The position numbers and the translations under genes are program-made. Positions 1 to 64,000 of a stretch of 64,000 bases of DNA are shown piece after piece. The notes beneath the pieces are model-generated. The model did not search any database, was not told the origin of the DNA, and saw only the letters and a program-made list of their open reading frames with translations. The DNA comes from Leptospirillum ferrooxidans C2-3 (lineage in GTDB: Bacteria > Nitrospirota > Leptospirillia > Leptospirillales > Leptospirillaceae). Each line of letters begins with the position of its first letter. The stretch's first letter is position 1. The DNA lies in assembly GCF_000284315.1 (NCBI RefSeq), contig NC_017094.1:62001-126000 (forward strand). Reading direction: 5' to 3'.

Positions 1-888
1 TCTTTGTTGAAGCCGGCAGCAAAACGGGCAGCTTTTACCCTTTTTACACGGGGACCGGGGCTTTCGGAATCATTTTTGACCTTTAACCAGAATCCAAGAT
101 CTCCTGTGGCCTCTTACAAGCGGGCTTGGTTCATGTCGAGAAAATTCCGCGAAGCCATTGCCTGGTCCATTGACCGAAAAGCGATGATTTCCATCGTTGA
201 AAACGGGATGGGTGAGCCCATATATGGACCTGTTTCACCATCTGTCAAAGCGTTTTACCATCAGACATACCCCGTCTACAGACACGATCCGGAAAAAGCC
301 CGATCTCTTTTGAGGGAAGCTGGCTTCCTGCTAAAAAAGAGGAGGCTTTTTGACTCATCTGGACATGCCGTTGAAATTGTTCTTCTGACGAATGTGGAAA
401 GTCCGCAGAGAATGTTGATGGCCCAGATTGTGCAATCCAATCTGAGGGAAGTCGGGATCAAGGTCCGGGTTGTTGGCCTACAGTTCAATATGCTGGCGAC
501 AAATGTAATGACCTCCTTCAACTGGGAGATGCTTCTTTTCGGTCTCACAGGGGTAACCGATCCTCATGGCGATGCCGCGGTATGGAAGTCATCCGGGTTT
601 CTGCATCTCTGGAATCCCAGGGAAAAAAAGCCACAGGAAGCATGGGAGGCACAGATTGATAGCCTTTTTGAAGAAGGTTCACTCGAGATGGATCCCGAAA
701 AACGGAAAAAAATCTACGACCAATGGCAGGATATTGCCCATCATGAGCTTCCGATGGTGGACCTTGTGACCCCTGACGGCATTACAGCTGTGAGAAAAAC
801 ACTTGGAGGGATCAGACCATCCCCCCTGGGAGGAGTTGTTCCGCATATTACACAAGTGTATCAAAAAGCAAGGATTGTCCATTCATGA
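1..888 (+). CDS. Oligopeptide-type ABC transporter substrate-binding protein, C-terminal part
   Basis: This is the C-terminal part of a family 5 extracellular solute-binding protein (DppA/OppA type), which captures peptides or nickel-peptide-like ligands outside the inner membrane and hands them to the permeases encoded next. The reading frame is open from base 1, so the real start and signal peptide lie outside the window. Family hallmarks are visible: FNQNP, followed by KFREAIAWSIDRKAM, the conserved stretch that precedes the second lobe of these proteins. The stop overlaps the start of the next permease gene by 4 bases (ATGA), so the three genes form one operon. The ligand cannot be read from the sequence. 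Confidence 0.85.
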   Translation, partial: SLLKPAAKRAAFTLFTRGPGLSESFLTFNQNPRSPVASYKRAWFMSRKFREAIAWSIDRKAMISIVENGMGEPIYGPVSPSVKAFYHQTYPVYRHDPEKARSLLREAGFLLKKRRLFDSSGHAVEIVLLTNVESPQRMLMAQIVQSNLREVGIKVRVVGLQFNMLATNVMTSFNWEMLLFGLTGVTDPHGDAAVWKSSGFLHLWNPREKKPQEAWEAQIDSLFEEGSLEMDPEKRKKIYDQWQDIAHHELPMVDLVTPDGITAVRKTLGGIRPSPLGGVVPHITQVYQKARIVHS

Positions 889-1853
889 TCAGAAATATCC
901 TGATCCGACTCCTCAATCTGATTCCGGTTTTGGTCGGAATCTCCTTTCTTTCATTTTTATTGATGAGGTTGTCCCCTGGAGACTTTCTGTCCCAAATGTC
1001 CCTGAATCCCCAGGTCTCTCCCGAAATTATCGCCAAGCTTCGCTCCCTGTATGGGCTGGATCAGCCCTTGCCAATCCAATATGTGAAGTGGGTAGAAGCT
1101 CTGGCTCGGGGGGAGTTCGGCTATTCCTTCTCGTATCATGTCAAAGTGAGCGATCTGATCTTATCGAGGGTTCCGAATACACTTCTTCTGGCGATCACTT
1201 CAGTCTTACTCTCCTGGGGGCTTGCGATTCCCCTTGCCATTCGTGGTGCGATGCGTCCGAACGGATTCCTTGACCGGACTCTGACCGGATTTTCCTATCT
1301 GAGCATTGCAATTCCCTCTTTTTTCCTCGCCATTCTTGGTGTTCTTCTGGCTGGTGAGACTGGATGGTTTCCGATCGGAGGGGCTTCCAGTCCTGGTGTC
1401 CTGGGAAGCTCGTCCTGGACGATTTTTGTTGACAGGATTCATCATTTGATCTTGCCTGCATTCACTCTGGCTATTGGATCAATAGGGGTTCTATACCGTT
1501 TGATGAAGTCTTCAGTCATGGAGGTGATGGGGAAGCCATGGATGACCGCTGCCCGGGCCCGAGGTCTTTCTCCAGCATTGCTCCGACGACGTTACCTGTT
1601 CCGAAACGCCATTAACCCCTTGATTACCATCTTTGGATTTGAGCTCGGAGGATTATTGTCCGGTGCAGCCTTTACGGAAATGGTTTATGGCTGGCCGGGA
1701 ATGGGAAGACTGATGCTTCATGCTGTCATGAGTCAGGATCTGTATCTGGTGATGGGTGGGATCATGACCGGTGCAGTGATGTTGCTTGTGGGGAATATGA
1801 TTGCCGACACCTGTCTCTGGTTCCTTGATCCCAGGGTGAGAGAGGAACATTGA
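885..1853 (+). CDS. Oligopeptide-type ABC transporter permease, DppB-like
   Basis: Inner-membrane permease of the DppB/OppB type, 322 residues, forming half of the translocation channel. It has the N-terminal helix typical of the family (RNILIRLLNLIPVLVGISF), then about five more membrane segments, and a cytoplasmic loop with the EAA-like signature around ARARGLSPALLRRRYLFRNA, which docks on the ATPase. It overlaps the binding-protein gene upstream by 4 bases and the next permease start by 1 to 4 bases. No ATPase gene follows; two matching ATPases sit at 60.0-62.1 kb. Family assignment is firm, substrate unknown. Confidence 0.9.
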   Translation: MIRNILIRLLNLIPVLVGISFLSFLLMRLSPGDFLSQMSLNPQVSPEIIAKLRSLYGLDQPLPIQYVKWVEALARGEFGYSFSYHVKVSDLILSRVPNTLLLAITSVLLSWGLAIPLAIRGAMRPNGFLDRTLTGFSYLSIAIPSFFLAILGVLLAGETGWFPIGGASSPGVLGSSSWTIFVDRIHHLILPAFTLAIGSIGVLYRLMKSSVMEVMGKPWMTAARARGLSPALLRRRYLFRNAINPLITIFGFELGGLLSGAAFTEMVYGWPGMGRLMLHAVMSQDLYLVMGGIMTGAVMLLVGNMIADTCLWFLDPRVREEH

Positions 1854-2863
1854 TGGGTAGGTTGGGAAGGTTCCTGAATAAAGGGGGGTGGGCAGGAAAG
1901 ATTCTGTTGGGTTTATTTGTTGTATCTCTTTTTGGAGAATTTTTTGTTCCGTATGGGTATAACAATGTTCGCTTCGACTTGTCCTATGCGCCTGCCATTT
2001 ACCCAAGAGTCACAGCGTCCGGGATTGTTGTTCCCATTCTGGAGCAGGTTGATCCCATCACCCGGACCTATCGAATTGTTCCTGGAAAAGAATCCAGTGT
2101 GCATTTTTTTTGTAAGGGGGATCGGTATCGATTGCTGGGAGTTTTTCCTTCAGAGCTTCATTTGATCTGTGTTGATGCCCCTGGCCGGATCTCATTTTTA
2201 GGATCAGATGCCTTGGGCCGTGACCTTTTTTCCCGTTTGATTGTTGGGATGCGACTTTCGTTTCTTCTTTCTCTTTTTGGAGTTGCGATTTCTTTTGTGG
2301 TCGGCGTCACTGCCGGATTGATAGCCGGCTATCGTGGTGGTTGGGTCGATGCTGTGATCATGAGAACCGGAGAGGTCTTCATGGCGATCCCGTCACTCTA
2401 CCTTTTGATGGGTTTCCGGGCACTGTTTCCCCCGGGGATTCCGTCGGGAGAGGCAGCCATTGTCATCACCGGAGCATTGGCTCTGGTCGGTTGGGCCAGT
2501 CTTGCAAGGGTCATCAGGGGAGTGACGATGTCGTTGGTCAAGGAGGATTATGTCCTCGCTGCAAAGTCCTCCGGAGCCCGTCCCCTGGACATTTTTTTAA
2601 AACATCTATTGCCGAACATGTCTCCCTATCTGGTTGTTGCTGTGACATTGTCTGTTCCAGGATTTATCGTTGGTGAGGCTGGGCTCAGCTTTCTTGGTCT
2701 GGGGATTTCTCCACCCCACCCCAGTCTGGGGAACATGCTGGCGGATGCGCAAAGCCTTACTGTGATCAGAACCGCCCCATGGCTTTTGATGGCAGGATTT
2801 CTTGTTGTGGTTTTGGTGATGATGTTTAACCGCCTGGGTGATCATATCCGGGAAAGTGATTGA
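1853..2863 (+). CDS. Oligopeptide-type ABC transporter permease, DppC-like
   Basis: Second permease of the importer, DppC/OppC type, 336 residues. I prefer the ATG at 1853 (TGATG overlap with the previous stop) over a TTG one codon earlier. The N-terminal membrane anchor is followed by a long periplasmic insert (about residues 40-115) containing the LGSDALGRDLFSRLIVG element that is diagnostic of DppC proteins. The EAA loop is visible around AAKSSGARPLDIFLKHLLPN. Five membrane spans follow the insert. It closes the visible transporter operon; the HAD gene starts 13 bases later and may be cotranscribed. Confidence 0.9.
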   Translation: MGRLGRFLNKGGWAGKILLGLFVVSLFGEFFVPYGYNNVRFDLSYAPAIYPRVTASGIVVPILEQVDPITRTYRIVPGKESSVHFFCKGDRYRLLGVFPSELHLICVDAPGRISFLGSDALGRDLFSRLIVGMRLSFLLSLFGVAISFVVGVTAGLIAGYRGGWVDAVIMRTGEVFMAIPSLYLLMGFRALFPPGIPSGEAAIVITGALALVGWASLARVIRGVTMSLVKEDYVLAAKSSGARPLDIFLKHLLPNMSPYLVVAVTLSVPGFIVGEAGLSFLGLGISPPHPSLGNMLADAQSLTVIRTAPWLLMAGFLVVVLVMMFNRLGDHIRESD

Positions 2864-2875
2864 AGGGATTCTCAA

Positions 2876-3553
2876 ATGGTTCGTGACAAGGTTTCCCCAG
2901 AGTTGATCCTCTGGGATCTGGACGGCACTCTTGTTGATTCGAGTGCAGATCTCGTAAGGGCGACGAACGAGGCAATGAGAACATTGGGATATCCCGATGT
3001 GGATCAGGCGCATTTTGCCCGTATGGTAGGAAATGGAGTTCGTTATCTTGTGAGTGCGGCGTTGCCACCAGAGTCAAGAGAGAGAGAGCAGGAAAAGGCT
3101 ATTGAGATTTTCATGGAATATTATCGCGGGCATATTGCCGATAAAACCCGGTATTTTGAGGGAATCCCTGATTTATTGGCCGAATTGCCCGTGGATCATG
3201 TCATTGTTTCAAACAAAAGGGAGGAGCTTTGCAGACTTCTAGTAGACAAACTGGAGTCTGGATCCTGGTTTAAAGAGATTGTTGGAGGGGATACTTTTGT
3301 CAATCGAAAACCCCACCCACAACCAATATTGGAGATGGTCAAACGTTTTTCTGTTGACCCTTCCAGAGTTGTGATGATAGGAGACAGCATTCTGGATATA
3401 GAATCGGGACTCAAGGCGGGAGTTCAGACAATTGGTGTGACGTGGGGATTTGGGGATCCACTTGAAAACAGTGAGATCAACCCTGATCATGTCTTCAGGA
3501 ATGTGTCTGGGATGGCGAGTTTTCTGAAGCAATCCTGTCTCGGGAGGGTCTGA
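2876..3553 (+). CDS. HAD-family hydrolase, phosphoglycolate phosphatase-like
   Basis: Cytoplasmic phosphatase of the haloacid dehalogenase superfamily, 225 residues, of the Gph/PGMB-like subgroup that hydrolyses small phosphate esters such as 2-phosphoglycolate. Motif I is DLDGTLVDS near residue 14 (nucleophile and acid/base aspartates), motif II is the Ser in VSNKRE, motif III the Lys in RKPHPQP, and motif IV GDSILDIESG. A helical cap lies between motifs I and II. It starts 12 bases after the permease stop. Its last 59 bases overlap tail-to-tail with the DUF4149 gene on the other strand. The true substrate is not determined. Confidence 0.85.
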   Translation: MVRDKVSPELILWDLDGTLVDSSADLVRATNEAMRTLGYPDVDQAHFARMVGNGVRYLVSAALPPESREREQEKAIEIFMEYYRGHIADKTRYFEGIPDLLAELPVDHVIVSNKREELCRLLVDKLESGSWFKEIVGGDTFVNRKPHPQPILEMVKRFSVDPSRVVMIGDSILDIESGLKAGVQTIGVTWGFGDPLENSEINPDHVFRNVSGMASFLKQSCLGRV

Positions 3554-4010
3554 ATGAAAAGGCCAATGGGAGACAAAGCGTTAAAAACATCACAAGTGAA
3601 ACGCTGTTCAGAATGACAGAGAGCTCATGAATCTTGTCAAAATGAGCTTTTTCCGCAAGGTCTGCCGGATGGGCAAGCCAGCGGGTTCGTGAAACAATTG
3701 CCTCAGGTCCCAGAACTCCAGCCAAAAGACCATTTATTACTGAGATAAAAAACCAGGATCCGATTGTGATCTTGGCAAATGGCTGTTTTCTGTCGGCCAT
3801 AAGGAAAGAGAGAGCCAGCTCCACGAGGCTTAGGATAAAAAGAAGATGAAAATAGGGTGGAAAGAGAACGCCTGTGGCCTCAGCTGCCTTGGGGATGCCC
3901 AGATGGGTAAAGAGGAGAGGTGCTACAAATAGGGCAAGGAACAGTGTCGCCCCGGTCAGGAAAATAAGAATGTAGGAGTAAAACCCCCTAAGTAGTCGTT
4001 GATAGAGCAT
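3495..4010 (-). CDS. DUF4149-type membrane protein
   Basis: Small integral membrane protein of 171 residues with four predicted membrane segments (about residues 12-32, 50-70, 80-100 and 135-155). The pattern, with FLALFVAPLLF in the first helix and a FDKIHELSVILN stretch before the last helix, matches the TMEM205/DUF4149 family of unknown function. The gene is convergent with the HAD phosphatase and shares its last 59 bases with it, so one of the two stops may be read as a shared transcription end. Function is not known; family call is moderately sure. Confidence 0.7.
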   Translation of the reverse strand: MLYQRLLRGFYSYILIFLTGATLFLALFVAPLLFTHLGIPKAAEATGVLFPPYFHLLFILSLVELALSFLMADRKQPFAKITIGSWFFISVINGLLAGVLGPEAIVSRTRWLAHPADLAEKAHFDKIHELSVILNSVSLVMFLTLCLPLAFSFRPSRDRIASENSPSQTHS

Positions 4011-4547
4011 ATGGTCATGGTAGGCATAGAAAGGGAGAAGGTCAAGAGGTATGGAGTTCTTGGGATGGATGGAGAGAAAGTCTTGGGGGAAGAGAGAATG
4101 GAGAACAGTATATTCAGGTTAAGTTGATAGGTCGAGTTTATCCGGTTCGGTAAAAGCTTTTTGGATGTCCATTGGAAACGTTTTTCTCCAAAGTAGGGAT
4201 CCCATGGCGGAAAACGCTCTGGGAAAGTGCTCCTTGTGGTTCCGATGATCTCTTATGGGTCCGTTTCCGTTTTAACCTTATCCTTCCCTGTTAGTTGAAA
4301 TCACGCCTTTTTATTCTCATGGACCACTGTGAGTCGATTCTTCTGAAATCCTCCTTTCTGAACTTCATGAAAGCAGGTAGTCCTTGGGCTGTTAAAGATG
4401 GCCATATTCTGTTCTCGCTACAACTCCCTACCCAAAAACCGAAATTGATTTTAAAACCGGCCCTCGCAAGAGGGGTAAAGAGAGGGAGCCTTCATTTTTG
4501 AAGGGAAGGATTCCCCACCGCATCCCGATCTAATGGCCAGAAGAGGG
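4011..4547. other. Intergenic stretch without a supported gene
   Basis: About 540 bases between the start of the DUF4149 gene and the insertion sequence. Short open frames exist (for example a 68-codon frame at 4295-4501) but none has a ribosome binding site, recognisable domain or codon pattern that supports it. The promoter of the DUF4149 gene should lie in the first part. I see no RNA gene here. Confidence 0.5.
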
Positions 4548-6096
4548 AAAACCGGGGTCGTTTTCGGCTTTTTCCGGGTTTTCCCCTCTCTTTTGGACGC
4601 AGGTTCCCCTCCGTTCCGGTCGGGTGCGTTTTCAGGGAGGCGTGGAGGAAGAGGGAAGTCTTACGGACTTCCTTCCCGGCACCAGAGCCGCCAGCACCTC
4701 TCCCGAAAGCTCCGAAAGGGGGCCAGAACATCCTCCGCCACCTTGAGAACGAGAACGCCCGCATGACGCACCACTTTCCCGGCCATCTGATAGATCTGCC
4801 ATCGGACCGTCTGGACCTGGGCCCGCTTGAAGCTCTCGTCCAGAATCTGTCCCCGGAACAGGAGAAAGAGGTTGTAGGCCAGCACTCCGATCCGGAAAAA
4901 GATCCCGTTGGCTTTCGTGTCTCCACTGGGCATCCGCTCCATCCCGAACCCGATCTTCAGCTCCTTGATCCGGTTCTCGGAATCCTCTCCCCGCTGCTTG
5001 TACCAGGCCACGACCCATTCGGGGATCTCCTTGTGGCTGGTGGCCAGGACCTTGTATCGGACATCGGGAGAAGCCTCTTTTTCTCCTTCCTCCTCCATTC
5101 CCGGCAAAGGGGTCTGCACCCGCCGGCGCACCACGATGAGCCGGAAGGCGTTGTGGGTTTTGTTCATCGTGTGCACCGTCTCGGCGATATGACCGTCCTG
5201 ATAGGGCCTCCAGTCGCTCTCGGGGATCCTTCCGATCGCCGCCCGCACCGCCACATCCAGATCGGCTCCGATCACGAACCGGATTCCCCGCTCCTGGCAG
5301 AAATTGATGACGGAGGCCTGGTACGACGCGCTGTCCGCCCGAAACCGGGCGATCCGGATCCCTGCCGGAAGACGCCGGAGGCAGTCCTTCAGAAACGGAA
5401 CATGGTCCGCTCCCGGAGAGACGTTCCCCTCCCGAAATTCTTCGTGTATCACCATCCCGGAGAGTTCCTTCACGTGCCCCACCAGAGGCATGTACCCCTT
5501 CTCCCCCTTGTAGGTCCACAGGGCTTCGGCCTTTTCCGCCACGATCTGGCTGGCATCGATGTCGAGGGTCACCTCCCGGACCCAAGACAGGCCGGCCTTC
5601 TTCCGCCTCTTCCGAAGTGCCTTGCCCAGAACCGACAGAACCCGGGCGATGACCGACTCCAGTGCCGACAACCCGGTGTCGGAAGCCCCCATCCGCCGGA
5701 GCCACCGGCCGAACGCGTCCGTCGACGGCACCTCTCCGATACCAAGAAGCCCCAACAGTCCCTTGTCCTGGGCGATCATCCGAAGGTCACAAAGGCTCCT
5801 TCCTCCGCCTTGCAGCATCAGCAACAGGGGGACCACATAGGACGAGGCTCTGTACCCCGCTCCGCTTCCGGGCTTCCCGAAGGCCCGGTCAATCTTCTTC
5901 TTCAGTCCGAGAGACTGAAGAAACTCCCCAAACAGAACCAGCCCCGCCTGAGAGGTGATCGTGTCGTCGGTCGATTCGAGTTTGAATGGAAGAACGGTTT
6001 GTCGTACCATGAAGTCGCCCCTTTCGTTTCACCCTTCGGGTGGGTAAATGGTTGTCTTTGACAACATCCATTTTACCAGAAACGACAAGGGGTTTC
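4548..6096. mobile_element. IS1380-family insertion sequence (ends approximate)
   Basis: Insertion sequence carrying a single transposase gene on the minus strand. The proposed ends come from a weak inverted match: the run around 4548-4564 (AAAACC....GTCGTTTT) and the run around 6080-6095 (AAACGAC....GGTTT) are imperfect reverse complements. I could not find a convincing target-site duplication; an 8-base GATCTAAT occurs at 4527-4534 and again at 6176-6183, but this could be chance. The element sits directly upstream of the ATP synthase operon. Element identity is firm from the transposase, boundaries are tentative. Confidence 0.6.
4661..6010 (-). CDS. IS1380-family transposase
   Basis: DDE transposase of 449 residues. 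Hallmarks of the IS1380 group are the N-terminal LVLFGEFLQSLGL region, the first catalytic Asp in TLDIDASQIVAEKAEAL followed by WTYKGEKGYMPLVGH, the second Asp in RFRADSASYQ, and the Glu in ENRIKELKIGFGMERMPSG. The frame appears intact and of full length for the family, so the copy may still be active. The opposite strand has long open frames (4763-6061 and others) that are only shadows of this GC-rich gene. It cuts and rejoins the element ends. Confidence 0.9.
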   Translation of the reverse strand: MVRQTVLPFKLESTDDTITSQAGLVLFGEFLQSLGLKKKIDRAFGKPGSGAGYRASSYVVPLLLMLQGGGRSLCDLRMIAQDKGLLGLLGIGEVPSTDAFGRWLRRMGASDTGLSALESVIARVLSVLGKALRKRRKKAGLSWVREVTLDIDASQIVAEKAEALWTYKGEKGYMPLVGHVKELSGMVIHEEFREGNVSPGADHVPFLKDCLRRLPAGIRIARFRADSASYQASVINFCQERGIRFVIGADLDVAVRAAIGRIPESDWRPYQDGHIAETVHTMNKTHNAFRLIVVRRRVQTPLPGMEEEGEKEASPDVRYKVLATSHKEIPEWVVAWYKQRGEDSENRIKELKIGFGMERMPSGDTKANGIFFRIGVLAYNLFLLFRGQILDESFKRAQVQTVRWQIYQMAGKVVRHAGVLVLKVAEDVLAPFRSFRERCWRLWCREGSP

Positions 6097-6369
6097 TTGT
6101 TTTTTTCCTCACTTTTTCTCTTTCAATCGCGGTTCTTGGGTCCCTACAGCAGTATTGAAAAAAAATAAAAAATTTGATCTAATCAAAAGGATTTTTGTTC
6201 GTGATTTAACGGAAGGCCTTGAGAACCCGTCTGCAGTCTTCAGATTGAATCAATCGTTCACGGGCGCGGTGCGGCTCCCCTAAGTTTTTATCTTTCTCCG
6301 GATTGATTTGTCTCATTGGTGAAATGGTATGTTCTGGATCTTCCAGGATATGTTCCGGGGGGCATTGGT

Positions 6370-6666
6370 ATGGGGCCGATGCTTGTTGTTCGGGTTGGTT
6401 TAGAGCTTCTGGTTGCAATTTTCATGGGTGCTCTGGCGGGCTTTTGGCTGGACAAGGAGACGGGCCGGGCCTTTTTTCCCATGTTTTCTCTTTTGGGTTT
6501 TCTTCTTGGAAGTTCCGGTGGGATGTTGCTCGTTTACCAGACGATGAAGCTGCCGGGAAAAGCCAAATTGAAGGAAGAAAAAGGGGAAGATCCAGTTTAC
6601 GACAAACATCCATTGCCGGAAAAAGAGGCCAAGAAGTCTCCAGGCGATGGTGAAAAGCTCCTGTAG
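6370..6666 (+). CDS. atpI: ATP synthase protein I / AtpZ-like
   Basis: Small membrane protein that heads the ATP synthase operon, as AtpI/AtpZ commonly does; the family assists c-ring assembly or Mg2+ supply. Two membrane helices are visible (VGLELLVAIFMGALAGFWLD and FFPMFSLLGFLLGSSGG), with the family pattern GFWLDKETG between them, then a charged Lys/Glu-rich tail. I chose the ATG at 6370 because a G-rich ribosome binding site (GGGGGG) lies about 8 bases upstream; the frame stays open to a TTG at 6316 and a GTG at 6319, which would add 17 to 18 residues. Gap to atpB is 82 bases. Confidence 0.7.
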   Translation: MGPMLVVRVGLELLVAIFMGALAGFWLDKETGRAFFPMFSLLGFLLGSSGGMLLVYQTMKLPGKAKLKEEKGEDPVYDKHPLPEKEAKKSPGDGEKLL

Positions 6667-6748
6667 ACATGGAAATCCTCATATGGCATCTGTAATGGGA
6701 CGGATTTCTTTGTGGCAGGAATCATTTGAATAGAAAGATGGAGTATAA

Positions 6749-7483
6749 GTGAACGGAAATCCCCTTGAGGAATTTTTTCTTCACCCAATCTTAAAGATGC
6801 ACATGCTTGGTTTTGATATATCGATCACTCAGGCTGTGATGGCCATGTGGGTCATTATAGGCGTTGCGATCGTTATTGCGTCAATCCTTCAATCGGGTGC
6901 TTCCATTGTGCCTGGAAAGCTGCAGAGCCTTGTTGAAATGCTTTACGAGACGATGGTCAAGGTGGTGGATGAAAACATTGGTGAAGAGAAAAGAAAAACC
7001 TATCTTCCCTGGATTTTGTCCCTGTTCCTCTTTGTATTCCTCGGAAACTTCATCGGACTAGTCCCCGGATCGTTTACGATTACGAGCGAGCTCCTGATCA
7101 CGGGGATGCTGGCTTTGGGTGTTTATCTGGTCAGTCTTGTTGTCGGATTTGCCACACATGGAGTCAAGTTTCTGTCCATATTGGTTCCGGAGGGCGTCCC
7201 CGGCTGGATGTTGCCATTGATCATTCCGATTGAAATCATCTCCCAGCTGGCTCGACCCCTGTCTTTGGCTGTTCGTCTTTTTGCCAATATGACGGCTGGT
7301 CATACGATTCTTTTTGTCCTTTTTTCACTGACGGGGGCGCTGGCCATCTACTTGAAATGGCTGCCGTTCTCAATATCCGTGGTCCTCTACCTACTTGAGG
7401 TCCTGGTCGCCTTTATTCAGGCGTATATTTTTGCCATCCTGTCGGCGGTCTATCTGGGACAGGCTGTCAAACTCAACCACTGA
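6749..7483 (+). CDS. atpB: F1Fo ATP synthase subunit a
   Basis: Subunit a of the membrane Fo sector, 244 residues, providing the proton half-channels beside the c-ring. The conserved arginine-bearing helix is visible as SQLARPLSLAVRLFANMTAGHT (essential Arg in AVRLFANM), and the C-terminal helix carries LEVLVAFIQAYIFAILSAVYLG with the conserved Gln. Start is the GTG at 6749. The order a-c-b-delta-alpha-gamma-beta-epsilon is the standard bacterial operon order. Length is normal for short bacterial a subunits. Confidence 0.95.
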   Translation: MNGNPLEEFFLHPILKMHMLGFDISITQAVMAMWVIIGVAIVIASILQSGASIVPGKLQSLVEMLYETMVKVVDENIGEEKRKTYLPWILSLFLFVFLGNFIGLVPGSFTITSELLITGMLALGVYLVSLVVGFATHGVKFLSILVPEGVPGWMLPLIIPIEIISQLARPLSLAVRLFANMTAGHTILFVLFSLTGALAIYLKWLPFSISVVLYLLEVLVAFIQAYIFAILSAVYLGQAVKLNH

Positions 7484-7516
7484 AATACCCGATAAACGGA
7501 AAACGGAGGAATTGTA

Positions 7517-7747
7517 ATGGATGTTCATGCTGCTGCTTTGATTGGTATGGGTGCTGCCGCAATTGGTGTGGCCGGATCAGGTGCTGGAATCGGCTATATC
7601 TTCGGAAAGATGATCGAGGCAGTTGCCCGCCAGCCAGAGGCTGAGGCTAGGGTGTCAAAATACATGTGGCTGGGGTTTGCTTTGTCAGAAGCCGTTGCCC
7701 TTTATGCCCTTGTTATTGCGTTCATCATCATGGGTCTCCGTTCTTAG
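7517..7747 (+). CDS. atpE: F1Fo ATP synthase subunit c
   Basis: Two-helix proteolipid of 76 residues that forms the rotating c-ring. Helix 1 has the glycine-rich packing motif (GAAAIGVAGSGAGIGYIFG), the polar loop is ARQPEA, and helix 2 carries the ion-binding Glu in GFALSEAVALYALV. The residue after the Glu is Ala, not Ser or Thr, which argues for a proton-driven and against a sodium-driven ring. A strong ribosome binding site (GGAGG) precedes the ATG. Confidence 0.97.
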   Translation: MDVHAAALIGMGAAAIGVAGSGAGIGYIFGKMIEAVARQPEAEARVSKYMWLGFALSEAVALYALVIAFIIMGLRS

Positions 7748-7814
7748 GTCGGAAAACCGGGGTTGGATCATCCTGACGATTATGTCGGGATGATCCCGAT
7801 GGAAGGGAGCAAAA

Positions 7815-8330
7815 GTGCCTCAGTTTGATCAGACTTTTTTTTCATCACTGACTTTCTGGTCAGTGCTTTCTTTTATCTTGATGCTGTTGATTGTCCGACG
7901 TTATCTTTTGCCTTCCCTGACGAAAGTTCTGGATGAGCGGCGTCGAAAGGTAATGGGCGATATTGAGGCAGCAGAAAAAGCGCGCAAGGAATCTGAGCGT
8001 CTTCTGGAAGAGCACCGCCAACTTCTTGCCCAGGCAAAGGGACAGGCTGATGCCATCTTGCATCAGGCAGAAGAAATGGCGCGGGTGATTCGCGAAGAAA
8101 AGCAGAGAGAAACTCTTGTTGAAGTCGATAATCGGTTGAAAAAAGCCGAGGCCCAAATCAAGAGCGATATAGAGCGCGTCCGAAATGAACTCAAGAAAGA
8201 AACGGTCTCCCTTGTAGTCAGGGGTGTTGAGAGCGTTCTTGAGGAAAGCCTTTCTGAGTCCCAGAAAATGATGTTTATCAACAGGGCAATCCGGGCCGTT
8301 GATACCCGGGAACCAAAGAAGGTCGGATGA
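7815..8330 (+). CDS. atpF: F1Fo ATP synthase subunit b
   Basis: Peripheral stalk subunit, 171 residues. One N-terminal membrane helix (FWSVLSFILMLLIVRRYLLPSL, about residues 12-33) is followed by a long charged coiled coil (residues 35-150) containing LDERRRKVMGDIEAAEKAR, the usual b-subunit pattern. Start is a GTG with a GGGAG site upstream. Its stop overlaps the atpH start by 4 bases, suggesting coupled translation of the two stator subunits. Only one b gene is present, so the stalk is presumably a b homodimer. Confidence 0.95.
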   Translation: MPQFDQTFFSSLTFWSVLSFILMLLIVRRYLLPSLTKVLDERRRKVMGDIEAAEKARKESERLLEEHRQLLAQAKGQADAILHQAEEMARVIREEKQRETLVEVDNRLKKAEAQIKSDIERVRNELKKETVSLVVRGVESVLEESLSESQKMMFINRAIRAVDTREPKKVG

Positions 8331-8890
8331 ACAGGCGATCGAGATCCCGTGAAGGGACAAAAGTTCTCCTGAATATGCTCCGGTCCCGGATAGGACTTGA
8401 CGAAGCTACTTTTGAACGCTATTCCGATTTTTTGAAGGGGCTTTGTGACATTCGTCATAATCGGATTGTCAGATCAGTGAGTATGAATGGTTCTATTCCG
8501 CTGGTTGAAAAGCTGGCGTTTTTTTCCCGCTTGCCTGATGCTTCTTCTCTGGAAACGGATGAAGGTTTGCGAAACAGTCTGGTCCTTATCATTTTGTTTG
8601 ATTTGTGGTCTAGTTTGCCAAAGATTCTATCAAGCATGAGGGATGATTATTTTGCGCGCTCGGGACAGGTTGAGGTATTGATCCATTCAGCCGGCGTCCT
8701 TTCAGAGGCAGAGCAAAAAAATGTACTGGATCGTCTTAGGGATCAGCTGGGTGGAAAAAGCGTCAGGCCGGTATGGTCGGTTGAGCCGGACCTGAAGGCG
8801 GGACTTGTGCTGAGAATGGGAACCCAGGTATGGGATGGGAGCCTGAAAGGGCGCCTGGCAAGAATGGAAATGGACCTTCTTCAGGCGTAA
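8327..8890 (+). CDS. atpH: F1Fo ATP synthase subunit delta
   Basis: Delta subunit, 187 residues, which ties the b stalk to the top of the alpha3beta3 head. It is weakly conserved in sequence, as expected for this family, but the C-terminal stretch LIHSAGVLSEAEQKNVLDRLRDQLGGKSV followed by VEPDLKAGLVLRMGTQVWDGSLKGRLARM is the typical OSCP/delta C-terminal pattern. Position between atpF and atpA and the 4-base overlap with atpF support the call. Confidence 0.92.
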   Translation: MNRRSRSREGTKVLLNMLRSRIGLDEATFERYSDFLKGLCDIRHNRIVRSVSMNGSIPLVEKLAFFSRLPDASSLETDEGLRNSLVLIILFDLWSSLPKILSSMRDDYFARSGQVEVLIHSAGVLSEAEQKNVLDRLRDQLGGKSVRPVWSVEPDLKAGLVLRMGTQVWDGSLKGRLARMEMDLLQA

Positions 8891-8920
8891 GCCGGGGATG
8901 AACGGGGAGATGATAAAGCT

Positions 8921-10423
8921 TTGAAAAGCACAGACATCACAAATGACATATTAAAAAGTCTTGGTGAAATCAAGGCAGGGGTTGTGGCAGAAGATCGTGG
9001 AACGGTTCTTCAGTCAGGAGATGGAATCATTCGTCTGTCGGGTCTCGGTGGAGCCATGGCAGGAGAGATTCTTGAAATCGTGAAGGGCGGAAAAGCACTG
9101 GTCCTCAACCTGGAAGAAAACGAAGTTGGTGCGGCTTTGTTGGAGTCGGATGAGGGTGTTGTTGCCGGAGATGAAGTCCGAACTACCGGAAAGGTTATGG
9201 AAGTCCCGGTAGGACCGGAAATGATAGGGCGCGTTGTGAATGCTCTTGGTCAGCCAATAGATGGAAAAGGGCCTATTAATGCGGCTGCCTCTTCCCCAGT
9301 AGAAAAAATTGCACCAGGGGTCGCGACCAGAAAATCGGTCGGAGTTCCTCTTCAGACAGGTGTGAAAGCTATTGATGCAATGATTCCGGTTGGTCGTGGT
9401 CAAAGAGAGCTGATTATTGGCGACCGCCAGACCGGAAAAACCACGATTGCCCTTGATGCGATTATTAACCAAAAGGGGCAAAACGTTATCTGTGTATATG
9501 TTGCCATTGGTCAAAAGGCATCAAGCATTGTTAATGCCGTAAGCATTCTCGAGAGAAGTGGCGCGATGGAGTACACAATTGTGTTGTCCGCTTCGGCTTC
9601 CGAGTCTGCGGCTCTTCAGTACATCGCACCTTATTCAGGATGTGCAATGGGGGAATATTTCCGTGACAGGGGTCAGGATGCCCTGATTGTATATGATGAC
9701 CTGACAAAACATGCTTGGGCATATCGCCAGTTGTCTCTCTTGATGAGACGCCCGCCAGGCCGTGAAGCCTATCCCGGAGATGTTTTCTATCTTCATAGCC
9801 GTTTACTGGAGCGGGCAGCCCGACTCAATGAGGAAAATGGGGGCGGATCCCTGACAGCGCTTCCAATTATTGAAACTCAGGCAGGGGATGTTTCGGCCTA
9901 TGTTCCCACCAATGTCATTTCCATCACTGATGGACAGATCTATCTTGAAACGGATCTTTTTTACTCAGGCATCCGTCCCGCGATCAATCCTGGCATTTCG
10001 GTTTCCCGGGTTGGTGGAGCGGCTCAGATCAAGGCAATGAAACAGGTTGCTGGAAAGCTTCGCCTCGATATGGCCCAGTTCAGGGAATTGGCCGCTTTTG
10101 CCCAGTTTGCCTCGGATCTCGACAAGACCACCCGGGACCAGATTGAGAGAGGATTAAGGCTGACAGAAATTCTGAAACAGCCCAACTATTCTCCACTTCC
10201 CGTTGAAAAACAGGTTGCGATCATATATGCCGGAACAAATGGTTATCTGGATTCGATTAAACCGGACAGTGTATCCCGATTTGAAAAAGAGTTTTTCCTC
10301 TTTGTTGAAGCGAATGATCCCGGAATTCTGGATTCTATCAGAAATGAAAAGGTCATCTCGGATGCAACGGCAGAAAAGCTCAAAAACGCTTTGAAATCTT
10401 TTGTCTCCATGTTCAAGGAGTAA
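8921..10423 (+). CDS. atpA: F1Fo ATP synthase subunit alpha
   Basis: Alpha subunit of the F1 head, 500 residues, binding nucleotide at non-catalytic sites. Walker A is GDRQTGKT, the Walker B region is [16 protein letters not shown], and the alpha signature [17 protein letters not shown] near residue 360 carries the arginine finger (SR). The start is the TTG at 8921; the ATG just upstream at 8911 runs into a stop at once. Length is normal. Confidence 0.97.
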
Positions 10424-10426
10424 CAA

Positions 10427-11305
10427 GTGGCGTCACTTCGTTCGATCAGGACACGGATAAAGTCCGTCAAAAATACGCGACAGATCACCAAGGCAATGGA
10501 AATGGTGGCCTCAGCGAAAATGCGACGGGCTCAGCAAAGGGTCTTGGACACACGACCTTATGCAGACAGGATTCATGAAATCCTCGTCAGGATGGGGACA
10601 AGATCGAGTTTTTCGACCCATCCTTATTTTCAGATCAAGCCTGTCAAGAAAGTGGGGATAGTCCTTGTTTCCACAGACAGGGGGCTTTGTGGTCCGATCA
10701 ACTCTAATCTTTTCAGAACTATACTCAAGTTCATGGGAGAGCGACCTGAAGTCGAATTCGAGTTTGTGACAATCGGAAAAAAAGGACGTGATTTTGTCAG
10801 ACGGTCAGGACGAAAGCTCGTTGGTGTTGTCGAAGGGGTGAAGGATCGTGGTCCTATCACAGAAATTCTTCCGGCAACGCAGGTTGTCATCGAAGAGTTC
10901 GCGGACAAGGGAGAGTGGCAGGAAGTCTGGATCTTCTATACACAGTTTGTATCGATTATGAGCCAGAAACCGATGATGGAGAGAATTTTGCCCATCAAGC
11001 CAGAACACCTTCAGCCAAAGGAAGGTGCGGATCTGACCGGTGAATATCTGTATGAACCTGATGATAGCCGAGAGATCCTTGATGTTCTTCTCCCCAGGTA
11101 TTTTGAGACGATTATTTTCCAACGAGTCCTGGAAAACTTTGCAAGTGAATACAGTGCCAGAATGGTTGCGATGAAAAACGCGACAACGAATGCCAAAGAG
11201 GTGATTTACGGTTTAACACTCACCTATAACAAGTTGCGTCAGGCAAATATTACGAAAGAGATCTCAGAAATCTCATCTGGGGCGGAAGCGATCCAGCAGG
11301 GATAA
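10427..11305 (+). CDS. atpG: F1Fo ATP synthase subunit gamma
   Basis: Gamma subunit, 292 residues, the rotating central shaft. The N-terminal helix pattern RTRIKSVKNTRQITKAMEMV and the C-terminal signature MKNATTNAKEVIYGLTLTYNKLRQANITKE are diagnostic. It begins with GTG 3 bases after the atpA stop, so translation is probably coupled. Confidence 0.97.
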   Translation: MASLRSIRTRIKSVKNTRQITKAMEMVASAKMRRAQQRVLDTRPYADRIHEILVRMGTRSSFSTHPYFQIKPVKKVGIVLVSTDRGLCGPINSNLFRTILKFMGERPEVEFEFVTIGKKGRDFVRRSGRKLVGVVEGVKDRGPITEILPATQVVIEEFADKGEWQEVWIFYTQFVSIMSQKPMMERILPIKPEHLQPKEGADLTGEYLYEPDDSREILDVLLPRYFETIIFQRVLENFASEYSARMVAMKNATTNAKEVIYGLTLTYNKLRQANITKEISEISSGAEAIQQG

Positions 11306-12742
<1,437 letters not shown>

Positions 12743-12743
12743 T

Positions 12744-13190
12744 ATGTCATTCCAGCTGACTCTTGTCACGCAAGAAAAATCACTCCTGACAGATGTTGTC
12801 GATTTTGTTCAGGCAAAAGGTGTCGAAGGAGAGTTCGGAGTCCTTACAGGACATACGCCTTTCCTGACATTGCTTGATGTTGGCGAGTTTATTGTCAGGA
12901 AGGGTGAATCGACCTACGCATATTTTGTGGCCGGTGGGATTGTTGAGGTTTTACCTCATCAGGTTACTGTACTTGCAGATATTGTTGAGCGAGCCGATGA
13001 AATCGATGCTGGCAGAGCCGAAAAAGCCAGAGCCAACGCTGAGAAAGCTCTTTCTGAGCCTATGGCGGAAGATACAAGACTCCTTTACCAGCAAGCTTAT
13101 CGCAGAGCGTCGGTGAGGCTTCGCATCGTGGCAAGAAGATCAGCTCCAAGCGGAAGTTTCCAGACACCGCCGGGAACCGGACCGAACTAG
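12744..13190 (+). CDS. atpC: F1Fo ATP synthase subunit epsilon
   Basis: Epsilon subunit, 148 residues, coupling the gamma shaft to the c-ring and inhibiting hydrolysis. The N-terminal beta domain shows VEGEFGVLTGHTPFLTLLDVG and YAYFVAGGIVEVLPHQVTVLA; the C-terminal helical pair is Ala/Glu/Arg-rich. The last about 15 residues (Ser/Pro/Gly-rich) extend past the usual family end. Last gene of the operon, followed by a terminator 38 bases downstream. Confidence 0.95.
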   Translation: MSFQLTLVTQEKSLLTDVVDFVQAKGVEGEFGVLTGHTPFLTLLDVGEFIVRKGESTYAYFVAGGIVEVLPHQVTVLADIVERADEIDAGRAEKARANAEKALSEPMAEDTRLLYQQAYRRASVRLRIVARRSAPSGSFQTPPGTGPN

Positions 13191-13228
13191 CGTCTTCTAC
13201 AGAACGTTTTTATTTTCAATATGTGAAA

Positions 13229-13258
13229 GGGAGACGCGTCCAATGTCTCCCTTTTTTT
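13229..13258 (+). terminator. Rho-independent terminator of the atp operon
   Basis: Stem GGGAGAC (13229-13235) pairs with GTCTCCC (13245-13251) around a 9-base loop and is followed by a run of seven T. It lies 38 bases after the atpC stop and separates it from the convergent HTH-MBL gene. Confidence 0.9.
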
Positions 13259-13285
13259 GTTTAGCTTTTGAGCAAGATATCGGAT

Positions 13286-14155
13286 TTAGATTGCACAATG
13301 GTAGAAGGGATTGATTCCTTTTTCCATTCCAACCGTTGTAAATGGACCATGTCCTGAAAGAATGACCAGATCTTCAGGATAGGATTCCAGAAGTGTTTTG
13401 ATCGATTCCAGTTCATCTTTAAAGTCCTCCGGTGTCCAGGGTTTTCCTGCGGAACCACAAAAAATCCCGTCTCCGACAAATAAGGCATTATCAATTCTAT
13501 AGGCGACCGATCCTTTGGTATGACCTGGCATAGGGGTAATCTCAAATTTGGAAACTCCCCATGCCCCTAAAAGATCGCGGGCATCTTCCGGTGAAAAGGT
13601 CATAGGGGGATTCGGCATATGTGTCTTCAGGAGAGGCATGTCAGCATCATTCAGGTAAACCGGAAGGTTAGGGGGGAGATGTTCGATCCCCCCTCCATGG
13701 TCTTCGTGGCCGTGCGTTAAAAGGATTCCTTTAAGAGATATGTTTTCTGTATCAAGATAATGGTGGAGGATATCTGTCGCGCTTCCAGTATCGACGAGAA
13801 TAGATTGCGTTTTTCCCGATCCAGGTTCCGCATCAGGGAGATCGACGACATAACACCATACATCCATTCCATGAAAGTTTTCCTTTACAGGATGTATCCA
13901 GTGAGGAAGTTTGGGATTGGGTGTCCGTTCGGGATGAAAGTGGATTTTTGCAGGGATGGCCGGATCAAAACCGAGGGCTTCCCCCAACAGATTTAATTGT
14001 GACTGGTTCGGTAATTGGTCGCCTGATTCAAATGATCTCAGGAGTTCCATTGTGATCCCGGAATTTTGTTCAAGTGTTTTCAAACTGATTTTTCGACCAT
14101 ATCGGAATTTTCTGAGAACATCTGACAATTGGTCTTCAAGAAGCATGTTGATCAT
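13286..14155 (-). CDS. XRE-type HTH domain fused to a metallo-beta-lactamase-fold hydrolase
   Basis: Protein of 289 residues with two parts. Residues 7-65 look like a Cro/C1-type helix-turn-helix (ISLKTLEQNSGITMELLRSFE, then LNLLGEALGFDP). Residues 95-289 form a metallo-beta-lactamase fold of the glyoxalase II-like group: THGHEDH at 147-153, PGH at 210-212, GDG at 228-230 and GHG at 268-270 supply the two-metal site. No signal peptide, so cytoplasmic. It shares 4 bases with the upstream lipoprotein gene (14152-14155). The hydrolase part could act on a thioester or similar small molecule; the HTH may bind DNA in response, or may only be a structural relic. Fold calls are firm, function unknown. 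Confidence 0.8.
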   Translation of the reverse strand: MINMLLEDQLSDVLRKFRYGRKISLKTLEQNSGITMELLRSFESGDQLPNQSQLNLLGEALGFDPAIPAKIHFHPERTPNPKLPHWIHPVKENFHGMDVWCYVVDLPDAEPGSGKTQSILVDTGSATDILHHYLDTENISLKGILLTHGHEDHGGGIEHLPPNLPVYLNDADMPLLKTHMPNPPMTFSPEDARDLLGAWGVSKFEITPMPGHTKGSVAYRIDNALFVGDGIFCGSAGKPWTPEDFKDELESIKTLLESYPEDLVILSGHGPFTTVGMEKGINPFYHCAI

Positions 14156-15123
14156 TGGTGATGTCCCTCCTCAAAGATATTGATTCCAATAAAGTAAATA
14201 AGATAAGACCGAACTTGGGCTTCAAACCGGTTGACGAGTTTTTGGTTTTTAGTAAGAAGTGCTTTCCGGTAATAATAATCTGAAAGAGAATAAGCTCCCA
14301 TTGCTTCATAAACTACGCCAAAGTCATCATACAGTTTATAGGGAGGTTTTTTTTGGTAACGGACTAATTGGGAATAATCGCTGTTGAGAAAAAAGAGTGC
14401 GAGGCGGGTCTTTTTTTGGGACAAGGCCAAAAAGGCCTTACGGGTTGGTCTGTCAAATGTATAGAATGGGCGAACAGATCGAAGCTTGACCGGGAATATC
14501 AAATAGGCGATATGCTGGGAGATTTTGGCGTAAAGTTTAAGATCCAATGTTTTTTTGGGTTCAAAAGATCTTGAGAGGAGAGAAAGGGGAAATCGGTGGG
14601 AATAGATATGGGTGGTAATCTTTTTATCCAGAAGGATCTTGAAGGGAAAAGCCTGAAGGATGACTAGTCTGAAAGAGATTTGATCATCTCTTGTGCCCAT
14701 CGGAATGTGGAGTTCTTCACAATGGTTTTGGACGCAAGATTTTCCCCCAGTTTGATTTAACTCGTCTGTTACGTAGTGAGAAAGGACATGAATCAACACC
14801 AAAACATTAGAGTGTGATTGGTGGGAGAGATTGGGTATTTCGGGAGCGAGGTTATTAGGAAAATGATCAAGGTGTGGAGCGGTAACTGAAACTGACCCCA
14901 GAGAAGCAAGATTCCTTTTCAATGTTGTTTGAAAAAGCTGATCGGACGGGGAGTTGTCAGGGTAAAGAAAGACTCCCACGTTTTTGATGGCTGAAAACTT
15001 CAGAGGAGGGGAGATCGTATCGTTCAGACGAACCTGTTGGGGTCCACAAGATACGATCATTGTGAGTAAGAGAAGGGGTAACCCATTTCGCAATAGGAAC
15101 TGAACATATTTTTTTCGATTCAA
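14152..15123 (-). CDS. Putative lipoprotein of unknown function
   Basis: Protein of 323 residues with a lipoprotein signal peptide: positive start (NRKKYVQ), hydrophobic core and lipobox IVSC at about residue 26, followed by GPQQ. The body has no domain I recognise; the C-terminal 90 residues contain repeated Tyr/Leu/Ala positions and YEAMGAYSLSDYYYRKALL, which resembles a single TPR-like helical hairpin. It overlaps the HTH-MBL gene by 4 bases, so the two are cotranscribed and may act together. Likely anchored in a membrane facing the periplasm. Confidence 0.65.
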   Translation of the reverse strand: MNRKKYVQFLLRNGLPLLLLTMIVSCGPQQVRLNDTISPPLKFSAIKNVGVFLYPDNSPSDQLFQTTLKRNLASLGSVSVTAPHLDHFPNNLAPEIPNLSHQSHSNVLVLIHVLSHYVTDELNQTGGKSCVQNHCEELHIPMGTRDDQISFRLVILQAFPFKILLDKKITTHIYSHRFPLSLLSRSFEPKKTLDLKLYAKISQHIAYLIFPVKLRSVRPFYTFDRPTRKAFLALSQKKTRLALFFLNSDYSQLVRYQKKPPYKLYDDFGVVYEAMGAYSLSDYYYRKALLTKNQKLVNRFEAQVRSYLIYFIGINIFEEGHHQ

Positions 15124-15254
15124 GAAGACCCCGGATAGATAAAAGATCAGAAGAATGTTTGATTGATCAATGTATTATGACTATGGTTCCGGGGATTTTC
15201 AATGAAAAAGAAGAAAGATAAAAAGGAAAAATAAAGTTGAAGATGGAAAAAGAC

Positions 15255-15283
15255 TGGTCAAATTGATCTTTATTCTGTAGAAT
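15255..15283 (+). promoter_or_regulatory. Likely promoter of the tRNA-Pro gene
   Basis: TGGTCA at 15255-15260 and TAGAAT at 15278-15283 are separated by 17 bases and lie 18 bases upstream of the tRNA 5' end, the expected distance for a sigma-70 promoter. Confidence 0.55.
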
Positions 15284-15300
15284 GCACTTCTTGCCTTTTT

Positions 15301-15377
<77 letters not shown>

Positions 15378-15467
15378 TTCATTCTTATATCCTCACATTT
15401 GTGTGTGTGAGTTGAACCATAAAATGGCCGTTTGGCCAAGTTATGCTTCCTTTTTTTCTCGGACACA

Positions 15468-16319
15468 TTATGCTTCCCAATTTTGATTCAGTTCTTTTTT
15501 AACTCTCAATCTTGAGCGAATAGCCTCTTTCCATACATTCGTCAATTTCTGGTCTTTTCCCCCTCCTACGCTCATTTCAGGGATCCGTCCGAAGACCTTC
15601 CCTTTGCTGGGGTACTCCTGGGCAGCTTCAAGTTCTTCGACTGCTTTTCTGATAGCCTCGCATCTTGACTGGAAAAGAGCCTCTTTCTTCTCTCTAAGCC
15701 AATTCCTATACCGGGCGGCTATTTTTCTAGATTTTTCAGGAAACCGATATCTGAGGAACCCGATCCCAACCCCGAGCCGTTTGGAAAACTCCTTAGGGGT
15801 GTCGTCGGAGGATAAAACTCGAACAATCTCATTTCTAATTGCTAGCAATTGAAGGAATCCCTGTTCGTGAGAAAGTATTCCCTTTGAAAACTTTCGCTTG
15901 TCTATCGGTATCCGGCAATGCCTGAGAAATTCGCCCGATGAATGGCAGAGCATGTCTTTTGGGTTGATCCCGGTTTTGAAGCAGAAGAGGAGAAAATAGT
16001 CGAATCTCGGCTTCCCCCTTCCTCGTCGCCATTGAGTAAGAGTGCTCTCTCCAAAACCAACGGCCCGATCAAGATCTTTTGTATTGGAAATCCCGAGATG
16101 GCGGATAACATCCGATACTGCCAACTGGAAGCCCTCATGCAATGCCATTTGGGATTCGGCGGGAGAGGCTGAAAGAAGTTCTCCGATTGCCTTGATGACC
16201 CAATTGTCCCATCTATTCAGCCCTCCTTCTCCTTCGCCCTCTTTAGCGTCTTCTTTCCAAAGTTGGCTTCCACACGAAGAACAGTATCCGATGGGTACTG
16301 TTCTTGGAGAAATAGTCAA
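15468..16319 (-). pseudogene. TniQ/TnsD-like protein, N-terminal domain lost at an IS256 junction
   Basis: 283 codons that look like the C-terminal two thirds of a TniQ-family protein, the target-site selector of Tn7-like and related transposons. Visible parts are a zinc-ribbon remnant GYCSSCGSQLW, a middle HTH-like region (TLTQWRRGRGKPRF) and a C-terminal HTH with FSKRLGVGIGFLRYRFPE and RKAVEELEAAQEYPSKGKVF, a layout I associate with the C-terminal extension of some TniQ proteins. The N-terminal TniQ core is missing: the frame runs straight into the left end of the IS256-family element, and no continuation exists beyond the element's right end. The apparent TTG start at 16319 is probably an accident. 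Identification is by pattern memory, moderately sure. Confidence 0.55.
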
Positions 16320-17691
16320 AAGTGGTGTTTGAGAGCATCAAGCCGCGTCCTGCTTTGAGTTGTCCTCTAGAATTCCGTCTTTAAATATTTTCCCTTCCAG
16401 AATCAGAGCCAAGTGGGTGAACCCCTTGATCTTTCTCCACCGTTTCTCGGCACAAAGTCCCAACTTAAACATCATGGTCAGGATCGTCTCTTTGCTGAAG
16501 CATCCTCGGGCCTGATTGGTCCGATGTCGAATCGTGGCAAAGCTCGATTCAATCGGGTTGGTCGTCCGGATGTGAATCCAATGCTCCGCCGGAAAGTCGT
16601 AGAAGGCCAGGAGCGGTTCCCGATCTTTCAGGAGACATTCCGTGGCTTTCGGGTATTTGGCTTCGTAGGTTTTTAGAAACGTGTCGAACGCTTTCTGAGC
16701 CGGTTCTCGGCCTTCCGACATCCAGATCTCATGGAGTCCTTTCTTGGCCTTCTCCTGAAGGGAGTCCGGAAGGTAGTCCGGAAGGTAGTTGAGAACATTG
16801 GCTGTCTTATGAACCCAACACCGCTGATGCGTCGTTTGGGGAAAGACCGCCTCCATGGCTCCCCAGAACCCCATGGCTCCATCCCCAATGGCCAGTTTTG
16901 GAGAAGAAAGGCCCCGTTCCTTCAGATCCAGAAGGACATCCTTCCAGCTCTGGATCGATTCCCTCATCCCATCCTCGATCGCCAAGAAGTGCTTTTCTCC
17001 CCGATCATTCACTCCAACAATCACAAGAGCGCATAAACGTTCCGAACTGGCCCGAATTCCGCTGTAGATTCCGTCCGCCCAGAGATACACCCAGCGGTCT
17101 TTGTCCAGACGCCGTTTCTTCCACTCGGAGTCTTCCTGGAGCCAGCTTTCCTTCAGTCGTCGAATCACGCCCGGGGAGAGTCCTTTGGCTTCGGGTCCCA
17201 CCAGAACGGAGAGAGCCTCCTGCATCTCACCTGTCGAAATCCCCTTGAGGTAGAGCCAGGGAAGCGCCGCTTCCAGAGATCTTGTTTTCCGAACATACGG
17301 AGGAACCAGGGCAGATCGAAAGGTTACTGCGTCTCCTGTCCGGCTCCGGACCTTCGGAATCCGAACGGAGACTGCTCCGACCCCCGTCAGAATCTCCCGT
17401 TCCGGTTGATACCCGTTTCGGATCACTCCTCTTTTCCCCTCGGAGGTCTTCCGTTGCTCGAACTGCCCAAGGAATTCAGACAATTCCGCCTGAATGGCTG
17501 CTTCGATCAATTTCCGGGCTCCCATCCTCAAAAGTTCGGTCAACGGGTCTGAAATCGTCCTTGGCTTCACAAACCCGATCAGTGTATTCTCTTCCATGTG
17601 GCGTGCTCCCTTGGCTGAATTGTTGTGGTTGGGCAACCACATTTCAGCAGGACACGCCTTTTCTTTTCAATCCCTCCAAACACCACTTTCC
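16318..17691. mobile_element. IS256-family insertion sequence
   Basis: About 1.37-kb element with terminal inverted repeats: AAAGTGGTGTTTG at the left end (from 16319) and its reverse complement CAAACACCACTTT at the right end (to 17689). It encodes one transposase on the minus strand. The flanks (AAATAGTC on the left, ATCATAAC on the right) do not match, so there is no target duplication; the neighbourhood was rearranged after insertion. Confidence 0.85.
16338..17642 (-). CDS. IS256-family (Mutator-like) transposase
   Basis: Transposase of 434 residues. Family features: LLRMGARKLIEAAIQAELSEFL at the N terminus, YLWADGIYSGIR with the first Asp, LAIGDGAMGFWGAMEAVFPQTTHQRCWVHKTANVLNYLP with the second Asp and the C/H signature, and NPIESSFATIRHRTNQARG with the catalytic Glu. 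The frame is intact and reaches close to both element ends. Confidence 0.95.
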   Translation of the reverse strand: MWLPNHNNSAKGARHMEENTLIGFVKPRTISDPLTELLRMGARKLIEAAIQAELSEFLGQFEQRKTSEGKRGVIRNGYQPEREILTGVGAVSVRIPKVRSRTGDAVTFRSALVPPYVRKTRSLEAALPWLYLKGISTGEMQEALSVLVGPEAKGLSPGVIRRLKESWLQEDSEWKKRRLDKDRWVYLWADGIYSGIRASSERLCALVIVGVNDRGEKHFLAIEDGMRESIQSWKDVLLDLKERGLSSPKLAIGDGAMGFWGAMEAVFPQTTHQRCWVHKTANVLNYLPDYLPDSLQEKAKKGLHEIWMSEGREPAQKAFDTFLKTYEAKYPKATECLLKDREPLLAFYDFPAEHWIHIRTTNPIESSFATIRHRTNQARGCFSKETILTMMFKLGLCAEKRWRKIKGFTHLALILEGKIFKDGILEDNSKQDAA

Positions 17692-17702
17692 ATCATAACT
17701 CC

Positions 17703-17903
17703 ATGAGAACGTGGTGTGGATGGGTTTTCTGTGGCGTTCCTCTGGAAGAGGCCCATTTTGTGGAGAGTTCCACGTTGTGCAAGTTCCGGAAACGACTGGG
17801 ACCGGAAGGAACGGAGAAGGTCAAGACACTCATCCGGGAGCAACTCCGGAAAGACAAGCGGATCGCGCTTTCTGGTAATTGTCAAGCTGTGACAACAATC
17901 TGA
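17703..17903 (+). pseudogene. IS5-like transposase fragment
   Basis: A 66-codon remnant whose stretch WVFCGVPLEEAHF followed by ESSTLCKFRKRLG resembles the N-terminal region of IS5-group transposases (the pattern DSSTL.RFR.RLG just before the catalytic domain). No catalytic domain follows; the frame ends after about 25 further codons. It begins 12 bases beyond the IS256-family right end, so the older element was probably cut by that insertion or by a later deletion. Confidence 0.5.
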
Positions 17904-18089
17904 TCCCCGACGAGGGGGTGGATCAGGGGGTCAGACAGGTGGTAATCATAACAGGAATAAGTGGCAACCTTCGCGAGAATACGCAAAAAGACAGTCAGAC
18001 CGGTAATGGCCTAAAGTTATCCGGTCCAAGAGCATGCTCTCTCTGGCTTTCATTACAACCCGCTTTTCCTTTCCCTGGGGAGACAACTT

Positions 18090-18986
18090 TTGAAGAACGA
18101 AAAACGACCGGCATCGGAACATCTCCCGGGAGATTCCGGGCTGATTACCCTGATCGTCAGTATCGCCGCATTGATCTTCTCCCTTGGCACCCTGATCAGC
18201 GACGAGATCAGGAACCGCAACCTCCTGATCCATGATCTCCAGGTGGACGGTCAGGTTTTCCACAAAACCCTTCTGGAACTGGACCGTCTGCAGTGCGCCC
18301 AGAGAACGGGGGGAAGCGACTTTCGCAAATCGTATTGCTCAAACGAGGAATTTTTTGAATCCACCCCCGACTATCACGGGCGGGAAATCCTTTTGCAGCG
18401 GGCGGAGTATCTTGAAAAGCGGATCATCGTCCTTCTAAAAAAGCTGGACATGACCGAATTTGGCTATATCACCCCGGTGGACTACCGGACACTGGCCAAG
18501 ACGGAGCTGAAAGACCTCAATTTTGAGAAAGCCGGCTACTTTATCGACAAGGAAATCCAGTCGCTCAAAATTTACCGGAATCATCCGGGATATGTCATCC
18601 GGTCGATCCATGCCGACCTGATCCGGGGATGGTACCGGATGATTCTGGACAAAAAGAGAAAAGGAAAACCATCCGGTGATAAAGACTTCGACAGAGCCAT
18701 TGCCAAGGTCCAGAGCCGGGTGATTGTCCTTCCGATGCGAAACTACCTGGTCGTATTTATTCTCCAGTCCGAAGGATGTACCCGCTGGCTGGGTGAGAGC
18801 CTGTTTACCCATGTCCCGGTCGTTGGGGAAGACATCAGCGAATTTGACCGATCGCGGGTCATCCTTCAGAATGAACCCTCGTCGATCAGACTTCTCCGGG
18901 AACTCCGCAAAAACCAGAAGAAGCTCGATTCCGGAAAAAGTAGAAACGTCCTGGCTGTATGCAAGGAGCTCTTCGACCAGATCTGA
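18090..18986 (+). CDS. Hypothetical single-span membrane protein
   Basis: 298 residues, TTG start with a GGGGAGA ribosome binding site a few bases upstream. One membrane helix near the N terminus (GLITLIVSIAALIFSLGTLI, residues 17-36) is followed by a basic/acidic helical domain rich in Leu, Arg and Lys, with predicted coiled-coil character around residues 95-120 (LQRAEYLEKRIIVLLKKLDM). I recognise no family. It lies alone between mobile-element remnants, so it is probably cargo of a former mobile element. Codon use looks normal for the window. Confidence 0.6.
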   Translation: MKNEKRPASEHLPGDSGLITLIVSIAALIFSLGTLISDEIRNRNLLIHDLQVDGQVFHKTLLELDRLQCAQRTGGSDFRKSYCSNEEFFESTPDYHGREILLQRAEYLEKRIIVLLKKLDMTEFGYITPVDYRTLAKTELKDLNFEKAGYFIDKEIQSLKIYRNHPGYVIRSIHADLIRGWYRMILDKKRKGKPSGDKDFDRAIAKVQSRVIVLPMRNYLVVFILQSEGCTRWLGESLFTHVPVVGEDISEFDRSRVILQNEPSSIRLLRELRKNQKKLDSGKSRNVLAVCKELFDQI

Positions 18987-19149
18987 AGGGGGAGTGAAAG
19001 GATCCTGAGCGCCGGCCGCCTGATTCTCCTGTTTTCTGGAACCTGTTCAGGTGGAGGGGGGATTCGTCGGCTGGGGCTAGACTTTGACTTGAGCGTGAAA
19101 GGACGATTGTCAGGATGCCCCCAAGCCGGGCGTCACACGCTGACAAAAT

Positions 19150-19450
19150 ATGGTGTGGGATACCCTGATCCCCTTGGGTCGGTTTATGCATTCAAACGGG
19201 ATCGAACGCTTTGAAGCTGTCACACCTTCGGGAATCGACCAGTTTTTGGCCTCCCGTCCCCCCCGAGACCGCGAGGTTCCAACCACTTGCTCGGAGTGTT
19301 GCGGAACTTCTTTCGATGGATCGTGCTCCAGGGAGCCATGACATCCAATCCGGTGACGGCTTGCACCAGGCATAATAGCGGCCAACGCCGGCCATACATT
19401 TTCGACCTTGAACAGGCCCGGCATCTTTTAGAGATTTTCAGAGGGCTCCC
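19150..19450 (+). pseudogene. Tyrosine recombinase (integrase) remnant, frameshifted
   Basis: Two overlapping frames (19150-19341 and 19287-19499) together read as the N-terminal SAM-like DNA-binding domain of a XerD/phage-type integrase: IPLGRFMHSNGIERFEAVTP, then after a frameshift near 19290 LLGVLRNFFRWIVLQGAMTSNPV. The catalytic domain (Arg-His-Arg-Tyr) is absent; the sequence is cut by the terminal inverted repeat at 19454. It is a decayed gene that marks a former mobile element. Confidence 0.55.
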
Positions 19451-19453
19451 CGA

Positions 19454-19503
19454 CCCCCTGTGTCAGGATAGTTGTCGCATGACTTTGAAGAGTCTTTGAA
19501 GGA
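19454..19503. repeat. Left copy of a 50-bp terminal inverted repeat
   Basis: This 50-base sequence (starting CCCCCTGTGTCAGGATAG) is the reverse complement of 21531-21580 at 47 of 50 positions. It is the outer end of the IS3-type sequences between them. Confidence 0.85.
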
Positions 19504-19536
19504 CAAAGGAGCAAAAACTGACCTAGAGGCGAGAGT

Positions 19537-19896
19537 GTGATGGGCAAACAGTATGCGGTGGGATTCAATGAGAGTGTTCTCAAGAATATTCTTCCTCCCA
19601 ACAATGGATATATTCCTGAGATCTCGAGAGAAACAGGGGTTCCTGTGGGTACTCTCTATACCTGGAGGACGAAATACCGATCCCGAATTCCGGAACATGG
19701 GAACGGGAAGGAAAACGAATCCTCATCCCTGAGCTCTGAAGAAAAGATGTCCATCCTTCTTGAGAAGATGGTCCTCAATGAGGTGGAACGAGGAGAATAT
19801 TGGCGTCGGAAAGGGCTCTACCCGGAACAGATTGAGGCCTGGAAGAAAACGGTTCTGGAGGGGTTGTCCTCCCCTTCGGAACGAGCCTCACGGTAA
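19537..19896 (+). pseudogene. IS3-type OrfA, 3'-truncated copy
   Basis: 119 residues homologous to the OrfA at 20969-21493: both begin MG.QYA..F.ES and share YIP..SRETG.PV.TLYTWR and YPEQIEAWKKTVLEGL. The similarity ends at about residue 114, where the C-terminal leucine-zipper-like part of the intact OrfA is missing and unrelated sequence follows. It therefore cannot make a full helix-turn-helix plus zipper protein. Its ribosome site and leader also match the intact copy only partly, in line with an older, diverged element. Confidence 0.7.
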
Positions 19897-19967
19897 TATT
19901 CAAGCAATCTTTCGCATTTTTTGGACTTTTCCTCTTTCAAATTTTGGTCGTTGCTGACGACCTCTTT

Positions 19968-20972
19968 TTAAGGATTTAAAGTCACTTTTCCGATAGGCGT
20001 CCAGTCTCTCGTTTTTCCGGACCATCGTTCGGGATTTTTCTTTTGTGCTTCCTGGTAAATCCTCTCCCTTCGATTCAGAATTTCCCGCTCTTTCCCGCTA
20101 TGTCTCTGTGAAGGCGTTACAAACTTGATGGCACTGTGGCGGTGCTCTTCGTTGTACCACCCTGTGAAAGATGAGACCCATTTCCGCCCCTCTTCCAGTG
20201 TGTCGAAGGGCTTTTCCACCGGGTCGTCCGGCCGGTATTTCAGGGTTTTGAAGAGTGACTCCGAATAGGCGTTGTCATTACTGACGGAAGGACGCCCGAA
20301 TGAGGGGCGAATTCCCAGCATCTGGAGCGTTCCAAGCATTGTGGCTCCCTTCATAGGCGCCCCATTGTCCGAGTGCAGGACGACCTTCGGCGCGATCCCT
20401 CCTTTTCTCTCCCGAAAAACGGTTTTCCGGATCGTCTCGGCCGCATGTTCGGAGGATTCTTCCGCATAGACCTCCCATCCCACAACCTTTCGGCTGTAAA
20501 GATCCAGAATCAGGTACAAATAGAAAAAATGGCCTTTGACGGTCGTGGAGAGATAGGTGATATCCCATGTCCAGACCTGATTCGGAGCGGTGGCTTCAAG
20601 CGGCGAAGGACGCTTGTGTGTCGGGGCCTTGGAACGCCCACGATGGGCAAGCTGCCCTCTCTTCCGAAGGATCCGGTAGAGAGTCGACTCCGATGCCAGA
20701 TACTGCTCTTCATCGGCCAGAATCGGAACGATCTGGGCCGGAGACATGGAGGCGAAGCGAGGTTCGTTCACCGTCGATACAATCATGGCCTCCTCTTCGC
20801 AAGTGAGCCCATTGGCAGGGGCTCGTTTCGTCTGGGCTGCCTTGCGCCCGTCCTCTCCTCCCGCTTTCTTCTTCCCATGTCGCTGGAACGTCCTGGGAGA
20901 AATCTCCAGAACGGCACAGATCCTGGAAAGGCGAGCCCCCTCCTTTCGGGCTTCCTCGATCAAACGTGTCAT
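19968..20972 (-). CDS. IS3-family transposase OrfB (rve integrase core)
   Basis: 334 residues with a DDE integrase core: WTWDITYLS (first Asp), VVLHSDNGAPMKG (second Asp) and SNDNAYSESLFKTLKY (Glu). An N-terminal HTH_21-like segment precedes it (MSPAQIVPILADEEQYLASESTLYRILR). Its start overlaps the end of orfA by 4 bases; in this family OrfB is often made as an OrfAB fusion by frameshifting, which the overlap would allow. The frame is intact. Confidence 0.9.
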   Translation of the reverse strand: MTRLIEEARKEGARLSRICAVLEISPRTFQRHGKKKAGGEDGRKAAQTKRAPANGLTCEEEAMIVSTVNEPRFASMSPAQIVPILADEEQYLASESTLYRILRKRGQLAHRGRSKAPTHKRPSPLEATAPNQVWTWDITYLSTTVKGHFFYLYLILDLYSRKVVGWEVYAEESSEHAAETIRKTVFRERKGGIAPKVVLHSDNGAPMKGATMLGTLQMLGIRPSFGRPSVSNDNAYSESLFKTLKYRPDDPVEKPFDTLEEGRKWVSSFTGWYNEEHRHSAIKFVTPSQRHSGKEREILNRRERIYQEAQKKNPERWSGKTRDWTPIGKVTLNP

Positions 20973-21493
20973 TTCCTGACGGGACTCCCCATCGATCTTC
21001 CGACCTCTTTTTCCTCCAAAAGAGCGTCCACTTTTTTTTTAAGCATCAGGAGAGTGGCCGCCTCTGCCAGGGCTTTTTCCTTCCGAAGAAGCTCGCTTTC
21101 CAGCTGCCGGATCGTTTTGGCTTGCTGAGATACCTTTTCCCTCTGCGTCTTTTCAGGGAGAGAGCCCAACCCCTCCAGAACCGTTTTCTTCCAGGCCTCA
21201 ATCTGTTCCGGGTAGAGGCCCTTTTGACGACAATACTCTCCCAACTCGTGTTCATTTAAGGACATTGTTTCGAGAAGGATTGAAAGCTTCTCTTCCGAGC
21301 TCAGGGAAGACGTTTCCCGATCTTTCAAAAGGGCTGCGCCCATGAACCGGGATCGATATTTAACCCTCCAGGTATAAAGAGTATCGACAGGAATCCCGGT
21401 TTCCCGGGACAAGGTGGGGATATATTCGTTCTGAGGAGAAAGCATTCTCTTGACGATGCTTTCCTTGAATTCCAATGCGTATTGTTGACCCAT
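20969..21493 (-). CDS. IS3-family transposase OrfA (HTH protein)
   Basis: 174 residues. The N-terminal part is a transposase HTH (YIPTLSRETGIPVDTLYTWRVKYRSR), the middle matches EYCRQKGLYPEQIEAWKKTVLEGL, and the C terminus is a coiled coil (QQAKTIRQLESELLRKEKALAEAATLLML, dimerisation). It binds the element ends. Overlaps orfB by 4 bases. Confidence 0.88.
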   Translation of the reverse strand: MGQQYALEFKESIVKRMLSPQNEYIPTLSRETGIPVDTLYTWRVKYRSRFMGAALLKDRETSSLSSEEKLSILLETMSLNEHELGEYCRQKGLYPEQIEAWKKTVLEGLGSLPEKTQREKVSQQAKTIRQLESELLRKEKALAEAATLLMLKKKVDALLEEKEVGRSMGSPVRK

Positions 21494-21950
21494 GTTTTCT
21501 CTCCTCGCCTGTTTAGTTTTGGATCAATCTTCCCTCAAAGACTCCTCAAAGTCATGCGACAATTATCCTGACACAGGGGGAACCCGGGCGTACACAGAAC
21601 TGGGGATCGGTCTGATTGCTCTGGCGACGACATCCGGCACACTTGTCTGTTGCGCTCTTCCCGTTCTCCTTGTGACGTTGGGCATGGGAGTCGTCGTTTC
21701 CGGTCTCGTGGGGAATTTCCCGTTTCTGGTCATGCTCACGCATTACAAGCTGGAATTGTTTGCGGTCTCAGCCGGATTGATGGGATTGTCGGGATGGCTC
21801 ATGTACCGTCAGGGACGAACCTGTCCCAATGACCCCGTTCTCGGTGTCCTGTGCGAACGGCTTCAGACGAGGAGCCGGCTTTTGTACTGGCTCTCCATTG
21901 CCCTGTGGGCCGTCGGCTTTTTTGCTTCCTACCTTCTCCTGCCTATATGA
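21492..21950 (+). CDS. MerT/MerC-like membrane protein with IS-derived 5' end
   Basis: Open frame of 152 residues. The first about 30 codons lie inside the IS end and its terminal repeat and are surely not native. From about codon 31 the protein has three hydrophobic segments, the first carrying SGTLVCCALPVLLVTLGMGV; a Cys pair in the first helix is what mercuric-ion transporters of the MerT/MerC type use. Later parts read LSGWLMYRQGRTCPNDP, with one more Cys. The native start has been replaced by the IS. It may be expressed from a promoter in the IS end or be dead. Metal transport is an inference from the Cys pair and the metal-related neighbours. Confidence 0.5.
   Translation: MFSLLACLVLDQSSLKDSSKSCDNYPDTGGTRAYTELGIGLIALATTSGTLVCCALPVLLVTLGMGVVVSGLVGNFPFLVMLTHYKLELFAVSAGLMGLSGWLMYRQGRTCPNDPVLGVLCERLQTRSRLLYWLSIALWAVGFFASYLLLPI
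21531..21580. repeat. Right copy of the 50-bp terminal inverted repeat
   Basis: Reverse complement of 19454-19503 with three mismatches. It reads into the truncated membrane-protein gene immediately downstream. Confidence 0.85.
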
Positions 21951-22048
21951 CAATGGTTCGGCCTCTGAAAAGACACAATCTGATACTCCCTTGAAAATGC
22001 GTAAAAGACAGGTGTAATAATTCCGCTTTTCACGCGACTAATGGGCAG

Positions 22049-22162
22049 ATGGAAATCCATCAGACTAATCTTGTCGGACGTGAGGAGACAATCCCGGCAG
22101 TCATGGGTTGCCTCGGCGCATACAGGATCAGGGTAATTTTCTTGGACAATGTGAACGGCTAG
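22049..22162 (+). CDS. Possible 37-residue peptide of unknown function
   Basis: Small frame MEIHQTNLVGREE... ending in a TAG that overlaps the AGGAGG ribosome binding site of the next small gene. It has no clear ribosome binding site of its own and no family I know. It is listed only because its end is fused to the next translation signal, which would fit coupled translation; it could equally be chance. Confidence 0.2.
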   Translation: MEIHQTNLVGREETIPAVMGCLGAYRIRVIFLDNVNG

Positions 22163-22168
22163 GAGGCA

Positions 22169-22303
22169 ATGATGTCGATGATGTGTACCAAAGAGGGGTG
22201 TACTACTCACAAGGGGTTGTGCGGTCATGAAAAAACAATGCTCGGAATGATGCTGCTTCTGTCTGGAGCCGCAGCCGGGCATTGGATGTTCCACTGGTTT
22301 TGA
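22169..22303 (+). CDS. Tiny Cys/His-rich membrane protein
   Basis: 44 codons (43 if the second ATG at 22172 is used, which gives the better 5-base spacing from the perfect AGGAGG at 22161-22166). The N terminus holds Cys and His in CTKEGCTTHKGLCGH, a likely metal-binding segment, followed by one hydrophobic helix (MLGMMLLLSGAAAGHWMFHWF). This is a common plan for small metal-resistance accessory proteins. It sits between the MerT/MerC-like gene and the DUF302 gene. No family name can be given. Confidence 0.5.
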   Translation: MMSMMCTKEGCTTHKGLCGHEKTMLGMMLLLSGAAAGHWMFHWF

Positions 22304-22339
22304 TCTGTTCGATTAATTCAATTCAAAAGGAGAAAAACG

Positions 22340-22810
22340 ATGAAGATTTTTTCGAGGATGCTGGTACCGGCTATTGTAGTTTTTTTGGCAATGGGATTTT
22401 CTGGACTTTCTAAGGCCAGCGCGGCAGAAAGTCGTCTTGTTTCGGTAACGACTCATGGTTCTTTTAACCAGACTGTCTCGATGTTCAAGAAGCTTGTGGC
22501 AAAAAACGGGATGATGGTCCTGGGGATGCTTAACCAGGGAAAGGTCATGGGAATGACAGGACTCAAGCTCCGGTCCGAAACATTTTTTGTCGGAAATCCG
22601 ACGATGGGCAAGAAACTGTTCTCTGCCCAAAAGGGTGTGGGAGTTCTGATTCCGGTTCGGGTCAACATCTATGTGAATAACGATGGAAAAACAATCGTGA
22701 GCTATCTTTTGCCTTCCAAGGAACTCGGTGCTTTCCATGATCCGATGTTGGTCAAGATGGGAATGATGCTGGACAAAAATCTTGCCATGATGACAGGCAT
22801 GTTGAAGTAA
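22340..22810 (+). CDS. Secreted DUF302-domain protein
   Basis: 156 residues with an N-terminal signal peptide (KIFSRMLVPAIVVFLAMGFSGLSKASAAES, cleavage probably after ASA). The mature part follows the DUF302 pattern: SFNQTVSMFKKLVAKNGMMVLGMLNQGKV, later MGKKLFSAQKGVGVLIPVRVNIYVNNDGKTIVSYLLP. DUF302 proteins occur around metal and stress genes; the biochemical role is unknown. A GGAG ribosome binding site precedes the ATG. Likely periplasmic. Confidence 0.8.
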   Translation: MKIFSRMLVPAIVVFLAMGFSGLSKASAAESRLVSVTTHGSFNQTVSMFKKLVAKNGMMVLGMLNQGKVMGMTGLKLRSETFFVGNPTMGKKLFSAQKGVGVLIPVRVNIYVNNDGKTIVSYLLPSKELGAFHDPMLVKMGMMLDKNLAMMTGMLK

Positions 22811-22869
22811 GAATCCGGTCGGGGGGAGGATTCCTCCCTCTGACCAATTTTGAGGAAAAGGTGAGTTTC

Positions 22870-23511
22870 ATGACAGGTTCCGAGCAAAAGGCGGGGGTGT
22901 TGATTCTTGCCGGTGCGAGTGTCGCTCCGCTCATTTTCCCGATTTCGCAGGCCGGGTACGCTTCTATGGCCGACTTGGGGAAATGGGCGCTGATCCCTTC
23001 GGTCGCGGTTGTGTTCTTTCTCGCACTTTGGGCACGTATTCGGGGCATGTCATCTCTTGTCAACCGGATCGTTGCCGGAGCGGGAGCCGGCCTTCTTGCA
23101 ACGGTTGGCCTTGAAGTGGTCAGGAGTATCAGCTTTCACTATGGAGGAATGCCGGGAAATCTCCCCGAACTGCTGGGGGTATTGCTGACCAACCGGATTA
23201 TGGATGGTCCAAATGTTTTTTCGGATCTAGTCGGATGGGGATACCACTTCTGGAATGGTCTTTGTTTTGGCGTGATCTATACCGTTTTGTTGGGACGCAG
23301 GGGAACTTGGGTAGGTCTGGGATACGGCATGCTGATCGGACTCGTATTTTTGCTGAGCCCGGCTGTCCGTTCTCAGGGCATCGGGTTTATGGGAAAAGAT
23401 ATGCCGGCGATGCCATTGACTGTTGCCATCGCCCATGGGGTATTCGGAACCATTCTGGGTTTCCTGGCCTATCGGTGGGTATGGGTGGGACAGAAGTTTT
23501 TGTATTCGTAA
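22870..23511 (+). CDS. Integral membrane protein of unknown function
   Basis: 213 residues from the ATG at 22870 (chosen because GAGGAAAAGG lies 9 bases upstream; a GTG at 22861 would sit on top of that site). About six hydrophobic segments, the first one beginning AGVLILAGASVAPLIF. A striking loop, YGGMPGNLPELLGVLLTNRIMDGPN, resembles conserved loops of some uncharacterised bacterial membrane proteins, but I do not know a function. It follows the DUF302 gene by 59 bases and precedes the broken outer-membrane protein gene, so it is likely part of the same unit. Confidence 0.65.
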   Translation: MTGSEQKAGVLILAGASVAPLIFPISQAGYASMADLGKWALIPSVAVVFFLALWARIRGMSSLVNRIVAGAGAGLLATVGLEVVRSISFHYGGMPGNLPELLGVLLTNRIMDGPNVFSDLVGWGYHFWNGLCFGVIYTVLLGRRGTWVGLGYGMLIGLVFLLSPAVRSQGIGFMGKDMPAMPLTVAIAHGVFGTILGFLAYRWVWVGQKFLYS

Positions 23512-23557
23512 TCATTCGTTCCCCCTTGGCAAGAGAAAACGGGAAAAGGAAGCCATT

Positions 23558-24236
23558 ATGCGGGCTTTAAAAATGACACGCTTCATCAAAATGATTTTTC
23601 CCCTGTTCATTGCCGGGGTTCTTACTTTGGTAGCCATTCCGCCGAAAAGAGCTTTTTCGGCAAGTGCCGCCACTGGTCAGCTGAACCTGATGATTTTGGG
23701 AAACTATGATTTTACGGCCCTTGATATCTCAACACTTACGGTTCATTCAGCTGTCTCAAACCAGAGCTTTGCCAGAAGCTTTGAAAACGGGTACGGAGCC
23801 GGCGTTGGATTCGGTTACTGGATGATGGACAACATCGCATTTCGGATGATGCCTAGGGCAACCTGTTTCAGGGAAGCCAGACCGGACTTTTTTTCGGTAG
23901 CTCAATTATGTCCGCCCCCATCACAGCGGGATTAAAGGTCAGGTTGTTGGGAGATCCCAAGCACTTTTTCTTTGCGGTCGTTGATGCGGGAGGTGCCCGT
24001 CAAGAACTTGTTAACAGAACTTCGCTTATTTCTATCTTGAAGCCAAGGTCGCCTATCTCCCGCAGTTCGCACCCCAGTTCTCAAAAGGCCAGAATGGATC
24101 CTTTTATGCTCCAATCAGCACCGGGATCAATTTCCAGCAAGGTCCAGCGATGCTCTTTGCCGCACAGGCCTTCAAAAGACTGCTGCAACAGTGGAACATC
24201 AGAGAAGGCAGTGGTTCTTTTTGTCGCATCTTCTGA
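23558..24236 (+). pseudogene. Outer-membrane protein gene broken by frameshifts
   Basis: Starts at the ATG 23558 with a clear signal peptide (KMTRFIKMIFPLFIAGVLTLVAIPPKRAFSASA) and reads into beta-barrel-like sequence (GYGAGVGFGYWMMDNIAFRMMP). After that the coding potential jumps frame: 23908-24010 continues as SAPITAGLKVRLLGDPKHFFFAV, and from about 24023 a third frame gives FAYFYLEAKVAYLPQFAPQF then STGINFQQGPAMLFAAQAF. At least two frame changes are needed, so this is a pseudogene unless the sequence has errors here. It was probably a small OmpA/OmpW-like barrel protein. Confidence 0.7.
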
Positions 24237-24328
24237 TGCTCTTCAAAAACGATGACGAGGTATTGCACAAGGAAGTTGATTATTATGGTTCTTGATGTCA
24301 TCGGACGGCGATCTTCGAGTGGCGTTTG

Positions 24329-24631
24329 ATGAATAACCGGGAAAGGGAAAAAATGAAGATGGGTCGATCATTGATGTCATGCAAGGACGTGAGTTCGCTC
24401 ATCTCTCTCGGACAGGATCAAAGACTTTCGTTCCGGGAACGGATGATGGTTCGGGTCCATCTGTTTTTTTGCGAAGCGTGCTCACGTTTTTCAACCCAGA
24501 TCCATTTTCTGGACAAGGTTGTGACGAAGTCTCTCCGGAAAAAGCCCGGAGCCGAAAACAAGGATGCGGTCTTGTCGGAAGAGGCCCGGCAGCGAATCCT
24601 CAGGGCAATGGATGAAGGGGAACAAAAATGA
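24329..24631 (+). CDS. Cytoplasmic zinc-binding (ZAS-type) anti-sigma factor
   Basis: 100 residues, starting at the ATG 24329 (a TTG one codon earlier is also open, and a further ATG occurs at 24353). The sequence MVRVHLFFCEACSRF contains H-x3-C-x2-C, the defining motif of ZAS anti-sigma factors, with an additional Cys at MSCKDV. There is no membrane segment, so it would sense its signal in the cytoplasm. It overlaps the ECF sigma gene by 4 bases. Here the anti-sigma gene comes first, the reverse of the usual order. Confidence 0.75.
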   Translation: MNNREREKMKMGRSLMSCKDVSSLISLGQDQRLSFRERMMVRVHLFFCEACSRFSTQIHFLDKVVTKSLRKKPGAENKDAVLSEEARQRILRAMDEGEQK

Positions 24632-25200
24632 GTTCCAGTTGTTCGGTCGATCCCGAATTGTGGTTGGATCGCTACGGAGACGAACTTTACCGGTACGCCC
24701 TTTCCCTTCTGGGAAAGGAATCGGATGCCGAGGATGCGGTTCAGGAAACATTCGCGTCGGCGATCCGTTCCCGGAACAGTTTCTCCGGGAATTCTTCCGA
24801 AAAAACATGGCTTTTCGGGATCCTCAAGCACAAGGTTGTCGATCATTTCCGGCGGGAATCCCGCTATCTGTTTGTGGAAGGGTTTGACGGAGAAGAAGTC
24901 GGTCCCTCCGACTTTCTGGAGAATGGGAAATGGGCTCATCCCCCAGCAGATTGGGGAGATCCGGATCGATGTCTGGAAAACAAGGATTTCTGGAAAGTCT
25001 TCGATGAATGTCTGAAAAGACTCTCTCAGGGAGTGTCCCGTGTGTTTCTTCTGAAAATGGTGGAAGAGGTTCCCGTGGAGGAAATCTGCAGGGAATTGGG
25101 GATTTCTCCGGAAAATTGCGGAGTGAGGATGCACCGGGCCCGACTCGGCCTTCGAAAATGCCTGGAAACCCGGTGGTTTAGCAAGGAGCCAGAATTTTAG
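24628..25200 (+). CDS. ECF-type RNA polymerase sigma factor
   Basis: 190 residues. Region 2 is YALSLLGKESDAEDAVQETFASAIRS followed by SEKTWLFGILKHKVVDHFRRE (core binding and -10 recognition); region 4 is VFLLKMVEEVPVEEICRELGISPENCGVRMHRARLGLRKCLE (-35 recognition HTH). The linker of about 60 residues between them is somewhat long. The start overlaps the anti-sigma stop by 4 bases. It likely directs transcription of envelope or metal-stress genes nearby; the adjacent outer-membrane pseudogene may be one lost target. Confidence 0.9.
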   Translation: MSSSCSVDPELWLDRYGDELYRYALSLLGKESDAEDAVQETFASAIRSRNSFSGNSSEKTWLFGILKHKVVDHFRRESRYLFVEGFDGEEVGPSDFLENGKWAHPPADWGDPDRCLENKDFWKVFDECLKRLSQGVSRVFLLKMVEEVPVEEICRELGISPENCGVRMHRARLGLRKCLETRWFSKEPEF

Positions 25201-25401
25201 GAATCATTAAAAACGTTGAGGTTTTTTGTAATCTTCCTGACTGTTCAAAATTCCCCTTTTCAGGAATGAGTGGAATCTTCCCAAACGGGGAGATTGGTAG
25301 TGCCGCTCATTGGATTTCCTCATTTTAAAGGGTGCGATTTCGAAGTTTCCAGAAATCTAAAGCACGTGTTCAAACAAAGCAATCAAAAAAATGAAAAGCG
25401 G

Positions 25402-25430
25402 TTGACCCCAGATTCGAGTCTGGAGTGCAA
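25402..25430 (+). promoter_or_regulatory. MerR-family-type operator and promoter
   Basis: TTGACC is followed by a near-perfect 22-base palindrome (ACCCCAGA TTCGAG TCTGGAGT) and then GCAAGAT. The dyad fills a long spacer of about 19 to 20 bases, the arrangement used by MerR, ZntR and CueR promoters. No merR-type gene is in the window, and the first protein gene downstream is about 310 bases away. Confidence 0.5.
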
Positions 25431-25606
25431 GATGCTTTAGATCCCGGATATGGATCAAATGCTAAATTCTCAGATTCCGTTTGTTGTGGACGATATCGGT
25501 TTTTACCCTCATAAGTGTTTGCTGAGAGTGGGATCTACCTGCTCTCCCAGCTTATAGAATTTGTTCCAATTTCTGTATAGTAATGTGAAATTCAAAATAG
25601 ATCAGG

Positions 25607-25636
25607 GTCCATGCTAAATGGACAAATCGTTATAAT
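25607..25636 (+). promoter_or_regulatory. Promoter of the two-component system with operator-like dyad
   Basis: GTCCAT (25607-25612) and ATGGAC (25618-25623) form a perfect 6-base dyad with a 5-base gap, ending 7 bases before TATAAT at 25631-25636. The dyad covers the -35 region, the usual place for an activator or autoregulator. The response regulator starts 99 bases downstream of the TATAAT. Confidence 0.45.
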
Positions 25637-25735
25637 GGGTAAGAGTCAGGGGATTTTTCTATCATGAGTAGAGCTCTTTCGCCGCTCCCAATCCAGTAAA
25701 TATGCGGTGAGTTTGTTTTATATGGGGAGAATTTA

Positions 25736-26419
25736 TTGAAGCAAATCCTTCTCGTTGAAGATGACCCCATGATTGGACAGACTCTTGCGCTCAGTCTTCC
25801 CTATAGAGGGTATGATCTCAAGGTTGCCGATACAATTGCGAAAGCTTCCGATCTGATTGCTATAGCCGCCTTTGATCTGATTCTTCTTGATGTCCAGCTC
25901 CCCGACGGGTCCGGATTCGACCTGTGCCGGATCATTCGGGAAAAGGACAGCCTGATCCCCATTTTGATGCTCAGCGCCCGTACGGATGAACCTTCTGTCG
26001 TCAAAGGATTATCCCTTGGCGCAGATGACTATATCCGTAAACCTTTCGGGCTTGCTGAACTGACCGCGCGGATGGATCGTCTTGTCGAACGGAAACATCT
26101 TCGTGGAAATATCCTGTCATACCGGTTGATCACGATAGACCAAGGCGACCGGACCGTAAAGATCGACGGTCAGCTCATCCATCTTGGGAAAAAAGAATAT
26201 CTGATCCTTTGCTATCTTGTTCAAAGAGGCGGTGAGGTTGTAACCCGGGAAGACATCCTTGACGCTCTCTCGGATGATTCTGACATGTTTGACCGTACAA
26301 TCGATTCGCATCTGTCTCACCTCAGAAAAAAGATCCGTGATATTGCCGGAAATTTGATCAGGATCCACCCCATATATGGAGTGGGCTACCGACTCGAAGC
26401 AGGAGATGAGATCTCATGA
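25736..26419 (+). CDS. OmpR-family response regulator
   Basis: 227 residues, TTG start preceded by GGGGAGA. The receiver domain (1-120) has the acidic pair in VEDDP, the phosphorylated Asp52 in LILLDVQLPDGSG, Thr/Ser and Lys in the switch region (MLSAR and YIRKPF). The C-terminal winged-helix (130-225) shows LGKKEYLILCYLVQRGGEVVTREDIL and the DNA-recognition helix FDRTIDSHLSHLRKKI. The histidine kinase gene overlaps its stop by 4 bases. Together with the downstream Spy/CpxP-like gene it suggests an envelope-stress or metal sensor. Confidence 0.93.
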   Translation: MKQILLVEDDPMIGQTLALSLPYRGYDLKVADTIAKASDLIAIAAFDLILLDVQLPDGSGFDLCRIIREKDSLIPILMLSARTDEPSVVKGLSLGADDYIRKPFGLAELTARMDRLVERKHLRGNILSYRLITIDQGDRTVKIDGQLIHLGKKEYLILCYLVQRGGEVVTREDILDALSDDSDMFDRTIDSHLSHLRKKIRDIAGNLIRIHPIYGVGYRLEAGDEIS

Positions 26420-27840
26420 ACAAAAATCTTCTCGTCAAGCTTTTTTTAGTCAGTCTGGCGGTCTCATTCATTATGGATACTGTGATCGTTGGAAGTATCC
26501 GGATGTTAAACGAAACGGGAGAAGGCCCCATCCGGAATCCTGCAATCAGGTTCATGGCCAGAGTGATCGAAAAGGGGAGTTCTTACCAGCAGACACTCCA
26601 AAGCTTTGAAGCCATGCGGGCTCGAATTGGGCTACGGGTGCTTCCGGTCTGGATTGTTGACGGTTCCGGAAAAATTGACGCACAGATCTCTTCAGGGCCT
26701 CTTCCAGTGGCATGGAATGATCTGACAAAGCCCAGAATCATTCATGGAATTGCAGCACACTACCGTTCGTTCCAGCTAACGCCCGATATGATGATTCTTC
26801 GACTGAAAGCACCCCGTCCGACCTATCTTCTGGTCAAGATTCCCCAAACGGGAGCGATCAGAAGAGGATTTCTGGGATGGACGATTTTTCTGTTTGCGAC
26901 GATGGCAGCCTCCGCTTTTGCGGGTCTTTTGATTACGTTTGTCTATCTTCGGCAAAAATCGAGGGAGGCAAAGCAGATTCTTGGCAGGCTTGAAAAAGGG
27001 GATCTCAAGGCCCGCTTCCCGATTTCAAGGCTTGATGAACTGGGTAGCCTCATGACCGATTTCAATCGCATGGCCAATGCGATCGAAAGTCTTGTGTCCC
27101 GGGTGGAAGATACAGACCGCTCACGACAGGAGCTTCTTCATGAACTTGGTCATGATCTGAGAACACCAATGACCAGCCTCAAGGCTGCGGTCGATACGAT
27201 TGCTGACCACAGTGAAACGATGTCTCCGGCACATCGGGAGCGTTTCCTCAAGATTATCCGGAGTGAAAGTGAATATTTTCTGAGGATGATTGATGATCTT
27301 TTCTTTATTGCTGAAGTCGGAGACCCAAAATATAGAAAAACGGCAGAAAATATTGACCTTACAGCTCTTGTTCAATCAGAAATCCGGATCGTGGAAGAGG
27401 GAGTCACCCCAGAAAAAGAAGCCGTTGACTTTCAGTTCAATAGCCCGGAATCCCCCATTATCCTGTCGGGGGATCCCGTTCTTTTAAAAAGAATGATGAG
27501 AAATGCGCTTCAGAATGCACGACGCTATGCGGCATCAAAGGTTGAAATCGAGCTTGAGTCTGTGAAGAAAAATCACGATGGTGGATCCATGGCCCGTATT
27601 GTGATCAGGGATGATGGTTCGGGGATTTCTTCGGAAGATGCGATCCTTTTTGGAAAACGCAGGCCGAGAAAGCTTTCCTGCGAGAACGACCTTTCAAATT
27701 CCGAAATCTCTCTTGGGCTTGGGTCGGTGATCATGTCAGCCATTGCATCTGTCCATGGAGGCCGGATTGCCATATCGAACAGGCAAAAGAGTGATCCCGT
27801 CTCCCAGGGGACGGAGCTTGTGATTGAGCTTCCGGTTTAG
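26416..27840 (+). CDS. Sensor histidine kinase
   Basis: 474 residues. Two membrane helices (about 8-27 and 151-178) flank a periplasmic sensor domain of about 120 residues without recognisable fold. A HAMP linker follows (RLEKGDLKARFPISRLDELG), then HisKA with the phospho-accepting His246 in HELGHDLRTPMTS, and an HATPase domain with N box MMRNALQNARRYA and G1 box RDDGSGI. The C-terminal lid segment ending LGLGSVIMSAIASVHGGRI is intact. Partner of the response regulator just upstream. The signal is not determinable but the neighbours hint at metals. Confidence 0.92.
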   Translation: MNKNLLVKLFLVSLAVSFIMDTVIVGSIRMLNETGEGPIRNPAIRFMARVIEKGSSYQQTLQSFEAMRARIGLRVLPVWIVDGSGKIDAQISSGPLPVAWNDLTKPRIIHGIAAHYRSFQLTPDMMILRLKAPRPTYLLVKIPQTGAIRRGFLGWTIFLFATMAASAFAGLLITFVYLRQKSREAKQILGRLEKGDLKARFPISRLDELGSLMTDFNRMANAIESLVSRVEDTDRSRQELLHELGHDLRTPMTSLKAAVDTIADHSETMSPAHRERFLKIIRSESEYFLRMIDDLFFIAEVGDPKYRKTAENIDLTALVQSEIRIVEEGVTPEKEAVDFQFNSPESPIILSGDPVLLKRMMRNALQNARRYAASKVEIELESVKKNHDGGSMARIVIRDDGSGISSEDAILFGKRRPRKLSCENDLSNSEISLGLGSVIMSAIASVHGGRIAISNRQKSDPVSQGTELVIELPV

Positions 27841-27896
27841 TGGCTTTCTTTTTCCATCATTCTTCAACAATTGTATGAAATACTATTTTTTGTCGG

Positions 27897-27922
27897 GGTG
27901 GTTTGTGTTTTCACCAACCACC
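27897..27922. promoter_or_regulatory. Inverted repeat upstream of the Spy/CpxP-like gene
   Basis: GGTGGTT at 27897-27903 pairs with AACCACC at 27916-27922 around a 12-base loop, without a T-run, so it is not a terminator. It lies about 30 bases upstream of the start codon, 16 bases before the strong ribosome binding site (AAGGAGGT), and may be an operator or a leader hairpin. Confidence 0.35.
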
Positions 27923-27950
27923 AAAACAGTCCAAATATAAGGAGGTTTGA

Positions 27951-28463
27951 ATGCTGCCAGGTAAGATGTCAAAGGTTGTTGTCATGGCGATAGCTATCTT
28001 TCTATTCGGATTTTCCGGAGTTCCCAAGGCTGAGGCCGGTATGATGCATCATTGCCATGGTCATATGCATATGATCATGCATGGCGCTCCGATTCCTTTT
28101 TACCTGATGAACCAGGATCGACTGGGACTTTCGCAGGATCAGGTCCATAAGCTGATGCACCTCAAGATGGGATTCCGAAAGACTGCGATCATGGAAAAGG
28201 CCCGGATCAAGGTGATCCGTGAAGATGTCATGGTCGAAATGATGAAGAAGAATATTGACACCTCCGATGTCAAGAAAGATATCAATCGTATCGTTGACCA
28301 CAAGAAGAAGATCATGGACAGCTATGTCGAGATGGTCTCGAGTGCCCACAAGGTTCTGACCCCCGAGCAGTTTGAAAAGGCGAAGAAGCTTTGGAGGGAG
28401 ATGATGATGATGCATCACGGAATGATGATGCATCATGGAATGGCGGGCCATCAAAAGATGTAG
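27951..28463 (+). CDS. Spy/CpxP-like periplasmic protein, His/Met-rich
   Basis: 170 residues with signal peptide (MSKVVVMAIAIFLFGFSGVPKAEAG). The mature body is all-helical with two LTxxQ-type elements (LGLSQDQVHKL and VLTPEQFEKAKKLW), the signature of the Spy/CpxP/ZraP family of periplasmic chaperones and metal-binding repressors. Both ends are loaded with His and Met: MMHHCHGHMHMIMHG at the mature N terminus and repeated MMHHGM at the C terminus, a likely copper, silver or zinc binding array. It sits directly behind the two-component system, as zraP and cpxP do. A terminator follows. Confidence 0.85.
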   Translation: MLPGKMSKVVVMAIAIFLFGFSGVPKAEAGMMHHCHGHMHMIMHGAPIPFYLMNQDRLGLSQDQVHKLMHLKMGFRKTAIMEKARIKVIREDVMVEMMKKNIDTSDVKKDINRIVDHKKKIMDSYVEMVSSAHKVLTPEQFEKAKKLWREMMMMHHGMMMHHGMAGHQKM

Positions 28464-28493
28464 TTTCCACCGTTTTTGATTTTTTCTTCCTTG

Positions 28494-28524
28494 CCCGGGG
28501 GCCTTGATCCCCCGGGTTTTTTTT
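28494..28524 (+). terminator. Rho-independent terminator after the Spy/CpxP-like gene
   Basis: Stem CCCGGGGG (28494-28501) pairs with CCCCCGGG (28509-28516), loop of 7 bases, followed by eight T. Very strong; it separates the two-component/Spy unit from the ars operon. Confidence 0.93.
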
Positions 28525-28650
28525 GACCTCCTTGTTTTTCCATATTCTTTTTACTTGTCTCTTTCCGCGATCCACAACAATTGGTGTAGGGGGTATCCGA
28601 GCGATTGATTTATTGTTGCAATGATTCCATTAGTGTTGTACCATAGAATT

Positions 28651-29034
28651 ATGGACAGAATACATGCTACCCAGATTTTTGAATCTCTTTCTTCCGGCAT
28701 ACGTCTGGATATTTATCGTCTTCTGGTCAAGGAAGGGTCAGGCGGGATTGTCTCCGGCCAGATTGCGCAGCTGCTTGAGCTTCCTGCAAACAATGTCTCT
28801 TTTCATTTAAAGGCCATGACCCAGGCAGGGCTTTTGACGGTGGTTCAGGAGGGCCGTTTCCAGCGTTATCGGGCGAATATCCCTGTGATGCTGGACCTGA
28901 TCTCTTACCTGACGGAAGAATGTTGTGCGGGAAACCCCGATGAGTGCGCTTCCTTCCGGGAAGAAGCCAAGGGCAATCTCTCCTGTCTTCCTCCTCTTCC
29001 GGCTGGGAATCCATCAAACGGGAGTTTTTCGTGA
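28651..29034 (+). CDS. arsR: ArsR-family arsenite-responsive repressor
   Basis: 127 residues from the ATG at 28651 (an ATG at 28621 would add 10 residues; neither has a clear ribosome site, so a leaderless or weakly translated start is possible). The winged helix is visible: RLDIYRLLVKEG, SGQIAQLLELPANNVSFHLKAM (recognition helix) and VVQEGRFQRYRAN (wing). It lacks the classical ELCVCDL metal site; instead Cys91, Cys92 and Cys99 cluster near the C terminus (ECCAGNPDEC), like the atypical arsenic site of the Acidithiobacillus ferrooxidans ArsR. First gene of arsRCDA. Confidence 0.88.
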   Translation: MDRIHATQIFESLSSGIRLDIYRLLVKEGSGGIVSGQIAQLLELPANNVSFHLKAMTQAGLLTVVQEGRFQRYRANIPVMLDLISYLTEECCAGNPDECASFREEAKGNLSCLPPLPAGNPSNGSFS

Positions 29035-29510
29035 AGATCCTCTTTCTCTGCACGGGGAACTCCTGTCGTTCCATTCTGGCCGAAGCGACATTCAATGCGC
29101 TTTTTCCCGAGACGATCCGGGCAATGAGCGCCGGAAGCCATCCGGCTGGTTACGTCCACCCCAAAACCATCGCCTTGTTGAAAAAGAAGTCAATCCCTGT
29201 CGATGGTCTATATAGCAAATCCTGGGAAGAGCTCCGAGAGGTTCCCGATGTTGTGATCACTGTGTGTGATGACGCATCGGGGGAGGCCTGTCCTCTTTAC
29301 CTGGAAAAAGCCCTTCGCTCCCATTGGGGTGTTTTTGATCCTGCGAAAGTGGTGGGTGATGAGAGATTTGTGGAGGCCGAATTTGAAAGGGCTTACCGCA
29401 TCCTGCGTTTCCGGATCGAGGCTCTTCTTTCCTTTTTCCATTCGGGACAAATGGGTTCGCCAGTTCTTTTGAAAAAAGAGCTGGATCGTATCGGGACCCT
29501 GATGCCCTGA
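29031..29510 (+). CDS. arsC: Arsenate reductase, low-molecular-weight phosphatase type
   Basis: 159 residues, GTG start at 29031 overlapping the arsR stop by 4 bases. The P-loop CTGNSCRS begins at Cys7 (nucleophile) and the product pattern VCDDASGEACP supplies further Cys residues, as in thioredoxin-coupled ArsC of the LMW-PTPase fold. HWGVFDPAKVVG contains the conserved DPA element with the catalytic Asp. It reduces arsenate to arsenite in the cytoplasm. The frame is open further upstream to 28944, but only the GTG gives the correct N terminus. Confidence 0.9.
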   Translation: MKILFLCTGNSCRSILAEATFNALFPETIRAMSAGSHPAGYVHPKTIALLKKKSIPVDGLYSKSWEELREVPDVVITVCDDASGEACPLYLEKALRSHWGVFDPAKVVGDERFVEAEFERAYRILRFRIEALLSFFHSGQMGSPVLLKKELDRIGTLMP

Positions 29511-29585
29511 TTCTGGGGGGTCCTCAAATGAGGGAGACTGGTTTTTCCTCGTGTTTAATAATTCAATATTCATTGGAGAGTTGAA

Positions 29586-29957
29586 ATGAAAAAGATTGAA
29601 GTTTTTGATCCTGCCCTTTGTTGTTCCACAGGTGTCTGCGGTCCTGAAGTTGATACGGCCCTTGTCGGATTTGCTGCTGATGTCGATAGTCTGAAGCGCA
29701 GTGGTGGCAATATCGTCAGGCGGAATCTTGCTCAGGATCCGTTGGCTTTTGCCGAGAATCCTCTGGTCAAGGGTCTTCTTGCCCGTTCCGGACAAAGCGC
29801 CCTTCCGGTCATTCTTGTTGAAGACGAGATCGCCCTTGCCGGGAGATATCCAACCCGGTCCGAGCTGTTTTTGTTTGCCGGATTGACTGAGTCTTCGGAT
29901 CCTGTGAGCAAACAGGGTGCTTCAAAAGGTTGTTGCGATGACAGTGGCTGCTGTTGA
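29586..29957 (+). CDS. arsD: ArsD arsenic metallochaperone
   Basis: 123 residues. Cys12, Cys13 and Cys18 (DPALCCSTGVCGPEVD) form the arsenite site that passes As(III) to ArsA, and the C-terminal Cys pairs (GCCDDSGCC) match those of classical ArsD. The thioredoxin-like body is complete (LPVILVEDEIALAGRYPTR). Strong ribosome binding site GAGAG upstream. Gene order arsD-arsA is standard. Confidence 0.95.
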   Translation: MKKIEVFDPALCCSTGVCGPEVDTALVGFAADVDSLKRSGGNIVRRNLAQDPLAFAENPLVKGLLARSGQSALPVILVEDEIALAGRYPTRSELFLFAGLTESSDPVSKQGASKGCCDDSGCC

Positions 29958-30005
29958 GATGTCTTTGGCCCCACTAGGGATCTGTAAAACAGTCAGGAGC
30001 AAAAC

Positions 30006-31802
30006 ATGATGAAGTTTCTGGAACATCCGCCTGCCGTTTTTTTCTTCACGGGAAAAGGGGGTGTCGGCAAAACTTCCCTTTCTTGTGCAACGGCCGTTTA
30101 TCTGGCCGGACTTGGCAAGAGGGTTCTTCTTGTGAGCACCGATCCCGCGTCGAACATCGGACAGGTTTTCGGTCAGAAAATCGGCAACCGGATCACAGCC
30201 CTGACGGACGTGGATGGGCTCTTCGCGCTTGAGATCGATCCGGTTGATTCTGCAAGGAAGGTTCGGGAACGGGTGGTCGGACCGGTGAGGGGAGTTTTGC
30301 CTGATGATGTAGTGCGTGCCATCGAGGAACAGCTATCCGGGGCCTGTACGGTGGAAATTGCGGCTTTTGGGGAATTTACGGAACTTTTGACCGACGGGAA
30401 GGTTCTGTCTGATTTCGACCATATCTTGTTCGACACGGCACCGACTGGGCATACAATCCGTCTTTTGAGCCTTCCTGGCGCATGGAGCCATTTTATCAGT
30501 GATAACCCCCAGGGGGCTTCCTGTCTTGGTCCCCTGTCCGGTCTGGAACAGCAGAAAGGTCAATATGAGAAAGCGGTCAAAATTCTCTCCGATCCTTCTA
30601 AAACAAGGCTGGTTCTGGTCGCAAGGGGACAGAGGTCATCCCTTCAGGAAGCCTTGAGAACGGTTTCCGAACTGAGGTTGGAGGGGTTGTCCGGCAGCTA
30701 TCTGGTCATTAATGGGTTATTGCCTGAATCGGAAGTGAAAAATGACCCTCTGGCATTGGCGATTTATCAATCGGAACAACGGACCGTCGGAGAGATGGAA
30801 GCTTTTTTTTCAGGGTTCAAGGTAGATCGTTTGCCCCTTAAGGGATATAACGTGGTCGGAGTTGGACACCTGAAAGAGTTTTTTTCTCCAGGAGGCGGGT
30901 CCTCGGAAGAGAATATTGATAAAATCCAAAATCAGCCGGATTCGTTGCCGTCCGAATGGGTGGAAGGTCTTGAATCATTAGTTGATGGACTCTCAAAGGA
31001 TGGACATGGTCTTGTCATGATGGTTGGTAAAGGTGGAGTGGGTAAAACCACCATGGCAGCCTCCATTGCCGTGTCCCTGTCCCTGAGGGGATTCCCTGTC
31101 CATCTGACAACAACGGATCCTGCTGCCCACCTTCTGAGGACACTTCCTGATGCTCCCCCGAATCTCACGGTCAGCAGGATTGATCCGGAAGTGGAGACAG
31201 AGAAATACAGACAGTTGGTCCTGAAGGAAAGGGGCCAAGGTCTCGACAGGGAAGGGCTTTTGATGTTGGAAGAGGATCTCCGTTCTCCCTGTACGGAGGA
31301 AATCGCTGTCTTTCAGGCCTTTTCCAGTGTCATCGAGGAGTCCGACCGCAAATTTGTTGTAGTGGATACTGCTCCAACCGGCCATACGCTATTACTGCTC
31401 GATGCGACAGGAGCCTATCATCATGAAGTGTCCCGCCACATCAAGGAGGGTGATGAAAGCACGACTCCTATGATGCGTCTTCAAAATCCGGAAAAGACCA
31501 AAATCATTGTTGTCAGTTTGCTTGAAACGACGCCGTTGCTTGAAGCATTGTCGCTCGAGGCTGATCTCTTTCGCGCCGGAATCCGGACATGGGCCTGGAT
31601 TTTCAACAACTGCCTCTCTGTGAGCGGTACCCGATCTCCCCTGTTACGGGAACGGGCCCAGGCGGAAGCGCTCTTGTATGACGAATCCAGAAAAATGATC
31701 AAAAAACCAGTGGTCGTGGTGGGAATGCAAGACTCCGAGCCCATTGGGGCAGTGAAACTTCAGGGATTGAGTGAAGGGAATGGCTCTTTTTCCCGGACTT
31801 AA
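30006..31802 (+). CDS. arsA: ArsA arsenite-stimulated ATPase
   Basis: 598 residues in two homologous halves, each with a P-loop (GKGGVGKTSLSCA and GKGGVGKTTMAAS) and the DTAPTGHT signal-transduction motif. The three As(III)-binding Cys are present in SGACTVEIAAF, GASCLGPLSG and RSPCTEEIAVF. It powers an ArsB-type arsenite efflux pump; no arsB or acr3 gene follows in this operon. An ATG one codon later is an equally good start. The 30.0-31.8 kb sequence is uninterrupted. Confidence 0.95.
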   Translation: MMKFLEHPPAVFFFTGKGGVGKTSLSCATAVYLAGLGKRVLLVSTDPASNIGQVFGQKIGNRITALTDVDGLFALEIDPVDSARKVRERVVGPVRGVLPDDVVRAIEEQLSGACTVEIAAFGEFTELLTDGKVLSDFDHILFDTAPTGHTIRLLSLPGAWSHFISDNPQGASCLGPLSGLEQQKGQYEKAVKILSDPSKTRLVLVARGQRSSLQEALRTVSELRLEGLSGSYLVINGLLPESEVKNDPLALAIYQSEQRTVGEMEAFFSGFKVDRLPLKGYNVVGVGHLKEFFSPGGGSSEENIDKIQNQPDSLPSEWVEGLESLVDGLSKDGHGLVMMVGKGGVGKTTMAASIAVSLSLRGFPVHLTTTDPAAHLLRTLPDAPPNLTVSRIDPEVETEKYRQLVLKERGQGLDREGLLMLEEDLRSPCTEEIAVFQAFSSVIEESDRKFVVVDTAPTGHTLLLLDATGAYHHEVSRHIKEGDESTTPMMRLQNPEKTKIIVVSLLETTPLLEALSLEADLFRAGIRTWAWIFNNCLSVSGTRSPLLRERAQAEALLYDESRKMIKKPVVVVGMQDSEPIGAVKLQGLSEGNGSFSRT

Positions 31803-31843
31803 CATCCCGGTTTCAGACAGAAATAAGGAGAAGGAGTGAAGAA

Positions 31844-31863
31844 CCGGGTCAGTGATGACCCGG
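31844..31863. terminator. Hairpin after arsA
   Basis: CCGGGTC (31844-31850) pairs with GACCCGG (31857-31863) with a 6-base loop. There is no T-run, so termination is only inferred from the position between the arsA stop and the end of the opposed NrtS gene. Confidence 0.4.
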
Positions 31864-31929
31864 GATCTCTTCATTTCTGGAGTTAAAAGCTCCGGAAAGA
31901 GCTGACGGAAAATGTTTGGCTTTGAGGAC

Positions 31930-32247
31930 CTAGAAGTCTGTCTGGTCCTTTTGGGTGGAAAGGGGGGAGCGCTCCGGATCGGAAACGGATTCGGGGATGT
32001 TCCCCTTTTTGAGTTTATCTTCAAACTGGAAACACATGCGGACCGCTCCGACGGTAGTAACCATATAGGGGGTGAGATAGTTCAGGAAAATCTTCATTGG
32101 AGACAGAGGTAAATGGGAGAGGATATTCGGAAACTGATTGATCAGGTTCAGGATGGTTCCGACGATAAAGGACGTAATGATTGCGGTATGGATAACGCTC
32201 CTTTTCGTTCCATAAGAAATGCATTCCCGGATCAGATTTTTTCTCAT
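31930..32247 (-). CDS. nrtS: NrtS-like nitrate/nitrite transporter
   Basis: 105 residues with two membrane helices (about residues 19-42 and 58-75). The pattern VGTILNLINQF in helix 1 and NYLTPYMVTTVGAVRM in helix 2 matches the NrtS family, small proteins reported to transport nitrate and nitrite in marine and other bacteria. The start is an ATG at 32247. The acidic, hydrophilic C-terminal 25 residues are not conserved. It stands alone between arsA and the oxidoreductase. Confidence 0.65.
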   Translation of the reverse strand: MRKNLIRECISYGTKRSVIHTAIITSFIVGTILNLINQFPNILSHLPLSPMKIFLNYLTPYMVTTVGAVRMCFQFEDKLKKGNIPESVSDPERSPLSTQKDQTDF

Positions 32248-32405
32248 CGTCCATTTCCTGGCATTCGAACCCCCCGCATGAGGAGAACAGGTTTCTTTTT
32301 TGAAGCCTATCTCTGTAGCATATCAGATGGTGGGTTTAAGATTCATTTTTCCGGAAGGCTTTTTCAGGCCATCATCATATTCAGGAAGAGGCGAGGAGAA
32401 TAATA

Positions 32406-33413
32406 ATGAAGACATACGAGTTATCTGGAAAAGGATTGGATCACCTGAAGATTGTCACCAGGGAAAAGCCCTCCCCCAAAAAGGGAGAGGTATTGATCCG
32501 GATGAGGGCGGCATCGCTCAATTATCGGGATCTGATGATTGCAAAGGGAGTCTACCGAAGGGAGGTTTGTTATCCTTTGATCCCATTGTCCGATGGTGCG
32601 GGAGAAATCGAATCTGTTGGAGAGGGTGTTTCCGGTTTCATTCAGGGGGACCGGGTAATGGGTTCTTTCTTTCCGTTCTTTTTCGATGGACTGGTGGGAC
32701 CGGAGACAGATCGTAGGGCGCTTGGAGGTGATCTGGACGGGGTTTTGTCGGAATATGTGATTTTGGGATCCGAGTCGGTGGTGAAGATTCCTTCCGGCTG
32801 GAGTTTCGAGGAAGCATCGACGCTTCCCTGCGCCGCCTTGACCGCCTGGAACGCTTTGTATGGAGGCATTCCCCTTTTACCCGGACAGACGGTTCTGGTT
32901 TTGGGCACAGGAGGAGTCTCCATGTATGCTGCACTTTTTGCCAGAATGGGAGGTGCCAGGGTGATGGCCACTTCCCGCTCTCGAGAGAAGCTTTTGAAGA
33001 TGAGGGCATTTGGTGTGGAAGATCTGATAGATACCTCCACTTCTCCTGACTGGGATGATCAGGTTCATGCGTTAACGCTTGGTCGCGGTGTCGATCATGT
33101 GGTGGATGTTCTGGGAGGGGAGTCCTTCAATCGATCCCTCAGGGCGGTTCGGGTAGGTGGACAGGTCAGTGTCATTGGTGTTCTCTCCGGTACAGCGGGG
33201 AATGTGGATACAGCCCTGATCCTTGGAAAAGCCATAGGAGTCCGGGGAATCTATGTCGGAAACCGCCGTCAGCTTGAAGAAATGTCCAGGGCTCTGGAAC
33301 ATGGCTCCCATCGTCCGGCAATCGATGGTGTCTTCTCTTTTTCTGAGGCCAGGGAAGCCTTGATGGCTCTTGATCAGGGAGCGCATTTTGGAAAGATTGT
33401 GATCCGTGTATAG
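32406..33413 (+). CDS. Medium-chain dehydrogenase/reductase, quinone-oxidoreductase-like
   Basis: 335 residues of the MDR superfamily. N-terminal GroES-like domain: ASLNYRDLMIAKGVYR and PLIPLSDGAGEIESVGEGV. Nucleotide-binding Rossmann domain from about residue 160: VLVLGTGGVSMYAALFARMGG, ending with HVVDVLGG. The catalytic zinc ligands of alcohol dehydrogenases are not evident, so a zinc-free NADPH quinone reductase or enoyl reductase-like enzyme is more likely than an alcohol dehydrogenase. Ribosome binding site GAGGAGAATA upstream. Single-gene unit or paired with rmuC. Confidence 0.8.
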   Translation: MKTYELSGKGLDHLKIVTREKPSPKKGEVLIRMRAASLNYRDLMIAKGVYRREVCYPLIPLSDGAGEIESVGEGVSGFIQGDRVMGSFFPFFFDGLVGPETDRRALGGDLDGVLSEYVILGSESVVKIPSGWSFEEASTLPCAALTAWNALYGGIPLLPGQTVLVLGTGGVSMYAALFARMGGARVMATSRSREKLLKMRAFGVEDLIDTSTSPDWDDQVHALTLGRGVDHVVDVLGGESFNRSLRAVRVGGQVSVIGVLSGTAGNVDTALILGKAIGVRGIYVGNRRQLEEMSRALEHGSHRPAIDGVFSFSEAREALMALDQGAHFGKIVIRV

Positions 33414-33478
33414 ACTCATCTGGGATCGGTTTCGATCACAAATGGAGTCTGTGCCATCCGGTTTCTGAAAGGTGTGAA

Positions 33479-34849
33479 ATGATTCCATCATCGGGATTTT
33501 GGTTCTCTTCGGGATTGATTTTTGGCGCTGTGGCTGTTTTTATTTTTTTGGGGGTCAGGGAGAGATCCCTGGCAGGGGAAAAACTGGCACTCAGCCTGAA
33601 GGTTGAGGAGGAGAAGAGAAAAGTCTCTGAGGCTGACGGTCGTTTGGAGACAATAAAACAGGAGCTCCAGATCATCAGGGACGAGAGAGATGATCTTTCA
33701 AGGATGAACGCGGGACTTGAAACAAAAATTGTCCTTGAGAGGAGCCATTTGGAGGAGAAAATATCACTCCTCGAACATGCCAAGGAGTCCATGGGGATGA
33801 ATTTCCAGAATCTTGCAAACCAGATTCTGGAAGAAAAAACCGCCCGCTTTACAGAGATGAACCAGAGCCAGCTCTCTTTACTTTTGACTCCGCTGGGAGA
33901 AAAGCTGAAAGAGTTTGGGGAGAGGGTCCAGCAATCCTCGGAAAAGGAATCCGAGCAGAGGATGCTACTCAAACTCGAAATTTCAAAGCTGATGGATCTG
34001 AACTCCATGATGACGCGGGAAACATCAAGTCTCACCCAGGCCCTTAAGGGGGACTCCCGGTCCCAGGGAGCCTGGGGCGAGATGATTCTCGAGAGAACGC
34101 TTGAGATGTCCGGACTCAGAGAGAATCGTGAGTTTCGGGTTCAGGCCAGCTTTACAGATGAAGAAGGGGCGAGACTCAGGCCGGATATCATTATCGATCT
34201 TCCCGAAGGTCGCCATCTGGTAGTTGACAGCAAGGTTTCTCTGACCGCCTATGAGCGGTCCCTGTCGGAGGCAAACCCGGAAGAAAAAGAACGACAGACA
34301 CTCCAACACGTGCAGTCTGTGAAAGCGCATCTGAATGATCTTTCGAGAAAAGACTATCGGAATATTCATGCTCTGGAGTCTCTCGATTTTGTGTTGATGT
34401 TTATCCCGATAGAGTCTGCCTATGCTTTGGCGGTGGAGACCGATCCGGATCTTGTGGGTGAAGCTCTGGCCAAAAATGTTCTGATTGTGTATCCGGGAAC
34501 TCTTTTAATGGCTCTTCGGACGATTGCCCATGTCTGGAGATATGAGCACCAAAACCGGAATGCCATGGAAATTGCCCGTCAGGCAGGAGCCCTGTATGAC
34601 AAGTTTGTGGGCTTTGTCACAGATCTCAAGGACGTTGGAGACAAGCTTGATAAAGCCAAAAAATCGTATGAAACGGCCTATGGCAAATTGTCTGCGGGAA
34701 AAGGCAATCTGGTCAGATCTTCCGAGCGTCTTCGGGAGATGGGGGTAAAAACGGGGAAGGTCCTTCCCGAACAGCTTGTTGATGAAGGGTTCAGGCAAGG
34801 AGAGGATCGGACAGTCCGAAGTGAGGACGCATCTCCCGAGTTCTTGTAG
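33479..34849 (+). CDS. rmuC: DNA recombination protein RmuC
   Basis: 456 residues. One N-terminal membrane segment (SSGLIFGAVAVFIFLGV), a long coiled coil (about residues 25-135, KVEEEKRKVSEADGRLETI), and the RmuC nuclease-like domain with GAWGEMILERTLEMSGL, RPDIIIDLPEGRHLVVDSKVSL and EYRHQNRN-like features (RYEHQNRNAMEIA). It is thought to limit inversions and recombination at inverted repeats. Full length. Confidence 0.92.
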   Translation: MIPSSGFWFSSGLIFGAVAVFIFLGVRERSLAGEKLALSLKVEEEKRKVSEADGRLETIKQELQIIRDERDDLSRMNAGLETKIVLERSHLEEKISLLEHAKESMGMNFQNLANQILEEKTARFTEMNQSQLSLLLTPLGEKLKEFGERVQQSSEKESEQRMLLKLEISKLMDLNSMMTRETSSLTQALKGDSRSQGAWGEMILERTLEMSGLRENREFRVQASFTDEEGARLRPDIIIDLPEGRHLVVDSKVSLTAYERSLSEANPEEKERQTLQHVQSVKAHLNDLSRKDYRNIHALESLDFVLMFIPIESAYALAVETDPDLVGEALAKNVLIVYPGTLLMALRTIAHVWRYEHQNRNAMEIARQAGALYDKFVGFVTDLKDVGDKLDKAKKSYETAYGKLSAGKGNLVRSSERLREMGVKTGKVLPEQLVDEGFRQGEDRTVRSEDASPEFL

Positions 34850-34963
34850 CGGAACCTTTCCGGAATTGTTGGGGGGAAGCAGGTTGATTGAGCTGCCGGT
34901 CGGAGCGATGGTGATGAGGATTCTTTTTTTATTGGCCGATGTTTGCCTGATGGTGTTGAGACC

Positions 34964-36208
34964 ATGATCTCAACACATGTGCTGTTTTTGACGGCCACAA
35001 TCTTCCTGATCGTTGCTCTGGTTTTATCCCGTTTGGCAGAGGAGTTCAAACTCCCTGACATCCTGTTTTTCCTGGGTCTGGGTGTGGCCATTGGTCCATC
35101 GGGCCTTGGACTCCTCTCCTCCGATGGGGGTGATTGGACTCCTGTGGTCTTGTCGATGGGAGCCTCTTTTATCCTTTTTGACGCCGGTCTTGATACCTCG
35201 TTCAGGACCCTTCGGAAGCATCGGCGAAGCATCAGTCTTCTGGCAACGTTCGGAGTCGTTCTTTCCGCTTCTCTGACAATGCTGCTTGCAAGATATATCC
35301 TGAACCTTTCCTGGGCGGAAGGGGCCCTTCTGGGAGCTATTCTGGCTTCGACCGATCCCACTGCAATCGTCCCGATCCTGAGGTCCCTTCCCATTCCGAA
35401 AACAGTGAGGGATATCCTGATGACAGAAGCCGCCCTCACGGATGTAACCGGTGCTCTTTTGACCTTTTCCGTGGCGGAGTTCGCTCTGTCCCACGAGACA
35501 ACGGGTACATGGATCCGGGATGGACTGATCTCCGTCGGTCTGATTGTTCCCGGGATTCTTGCAGGAGGTTTGCTGGGAGCGCTTTCCGTTATCCTGATCG
35601 CTCATACCCGATATGATTATCTTTCGAAAAATGCCCAGATTGTGGGCCTTGCCGCGGTAGGAGGAAGCTACCTTCTCAGTGAGAATTTTCATGCCTCGGG
35701 ATTTCTGGCTGTTTATGTTCTGGGTGTGGTTCTGGGGAATCCACGGGCTTTTGACCTTGGAATTCGTCAGGGACCACTTCCGGGCATTGCTCGAATCCGT
35801 GAAGGAGCCGGAGTGACAGCTTTTTTGGCCAGGGTGGCCATTTTTACCGTTCTTGGGGCTCATATGAAGTTCGGATCGTTTGGTCTTTCACCCTGGCTTC
35901 TCGTTCTTTTTATCGCTGGTTTTATCTTCCTTGTCCGTCCGGCTACAATCTTTCTTTTGATTCCTTCGGTCCATACTTCCGGTTTTTCCCGCGACGACCT
36001 GATTTTTATGGCTGCAACACGAGAAACGGGAATCATGTCGGCAACCTTGGCTTCGCTCTTTGAGTCGCGCCTTTCGGGAGCGGTTCATGGAGCCGTTTTC
36101 TGGACCATTGTCGGGACGATTGTGGTTGGCGGGGGAGTCAAGCCATTTTTGGTCAAAAGGCTTAAACTCTCCAAGGATGTTACGGAAGAGATCCCTGAAA
36201 ATGTGTAG
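34964..36208 (+). CDS. Cation/proton antiporter, CPA1/NhaP-like
   Basis: 414 residues from the ATG at 34964 (a TTG at 34943 is in frame). About 12 membrane spans; hallmark segments are FDAGLDTSFRTLRKHRRSIS and GAILASTDPTAIVPILRSLP, where the Asp pair region binds the cation in CPA-type exchangers. The short cytoplasmic tail lacks a TrkA/RCK domain. It would exchange Na+ or K+ for H+, useful for pH homeostasis in acid. It precedes the FrmR/RcnR-type regulator by 110 bases, but that gene has its own promoter. Confidence 0.85.
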   Translation: MISTHVLFLTATIFLIVALVLSRLAEEFKLPDILFFLGLGVAIGPSGLGLLSSDGGDWTPVVLSMGASFILFDAGLDTSFRTLRKHRRSISLLATFGVVLSASLTMLLARYILNLSWAEGALLGAILASTDPTAIVPILRSLPIPKTVRDILMTEAALTDVTGALLTFSVAEFALSHETTGTWIRDGLISVGLIVPGILAGGLLGALSVILIAHTRYDYLSKNAQIVGLAAVGGSYLLSENFHASGFLAVYVLGVVLGNPRAFDLGIRQGPLPGIARIREGAGVTAFLARVAIFTVLGAHMKFGSFGLSPWLLVLFIAGFIFLVRPATIFLLIPSVHTSGFSRDDLIFMAATRETGIMSATLASLFESRLSGAVHGAVFWTIVGTIVVGGGVKPFLVKRLKLSKDVTEEIPENV

Positions 36209-36258
36209 TACTTTTTTCCATTCCAGAAAGCTTTTGTCGGTTTTTTTATTGGTTTTTC

Positions 36259-36287
36259 TTGACATAAATAGTTGGTAGGGGTATTTT
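36259..36287 (+). promoter_or_regulatory. Promoter of the FrmR/RcnR-type regulator with GC-tract operator
   Basis: TTGACA (36259-36264), 17-base spacer, TATTTT (36282-36287). The spacer and -10 read GGTAGGGGTATT, whose complement AATACCCCTACC resembles the A/T-flanked G/C tracts bound by CsoR/RcnR-family repressors, consistent with autoregulation. Confidence 0.6.
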
Positions 36288-36318
36288 AACCTTAAACTTA
36301 TTACAAAAGGGTCAATGA

Positions 36319-36600
36319 GTGCATACGATTCATGAGAAGAAAAATCTGGTCAACCGTGTCAGGAGAATTCAAGGTCAGCTTTCTGGCATTGAAAAGCTTC
36401 TGGAGGCAGGTCGGGATGAGGATTACGCGGTGATCCTTCAGACGGTGGCCTCTTCGCGAGGGGCGCTCAATGGGCTGATGTCCGAATTGATTGAGGGGCA
36501 TCTGAGAGAGCATGTTCTGGTCAGTCCCGATGGTTCCCTTGCGGATCGTGAGAGGGCGCTTGAATCCATTCTCGGTGTTCTGAAGACCTACCTTAAGTAA
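36319..36600 (+). CDS. Metal/formaldehyde-sensing repressor of the CsoR/RcnR/FrmR family, Cys-less
   Basis: 93 residues, GTG start. All-alpha DUF156 fold with the family core KNLVNRVRRIQGQLSGIEKLLE and ASSRGALNGLMSELIEGHLREHVL. His61 and His65 of the GHLREH motif and an N-terminal His (H2) match RcnR/FrmR, but the invariant Cys at the position equivalent to RcnR Cys35 is Tyr36 here (sequence EDYAVIL), and the whole protein has no cysteine. Either it senses through His/Asp/Glu ligands or it responds to another signal. No target gene is adjacent downstream now because an insertion sequence sits there. Confidence 0.85.
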   Translation: MHTIHEKKNLVNRVRRIQGQLSGIEKLLEAGRDEDYAVILQTVASSRGALNGLMSELIEGHLREHVLVSPDGSLADRERALESILGVLKTYLK

Positions 36601-36666
36601 ATTCCTCTTCTTGAATCCCCTGCGGGCCAAAAGCAATCATTTCCCTCCTTACTGAGGGTATTGTTT

Positions 36667-36684
36667 CAGTATTGGCTCTTCTCT
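36667..36684. repeat. Left 18-bp target-site duplication of the ISNCY-type element
   Basis: CAGTATTGGCTCTTCTCT, identical to 38068-38085. Long duplications are known for IS1202-type elements of the ISNCY group. Confidence 0.9.
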
Positions 36685-38067
36685 GTTAGTAGCAAGTAGA
36701 GTTGTCCGGTTTTATAGCAAATGAGTTGTCCGCTTTTTTTCATTTGAAAACTCCGGGTTTCCCCGTTCTCAGACATGAGCTTCGACCGGGCGGATTCCGG
36801 TCGAAGGAGCTTTGGTTCGTGGTTCCTTTTTCGTTTTTGGAATCTCCGGTTTTTCGACAGGATAGTCGGAAAGCTTCCGGGGTCCATGAAACAGGGAGAG
36901 CGATCCGTCGGGATGCCGGTGGATCTTGACTGTGGCCCGGACGTAATGGAGCCGATACCGGTCGGAAGGAATCTGAAGGGTCCGTCCTTCGAAAGACACG
37001 CAGTTGTCGTTGCCAACAATCCGTTCGTGGTGCTCACAGAGGATCTCGTCTATAGAGTCTCCGGTCCAGGGAACGAAGGCCGATCCTTCCTCCGGGGCCC
37101 GATGGGAAAATTCGGTATTGAAGGCTGGAAGATAGACGTCGGACAGATAGCGGTTGGCCGCTTCCATCGTCGTGATTCCCGCCAGGGCGAGCTCTTTGGG
37201 AAGACGCTCCTGATGGGTCCGGAAAGCCCGTTCACTGCGTCCCCGCGCTTCGGGGGAGTAGGCGGCAATCATTTCGATGCCCAGCTGTTTCATCGCCCGT
37301 CCAAACTGGGTGAGGTTCTTCTTGTCCACCTTCCCTCCCGCTTCCGGCGTGACCCAGTAGTGGCTGCCCCGGTCTGTGTACAGGGAGGAAGGAAGCCCTT
37401 TTTTCCCGATCACCTCCCGTATCCCCTGAAGACTGGATGCGGTTCCCTCCTCCTCCACAAAGAACATGCTGTAATGCTCATTGGTCGCATCATCCATCGT
37501 CACCACCAGATCCCAGATCTGTCCGGACACCCAGGGATGACTGCTGGCATCCTGATGGATCATCATCCCTTCCCAGGCCGCACGTTCCCGTCTCTTCCGG
37601 TGCTTCCCCTTGCCAGGAGCTTTCCGGACCGCTCCGTTCTCCTGAAGCGTCTTCTTGACCCAGGTATAGCTCCGTTTCCCGCCTTCTTTCCGGTACCAGA
37701 AGTGAAAGTGTTTCACGTTCCAGCCATCATGCCGGCTCCGGTACTTTTCGACCAGTCCCAGGGCTTCATCGACCGGGGCCCGTCTCGATGAGGCCTGGGT
37801 GAGTCGTTTGTCCAGAATCCCCTGGATCCCTTCCTCCTCGACTCGCCGGACATATCTCCGGAAGGTCCTTTCACTCATCCCGAGAATCCGGCCGGCCTCT
37901 TCCTGAGTGAGGCATCCTTTCTTCCATTCATTCCAGGTGTCTTCAAAACGCATCTTCCGGATCTCCTGTAGCACATTTGTTCGGTCCATTCTGGCTCCTC
38001 CTCGGACCCATTATGGAACCGGACAAGTCTTGCGCTACAAAACCGGACAGATTATGTGCTCCCTACA
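36685..38067. mobile_element. IS1202/ISNCY-type insertion sequence
   Basis: 1,383 bp between two identical 18-base direct repeats. Both ends carry the imperfect inverted repeat containing TTGTCCGGTTTT.TAGC and a second TTGTCCG, spaced about 20 bases apart, which looks like two transposase binding sites per end. The single gene lies on the minus strand. The intact duplication means insertion was simple and fairly recent. Confidence 0.9.
36769..37989 (-). CDS. ISNCY-family (IS1202-like) transposase
   Basis: 406 residues. N-terminal HTH (CLTQEEAGRILGMSERTFRRYVRR), then an rve-like catalytic core with MMIHQDASSHPW (first Asp), LYTDRGSHYW (second Asp) and SPEARGRSERAFRT (Glu), and a C-terminal beta-rich domain (VSFEGRTLQIPSDRYR). 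This arrangement is that of IS1202-type proteins. Frame intact. Confidence 0.9.
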   Translation of the reverse strand: MDRTNVLQEIRKMRFEDTWNEWKKGCLTQEEAGRILGMSERTFRRYVRRVEEEGIQGILDKRLTQASSRRAPVDEALGLVEKYRSRHDGWNVKHFHFWYRKEGGKRSYTWVKKTLQENGAVRKAPGKGKHRKRRERAAWEGMMIHQDASSHPWVSGQIWDLVVTMDDATNEHYSMFFVEEEGTASSLQGIREVIGKKGLPSSLYTDRGSHYWVTPEAGGKVDKKNLTQFGRAMKQLGIEMIAAYSPEARGRSERAFRTHQERLPKELALAGITTMEAANRYLSDVYLPAFNTEFSHRAPEEGSAFVPWTGDSIDEILCEHHERIVGNDNCVSFEGRTLQIPSDRYRLHYVRATVKIHRHPDGSLSLFHGPRKLSDYPVEKPEIPKTKKEPRTKAPSTGIRPVEAHV

Positions 38068-38085
38068 CAGTATTGGCTCTTCTCT
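38068..38085. repeat. Right 18-bp target-site duplication
   Basis: Exact copy of 36667-36684, abutting the right end of the insertion sequence and the -35 box of the next promoter. Confidence 0.9.
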
Positions 38086-38114
38086 TGCATTGAGACCGAT
38101 CCTGTTTGTATAAT
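38085..38114 (+). promoter_or_regulatory. Promoter of the TPR lipoprotein gene
   Basis: TTGCAT (38085-38090), 18-base spacer and a perfect TATAAT (38109-38114). The -35 box starts at the last base of the target duplication, so the insertion replaced everything upstream of the -35 but left the core promoter intact. Confidence 0.7.
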
Positions 38115-38150
38115 GAGACTACATATCAAACAGTTGAAAAGAGGTGGATC

Positions 38151-38681
38151 ATGAAAATGGGTCAGATGGTCAGTTTCGTGTCCAGGGGACTTATCCTGGT
38201 AACGGTTCTTCTTTCTGGTGTCGGTTGCGCTGCGATGACTGAGCCGAAGGTCAAGGCTTATATACAGGAAAAGAAAGCCTATGCTGATATCAAGAAAGGA
38301 AACCTTGAGCAGGCGGCTGTCGAGCTGAAGCTTGCGCTTGGGAATGATCCCACCGAGCCTACGATCCTGAACAATCTGGCCTATATCGAATTTACGCAGG
38401 GTCACTTTGACAAGGCGATCGGATTCCTTGAGCAGGCTCGCGCCCTCAGAAACGATGACAATGATGAGCCCTATATCATGAACGAAGCCCGCATCCTGAT
38501 CGCGCATCATGAGTACCATCATGCCCTGGCCCTCCTTTCCCTGATCGAGCCAAGACATTCCTGGCCAAAAGGGTACCAGAAGATCATGGCGGAAGCCCTT
38601 CTCCATAATGGCCAGTCATCACGTGCCCTTGCCATTTTGCTCGACAGGCGCAATCTGAATCCGGAGCAATCTCACCCATAA
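38151..38681 (+). CDS. TPR-containing lipoprotein
   Basis: 176 residues, starting at the ATG 38151 with GAGGTGG 5 bases upstream. Lipoprotein signal with lipobox LSGVGC near residue 25. The rest has two to three TPR-like hairpins (AYADIKKGNLEQAAVELKLAL, NLAYIEFTQGHFDKAIGFLEQAR, ILIAHHEYHHALALLSLIE), an arrangement like PilF/NlpI-type or tetratricopeptide assembly lipoproteins. Likely anchored in the outer membrane facing the periplasm. Followed at 36 bases by the outer-membrane protein gene, so the two may be cotranscribed. Confidence 0.75.
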   Translation: MKMGQMVSFVSRGLILVTVLLSGVGCAAMTEPKVKAYIQEKKAYADIKKGNLEQAAVELKLALGNDPTEPTILNNLAYIEFTQGHFDKAIGFLEQARALRNDDNDEPYIMNEARILIAHHEYHHALALLSLIEPRHSWPKGYQKIMAEALLHNGQSSRALAILLDRRNLNPEQSHP

Positions 38682-38717
38682 CCCCTTCCAAAGATGCGTA
38701 AGGCCAGGAGTTCATTT

Positions 38718-39806
38718 ATGATACGCATTTTGCGTGGGGTCCCTTTTTTTGCCTTTGCTTTGATCCTGTCCGTTCTTCTTTTCCCCTCCAGGGGTTTTTC
38801 GGATCCAACAGCGATCTCTCCCGGATCGGGGGGCATGGCGTTACCCTTTCCATTCTCAAGCGATGAGGATATTTCGAAGGGTTTTCAGGCTCTGGCTCCA
38901 CCATTTCTTCCATGGGGTCCCAATACAAGCGGGCCATTTTTCACAGGAACCGCCGAAGTGGAACCGATCGGTTCCTGGTACCTGGAGCCCTTCGTCTACG
39001 ACTCGATCTCTCCGGGTTCATCTTCCTACTATATGCCAATGAGACTTGCCGTTGGCCTTGGTCATAATCTTGAACTCGATACCTTTATTCCCCTTATCGA
39101 TAATGTGGAGGGGCCACCGATCACTCCTTCAGGTCAAAGTGCGAACCATTTTGGAGTGGGGAATACCCATTTTGAAGTCAAATGGCAGATTGCTTCTGAC
39201 GAGGATGTCTATTTACCCTTAGCCCGACCATCGGTGGCACTCACTTTCGACTTTTGGGTTCCAAGCGGCCAGTACCAGAACCTGAACCCCCAACAATATG
39301 GTGCCGATCAGCTGGGGAATGGAACCTTCAATGAGGCGATCATGCTTCTTGTGAGGAAGCATGTGAAGCCCTTCATGTTTTATCTGCAGGTTGGTGACAT
39401 TGTTGAAAACCCCACCACGGTGGGAGCGGGGTATGGATACAATAACGGGATTACCCAGAATGCATTGCCCAATGACCATGTGGTTGACGGAAACCTTTTA
39501 TATTATGCCGGTGCGTTTGAGCATGTGATCAATACGGAATGGGGTGCCGGGTATCTTCTGGAGGTTTATGGAGAATCCCAAAGTGGTCAAAACCTCCTTT
39601 TTGGGGCGGCCAATGCTCCTGCATGGTCATTTTTATGGGCAGCTCCGGAGCTTGAGGTAACCTGGCCTCATACCCAAAAACTCTCCGCAACATGGGGGGC
39701 TGGTGTTGCTCTTCCTGTCTATCAGTCTGATTATCCCCGCACGGTGACTCCTATGGGAACGGTGACTGTTTACTTCAATGGTCCATTCGGTTACCGGGGG
39801 CAATGA
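38718..39806 (+). CDS. Putative outer-membrane beta-barrel protein
   Basis: 362 residues from the ATG at 38718 (AGGAG lies 8 bases upstream; another ATG at 38694 lacks a site). Signal peptide GVPFFAFALILSVLLFPSRGFSDP. The mature protein alternates aromatic and polar residues with many Gly turns (YLEPFVYDSI, VEPIGSWYLEP, WGAGYLLEVYGESQSGQ) and ends in YFNGPFGYRGQ. It resembles the phenol-degradation-associated outer-membrane protein (MetA-pathway) family and shares its general plan with the protein at 62.9-63.9 kb. Substrate unknown. Confidence 0.65.
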   Translation: MIRILRGVPFFAFALILSVLLFPSRGFSDPTAISPGSGGMALPFPFSSDEDISKGFQALAPPFLPWGPNTSGPFFTGTAEVEPIGSWYLEPFVYDSISPGSSSYYMPMRLAVGLGHNLELDTFIPLIDNVEGPPITPSGQSANHFGVGNTHFEVKWQIASDEDVYLPLARPSVALTFDFWVPSGQYQNLNPQQYGADQLGNGTFNEAIMLLVRKHVKPFMFYLQVGDIVENPTTVGAGYGYNNGITQNALPNDHVVDGNLLYYAGAFEHVINTEWGAGYLLEVYGESQSGQNLLFGAANAPAWSFLWAAPELEVTWPHTQKLSATWGAGVALPVYQSDYPRTVTPMGTVTVYFNGPFGYRGQ

Positions 39807-40064
39807 TTGTTCGGTTTCTATCACATCTGGAAACGATATGACCATCAGTCTGCTTGCTGCTTTGGACTTTTTCCGGGGATGTCCAAGGAGTGTTCCTTTC
39901 TGGTATGATAGCCCCAGTCAAGATCTGTCCTCTTCATTTTTGTTCTGTTTGGCAACCCGGGATAATTTTGGTGTGACAATGAAACAAGGCCTTTCCTTTA
40001 ATCATTTTTGCAGGAGGTTTTGAGACGGCGACAGTCTCACTTCGATCAATATTAGGAGGATCCG

Positions 40065-40826
40065 ATGCGTTCTACCCGTTATTTCCGGGCCCGCCTTCTG
40101 GCTATGGTCACTCTCCTTTCCTTTTCGCTGACATCTTGTACTTCATTTTATACGGCCAAACCGGTTCCATTGTCTCCACCATCACAGCTGACGATTCATG
40201 CAACTGTTCCAAAAACCAATCTTTTGGTCGGAGTGCGTCCTTATAACACTCCCCACATGATCCATAAGCTCTTCGATCATAATGGTCTTTGGCGAATGCA
40301 TATTCTTCCCCTCCAGATGTCCTTCATGTCGACGGATCTCCGGCCCACCACATTTTTGATCAAATCTTCCTATATCGTTGTGGATGGACACTACTATCCG
40401 TCCATCGTTCCCAACGAGGCGTTTGATATCTCCTGGCAGGCCAAGCATCCGTATATTCTCGTCAAGCAAACCTTCTATTATACAGGTTTGATTCTTTTCA
40501 CCCTTGTTACCCTGGGATTAGGTTCGGTGATCTGGGTGCTCCCAACCCCATTTGGTGAACCAACACCACAGAATGATCCTTTTGGAAGAGACTTGACCTT
40601 CAAGGCTTTTGACAAGAATGTAACTCTTCAGAGTGGAGCGCTCAGGGGAGGGTTCCTGTATTTTTCTCTTCCCGAAAAGAACATGAATCTGAAAGGTGCC
40701 CAGCTGGTACTCCATTTTTCGCAAAAATCTCCCGCTCCGATCGAAAGGACATTGATCATTCCCCTGAAACCGGGTCTCCATCTTGATAACAACCTTTTGA
40801 AACAGATTTTTCACGGGTTTTTCTAA
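40065..40826 (+). CDS. Putative lipoprotein with an internal membrane segment
   Basis: 253 residues. Signal peptide with lipobox LTSC (SLTSCTSFYTAKPV) at about residue 25. A second hydrophobic stretch (TGLILFTLVTLGLGSVIWVL, about 146-165) follows a beta-rich domain, which is unusual for a plain lipoprotein. No family recognised. AGGAGG ribosome binding site 6 bases upstream. Confidence 0.6.
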   Translation: MRSTRYFRARLLAMVTLLSFSLTSCTSFYTAKPVPLSPPSQLTIHATVPKTNLLVGVRPYNTPHMIHKLFDHNGLWRMHILPLQMSFMSTDLRPTTFLIKSSYIVVDGHYYPSIVPNEAFDISWQAKHPYILVKQTFYYTGLILFTLVTLGLGSVIWVLPTPFGEPTPQNDPFGRDLTFKAFDKNVTLQSGALRGGFLYFSLPEKNMNLKGAQLVLHFSQKSPAPIERTLIIPLKPGLHLDNNLLKQIFHGFF

Positions 40827-40852
40827 AAAAAGAGAAAAGCAGAGAGGATATG

Positions 40853-40880
40853 CCGGCATCTCCCGCACGGGAGACGCCGG
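40853..40880. terminator. Hairpin between convergent genes
   Basis: CCGGCATCTCCCG pairs with CGGGAGACGCCGG around a 2-base loop with one mismatch. It is a long GC-rich stem between two convergent genes but lacks a clean T-run, so termination is likely but not certain. Confidence 0.5.
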
Positions 40881-40926
40881 TTATTGTCATGAGCAGCCGT
40901 CATCCGATGGATGGAGGGTTGGGCTG

Positions 40927-41319
40927 TCAGACCGGATTGGGTGCGATCAGTTCGATTTCATAACCTTCCGGGGCATCGATAAAGAAGAAGGTTGTGTTTC
41001 TTCCGCGTGTTGGTCCGTCGGTAATGGGGACGCCGAGTTTTTCCAATCGGGAGAGCGTTTGTTCGAGGTTTTCGACGGAGAAGGCGAGATGAACAAGATC
41101 AGGGGGAACGACAACATCGCCCGAACCGGAGAATTCCGCGATTTCAATTTCTTCTTCTGAGCCTGGTACGGTGAGATAGGCGATTTTGGATCCCCGGGGG
41201 GATGTGTGGTGTGAGGCAAGGGTCAGTCCAAGAATCTCCGTATAAAATCGGACCGTTCTTTCAAGGTCTGAGACTCTGAATCTTGTATGAAGAAGTTTTG
41301 TCACAAGCGGTTTTTCCAA
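40927..41319 (-). CDS. Glyoxalase-fold (VOC) protein, lactoylglutathione-lyase-like
   Basis: 130 residues with two beta-alpha-beta-beta-beta modules. The first contains HTRFRVSDLERTVRFYTEILGLTLASH; the second contains HLAFSVENLEQTLSRLEKLGV and ends FIDAPEGYEIELI. Metal-ligand candidates are His12, the Glu in EIAEF, His73-like HLAF and the last Glu in YEIELI, matching glyoxalase I, which detoxifies methylglyoxal. Substrate specificity in VOC proteins is wide, so I leave the symbol empty. It sits 25 bases downstream of the acs gene on the same strand. Confidence 0.8.
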   Translation of the reverse strand: MEKPLVTKLLHTRFRVSDLERTVRFYTEILGLTLASHHTSPRGSKIAYLTVPGSEEEIEIAEFSGSGDVVVPPDLVHLAFSVENLEQTLSRLEKLGVPITDGPTRGRNTTFFFIDAPEGYEIELIAPNPV

Positions 41320-41344
41320 AATGGTTCTCCTTTATGAGTCCTTA

Positions 41345-43249
41345 TTAATCCTCAAGCGTGGAGGTGTCTCCTTCTGGAAGACCCAGCTCACGCGCCTTTA
41401 AAACCCTTCTCATGATTTTTCCGGAGCGTGTTCGGGGCAACCATTCCGTGATCTCGATTTCATCCGGCATGGCGATGGCTCCCAGCTCTTCCCTGACATG
41501 CTGGCGTATCCTGAGCTCAAGATCAGGGGTCCGTTCGGCATCTTTTCTCAGGATGACAAATGCCTTGATGACCTCTCCCTTGAGCTCGTCCGGTTTCCCG
41601 ATGACAGCGGCTTCGGAAACGCAGGGGTGGGAAACCAGCGCGGATTCGACTTCGGCGGTTCCAAGCCGGTGTCCTGCCACCTTGATCACATCATCGACAC
41701 GTCCGATCATGTGAAAAAGTCCGTGATGGTCCCGCTTTGCGGAATCTCCCGAAAAATAGACTCCCGGAATTTCCTCCCAGTATTTCCTGTAGCGTTCGGG
41801 ATCTCCGTAGACGGTTCTGAACATGGATGGCCAGGGCTGACGGACGATCACGAAGCCAGCCTCTCCCGGAGCAACACTTTCTCCCTGGCGATTGACCACA
41901 TCGGCGACGACTCCGGGAAACGGACGGGTCGCTGAACCTGGGACAAGCGGAACGCCGGGAAGAGGCGTGATCATATGCATTCCTGTTTCTGTCTGCCACC
42001 AGGTATCCATGATTGGAAGACGACCTCCTGTTACTTCCCGGAACCAGAGCCAGGCCTCCGGGTTGATCGGTTCTCCAACCGATCCCAGAAGCCTCAGGGA
42101 GGACAGGTCGTATTTCTCTGGCCATTGTTTTCCGAGACGCATCTGGAGTCGGATCGCTGTGGGGGTGGAATAGAAAACGGTGACACGATATTTCTCCACA
42201 AGGTGCCACCATCGTCCGGGATCCGGATAGTCGGGGGATCCTTCAGCCAGAAGAACCGTGGCTCCGTTCAGGAGAGGTCCGTATACGATGTAGCTGTGGC
42301 CGGTAATCCACCCCGGATCGGCGACGCAAAAGAAGACATCATCGTTATGGATGTTGAAGACCCACCGGGTGGTCAGAAAGGTTCCAACCATATATCCCGG
42401 GTGGGTATGGACAATCCCTTTGGGTTTTCCGGTGGTTCCGGAGGTGTACAGGATGAAGAGGGGATCGTCAGTTGTGCAGTCGACAGCTTTGAAAAAGCCG
42501 GAGGATGCATGCTTTTTCAGGAGAGAATCGAAGGGGATCTCTCCTGTTTCAAGCTCAAGATCCGGGTTTTCACGACGGATGACAATGGTCTTTTCAAGGG
42601 AAGTAATCGCTTTTTTGGCTTCTCTTGCCGTGTCGAGCAGAGCGATGCGTTTTCCTCTCCGGTAGGCGCAGTCGGCGGTGATGAGAAGCCTCGGCTCAGA
42701 GTCTTCCATGCGGCTTTTCAATGCGCCGGCAGAGAAGCCGGAAAAGACGACTGTGTGGACAAGTCCGCTTCTGGCGCATGCGATCATTGAGATCACCTGT
42801 TCCGGAGTGGGTGGAAGAAAGATTGTAACCCGGTCTCCCTTTTTAAGCCCCATTTCGGCAAAACTGTGGCAGAGACGGTTGGTCTCGTCCATGATGCGAC
42901 CATAAGTGTAGACCCGTTCGCTGCCATCGTCGGCCACGGCGATGAGCGCGACCTTATTGGAAAGTCCTTCATCAATATGCCGGTCGAGCATGTTGGTCGT
43001 GATGTTTGAGAGACTTCCGGAAAACCAGCGGGCCTCATAGGTTTTTGGGTTCCAGTCGAGAACCCTGTCCCACTTCCGGCTCCAGCGAAAGTCTTCCGCT
43101 ATCTTCCCCCAGAACTGTTCCGGATCCCTGATCGATTCGTCATAAATCGTCTGGTAATCAGACACATGGAGGGTTTCAAGAAGATCCGGGTCCGGAAGGA
43201 AAGGATTGCTTTCGGTAAGGGATTTGGGGCTGTCAGCTGGATTGTCCAT
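41345..43249 (-). CDS. acs: Acetyl-CoA synthetase (AMP-forming)
   Basis: 634 residues, ANL superfamily. It converts acetate, ATP and CoA to acetyl-CoA. Signature loops: P-loop YTSGTTGKPKG, TWWQTETG (acetate and AMP pocket), YFSGDSAKRDHHG, and the C-terminal PRTRSGKIMRRVLKARE with the regulatory/catalytic Lys acetylated in ACS enzymes. The N-terminal ACAS_N region is present (YDESIRDPEQFWGKIAEDFRW). Length is typical. Confidence 0.95.
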   Translation of the reverse strand: MDNPADSPKSLTESNPFLPDPDLLETLHVSDYQTIYDESIRDPEQFWGKIAEDFRWSRKWDRVLDWNPKTYEARWFSGSLSNITTNMLDRHIDEGLSNKVALIAVADDGSERVYTYGRIMDETNRLCHSFAEMGLKKGDRVTIFLPPTPEQVISMIACARSGLVHTVVFSGFSAGALKSRMEDSEPRLLITADCAYRRGKRIALLDTAREAKKAITSLEKTIVIRRENPDLELETGEIPFDSLLKKHASSGFFKAVDCTTDDPLFILYTSGTTGKPKGIVHTHPGYMVGTFLTTRWVFNIHNDDVFFCVADPGWITGHSYIVYGPLLNGATVLLAEGSPDYPDPGRWWHLVEKYRVTVFYSTPTAIRLQMRLGKQWPEKYDLSSLRLLGSVGEPINPEAWLWFREVTGGRLPIMDTWWQTETGMHMITPLPGVPLVPGSATRPFPGVVADVVNRQGESVAPGEAGFVIVRQPWPSMFRTVYGDPERYRKYWEEIPGVYFSGDSAKRDHHGLFHMIGRVDDVIKVAGHRLGTAEVESALVSHPCVSEAAVIGKPDELKGEVIKAFVILRKDAERTPDLELRIRQHVREELGAIAMPDEIEITEWLPRTRSGKIMRRVLKARELGLPEGDTSTLED

Positions 43250-43629
43250 TCAAGAATCCTCGTATTGGGGGACGTTTTAGTCGTCGATAGGGTCAGAAGA
43301 GTTTCTGCAGAAAAAGGAATAAGACATTCTATTACAGAAAGTGTTTGATGAACACCTGCAGGAGTTTTTTTGTGGAAGTCATCAAACCTTGATCACCAGC
43401 TGCAAAACACAGAACATGCTTGGGGGGGAGAGAAAGATTTCAGACAGGGACAATCTCCTGAATGTTCTGAAATTGGTTTCTCTCTTCTTCGAAGACTCTT
43501 TTTAATAAGGAGATTTTGTGGACTTCATAAAAATAGGATGAAACGGAATCGAATCATGATTGGTTTCCGGAAGAAGGTCAGGCTGGTACAAGATTGGGAG
43601 CCGGTAGAGTGGTCTCAGCGTTCTGGCAT
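43250..43629. other. Intergenic region upstream of acs
   Basis: 380 bases between the divergent-side start of acs and the end of the repeat protein. The acs promoter must lie here. Open frames such as 43370-43687 have no supporting features. No RNA gene seen. Confidence 0.5.
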
Positions 43630-43663
43630 AAAAAGCGGGATCCTCGTCGAGAGAAGTCCCGCT
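43630..43663 (-). terminator. Rho-independent terminator of the repeat-protein gene
   Basis: On the minus strand AGCGGGA and TCCCGCT form a 7-bp stem (43634-43640 with 43657-43663) followed by TTTTTAT. It lies 27 bases after the stop codon at 43690. Confidence 0.85.
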
Positions 43664-43689
43664 CTGAAAGGAATCGAAATCGTCTGATC

Positions 43690-44653
43690 TTACAGTTTAC
43701 TCAGAAGGTCCTTCTGTTTCCTGGTGGAAATGATTCCCATCAGGAGAATCCCTGTTCCGAATAAAAGCATTGTGGAAGGTTCAGGTGTGGATGAAATGTT
43801 GGGAGTTGCAATAAATCCGCTAGACCCTGAATCATTGCCATAGCGCCCTACGATGGCGCCTGCTCCGTTGATACCGGTCGCTTGGGTAATATAATTTCCT
43901 GTCAAAGCGATCGTCGTGAAAATACCATTCTGGTCGAGAAATCCGTAAGAACCGGAATTATTGCTGTAGCCTCCCACGATGGCACCCGCTCCGTTGATCC
44001 CGTAAGCAGTGGTCCCTAGAGTCGCATTTGGGTCAATGATGTTTGTGTAGGAGCCATTCTGATAAAGAAATCCATAAGAACCGGAATTATTGCTGTAGCC
44101 TCCCACGATGGCGCCTGCTCTGTTGATCCCGTAAGCAGAGGTCCCTAGAGTCGCATTTGGGTCAATGATGTTCGAGTAGGAGCCATTCTGGTCGAGAAAT
44201 CCGTAAGAACCGGAATTATTGCTGTAGCCTCCCACGATGGCACCCGCTCTATTGATTCCGTAAGCAGAGGTCCCTAGAGTCGCATTTGGGTCAATGATGT
44301 TCGAGTAGGAGCCATTCTGGTCAAGAAATCCGTAAGAACCGGAATTATTGCTGTAGCCTCCCACGATGGCACCTGCTCCATTGATTCCGTAAGCAGTGGT
44401 CCCTTGAGTCGCATTTGGGTCATTGATGGTCGTGTAGGAGCCGTTCTGGTCGAGAAATCCGTAGAATCCGGAATTATTGCTATAGCCTCCCACGATGGCA
44501 CCCGCTCCATTGATTCCGATCGCTACTGTACACAGTCGCATTTGGGTCATTGATGGTCGTGTAGGTATATACGGTGGCCTGGGCCACTTCTCCGGCATAC
44601 AACATCATTATTGTCATGAATAAACCAACCAGCCGATTTCTTTTAAAGCCCAT
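43690..44653 (-). pseudogene. PEP-CTERM protein of tandem HAF-like repeats, signal peptide out of frame
   Basis: The body encodes repeated units of 43 residues (DPNATLGTTAYGINGAGAIV then GGYSNNSGSYGFLDQ and about 8 more), then a C-terminal PEP-CTERM sorting signal: PEPSTMLLFGTGILLMGIIS followed by basic residues, for export and exosortase-type processing. The true start is the ATG at 44653 with AAGGAG 9 bases upstream; it encodes a signal peptide (FKRNRLVGLFMTIMMLYAGE...AQA) and the first unit TTINDPNATVYS. The first unit is 127 instead of 129 bases long: a 2-base loss near 44527-44530 moves the remaining repeats out of frame. The apparent start at 44598 is an internal artefact. It may be dead, or the lesion may be a sequence error or a switch. 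Confidence 0.7.
43840..44551. repeat. Tandem 129-bp repeats
   Basis: The landmark TCGCATTT recurs at 44022, 44151, 44280 and 44409, exactly 129 bases apart, and at 44536, 127 bases from the fourth. A more diverged copy lies at the low-coordinate end. Unit identity is high, especially between 44022 and 44409, which makes copy-number change by recombination or slippage likely. Confidence 0.9.
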
Positions 44654-45128
44654 GGTGAGAGTCTCCTTGGATATATTTGTTTTTCCGTGACAGAAATAAA
44701 GAGGGAATGCTGAACCAGCTTCAAATTTCTCAGGAGGAACGCAAGCAAATTCCGTGCGACCAAAAATGTCTCGTGCAAAATGGGATAATCCAAAATGTGT
44801 TGACTGATTTTAAATGGACAAAAAAAATCGGTAACGCTCATTGAAACCAGGTGAGATGAAAAAAATCTTGACACGTGTAAAAGTTATGGACATTTGAGAA
44901 GACTCTCTGATCCACAGGAAGCATGATGAGTGCTCATTTTGAGTCCAGCATAAGAAAATCTGGTTTTAATGCATGTTATGGACCTTATTTTTTGCCTTGA
45001 ATGTTCTGGCGGCCAGGATATGCTTGCACTCACAATTTTCTCCGATCCTTGCCCCCGCCAGACTCCCGTCCTAGAATGGATCTTGTCGATCATGTCCAAT
45101 GAATTTATTGTCTGGAGGAAATATCGTT
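44654..45128. other. Intergenic region between divergent genes
   Basis: 475 bases, AT-rich, between the start of the repeat-protein gene and thiG. TTGACA at 44868-44873 may be part of the thiG promoter, but its -10 partner is weak. I searched for a thiamine riboswitch (CTGAGA and the pairing core) upstream of thiG and did not see one. Short open frames on both strands lack support. Confidence 0.45.
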
Positions 45129-45959
45129 ATGGAAAATGGAGTGCTGGAAGATACAGCAAAGATGGATGATCCAATGGTGGTTGCCGGCATTTCCTTCCGT
45201 TCCCGTCTTTGGGTCGGAACAGGGAAATATCGGGATTTTGAGCAGACCAGAGAGGCGATTCTCGCCTCGGGAGCGGATGTGGTTACCGTGGCTGTCCGTC
45301 GCGTGAACATTTTGAAAAAAGATGAGCCCAATCTTTTGGACTACCTTCCCACGGACAAGTTCAAGATTCTTCCGAACACCGCCGGCTGCTATTCAGTCGA
45401 AGATGCTTTGCGCTATGCGAGACTCGCACGTGCCGCCGGTATCTCCGATATGGTCAAGCTTGAGGTTCTGGGGGATCAGAAAACACTTTTTCCGGATGTC
45501 ATAGGACTTCTCGAGGCGGCAAAGATCCTGGTGAAAGAAGGGTTCATCGTTTTTCCTTACACCAATGATGATCCTATCCTGGCCAAGAAGCTTGAAGATG
45601 TTGGGTGCGTCGCTGTCATGCCGCTGGCCGCTCCGATCGGTTCAGGCCTCGGGATCCGGAATCCCTATAACCTGAGGATCATTCAGGAAACAGTATCGGT
45701 TCCGATCATCGTGGATGCGGGAGTCGGAACGGCTTCCGATGCTGCAATTGCCATGGAAATGGGTGTTTCAGGTGTTTTGATGAATACGGCTATTGCAGAA
45801 GCCAGGGATCCTGTAAGGATGGCAAGAGCCATGCGCTACGGCGTCCTTGCCGGACGGGATGCCTACCTTGCAGGTCGGATGGGCAGAAAGCTTTACGCCA
45901 ATGCCTCGAGTCCACTTGAGGGGATGCTTGAAATGCCTTCTCCGGGAGCCCGCTCCTGA
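45129..45959 (+). CDS. thiG: Thiazole synthase ThiG
   Basis: 276 residues from the ATG at 45129 (TGGAGGAA lies 7 to 9 bases upstream; an ATG at 45099 would add 10 residues). TIM-barrel enzyme that forms the thiazole phosphate carboxylate of thiamine from DXP, dehydroglycine and ThiS thiocarboxylate. Landmarks: [59 protein letters not shown] and [22 protein letters not shown]. No thiS gene is adjacent. First gene of the thiG-thiE-M23-thiD cluster. Confidence 0.95.
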
Positions 45960-45994
45960 ATCCCCCGAAGGAGAAGTCCTCCTTTCGGGATGTG

Positions 45995-46621
45995 ATGGAG
46001 ATTTTACCGCTTCTGTTTGTGACTCCGGAGGATCTTCCAGCAAAAGTCATTGTATCCCGGGTGCAGGAAGCGGTCAGTGGTGGTGTGAGTGCTGTCGTTC
46101 TCAGGAGAAAAAATGGCCCGGTCCGGGATTTCCTGGATCTGGGCTATCTTTTGCGGGATAGCCTCGGGGAGGAATTCCCGATCATTGTGAATACCCGTTT
46201 GGATATGGCTCTTTCGATTCACGCTATCGGACTGCATCTGCCGGAAGATCATATCCCCATGGATGTCATCCGAAAAAAAAAACCGGACAATTTTCTTCTG
46301 GGTGTATCCTGCCACAGCCGAGAGTCAGTGATGAGGGCACAAGCCGAAGGGGCGGACTATGTTTTTTTTGGACCGGTTTTTGAAACTCCGTCCAAGCTGG
46401 CTTATGGCCCTCCCCAGGGGCTTAAGCTCCTGGAACAGGTTGTGGCAGAAGCGGAGATCCCGGTTGTTGCCATCGGGGGGATCCATCAGGGGAATATTGA
46501 ATCTGTCAGGAAGACGGGGGCTTCAGGAGTCGCTATGATTGGAGATCTTGCCTATTCAGCCGATCCGAAGGCCAAGGCTTTTTCCCTTCGGGGTGGATGG
46601 ACCCGGGGAGGGTCGGTATGA
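45995..46621 (+). CDS. thiE: Thiamine-phosphate synthase-like protein ThiE
   Basis: 208 residues. It joins HMP-diphosphate with thiazole phosphate. Barrel landmarks: VVLRRKNGPVRDFLDLGYLL, IIVNTRLDMAL, GLHLPEDH, LLGVSCHSRESV, ADYVFFGPVFETPSK and VVAIGGIHQGNI. The GPVFETPSK loop is the ThiE diphosphate-binding signature. A GTG one codon earlier is possible. Overlaps the next gene by 4 bases. The shorter, arginine-rich N-terminal active-site region (LRRKN) makes a TenI-like role conceivable, but the pathway neighbours favour ThiE. Confidence 0.85.
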   Translation: MEILPLLFVTPEDLPAKVIVSRVQEAVSGGVSAVVLRRKNGPVRDFLDLGYLLRDSLGEEFPIIVNTRLDMALSIHAIGLHLPEDHIPMDVIRKKKPDNFLLGVSCHSRESVMRAQAEGADYVFFGPVFETPSKLAYGPPQGLKLLEQVVAEAEIPVVAIGGIHQGNIESVRKTGASGVAMIGDLAYSADPKAKAFSLRGGWTRGGSV

Positions 46622-47508
46622 AGAATGCTATTTCGATTTTCATGTTGAATATTCTGTTTGCTGTTTCACCGTTTTCGTTGGCGATAGCTTCAGAGTCTGA
46701 CATGGACTCATCTCCGGTGCAGGTTGTCCTGGGAGGAACACTTCTTGTCAAAGAGGGGGGTGAACACCATTGTCAGGCGGCAAGCTTTTTGGGTCGTCAG
46801 GCGCGTTTTCTCAAGCCGCCGGCCCGTTGGAGCTGGTCAAAAGGCCAGGAAAAGTGGAGGGTTTCCCTATTGGGGGTGGACTTTGCGGATCATCCTGGAA
46901 TTCATACGCTCCGCTTTATTGGTTGTCCGGGTGTTTCCTCCCGCTCGATTCTGGTCGTGAACCGCCATTTTATGACAAGTCGTCTTCATGTGAAAAAGTC
47001 TTTCGTTCACCCTCCGAAATCCTTTTTCGACCGGATAAGACGGGAGTCCCGGGAAATTCATCAGGGATTGGCAGAGCGAACGGGGATCGCATTTCAAGAA
47101 CCCTTTGTCATGCCGATCAATGGCCGTATTACCCATGATTTCGGGGCGATCCGGATTCTGAACGGAACCCCGCTTTCAAGACATTCCGGAGAGGATATTG
47201 ATGGTCCGGAAGGGTTGCCGGTCAAGGCGGCAAACACAGGCCGTGTAGTGATTGCGGACAGGTTTTATTACGATGGGAATATGGTCATTCTGGATCACGG
47301 GGGAGGTCTTTTTACAGAATACCTGCACCTCTCAAGGATTCGAGTGAAAAAGGGCCAGCGTGTCAGACAGGGTCAAGTGGTTGGAAATCTAGGCCACACA
47401 GGCCGTGTCACCGGCCCGGTCCTCCATTATGGGGCGGTTTTGGGAAACGCCCACGTCAACCCGCTGCTTTTGTCGAAATTTCCCGTGGCGGTTCTGGAAA
47501 TCCCGTGA
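46618..47508 (+). CDS. Secreted M23-family (LytM-type) peptidase
   Basis: 296 residues with a signal peptide (MKNAISIFMLNILFAVSPFSLAIASES). The C-terminal LytM domain has the first zinc ligands in SRHSGEDIDGPEGLPVKAAN, then YLHLSRIRVKKGQRVRQGQVVG, and the second site LHYGAVLGNAHVNP, in which the HxH motif is replaced by LHYG (canonical HLH). The domain is preceded by a beta-rich N-terminal part. It cleaves peptidoglycan cross-links or activates amidases. Overlaps thiE and thiD by 4 bases each, so it is translated within the thiamine operon although unrelated. Confidence 0.8.
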   Translation: MKNAISIFMLNILFAVSPFSLAIASESDMDSSPVQVVLGGTLLVKEGGEHHCQAASFLGRQARFLKPPARWSWSKGQEKWRVSLLGVDFADHPGIHTLRFIGCPGVSSRSILVVNRHFMTSRLHVKKSFVHPPKSFFDRIRRESREIHQGLAERTGIAFQEPFVMPINGRITHDFGAIRILNGTPLSRHSGEDIDGPEGLPVKAANTGRVVIADRFYYDGNMVILDHGGGLFTEYLHLSRIRVKKGQRVRQGQVVGNLGHTGRVTGPVLHYGAVLGNAHVNPLLLSKFPVAVLEIP

Positions 47509-48320
47509 CACTTCCGGTGGTCTGGGCTATTGGGGGGATTGATCCATCCGGTGGTGCGGGGATTTACCAGGACCTGAAGGTCATGTCATGGTCCGGAGTC
47601 CATCCGATGGGGATTCCGGTGGCGCTCACATCTCAGAATATTGATCATGTCCGTGAAGTGTTGTCTGTCGATCCTGACTTTATCCTCAGAATGGCTGGAG
47701 CCCTTCTGGAGAGACATCCTCCCCGGGGTGTTAAAGTTGGTCTCCTGCCGGAGCATGCTTTGAGTGCAGTCATCGGTATCTTGAATGATCTTGACGATGA
47801 TGTTTTTGTGGCTGTCGATCCGATCTTCAGGTTCGGATCGGGTGATCCCTTTCTTGATGAGGCCTCTTTCCGGGAGATGGCCACCTGCATTTTCCCCTTG
47901 GCGGACATGGTCCTTCCGAATATTCCGGAAGCCGAAGTTCTTCTGGGGAGTCCTCTTCTTCCGGGAGCGTCCGGTCTGATGGATGGAGCTTTAAAGATCC
48001 GGGATCTCTATGGTCCTGTGTCCGTCTATCTGAAAGGGGGGCATCGGGAGGGCAGGGTCAGGACGGATGTTTTTGTTGATCAGACTGGTTGTTTTGTCCT
48101 TGATCGCAACGAGGTCAATATCCCGTCGCTTCATGGCGGCGGGTGCACATTGGCCAGTCTCCTGGTTTCGGAAATCGTAAGGAGTCCGGATTCCCCGATC
48201 CGGGATCTTTTGGATTCTCCAAGGAATATCTTTCAGAGGGCTCTCGAATGGGAATCCTCCCGTCCGGGAAATGAGAGGAGAACATTTGAGAGATTTTTCT
48301 CAACTCCATATGGAGACTGA
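47505..48320 (+). CDS. thiD: Hydroxymethylpyrimidine (phosphate) kinase ThiD
   Basis: 271 residues, GTG start overlapping the peptidase stop. Ribokinase-fold kinase that makes HMP-diphosphate. Landmarks: AIGGIDPSGGAGIYQDLKVMSWSGV at the N terminus, VALTSQN, DPIFRFGSGDPFLDE, LPNIPEAEVLLG and HGGGCTLASLLVSEIV near the C terminus, where the catalytic base region is GGGC instead of the usual GTGC. The protein ends with a short extension. Together with thiG and thiE it gives most of the thiamine-phosphate branch. Confidence 0.88.
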   Translation: MTLPVVWAIGGIDPSGGAGIYQDLKVMSWSGVHPMGIPVALTSQNIDHVREVLSVDPDFILRMAGALLERHPPRGVKVGLLPEHALSAVIGILNDLDDDVFVAVDPIFRFGSGDPFLDEASFREMATCIFPLADMVLPNIPEAEVLLGSPLLPGASGLMDGALKIRDLYGPVSVYLKGGHREGRVRTDVFVDQTGCFVLDRNEVNIPSLHGGGCTLASLLVSEIVRSPDSPIRDLLDSPRNIFQRALEWESSRPGNERRTFERFFSTPYGD

Positions 48321-48479
48321 CGGTTCTTGTTCCCGGAAGTTTTCCTGTTGTTTATGTTTTCCCTGTGATAGAATTCATCCTCATTCCTGACATTTCTATT
48401 GTTTTCCCGGAAGGATTCAGGCAGCCTGCTGGCCGCTTCCATTCTGGATGTTTCCCGGTCTTCGGGCAGAAAGGGGAGT

Positions 48480-49526
48480 ATGGTTTTGGAGCCGACCTTT
48501 TCCACCCTTTATGATAAATGGGAAGCCATCTCCGCTGAAGGAAGATGGGAAGAAGCCCTTTCGTTTTGTGATGAGCTTTTTGTATCCGCAAGGCAGTCCC
48601 AGCGACCCACCTTTTATTTGAAAGCCAAAAAAGCTCGTGGCATCAGTTCGTTCTGGTGTGGTCATTTCCAGACGGCCCAGCAGGATTTGAGGGAAAGCAT
48701 CGATCTTCCTTCCAATCATAATGAACCGACCCATTCTATTGGTGGTTCGGCGACGCTTTCAGTCTGTCAGGCCTATCTCTCCCTTCTTCTTGCCATCTTT
48801 CTCGAATCAAAAGAGGCTTTTGACTTTCATCACAGCTCACCTGATCTGGCCAGACTCTCCGAAAATCCGCTGATCATGGCTCAGGTGATGGCGGCAGAGA
48901 GCTTTTTTCACCGGCTCCGCCGGGAGATTGCTCCAACCTTGCGCCATGCTAATCTTCTGAAGGATCACTGCCGTGCACATGGCCTCCGTTTTTGGTATTC
49001 CCAGGCGGGTATCCTTTCCGGGTGGGCGAAATGCCTTTCCGGTGAAAAGGAGGAGGGGATGAAGGAGATGGACCGCCACCTTTCGGAGCTTTCCGGAGGC
49101 AACTTTGATGTTTTGGCTCTTTTGTCCGTTTCAGAGGGATTTCAGATGATGAGAGACGCGGATCAGGCCATCGCATTTCTTGAGCGGGCCCTTTCCCGCT
49201 CTTCGGAGACGGGAGACCGGGCCCTTTTATCGGAAATGTGGAGAGTCATGGCGGAACTTCTCTCCATGAAAGAGCGTCCGGAGGGGGAGATTCTCCAGTC
49301 ATTCGAAAGAGCTATTTCCATTGCCGGGGAAAATCCTTCTCCTCTTTTTTTGGTCAGGGCCACACTCTCTCTCGACCGTTGGGAAAAAAGTCGGGGTGGT
49401 TCGAACCCATTGACGGGGATGAGTCTTGCCCGACTTGATTCCCTTTATCGCGACAAGCTTCCCGAGCATGATCTCTCCGCCATGGATTTTGCGATCTCTC
49501 CTGACAGTCGTGAAAATAAATTATAG
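48480..49526 (+). CDS. TPR-like helical repeat protein of unknown function
   Basis: 348 residues from the ATG at 48480 (AAGGGGAG close upstream; the frame is open to a TTG at 48399 that has no site). No signal peptide. Series of helix pairs with TPR-like spacing (GRWEEALSFCDELF, GHFQTAQQDLRESI, RDADQAIAFLERALSRS, GEILQSFERAISIAGE), similar to the TPR part of large ATP-binding regulators, but here without any enzymatic domain. Function unknown; likely a protein-protein scaffold. It precedes the helicase operon by 71 bases. Confidence 0.6.
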   Translation: MVLEPTFSTLYDKWEAISAEGRWEEALSFCDELFVSARQSQRPTFYLKAKKARGISSFWCGHFQTAQQDLRESIDLPSNHNEPTHSIGGSATLSVCQAYLSLLLAIFLESKEAFDFHHSSPDLARLSENPLIMAQVMAAESFFHRLRREIAPTLRHANLLKDHCRAHGLRFWYSQAGILSGWAKCLSGEKEEGMKEMDRHLSELSGGNFDVLALLSVSEGFQMMRDADQAIAFLERALSRSSETGDRALLSEMWRVMAELLSMKERPEGEILQSFERAISIAGENPSPLFLVRATLSLDRWEKSRGGSNPLTGMSLARLDSLYRDKLPEHDLSAMDFAISPDSRENKL

Positions 49527-49597
49527 CGGGGTCCTCCCCTCGACCAAACAGAAAATCCGCGAAAGACCGGAACGTTACGCCTTTTGGTCCGGTCCAA

Positions 49598-52500
49598 ATG
49601 ACTGGAGAACCATTGGAACCTCTCGCCTATGGGCTTTACGAGGCACTTCTTGATGAGAGACTGAAAGAAATTTTCCGTCTTCACCCTGATCTTCACCCGG
49701 TTTTTGGAAAAGTCGATCCCGAAGAAGAACCATCGCGCTATGTTTCATTCGTTTCTCAAGTCCTCAATCAGGCTTTACAGGAATCCCCGCCAGAAAAACG
49801 GATACGTCTGGTGAATCATCTTCTGGAACAAATTGTTCTTGATGGTGGTCTTGATGATTTCAGGGACAAGCGGCTGGTCCCTGATGAAAAAAGCCTTCTT
49901 CTCGAAGTCACCCCGCCCCACTATTCGGGAAGGACCGGTCTTCCCCGTCCCCAAACCCCCCTTGCGAAAAGCTCTCTTTTTACGGGTTCTCCGTCTGAAC
50001 CCCAGCTTGCCCATGAGTTGCTGGAGGAAATGTACTCGGCTGATCGGGTGGATATTCTGGTATCGTTCATCAAATGGTCCGGACTGAGACTATTGATGGA
50101 AGGTTTTGAGGATCTCTTGAAAAACAGGGTCCCTGTTCGCTTCATTACAACCTCCTATATGGGGGCTTCCGATCCGCCGGCTGTTGAATGGCTTTCTCGC
50201 CTGCCAAATGTTGAGATACGGGTTTCCTATGACACCCAGCGGACCCGCCTTCATGCCAAGGCCTATCTTTTCCACCGCCTGTCGGGATTCTCCACCGCAT
50301 ATATCGGTTCCTCGAACATGTCCCATCCGGCAATGAGCAGCGGTCTTGAGTGGAATCTGAAAGTGACAGCCCAGGATATGGGACATATCCTGGAGAAGTT
50401 TCGTGTGGAATTTGAGACTTACTGGAACAGTAAAGAGTTTGTCCCTTTCGGTCGTGATCAGAATGAAACATTCAGAAAAGCCATCTTACAGGCGAGAAAA
50501 CCCGACAAACATCGGGAGGCTTTTTTCTTCGATTTGCGGCCGCATCCTTTTCAGGAAAGGATTCTGGAAGCTCTTGACCGTGATCGCCTTGTTCATGGAC
50601 GGAAGAGAAATCTGGTGGTTGCTGCGACAGGGACCGGAAAAACCGTTGTGGCCGCCTTTGATTTCAGGCGGTTCCATGAGCGGAAAAATCGACAGGCCAG
50701 ACTTCTGTTTGTTGCGCACAGGGTGGAAATTCTTGAACAGGCACTGGCCACATTCCGAAATGTCCTTCGGGATCATACTTTTGGCGAAATCCTTGGAGGG
50801 GGTTACGAACCCTCACGTCTGGATCATCTTTTTTGCTCAGTGGGAATGTTGTCTTCCCGGAGGCTCTGGGATCGACTCAAAAGCGATTTTTACGACTTCA
50901 TCGTGGTTGATGAAGTCCATCATGGTCCTGCGGGAAGTTATCGACCTCTCTTTGAGCACTTTTCTCCGGAAGTCCTTCTGGGGCTTACCGCGACTCCGGA
51001 AAGAATGGATGGGGAAAGTGTCGCTTCCGATTTCGGCAATCGGTTTTCCGCAGAGATACGGTTGCCCGAAGCGCTGGAAGAAAAGCTTCTTTGTCCGTTT
51101 CAATACTTTGGAGTGGCAGACCCTGTTGCATTGTCAGAGGACCGTTTCTGGAAAAATGGGCGGTTTGATGTTTCCGCACTGGAAAATGTTTACACCGGTG
51201 ATGATGTTTTGGCGAAAAACCGGCTGGAAGTGATCCTGTCCTCACTCGATCGATATCTTCCGGACCGATCTTCTCTTAAGGGAATCGGTTTTTGCGCCAG
51301 CCAGAAGCATGCGAGATATATGGCTGAGCAGTTTAATCGTCGAGGCATCTTGTCGAATGTCATCTTGTCGGATGTCAATAATCCTGAATGTCGCAATCGT
51401 CTGGATGATCTGTCTTCGGGGAAACTGACGTTTCTTTTCACTGTGGACAAGCTGAGTGAGGGAATCGATTTGCCATCGGTGAATGCTGTTCTTTTTCTCC
51501 GTCCCACAGAGAGTCTGACGGTGTTTCTGCAGCAGTTGGGGCGTGGCTTGCGCCATGCCCCGGAAAAAGACTGTCTCACTGTCCTGGACTTTGTTGGTCA
51601 GGTTCATCGGAGATACCGGATCGATACCAAACTGAAGGCCCTTCTTCCTCACCATCGCTATTCGATTGAACGGGAAGTTCTGGAGGATTTTCCCCATCTT
51701 CCCCCTGGTTGCTCGATCCGCCTTGACCGGATTGCCCGGAAGCAAGTTCTTGAAAATATCCGTGAGAACCTGAAAAACTTGTCGGTGGTCATTCCAGAGC
51801 GACTGGAAACCTTCGAGTCTGAAACGGGTCGCCCTCTCACTTTTGGAAATTTTGTCACGTACCACGATATCGAGCCGGACATTCTCCTGTCCTCCAGAAG
51901 CTGGAGTGAGTGGAAATCAAGGGCTCGTCTTGCGTTGGTGCCAAAAGATCCGGATCTCACCCTTCTTCGGGAATCACTGATTCATGCCTCTTTCATGAAT
52001 GATCCGGAGGAAATTCGGGTGATGAAAAAAACCATCACCTGTCTTCAGCAAAAAGATATTCAGCAGGCGCTCTCCATTTCGGGAAACTGGGGAGCACCGA
52101 TCCATCGGAGACTTTGGCGGAAAAAAGGCAGCCTTCTCAAGATGGCTTCCCTGGAGGATTCTTTCGGGCGTCTTTGCAGGAATCCTTCCATTCTTTTTGA
52201 TCTTCAGGAGATTTTGGACTGGGCGCTGGAGAACAGTGATGCAAGTCCGAGTGTTCCGGAGCTTCCTTTCAGGACATCGCTTCGTCTTCACGGGCGCTAT
52301 GGAAATGAAGACCTGCAGGGGGTCCTTGGCCACTTTTCCATTGAAACTCCGGGGCTACGGGGTGTTGGAGTCATTCCCTTCAAACAGATCAAAACCTATG
52401 CGCTTCTTGTCACCTTTGGAAAAACGGAAAAGGACTTTTCCCCGACAACAATGTATGCGGATTACCCGATTAACCAGAGCCTCCTTCACTGGGAGTCCCA

Positions 52501-52741
52501 GTCCGATACGAAAGCTTTATCCGAAAAAGGACAAAATCTGATCGAACACAAGAAGCGGGGATACACGATCCTTGTTTTTGCCCGCGATGTGAAGAAAAGG
52601 AATCAGCATACAGTGCCCTTCACCTATCTTGGTCCGGTCGAATGCGAGAGCCATGAAGGGGAGAGGCCCATCCGGATGATATGGAGGTTGCTCTACCCGA
52701 TGCCTGCTGACATGTTTGAAAACAACAGGCGGGGCGGATGA
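49598..52741 (+). CDS. PLD nuclease, SF2 helicase and DUF3427 multidomain protein
   Basis: 1047 residues. Residues about 135-285 form a phospholipase D-type nuclease domain with an HKD-like motif HAKAYLF (219-225) and GSSNMS (237-242). A superfamily 2 helicase core follows: Walker A ATGTGKT (343-349), DEVHH (438-442), TATPER (464-469) and motif VI QQLGRGLRH. The rest (about 700-1047) matches the DUF3427 type C-terminal domain with unknown role. The protein would translocate on DNA and cut it. The stop overlaps the start of a UDG-fold gene by 4 bases. Family members are known as DNA repair or defence-like enzymes, but function here is not established. Confidence 0.85.
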   Translation: MTGEPLEPLAYGLYEALLDERLKEIFRLHPDLHPVFGKVDPEEEPSRYVSFVSQVLNQALQESPPEKRIRLVNHLLEQIVLDGGLDDFRDKRLVPDEKSLLLEVTPPHYSGRTGLPRPQTPLAKSSLFTGSPSEPQLAHELLEEMYSADRVDILVSFIKWSGLRLLMEGFEDLLKNRVPVRFITTSYMGASDPPAVEWLSRLPNVEIRVSYDTQRTRLHAKAYLFHRLSGFSTAYIGSSNMSHPAMSSGLEWNLKVTAQDMGHILEKFRVEFETYWNSKEFVPFGRDQNETFRKAILQARKPDKHREAFFFDLRPHPFQERILEALDRDRLVHGRKRNLVVAATGTGKTVVAAFDFRRFHERKNRQARLLFVAHRVEILEQALATFRNVLRDHTFGEILGGGYEPSRLDHLFCSVGMLSSRRLWDRLKSDFYDFIVVDEVHHGPAGSYRPLFEHFSPEVLLGLTATPERMDGESVASDFGNRFSAEIRLPEALEEKLLCPFQYFGVADPVALSEDRFWKNGRFDVSALENVYTGDDVLAKNRLEVILSSLDRYLPDRSSLKGIGFCASQKHARYMAEQFNRRGILSNVILSDVNNPECRNRLDDLSSGKLTFLFTVDKLSEGIDLPSVNAVLFLRPTESLTVFLQQLGRGLRHAPEKDCLTVLDFVGQVHRRYRIDTKLKALLPHHRYSIEREVLEDFPHLPPGCSIRLDRIARKQVLENIRENLKNLSVVIPERLETFESETGRPLTFGNFVTYHDIEPDILLSSRSWSEWKSRARLALVPKDPDLTLLRESLIHASFMNDPEEIRVMKKTITCLQQKDIQQALSISGNWGAPIHRRLWRKKGSLLKMASLEDSFGRLCRNPSILFDLQEILDWALENSDASPSVPELPFRTSLRLHGRYGNEDLQGVLGHFSIETPGLRGVGVIPFKQIKTYALLVTFGKTEKDFSPTTMYADYPINQSLLHWESQSDTKALSEKGQNLIEHKKRGYTILVFARDVKKRNQHTVPFTYLGPVECESHEGERPIRMIWRLLYPMPADMFENNRRGG

Positions 52742-53478
52742 TGCTCATTCTGGAAAATGTGATCCAAAAAAGGGTCCATAAAGAGAGGGCACCCTCATAT
52801 CCGTCTCTCTCTTCCCTCCTGGAGGCGGTTCGAGGCTGTCGGGCCTGTGAATCCTCTTTGCCGATGGGCCCCAGACCCGTTCTGGCCTGCGATGAGCGTT
52901 CGAGAGTCCTGATTGTGGGGCAGGCACCTGGTCTCCGCGTTCATGAAACCGGTATCCCCTGGAATGATCGGAGCGGGGAGCGTCTGAGAGAGTGGATGGG
53001 GATTGACCGGGAGACTTTTTATGACGCGTCGCGTATTGCAATCATTCCAATGGGGTATTGCTATCCTGGCAAGGGGGAGCGGGGTGACCTGCCTCCCAGA
53101 ACAGAATGCGCATCCATGTGGCTTGGGGAACTTTTAAAGTGGCTTCCCCGGATTGAACTTTGTCTTCTTCTCGGTCTTTATTCCCAGCGATATTTCCTGG
53201 GAGATGGCCTGTCCTTGACGGACAGGGTTTTCTCATGGCGTTCCTACCCTTCCGGAGTCATTCCCCTTCCTCATCCATCACCAAGGAATGCCCTCTGGTT
53301 CAAGAAGAATGAGTGGTTTTCCAAAGAACTTCTCCCGGATCTCAGGTTGAGGGTGGGGAAAGCTCTTTCGGCATGTGACGAAAAGCCACTCATTGGCGAT
53401 CCGGCAGAAGAGAGTTTACCCAAACTCCCTAAACGCATTGGTCGCAAGAAAAATCCACCGCATGATCTCGCTGGATGA
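52738..53478 (+). CDS. Uracil-DNA-glycosylase-fold protein
   Basis: 246 residues. Motif 1 is ILIVGQAPGLRVHETGIPW-like (sequence RVLIVGQAPGLRVHETG), and motif 2 is LPHPSPRNALW, matching HPSP of UDG-superfamily enzymes. The N-terminal part has a Cys pair (GCRACESSLPMGPRPV) as in family 4/5-like UDGs, though the full set of iron-sulfur Cys is not obvious. It probably removes uracil or another damaged base, or binds such a base. It overlaps the helicase gene by 4 bases, so both are made from one message. The last about 30 residues are Lys/Pro-rich. Confidence 0.8.
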   Translation: MMLILENVIQKRVHKERAPSYPSLSSLLEAVRGCRACESSLPMGPRPVLACDERSRVLIVGQAPGLRVHETGIPWNDRSGERLREWMGIDRETFYDASRIAIIPMGYCYPGKGERGDLPPRTECASMWLGELLKWLPRIELCLLLGLYSQRYFLGDGLSLTDRVFSWRSYPSGVIPLPHPSPRNALWFKKNEWFSKELLPDLRLRVGKALSACDEKPLIGDPAEESLPKLPKRIGRKKNPPHDLAG

Positions 53479-53487
53479 GGCCAAGAT

Positions 53488-53516
53488 TTGACAAGGATTC
53501 ATTCTTATACTACTGT
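53488..53516 (+). promoter_or_regulatory. Likely promoter of the thrS-infC-rpmI-rplT operon
   Basis: Perfect TTGACA (53488-53493), 17-base spacer and TACTGT (53511-53516). It lies 119 bases upstream of the thrS TTG; the leader could carry regulatory structure. No clear T-box was seen. Confidence 0.55.
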
Positions 53517-53634
53517 GTCAGACTACGGTTTTTTGTTTTAGCCCGACTGAAAAAAGAATTTTATTTTCCAACATGAGCTGTTATATGGTTTATTTTGGCG
53601 GATCGGGATATGTTGGAGTGTTGGGGGAAACTGA

Positions 53635-55377
53635 TTGGCTCAGGTTGTCGTTCAAGATAAGGGAGATCTGAAAGCACTTCGCCACAGTGCTGCCCATACA
53701 TTGGCCCAGGCGGTGAAGCGTCTTTTTCCGGAAGCCAGGGTTGGTGTCGGTCCCGCTACGGATGATGGCTTTTATTATGACTTCCATTATTCCCGTCCTT
53801 TTACTCCCGAGGATCTTGTCCGGATAGAGGACGAGATGCGGAAGATCATCTCTCAGGGGCTTGTGATTGAGCGAAGACCGGTTTCCAGGGAAGAGGCAGT
53901 AGCCCTTTTTTCCGGGATGGATGAGCCATTCAAGCTTGAATTGATTTCTTCGATTCCGGACGAGGCAGAAATAACGGTTTACGAGCAGGGGGAGTTTGTC
54001 GATCTCTGCAGGGGCCCTCATGTGGCCGGGACCGGTGATATTCCTGCCATCAAGCTACTCACCACATCCGGAGCCTACTGGAAAGGGATCGAGTCAAACC
54101 CGTCCCTTCAGCGGATCTATGGGACAGCTTTCTGGTCAGAGGCCGATCTTGCCGCACATCTTCTGAAGCTTGAGGAGATTCGCCGGAGGGACCACAGGAA
54201 GCTTGGCCGGGAACTGGACCTTTTCCGGACCCTGGATGAAAAAGGGGCTGGTCTGGTCCTGTGGCTACCAAGGGGGAGCCGGGTCCGTCGCATCCTTGAG
54301 GATCTCTGGAAGTCCCTCCATGACCGCCACGGCTACAAGTATGTCTACTCTCCGCATATTGCGAGACTCGACCTCTGGAAGCAGTCCGGTCATTGGGATT
54401 ATTATCGGGACAGCATGTTCTCTCCGATGGAAATCGAAGGGGTGGAATATGAGCTGAAGCCGATGAACTGTCCCTTTCATATCATGATTTTCCGTGAGAG
54501 CGTGAAGAGCTATCGGGATCTTCCCATTCGCTTGTCCGAGCTTGGAACTGTCTATCGATACGAGCGTTCGGGCACACTCCATGGCCTGATGAGGGTTCGG
54601 GGCTTTACCCAGGATGATGCCCATCTTTTCTGCAGGCCGGAGGACTTGGCGTCAGAAATCGAGAAGGTCCTTGTATTGGTGGACGAAATGATCGGCCGTT
54701 TCGGTTTTACCGACCGGACGGTCTATCTGTCCACCCGGCCGGAGAAATCGGTCGGTTCTGACGAGCATTGGAAGATGGCGACGGATGCCCTTGAAAGTGC
54801 TCTGATCAAATCGGGGATTCCGTATCAGACTGATCCTGGGGAAGGCGTTTTCTATGGCCCCAAGATCGACATCAAGTTCCATGATGCGATCGGCCGTTCC
54901 TGGCAGCTTTCGACCGTTCAGGTGGATTTCAATCTTCCTGAAAAATTTGATCTGTCCTTCCGCAATACACAAGGGGAGGCAGAGAGGCCGATCATGATCC
55001 ATCGGGCCCTGTTTGGTTCGATCGAGAGGTTTTTCGGTATCCTCGTCGAGCACTATGTCGGAGCCTTTCCTTTGTGGCTCGCGCCAGAACAGGTGATGAT
55101 CATGACAATAGCGGATCGGCATATTCCGGATGCGGAGGCTCTTCTTGAGCGCTTGAAATCAAGCGGTATCCGTGCGGAAGGAGACTTCCGGAATGAGAAG
55201 ATCGGTTTCAAGATTCGGGAAGCACAGATGCTCAAGGTTCCGGAGATGTGGATAATAGGGGATCGGGAAGTTGCTGAAGGGCGGGTTTCCATTCGAACCC
55301 GCGAAGGTGAAAAGACAGACCTCGTTCTTCGGGATGAGGCGATCAGCTCCCTGATTGAAAGGGCCAGACCGGCCTGA
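53635..55377 (+). CDS. thrS: Threonyl-tRNA synthetase lacking the TGS domain
   Basis: 580 residues. Start is the TTG at 53635; the codon before it is a stop, so no longer protein is possible. The editing domain begins at once with HSAAHTLAQA (His17, His21) and CRGPHVAGTG; the class II core shows MNCPFHIMIF (zinc Cys), RYERSGTLHGLMRVRGF (motif 2) and the anticodon-binding domain starts near FPLWLAPEQV. Common bacterial ThrRS is about 640 residues with an N-terminal TGS domain of about 60 residues, which is absent here. First gene of the operon. Confidence 0.93.
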   Translation: MAQVVVQDKGDLKALRHSAAHTLAQAVKRLFPEARVGVGPATDDGFYYDFHYSRPFTPEDLVRIEDEMRKIISQGLVIERRPVSREEAVALFSGMDEPFKLELISSIPDEAEITVYEQGEFVDLCRGPHVAGTGDIPAIKLLTTSGAYWKGIESNPSLQRIYGTAFWSEADLAAHLLKLEEIRRRDHRKLGRELDLFRTLDEKGAGLVLWLPRGSRVRRILEDLWKSLHDRHGYKYVYSPHIARLDLWKQSGHWDYYRDSMFSPMEIEGVEYELKPMNCPFHIMIFRESVKSYRDLPIRLSELGTVYRYERSGTLHGLMRVRGFTQDDAHLFCRPEDLASEIEKVLVLVDEMIGRFGFTDRTVYLSTRPEKSVGSDEHWKMATDALESALIKSGIPYQTDPGEGVFYGPKIDIKFHDAIGRSWQLSTVQVDFNLPEKFDLSFRNTQGEAERPIMIHRALFGSIERFFGILVEHYVGAFPLWLAPEQVMIMTIADRHIPDAEALLERLKSSGIRAEGDFRNEKIGFKIREAQMLKVPEMWIIGDREVAEGRVSIRTREGEKTDLVLRDEAISSLIERARPA

Positions 55378-55430
55378 TATGCTCCAGGGCAGGAAATGCC
55401 CATGGTAACGATAGAAAAAAGGAGGGTTCC

Positions 55431-56027
55431 ATCAACCCAAAACCTCGGGTCAACCACGAAATTAAGATCAAGGAAGTTCGGGCCATTGGCCCGGAAGGTG
55501 AGCAGCTGGGAATATTTCCAACGATCGTTGCCATCAAGAAAGCGGAAGAGCTTGGATTTGACCTGGTAGAAGTTTCACCGAATGCCAAGCCGCCTGTCTG
55601 CAAGATGATGGACTTTGGTCGTTTCATGTATGAACAGAGCAAGAAAGTTCATGCCATGAAGCAGAACCAGCGCTCCGGGCAGGTCAAGGAAGTCAAGTTC
55701 CGCCCTCATATCAATGAACATGATCTTTCAACGAAGATCAATTATGTTCAGCGCTTTCTTGAGGAAGGCAACCGGGCAAAGATCAACCTCATGTTTCGCG
55801 GTCGTGAAATGATCCACACTGAAGTGGGAGCCGGGATCATGCAAAAGATCATTGCCTCGATCGATCCCCGGGGGATCGTTGAGGTTCCTCCCCGTATGGA
55901 AGGTTCCAGCATGACCATGGTTCTTGCTCCGAATCCCGCCTATAAGCCTTCTGAAAAAGGCGGAGACCGGGAAGAATCAAACAAGAAGAGTCAGAATCAA
56001 GAACAGGGGACTGAAAACCCCAAATAG
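55431..56027 (+). CDS. infC: Translation initiation factor IF-3 (ATC start)
   Basis: 198 residues. The conserved N-terminal sequence NPKPRVNHEIKIKEVRAIGPEGEQLG starts at an ATC codon at 55431, 4 bases after the ribosome binding site AAGGAGGG. Rare AUH starts in infC are the basis of its autoregulation by IF-3 in Escherichia coli (there AUU). The next ATG in frame (55605) would remove most of the N-terminal domain. The C-terminal domain is complete (RGREMIHTEVGAGIMQKII). Tail Lys/Gln/Glu-rich. Confidence 0.93.
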   Translation: MNPKPRVNHEIKIKEVRAIGPEGEQLGIFPTIVAIKKAEELGFDLVEVSPNAKPPVCKMMDFGRFMYEQSKKVHAMKQNQRSGQVKEVKFRPHINEHDLSTKINYVQRFLEEGNRAKINLMFRGREMIHTEVGAGIMQKIIASIDPRGIVEVPPRMEGSSMTMVLAPNPAYKPSEKGGDREESNKKSQNQEQGTENPK

Positions 56028-56039
56028 AAAGGATTCATC

Positions 56040-56240
56040 ATGGCCACAGGAAAGTCCCTTAAGACAAAAAGTTCGGCCAAGAAGAGATTCTCTGTAACAG
56101 GTACAGGGAAAATTTCTTTTCATCAGGGCGGAAAGCGTCACCTGATGACCGGTAAGTCTTCCAAAAGAACCCGCTCCCTGAAAGACAGCATCCTTTCAAA
56201 GGGTCAGGCAGACAATATCAGAGTGCTTTTACCTCACTAA
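56040..56240 (+). CDS. rpmI: Ribosomal protein bL35
   Basis: 66 residues, highly basic, with the L35 signature KTKSSAKKRFSVTGTGKI and RHLMTGKSSKRTRSLK. It starts 12 bases after infC in the conserved infC-rpmI-rplT order. Confidence 0.97.
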   Translation: MATGKSLKTKSSAKKRFSVTGTGKISFHQGGKRHLMTGKSSKRTRSLKDSILSKGQADNIRVLLPH

Positions 56241-56285
56241 CATTTTTTGTGATACGAATAAATTGATTTTGAAAAGGAGATTCCA

Positions 56286-56639
56286 ATGCCGAGAGTCAAA
56301 GGCGGGACGATACACAAGGCCCGACGAAAAAAGATCATGGATTTGGCCAAGGGGTTCTGGGGAGGTCGTTCAAGACTTTACAGATCAGCCCGCCATACAG
56401 TTGAAAAAGGCCTGACCTATGCTTATCGCGATCGCAAAGTCAAAAAGCGCGAGTTCCGTTCACTCTGGATCCAGAGAATTAACGCAGCTTGCCGCGCCCA
56501 GTCCATTTCTTACAGCCGGTTTATTGCGGGGCTCAAAAAGCTTGAGATCGGACTTGACCGTAAGATTCTGGCGGATCTGGCACTGAACAAGCCAGAGGTT
56601 TTCGGCGAATTGACTGCAAAGGTCAAACAGGCCATATAA
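56286..56639 (+). CDS. rplT: Ribosomal protein bL20
   Basis: 117 residues, basic, with the L20 hallmark sequence MPRVKGGTIHKARRKKIMDLAKGFWGGR (first 28 residues, here partly quoted: HKARRKKIMDLAKGFWG) and RINAACRAQSISYSRFIAGLKK. It binds 23S rRNA early in assembly and often autoregulates rpmI-rplT. Last gene of the operon. Confidence 0.97.
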   Translation: MPRVKGGTIHKARRKKIMDLAKGFWGGRSRLYRSARHTVEKGLTYAYRDRKVKKREFRSLWIQRINAACRAQSISYSRFIAGLKKLEIGLDRKILADLALNKPEVFGELTAKVKQAI

Positions 56640-56704
56640 GTTTGAAATCGGGGACCTGTCCTGGTGGCAGGTTCCTTGTTCATATTGTTGAGTAGTTTAA
56701 AAAA

Positions 56705-56735
56705 GGGCCATCCGGTTTCGGATGGCCCTTTTTTT
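56705..56735. terminator. Rho-independent terminator of the infC-rpmI-rplT operon
   Basis: GGGCCATC (56705-56712) pairs with GATGGCCC (56721-56728), loop of 8 bases, then seven T. A weaker hairpin precedes it around 56655-56680. It also lies just beyond the stop of pheT on the other strand; its AAAA on the left gives UUUU in that direction. Confidence 0.93.
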
Positions 56736-56747
56736 ACGGAGATTCCG

Positions 56748-58445
56748 TCATCCGGTAGGGGGAAGTGGCCGGAGAATGCGGTCCAGCCGTACTTCGAACA
56801 TGGAGGTTGGCATCCGGATACCAAAAATATCCAGTGTTTCCGGATCGATCTCTCCCAGTTCCCCGATGGCGATATCCGGTTTTTCCAGGATAAAGATCTC
56901 TGCGGAGCGTCCCTTGATGTACGGAGGGATATCCTTCGAGACAAGCTTTGCAGTGAGGCCGAGATATCTCAGAACTTCGACAATAATGCCTGCAACCTCA
57001 GACACAGATGCAGTCGGGTGGGCCACAAGGGCTGTAAAGAGGATTGTCTCCCGGATGGTTGAGGGAGATCCTTCTTTTTCTGCAGCTTCTCCGACCTCAA
57101 AGATCCGGTGGGGGTAAGGGAATCGGCTGGAGAGTGCTTCCGCATTCATCAGCTGTGACAGAAACGTGGAACGGAGTGCGCCATATTGTCTGGAAATGGG
57201 GTTGTCAATCTCTACAATGGGCCCAGTTGGCCGGCCAAGGGCGGAAGACAATGAATCGGTTTCCGTAAGAATGTTGGACAGGATTTCCTGAAATCCGATT
57301 CCAGCCATCAGGGAACGGACCCGATCTTCCATTTCTCCTTCTTTTGCGGCTCTTCCGGGTGTGAAGAAAGTGGGCATAACCGGTGTCAGACTATCAAAAC
57401 CCCTTGCGATGAGATAATCCTCAACACAGTCAATAGGGTGGAGCACGTCATCCCTCATGAACGGAACGGTCACCAGAAATCCTTTTTCCTGCTGCTGTAT
57501 CGATGGATACCCATAGGAAAGAAGCGCCCTGATGAAGTCCTGCGGTAAAACCGCTTCTCCGGAGACTTCGGAAGGCAGATTGCCAGGGACTAAAATGCGG
57601 TCCCCTGCGGACTGGGGATTTTGTGTCTTTCCCCTGGAATCGTCAACGAGAATGGGCTCGATCTGAAATCCGCGATCGAAGAGATTGGCGGCCATGATAT
57701 TCATCACCAGCCGGATCCTTTCCTGATCATGGCCTGTGGCTTCGACAAAAAGCCAATCATCTTCGGCCGTGACCTCTCCGGTATGCCTTGCGTTGGTAAC
57801 CGGAGGCATCGACAGGATCTTCCCGCCCTGATCCCGAAGAATGGTCCAGAGGGAATGAGGGGATAACAGATGTCCATATTCTTTCCCTTTGGGGTGTTCT
57901 TGAACGATCCGGGAAAGGGTCATTGGGGAGTCTTGGCCGAGCGGAGTGAACGAATGCTCATCAGGAGAGACGGCTTCGTAGGTGACGGGAAATAGGATGT
58001 TCTTGGCGGGGTAAACGCCGATTGCGATATCCTGGCGTTTTCGTCCGAACAGATCCGAAAGCTTTTCCTGGGAACTGATCAGCTGTCTGAGACCTTCCTC
58101 TCCAAGTCCGGGTCCTTTTGCCAGAAAGCCGCCAATATAGGGTCTGACCGTGAAGACGGTCGGATCGACCCGGATGCTCCTGAGTGGCGTGGTTGGTGAA
58201 ATCATCTGGCTCCATGGGCGTTTTGAAGGGGACTGTCCACCCAGAAGCTGACGGACAATACCCTCGACAGACCAGAGGTCAGGTCGATTGGTATCGTTCA
58301 ATTCGATGCGGATGGTTCCCGTTTCCGGGTCGTAATGTTTGAGCTCTCCCTTGACCCAGTCCAGGCGGCGATCAAACTCGTCGATGATGATGCTGGATCC
58401 AAGAAGTTTTTCCATGTCGGATTTGAGTGCGTCGAGTGTTGGCAA
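56748..58445 (-). CDS. pheT: Phenylalanyl-tRNA synthetase beta subunit, short archaeal/eukaryal type
   Basis: 565 residues against about 800 in ordinary bacteria. It starts directly with the B1-like domain (LDALKSDMEKLLGSSII) and RLDWVKGELKHYDPE, has the B3/B4 editing module region (NDTNRPDLWSVEGIVRQLLG; TGEVTAEDDWLFVEATGHD), the B5 domain and the catalytic-like module ending with SMFEVRLDRILR-type sequence. The EMAP/B2 OB and C-terminal anticodon-binding B8 domain of bacterial PheT are missing. This matches the archaeal/eukaryotic type, as in spirochaetes. It follows pheS by 3 bases. Confidence 0.88.
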   Translation of the reverse strand: MPTLDALKSDMEKLLGSSIIIDEFDRRLDWVKGELKHYDPETGTIRIELNDTNRPDLWSVEGIVRQLLGGQSPSKRPWSQMISPTTPLRSIRVDPTVFTVRPYIGGFLAKGPGLGEEGLRQLISSQEKLSDLFGRKRQDIAIGVYPAKNILFPVTYEAVSPDEHSFTPLGQDSPMTLSRIVQEHPKGKEYGHLLSPHSLWTILRDQGGKILSMPPVTNARHTGEVTAEDDWLFVEATGHDQERIRLVMNIMAANLFDRGFQIEPILVDDSRGKTQNPQSAGDRILVPGNLPSEVSGEAVLPQDFIRALLSYGYPSIQQQEKGFLVTVPFMRDDVLHPIDCVEDYLIARGFDSLTPVMPTFFTPGRAAKEGEMEDRVRSLMAGIGFQEILSNILTETDSLSSALGRPTGPIVEIDNPISRQYGALRSTFLSQLMNAEALSSRFPYPHRIFEVGEAAEKEGSPSTIRETILFTALVAHPTASVSEVAGIIVEVLRYLGLTAKLVSKDIPPYIKGRSAEIFILEKPDIAIGELGEIDPETLDIFGIRMPTSMFEVRLDRILRPLPPTG

Positions 58446-58448
58446 GGG

Positions 58449-60017
58449 TCAGGATCCTTTCTCAGTGTTTTTGAAAACGGAACGGCTCTTTGCCCGGGCT
58501 TCATGCATGCGGGTGATAGTCGAGAGCTCACCCGAAAAAAGATCCCGGATATCGGAAAGACCAAGACTCATCATGGCCATGCGATCGATTCCCAGACCCC
58601 AGGCAATTACCGGGACATCGATGCCAAGGGGTTTTGTCACTTCAGGACGAAAAAGACCGGCACCGCCAAGCTCCATCCAGCCAAGAACGGGATGTTTGAC
58701 ATGGATCTCGACGGAGGGCTCGGTAAAGGGGAAGTAGGCGGGCTTGAAATGAATTTCGCGGGCACCGGCGACCTCTTTGGCAAAGAGTGTCAGAAGGCCC
58801 AGTAGTGTCTTGAACGAAGCTCCTGGTTCAAGAACGATACCTTCTGCCTGATAGAAGTCGACAGCATGGGTCTGGTCCACCTGGTCATAACGGAAGCATC
58901 GTGCGATGGCGAAATACTTTCCCGGAACATCGGGTGAAGAGGCCATCTGGTGAGCGGATAAGGCCGTTCCCTGGCTTCTGAGCAGAAGGCGTCTGGACTG
59001 GGCTTCGCTCCAGGGCTGTCTCCAGCCTCGGCTTCCTGCGGAATTTTCGGTTCCGGCATGGACAGCCCGGACCTCTTTTTTAAGCTCAGGATCAAGCAAT
59101 GCCGATTCCCGGGGCTCGCGTATGAGATAGATATCATGGATATTTCGGGCGGGATGGGTCTGGGGGATGAATAATGCGTCCATGTTCCAGAATTCATTTT
59201 CCACAAGCGTTCCGCTCATTTCGGTAAATCCCAGACGGACAAGATGGCCCCTGACCTCGTCGAGATAGCTCCTGTAGGGGTGAAGAAGTCCAATCGGAGG
59301 GCGTGGAGCGGGAGTTTCAAGGGAATAGGGGCGGAAGCGTTTTCCCTTGTAGGTTTTATTCTGGAGCATTTCAGGAGTGACCGCCCCCAGTGCTCCTTCC
59401 TCCAATTCGAGGTCCTCCAGATCGACAAGTCCGGGAATGAGGGAAAAACACCGTGTATCCCTGACATCCAGCCTCAGAATGCCCTTGCCTTTTCCGCGTT
59501 TTCTCGATTGTCCCTCCAGAAGTTCCCTGTCTTCCTGCGGGAGAGACTCAAGAAGGATGGAGCCCTCCTTTTCAATAGCCCGGATAAGATCGAATGACCG
59601 GACAAGACTTTCGGGAAGAGGGGCTGTTACGGCGAGGATGCCACCTTCCAGAATGGAGATGATTCCCTGGGATTTCAGGTCTCCGATCGCCTTGGAGATG
59701 GTTGCCGGGTCACTGACACCCTCCCGAAGCTTGGCGATGGTCAATGTCGGGTCTTTGCGGATCCGGTCGATGATGACCTCTTCAGGAAATCCTTCTTCGA
59801 GGATCTCTCTTCCGGAGTCGGTGACGGTCACCTCCGTTTCCGGTGGCCCCGGGTGGATTTCGATCAGCTTTTTGGCCTCAAGCCATCCGAGAGCCATGCT
59901 GAGCTGCCCTGAAGAGAGCTGGGTGCGGGACTCAAGTTTATTGGCATCCTCCGGTTCTGTGGCTGTCATGAGCGCCTTCAGAAGAGTGACTTCCAGAGGG
60001 TGAAATGTATGGGTCAT
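58449..60017 (-). CDS. pheS: Phenylalanyl-tRNA synthetase alpha subunit, long archaeal/eukaryal type
   Basis: 522 residues from the ATG at 60017 (GAAGGA lies 8 bases upstream; the frame runs on to 60146 but that part is untranslated or spurious). Bacterial PheS is about 340 residues with a coiled-coil N terminus; here the first about 200 residues hold winged-helix repeats (LEVTLLKALMTATEPEDANKLES; AKLREGVSDPATISKAIGDLK), as in archaeal/eukaryal PheRS. The class II core has motif 2 (FAIARCFRYDQVDQTHAVDF) and motif 3 (WGLGIDRMAMM). Together with the short PheT it forms an archaeal-type enzyme. Confidence 0.9.
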   Translation of the reverse strand: MTHTFHPLEVTLLKALMTATEPEDANKLESRTQLSSGQLSMALGWLEAKKLIEIHPGPPETEVTVTDSGREILEEGFPEEVIIDRIRKDPTLTIAKLREGVSDPATISKAIGDLKSQGIISILEGGILAVTAPLPESLVRSFDLIRAIEKEGSILLESLPQEDRELLEGQSRKRGKGKGILRLDVRDTRCFSLIPGLVDLEDLELEEGALGAVTPEMLQNKTYKGKRFRPYSLETPAPRPPIGLLHPYRSYLDEVRGHLVRLGFTEMSGTLVENEFWNMDALFIPQTHPARNIHDIYLIREPRESALLDPELKKEVRAVHAGTENSAGSRGWRQPWSEAQSRRLLLRSQGTALSAHQMASSPDVPGKYFAIARCFRYDQVDQTHAVDFYQAEGIVLEPGASFKTLLGLLTLFAKEVAGAREIHFKPAYFPFTEPSVEIHVKHPVLGWMELGGAGLFRPEVTKPLGIDVPVIAWGLGIDRMAMMSLGLSDIRDLFSGELSTITRMHEARAKSRSVFKNTEKGS

Positions 60018-60034
60018 ATGATCAGGTCCTTCAT

Positions 60035-61075
60035 TTAAAGTGGTTTGTGGCAGGCCATGTCCCTTGGCCAGAGATCGGAGGGGCCGGCAGCTTCCACCCT
60101 GATGGGCGGAGGGTCCGTCCGGCATATAGATTCCCGTTCTGGACACTGGTCATAAAAGGGACACAAAGGCAGGAGAAGCGGCTGTTCCTTTTCTGTATTG
60201 TCCCGATTGGCTGTGCCTTTTGGTTCTCCGGACAGGGAGGAGAGAAGCTGTCTAGAGTAAGGATGGTACGGCTGGGAAAAGACAGATGTCGTTGGTCCGG
60301 ACTCTACCTTGAGACCCCGATAAAGAATGACAACATAATCGGTCAGGTACCGGATCACCGACAGGTCATGCGAGATAAAGAAAAGAGTCATCAGATCTTC
60401 TTGATTCAGGGAAGAGAAGAGATTGATGATCTGGGCACCGATGGAAACATCGAGGGAGGCGATGGGCTCGTCTGCGACAAGAAGTTCCGGCTTCAGGGCA
60501 ATGGCCCTGGCGATCCCGATCCGCTGTCTTCCTCCACCGGAAAACTCTTTGGGAAGACGGTCCAGATCGGAAGGTCGAAGACCAACCCTTGTCAGCAGAT
60601 CCCCCAGGGATTGCGTTTCCTCTTTTGGAGATGGAAGCATGTCATGAGCCGAAAGGGGTTCCTTCAGAATGTTTCTGACGGTCATTCTCGGATCAAGGCT
60701 TGAATAGGGATCCTGGAAAACCATCTGAAAATGCTTCCTCATTTGACGGAGAGGTTCCTTCCGTAGAGCGGTCAGATCCTGCCCATTATAGAGGACGCTT
60801 CCGGAAGTCGGATCGATCAGTCGCATGACGATTCTTCCAAGCGTGGTTTTTCCGGAACCGGTTTCCCCGACAAGTCCGACGATCGATCGTCTCGGAACCC
60901 GGAAAGAGATATCCTGAAGGGCTGTGATGGTCTCTTTGCGTGAAAAAAGAGAGTCTCTTGGCTTGTCGAAAATACGCGTGATATGGGAGACATCCAGAAG
61001 ATAGGGGGTCTGACTTTCGGGGGGCAAGATTTCCGTTGTTCTCTGGGTGTCTGGCCTTGCATCATTTGGCATCAT
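60035..61075 (-). CDS. Oligopeptide-type ABC transporter ATP-binding protein, DppF/OppF-like
   Basis: 346 residues from the ATG at 61075 (MMPNDARPDT; the frame is open further but only this start fits the 4-base overlap with the preceding ATPase gene). Walker A GETGSGKTT, signature LPKEFSGGGRQRIGIARA (the canonical SGGQ is SGGGRQ here), Walker B ALKPELLVADEPIASLDVS and H-loop FFISHDLSVIRYL. The C-terminal oligopeptide-transporter extension has the Cys-rich PLCPFYDQCPERESICR, in which OppF/OppD-type proteins bind a metal or iron-sulfur cluster. No permease gene is adjacent. Confidence 0.92.
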   Translation of the reverse strand: MMPNDARPDTQRTTEILPPESQTPYLLDVSHITRIFDKPRDSLFSRKETITALQDISFRVPRRSIVGLVGETGSGKTTLGRIVMRLIDPTSGSVLYNGQDLTALRKEPLRQMRKHFQMVFQDPYSSLDPRMTVRNILKEPLSAHDMLPSPKEETQSLGDLLTRVGLRPSDLDRLPKEFSGGGRQRIGIARAIALKPELLVADEPIASLDVSIGAQIINLFSSLNQEDLMTLFFISHDLSVIRYLTDYVVILYRGLKVESGPTTSVFSQPYHPYSRQLLSSLSGEPKGTANRDNTEKEQPLLLPLCPFYDQCPERESICRTDPPPIRVEAAGPSDLWPRDMACHKPL

Positions 61076-62097
61076 GGGAAGATTCCCGGGTAAAAGCAAA
61101 GGGAGCCCTCTATGGCCGGATTTTCTGAAGGTTCTGAAAGGTCTGACGCTGAGTATGGTTTCCATGGAGGAACTGTCGTCCTGCATCTTTCATCTGCCCT
61201 CTGGCATCTCGGGGAGAAAGCGCAACCCTCCGGAAGGTCCCAGAGAGGTGGTACCTGGCCACCGATGGCTTCAAGTGGGCCATCGTGACGTGTATATTCC
61301 CCTTTGTCAGGACGTGATTTGAGAAGGGCCTGACTATAGGGATGGTCCGGTCCTTCATTAAAGAATCGGTTCCTGTCGCATTTTTCTATGATCCGTCCCG
61401 CATACATCACCAAAATGCGGCTGGCGCAATTCTTGACCACAGACAGATCGTGGGAGATGAGGATCATCGCGGTTTTACGCCTGTGATTTTCTTCGATCAG
61501 CAAGGAAAGGATCTGGGTGGCCATGGTGACATCAAGAGCCGTTGTTGGCTCATCAAGGATCAGAAGTTCAGGATCGAGCGCTGTCGCCATGGCGATCATG
61601 ACCCTTTGCCTCATTCCACCCGAGAGCTGGTGCGGATAGGATTTTGCGATCCTGTCGGGATTCTGAAGCCCCACCCGTTCGAGAAGCGATCGGATGAAGG
61701 CTGTTTCCTCCGATCTTTGGACGGATCCAGAATGGCTTCTCAGGATCTCTTCAATCTGTGTGCCTATCGTCAGAATGGGGTTCAGGGCGCTTTGGGGTTC
61801 CTGAAAGACCAGACCGATCCGGGCTCCCCTGATGGTATTCCATTGGGTCTCTGTAAAACTCTGGATAGGGGTTCCCCGGAGGAAGATTTCTCCCTGGATT
61901 CGAGAGCCTTTTGGTGTGAGTCCGAGGAGGGAAAGTCCCGACAGGGTCTTTCCCGATCCTGATTCTCCGACAATGGCGAGGATTTCTCCCGGATGAACGT
62001 CAAAGGAAAGTTCCCTGACGGGGATGATTTCCCCCTGTGGCGTCTTGATCCGGACAGTAAGGTTCCTGACCGAAAGAAGAGGATCTTTCCCTTCCAT
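61072..62097 (-). CDS. Oligopeptide-type ABC transporter ATP-binding protein, DppD/OppD-like
   Basis: 341 residues. Walker A VGESGSGKTLSGLSLLGL, Q-loop in LVFQEPQSALNP, signature YPHQLSGGMRQRVMIAMA, Walker B LLILDEPTTALDVT and H-loop ILISHDLSVVKNC. C-terminal FSPRCQRADERCRTTVPPW carries the Cys pattern of the OppD/DppD extension. Overlaps the queD stop by one base and the OppF-type gene by 4. The pair must work with permeases elsewhere; the DppB/DppC genes at the window start are candidates. Confidence 0.92.
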   Translation of the reverse strand: MEGKDPLLSVRNLTVRIKTPQGEIIPVRELSFDVHPGEILAIVGESGSGKTLSGLSLLGLTPKGSRIQGEIFLRGTPIQSFTETQWNTIRGARIGLVFQEPQSALNPILTIGTQIEEILRSHSGSVQRSEETAFIRSLLERVGLQNPDRIAKSYPHQLSGGMRQRVMIAMATALDPELLILDEPTTALDVTMATQILSLLIEENHRRKTAMILISHDLSVVKNCASRILVMYAGRIIEKCDRNRFFNEGPDHPYSQALLKSRPDKGEYTRHDGPLEAIGGQVPPLWDLPEGCAFSPRCQRADERCRTTVPPWKPYSASDLSEPSENPAIEGSLCFYPGIFP

Positions 62098-62492
62098 CAG
62101 CCATCGGTCTCCCGATAGGTGGTTCTGTAGATATCCGTTTCGTAGACAGTGACGGCCATCAGACTGAGTTTTCGGTTTTTTGCCTGAAGATCATTGCCAA
62201 GAGCCTGTTTCATCCGGGAATGGATAAAAAAGGCCACATTTTCAGAAGTGGTCGTCCTGTCGGAGAAAAAAGGGTGATCATTGAGGTTGGTATGGTCCAG
62301 TTCAGAAATGATGGGAAAAAGCATCTGTTCGGCCTGGTGGTAGTCGAGCGCCATGCCAAGATGATCGAGTGTGAGCGCCCTGATGGTGACCTCGATTTTC
62401 CAGTTATGTCCATGGAGCCTGGCACAGGCCCCCGGGTATCCTGGAATCTGGTGGGCGGCAGAGAATTGGGTTGTGACGGTAATATCGAACAA
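62097..62492 (-). CDS. queD: 6-carboxytetrahydropterin synthase (QueD/PTPS)
   Basis: 131 residues, TTG start. Zinc ligands in FSAAHQIPG and RLHGHNWKIEV (His of AAH and HGH), catalytic Asp/His in LDYHQAEQML, LDHTNLND, SENVAFFI and VTVYETD with the Glu that binds the pterin. QueD turns dihydroneopterin triphosphate into carboxytetrahydropterin on the queuosine pathway; PTPS-like variants exist. First gene of the minus-strand operon. Confidence 0.88.
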   Translation of the reverse strand: MFDITVTTQFSAAHQIPGYPGACARLHGHNWKIEVTIRALTLDHLGMALDYHQAEQMLFPIISELDHTNLNDHPFFSDRTTTSENVAFFIHSRMKQALGNDLQAKNRKLSLMAVTVYETDIYRTTYRETDG

Positions 62493-62938
62493 GGGATTCC
62501 TCGAGGTCTTTGGTTGAATGATCTTTTCGCCATTTTACCTGAAAAAAAACGTAAAACCTATCTGTCCGGGATTTTTTTGCCAGGATCCTTCCGGAAGCAT
62601 TTCCGTTAGGAGCTGATTGTCCGGAAGAGATCTTCGGAGAGCGATTTTCCTGAGGCCAAAAAAAGATTTTCCGGCCGTCTGAATCAGATGGAAATCAGAT
62701 GGAAATATGCTATTGTTGGTTGCTCCCAAAAGTGATTAAAAGTGGCTTTTTTTACCCTTATTTTTATAACGGGGGGCCTCCTTATTTATCTGTTTCTTCA
62801 CTGAAATCATTCTTTGATGGCTGTTGGGTCGACTTTTATAACCTTTTGGGATGGCGAGCGACCATTGGAGGATTGTCCGGCTTGCCGGAGAGTTTTCCTT
62901 GTTGATCAGAGTGTTTTGTTTTTGGACAGGAGGAGGTT
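62493..62938. other. Intergenic region between divergent genes
   Basis: 446 bases separating the queD start and the outer-membrane protein. It should hold promoters for both, but I see no strong sigma-70 pair, tRNA or riboswitch core. A perfect 8-base direct repeat TCAGATGG (62687 and 62694) is the only small repeat noted. Confidence 0.45.
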
Positions 62939-63910
62939 TTGGGAATCCCCTTTTCGCAAGAAACAATGAAAGAACCCTTTTCGTTCCGGTCCGGACCGGA
63001 GATCTATTTCCAGCACCTGACAGCCAATTTCCGAAATGATGGTTTTAAAAACTGGTTCTGTTGCTCTTTTTTCTTTCTGCTCTCATTGTTTGCCATATTC
63101 CCTTCCATCGTCAATGCCGCCAATCCTTTCAGGGATTTTATTGTTTATCCGTATGAAACCCCGGAGCAGGGGGAGTTCAGTATCGGTACCTGGCAAACCT
63201 TGCTTCTTCCATCGAAATCTGCTGATCCGATGTTCGGAAAGTCCCAGGAAAATGCGGATCTTCTTTTTTCGACCTATCTTCTGGAGTTTGGGGTAACAGA
63301 CTGGCTGACATTCGGAACTTATGAAGATTTTCTGGCGGGTGCTGGGCAAACCTACTCTTATTACCAGACCCGGGCGATTACCACACGTATCCGGTTTCCC
63401 AAAATTCCCGATTTTATCGATCCCGCCATGCAGATCGAATATTGGCTGCCGGCAGCCGGAGCCAATGAGGAATCTCTTCTGGACGTGATTTTGATTGGGG
63501 AAAAAAAGATCGGGAACTTTATCCTGGACATCAATATGAGTTATCTTTTTGAGACGGCCAATCCTTCCGGTCCAACAGCTGCCCTGCCACCTGATTTCGG
63601 GTATGCGGCGGGGTTATACTATTTACTGGCCGACTGGGTCAACACCGGTATTGAGGCTTTTGGAGATCAGGGTTCGATCAACAACATGCTTCCACTCGGG
63701 GGAAACGGGCAGGTCACCCAGCAAGATTATGTTTTCAGTTCGTGGAACTTTGCCATTGGTGAAAATATCGACTGGAATATTGGAATTGGTGCCGGTTTGA
63801 CAGCAAATAGCGCTCCATTTGCCATCAAGACCATTTTTGAGTATCACTTCAATCCTTTCAAGACGGAGCATGAATCTGAAAAAGATACTGAGGAACAAGA
63901 TATTCACTGA
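62939..63910 (+). CDS. Putative outer-membrane beta-barrel protein
   Basis: 323 residues. The TTG at 62939 follows AGGAGG by only 2 bases; an ATG at 62966 is in frame and 29 bases from it, so the true start is uncertain. The signal sequence is internal in either case (WFCCSFFFLLSLFAIFPSIVNAANP). The mature part alternates aromatic and polar residues (YPYETPEQGEFSIGTW; FGVTDWLTFGTYEDFLAG; ITTRIRFPKIPDFID; NIDWNIGIGAGLTAN) and ends in a charged DTEEQDIH tail. Plan and size resemble the protein at 38.7-39.8 kb; likely a porin-like or phenol-pathway-type outer-membrane protein. Function unknown. Confidence 0.6.
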   Translation: MGIPFSQETMKEPFSFRSGPEIYFQHLTANFRNDGFKNWFCCSFFFLLSLFAIFPSIVNAANPFRDFIVYPYETPEQGEFSIGTWQTLLLPSKSADPMFGKSQENADLLFSTYLLEFGVTDWLTFGTYEDFLAGAGQTYSYYQTRAITTRIRFPKIPDFIDPAMQIEYWLPAAGANEESLLDVILIGEKKIGNFILDINMSYLFETANPSGPTAALPPDFGYAAGLYYLLADWVNTGIEAFGDQGSINNMLPLGGNGQVTQQDYVFSSWNFAIGENIDWNIGIGAGLTANSAPFAIKTIFEYHFNPFKTEHESEKDTEEQDIH

Positions 63911-64000
63911 GAAGAGGGGTGTTCCGGAAACCAGGACCATTCCGGGCACCACTTCGAAAAGGGTTCCCTTGAGCTTCATGATCGTTTTTTGGGGAATTAT
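63911..64000. other. Window end, nothing assignable
   Basis: Ninety bases after the outer-membrane protein stop. On the minus strand a frame is open from the window edge (IIPQKTIMKLKGTLF...), but I cannot tell whether it is a gene. Confidence 0.3.

What the first reader, a model, noticed from the sequence alone, without database searches (positions are those of the whole stretch)
49598..53478. Two-gene operon: PLD nuclease/SF2 helicase/DUF3427 plus a UDG-fold protein
One 1047-residue protein unites a PLD-type nuclease motif (HAKAYLF and GSSNMS), a complete SF2 helicase and a DUF3427-like C terminus. Its stop overlaps by 4 bases the start of a UDG-superfamily protein with GQAPG and HPSPRN motifs. 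A nuclease-helicase fused in one chain and translationally coupled to a base-recognition fold is the layout expected of a DNA-modification-sensing defence module (recognise uracil or a modified base, then load the cutter) or a dedicated repair pathway. A TPR-like protein of unknown function sits directly upstream. The coupling is seen; the pathway is inference.
Basis: partly seen in the sequence, partly recalled or inferred. Interest (0 to 1): 0.65.

Follow-up and report, generated by a model that had tools for sequence, protein, structure and literature searches.

The report
SauUSI-like restriction enzyme plus neighbouring UDG-like gene
The large gene encodes a single-chain enzyme of a known kind that finds and shreds foreign DNA carrying methylated or hydroxymethylated cytosine, and the UDG-like gene behind it is a widespread repair-type gene that joined it in this species only, so the pair is not a conserved defence module.

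Summary
The two open frames, their motifs and the 4-base ATGA overlap are real. [quoted passage not shown] A family profile aligns end to end with SauUSI (7clg, E=3e-136). The nuclease His (H119 in SauUSI, H219 here) is conserved. The C-terminal DUF3427 region folds like SauUSI's SRA domain, a 5mC/5hmC reader, so the enzyme carries its own recognition domain and needs no UDG-fold partner. The host genome has no C5-cytosine methyltransferase, as such an enzyme would require.

The pairing is not conserved. None of 79 other UDG-like loci has the helicase within the fetched flanks. Nine other Nitrospirota genomes with the helicase lack the UDG homologue. A same-genus genome has the TPR and helicase genes followed directly by thrS. 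The locus lies among thiamine-synthesis and tRNA-synthetase genes, not in a defence island.

Unexpected lead: five of the seven nearest helicase relatives (62-64% identical, five genera) have a NudG/MutT-like Nudix hydrolase gene overlapping the helicase start by 1-4 bases, suggesting a nucleotide-pool "self-protection" partner, for which the UDG could be an unproven analogue.

The parts
49598..52741 (+). [quoted passage not shown] H219, K221, S238, N240), SF2 ATPase (~314-670), coupler and SRA-like reader (~690-1047, DUF3427)
   Evidence: Pfam; PADLOC mREase_IV; profile to 7clg E=3.1e-136 over 137-1016; fold of residues 777-1047 matches 7clg, SUVH6, MspJI
51926..52741 (+). C-terminal coupler plus SRA-like modified-cytosine reader (residues 777-1047)
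   Evidence: AlphaFold model pLDDT 88; Foldseek top hits SauUSI 7clg E=7.6e-7, SUVH6 6a5n E=2.9e-4, then KRYPTONITE, MspJI, AbaSI, UHRF1 SRA
52738..53478 (+). UDG-superfamily protein of the 3IKB-like subfamily, motif A GQAPG, motif B HPSPRN, four invariant Cys (C34, C37, C108, C124) spaced as in [4Fe-4S] UDGs; probably a passenger gene in this species
   Evidence: Pfam UDG E=1.8e-25; PDB 3ikb E=4.7e-50 and family-4 1ui0 E=6e-8; alignment A2
52738..52741 (+). ATGA stop/start overlap of the two genes
   Evidence: sequence
48399..49526 (+). TPR-like protein, Leptospirillum-specific neighbour; present with the helicase in same-genus G071
   Evidence: Pfam; 84% identical in G071, no clear counterpart in other genera of the family
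53635..55377 (+). thrS (threonyl-tRNA synthetase), conserved flanking gene; its promoter region marks the downstream boundary

Best explanation
The large gene is a SauUSI-like single-polypeptide type IV restriction enzyme. Its C-terminal SRA-like domain flips out and reads 5-methyl- or 5-hydroxymethyl-cytosine in incoming DNA. Recognition switches on the SF2 motor, and translocating dimers shred the DNA with their paired PLD nuclease sites. The UDG-like gene encodes a separate base-excision-type glycosylase of a widespread housekeeping-like family. It sits downstream by a lineage-specific gain and is probably co-translated, but is not part of the restriction mechanism. Shown here: homology, conserved catalytic residues, reader fold, absence of host C5-cytosine methyltransferases, non-conservation of the pair. 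Inferred from SauUSI: substrate and ATP-driven shredding. Inferred: the independent role of the UDG.
For: PADLOC mREase_IV E=2.1e-185 over residues 117-1040. Nine-sequence profile aligns 137-1016 with SauUSI 38-917 in one stretch, E=3.1e-136; SauUSI H119 (H119A is used in place of the wild type to prevent cleavage, PMC7913695) equals H219 here. The C-terminal model matches 7clg first, then SRA readers SUVH6, KRYPTONITE, MspJI, AbaSI, UHRF1. SauUSI's TRD is an SRA fold that recognises S5mCNGS. No PF00145 C5-methyltransferase in the 2.56 Mb complete host genome. UDG pairing absent elsewhere: 0 of 79 UDG-homologue loci; nine other Nitrospirota genomes with the helicase have no UDG homologue; congener G071 has the helicase then thrS, with homology resuming just after the UDG; UDG-bearing genomes carry the helicase family at 5/50, not significantly above 17/369 (Fisher p=0.16), and on other contigs. 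The host has a separate canonical family-4 UDG.
Against: The 4-base ATGA overlap and same orientation imply co-expression, which a pure passenger need not have. The UDG may have been lost from G071 rather than gained here; with one informative congener this cannot be decided. The window protein shares only modest identity with SauUSI, so its exact modification and sequence specificity are untested. It has an extra N-terminal ~100 residues relative to SauUSI.
Confidence: 0.78

Rival explanations
1. The UDG-like protein is a host-protection partner. By removing stray 5-modified or deaminated pyrimidines from host DNA it prevents self-attack by the modification-dependent nuclease, as a Nudix hydrolase may do at the nucleotide-pool level in related loci.
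For: ATGA coupling. In five of the seven nearest helicase relatives a NudG/MutT-like Nudix gene overlaps the helicase start by 1-4 nt; E. coli NudG hydrolyses 5-methyl-dCTP (PMC3744803). In G071, which lacks the UDG at this site, the helicase frame carries an in-frame TAG.
Against: One species only. The glycosylase substrate is unknown, and excising modified C from host DNA would itself be costly. G071's stop could be an assembly error and leaves a 946-aa frame with all known domains. Two of seven near relatives (G008, G042) have neither partner visible beside the gene.
Confidence: 0.12
2. Two-enzyme anti-phage module: the UDG-fold protein excises a modified base (Brig-like) that the nuclease cannot read, the nuclease takes 5mC/5hmC DNA, and together they broaden restriction of phages with modified cytosine.
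For: UDG-superfamily proteins Brig1 and Brig3 defend against T-even phages by excising glucosyl-5hmC or 5hmC (PMC11078745, PMC13160076). SauUSI cuts 5mC and 5hmC but not glucosylated DNA (PMC3874153).
Against: The window UDG belongs to a chromosomal subfamily whose sampled loci show genus-specific ordinary neighbours, in Microbulbifer directly upstream of canonical ung. No PADLOC hit and no phage homologue. The locus is not in a defence island. The pair is not conserved.
Confidence: 0.06
3. One reading: the UDG fold is the recognition subunit that loads the PLD/helicase cutter.
For: Only the coupling.
Against: The cutter has its own SRA reader, and the helicase occurs without the UDG in the other Nitrospirota genomes.
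Confidence: 0.02

Closest known systems
SauUSI (Staphylococcus aureus type IV restriction enzyme, PDB 7clg; PMC7913695, PMC3874153)
   Same: Order PLD nuclease - SF2 ATPase - coupler - SRA reader (DUF3427); catalytic HxK...N; single polypeptide; profile alignment end to end.
   Different: About 100 extra N-terminal residues; modest identity; a different clade (PADLOC model PDLC03659 scores far above PDLC03658); activity untested.
3IKB-like UDG-superfamily proteins (PDB 3ikb, uncharacterised; annotated 'uracil-DNA glycosylase family protein')
   Same: Same subfamily by sequence, E=4.7e-50; GQAPG and HPSPRN motifs.
   Different: The window protein and its relatives in alignment A2 keep four Cys of the [4Fe-4S] type, two of which (C108, C124) align with Tyr and Phe in 3ikb; the window copy has a C-terminal tail of about 35 residues.
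Brig1 / Brig3 anti-phage glycosylases (PMC11078745, PMC13160076)
   Same: UDG superfamily; Brig3 is in an operon with a second DNA-modification enzyme.
   Different: No defence-island context, no phage-related distribution; direct sequence comparison was not made.
E. coli NudG / MutT Nudix hydrolases (PDB 2rrk, 1mut)
   Same: Known relatives of the Nudix proteins coupled to the helicase in five related genomes.
   Different: Below the NCBIfam equivalog cut-offs, so substrate is not assigned; not present beside the helicase in the window.

Membership tests
SauUSI-like type IV restriction enzymes | PLD nuclease domain with HxK and downstream N/S catalytic residues | tested here: met
   PLDc_2 at 150-276; H219, K221, GSSN 237-240 aligned with SauUSI H119 and GSSN 136-139
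SauUSI-like type IV restriction enzymes | SF2 helicase-like ATPase in the same chain | tested here: met
   ResIII and Helicase_C hits; Walker A from 343, DEVH from 438
SauUSI-like type IV restriction enzymes | C-terminal SRA-fold target recognition domain | tested here: met
   Profile alignment extends to SauUSI residue 917; Foldseek top hits SauUSI and SRA readers
SauUSI-like type IV restriction enzymes | Host DNA free of the target modification (no cognate C5-methyltransferase) | tested here: met
   No PF00145 match in the complete host genome; the same search found it in 10 of 14 control genomes
SauUSI-like type IV restriction enzymes | ATP-dependent cleavage of m5C/hm5C DNA only | not testable with these tools
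   needs enzyme assay
Family 4 uracil-DNA glycosylase (UdgA) | Motif A GE(A/G)PG and motif B HPAAVL (PMC10359453) | tested here: not met
   GQAPG and HPSPRN; NCBIfam UDG_fam4 18.6 bits against cut-off 125.3
Family 4 uracil-DNA glycosylase (UdgA) | Four cysteines for a [4Fe-4S] cluster | tested here: met
   C34, C37, C108, C124 invariant in 21 sequences; the cluster itself not tested
Family 3 SMUG | Motif A GMNPG and motif B HPSPRN (PMC10359453) | tested here: not met
   motif B identical, motif A GQAPG
Brig-type anti-phage glycosylase | Location in anti-phage defence islands | tested here: not met
   window flanks are thiG, thiE, thiD-like, thrS, pheT/pheS-like and ABC transporter genes; PADLOC hits there only to ABC-type ATPases; homologues sit among ordinary genes
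Brig-type anti-phage glycosylase | Excision of 5hmC or glucosyl-5hmC | not testable with these tools
   needs glycosylase assay

The most novel reading that the evidence does not exclude
SauUSI-like enzymes of this clade are coupled to enzymes that clear modified pyrimidines from the host: a NudG/MutT-like Nudix hydrolase acting on 5-modified dCTP in five genera, and a UDG-like glycosylase acting on DNA in Leptospirillum. That would make type IV restriction with dedicated self-protection by nucleotide or base hygiene, in a class of systems that has no methyltransferase to protect the host.
Probability: 0.12. Interest if true: 0.62.

Novelty: new member of a known kind. Interest (0 to 1): 0.33.

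Why it matters
It turns a guessed two-gene sensing module into an identified type IV restriction enzyme in an acidophilic iron oxidiser, which predicts that dcm-methylated plasmids will transform this species poorly. The recurrent Nudix coupling in relatives raises a testable question: how hosts of modification-dependent nucleases avoid self-damage when modified dCTP enters their own DNA.

Tried and rejected
UDG as reader subunit: rejected because the SRA domain is built in and the UDG is absent elsewhere. Defence island around the locus: PADLOC found only hits to ABC-transporter ATPases. Brig membership: no supporting context; direct sequence comparison not made because only accessions were available. 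G078 as a second independent genome with the pair: its contig is 99-100% identical to the window and the bin holds two thrS copies (100% and 78%), so it is most likely a Leptospirillum contig binned with another genus. Full-length AlphaFold model: mean pLDDT 66 with 9 sequences, not used; replaced by the C-terminal model. MazG-like N-terminal domain in the SauUSI paralogues of L052 and L060: suggested by eye, not detected by Pfam. Shared gene neighbours of the UDG family: conserved only within genera. UDG tree: the window sequence groups weakly with Burkholderiaceae (support 84/55), compatible with horizontal gain but not proof.

Full report
What is there. The two ORFs stand at the stated coordinates: 49598-52741 (1047 aa) and 52738-53478 (246 aa), overlapping by ATGA. 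The genome is one 2,559,538-base contig. The nearest named record is a Leptospirillum metagenome contig. Size and GC fit Leptospirillum ferrooxidans, an identification that rests on my own knowledge.

The large protein is a SauUSI-like enzyme. PADLOC names it mREase_IV with E=2.1e-185 over residues 117-1040. A single-sequence search finds SauUSI (7clg) over residues 138-767. A profile of nine homologues aligns 137-1016 with SauUSI 38-917 in one stretch, E=3.1e-136. That stretch includes most of SauUSI's target recognition domain, residues 806-953, which has the SRA fold and reads S5mCNGS (PMC7913695). The SauUSI nuclease residue H119 corresponds to H219. A model of residues 777-1047 built on 19 homologues has mean pLDDT 88. 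Its best structural matches are the two SauUSI chains (E=7.6e-7 and 9.3e-6) and then SRA 5mC readers SUVH6, KRYPTONITE, MspJI, AbaSI and UHRF1. TM-scores are modest (0.54 to SauUSI, query-normalised), so the fold assignment rests on the profile and the structural search together. The layout PLD-helicase-DUF3427 is therefore a known one, and DUF3427 was already proposed as the modified-DNA reader (PMC3874153; PMC7159879).

The host fits. A modification-dependent enzyme needs a host without the cognate mark. The complete genome has no C5-cytosine methyltransferase (PF00145), while 10 of 14 control genomes do.

The small protein. It belongs to a UDG subfamily whose only close solved member is the uncharacterised 3IKB (E=4.7e-50). 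Motif A is GQAPG, motif B HPSPRN, and four cysteines (34, 37, 108, 124) are invariant in 21 sequences, spaced as in iron-sulphur UDGs. It fits no numbered family by its motifs. The host also has a canonical family-4 UDG with GEGPG at 1578791-1579240, so the window copy is not its only UDG.

The pair is not conserved. In 118 Nitrospirota genomes the UDG homologue occurs only in the window genome, a near-identical contig in G078, and three genomes without the helicase family. Nine other genomes in that set with the helicase family (G008, G028, G037, G041, G042, G048, G071, G086, G094) lack it. In same-genus G071 the order is M23-thiD-TPR-helicase-thrS. DNA homology with the window stops at the helicase stop (52741) and resumes at about 53488. 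G071 is a 72% complete metagenome bin, but the contig spans this interval. In another genus of the family (G010) M23-thiD-thrS are contiguous, and in G037 a GGDEF-EAL gene sits at that site, so this is a variable interval. From the UDG side, 0 of 79 homologous loci, mostly with 6 kb flanks, contain the helicase. Of 50 of these genomes 5 carry the helicase family, on other contigs, against 17 of 369 in a gammaproteobacterial sample (Fisher p=0.16; the two searches used different E-value limits, but all five pass the stricter one). No phage record matches the UDG.

Context. Neighbours in the window are thiG, thiE, an M23 peptidase, a thiD-like kinase, thrS, pheT/pheS-like genes and ABC transporter genes, with no defence genes. 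Homologues of the UDG sit among ordinary genes conserved within genera, in Microbulbifer directly upstream of canonical ung. Some helicase homologues do lie near defence genes: a phosphorothioate-type HNH restriction enzyme and type I-like genes in G048, SIR2 and SLATT genes in Pseudoalteromonas.

A lead worth more than the original one. In five of the seven nearest helicase relatives (62-64% identity: G644, G811, G763, G048, G041; five genera in four families) a Nudix hydrolase gene directly precedes the helicase and overlaps it by 1-4 bases. The other four Nudix proteins are 57-62% identical to the G811 one, so the coupling is old. Their known relatives include NudG and MutT. NudG hydrolyses 5-methyl-dCTP (kcat/Km 3e5 per M per s, cited in PMC3744803). 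G008 and G042 lack it at the locus. None of the more distant helicase homologues with visible flanks has it. The window genome has only a 37% identical Nudix elsewhere. My literature searches returned no paper linking Nudix with SauUSI-like enzymes, but the library is partial.

Verdict. The claimed partnership is not supported as a conserved module. The most likely role of the UDG is independent base excision repair. A host-protection role by analogy with the Nudix partners is possible but weakly supported.

Noticed in passing
L174:3984-4388, L175:4626-5030, L176:4626-5039, L047:8622-9035, L050:16751-17197: NudG/MutT-like Nudix hydrolase gene overlapping the start of the SauUSI-like gene by 1-4 nt in five Nitrospirota genera.
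   Followed up: partly
L046:12640-12651 (G071 helicase): In-frame TAG near residue 110 of the same-genus helicase, leaving a 946-aa frame that still holds PLD, helicase and DUF3427; pseudogene, shorter start or assembly error.
   Followed up: no
L052:6612-12661: Two SauUSI-like genes in tandem in G086, the first with an unusual N-terminal region (IREKLVRDGIPE...) that resembles MazG/PRA-PH-type pyrophosphohydrolases by eye but gives no Pfam hit.
   Followed up: partly
L150, L160-L163: SauUSI-clade genes in Gammaproteobacteria fused to or directly preceded by what looks like a class I SAM-methyltransferase domain (motif DAGCGxGR).
   Followed up: no
L047:7633-8625: HNH protein close to the phosphorothioated-DNA restriction endonuclease family (NF045808, 155.8 bits, below the 180 cut-off) immediately upstream of the Nudix and SauUSI-like genes in G048.
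   Followed up: no
window 48399-49526: TPR-like gene conserved with the helicase in two Leptospirillum genomes, without clear homologues in other genera of the family; function unknown.
   Followed up: partly
L054 / G078:C174: Contig near-identical to the window in a genome assigned to another genus that has two different thrS genes; probably a mixed bin.
   Followed up: partly
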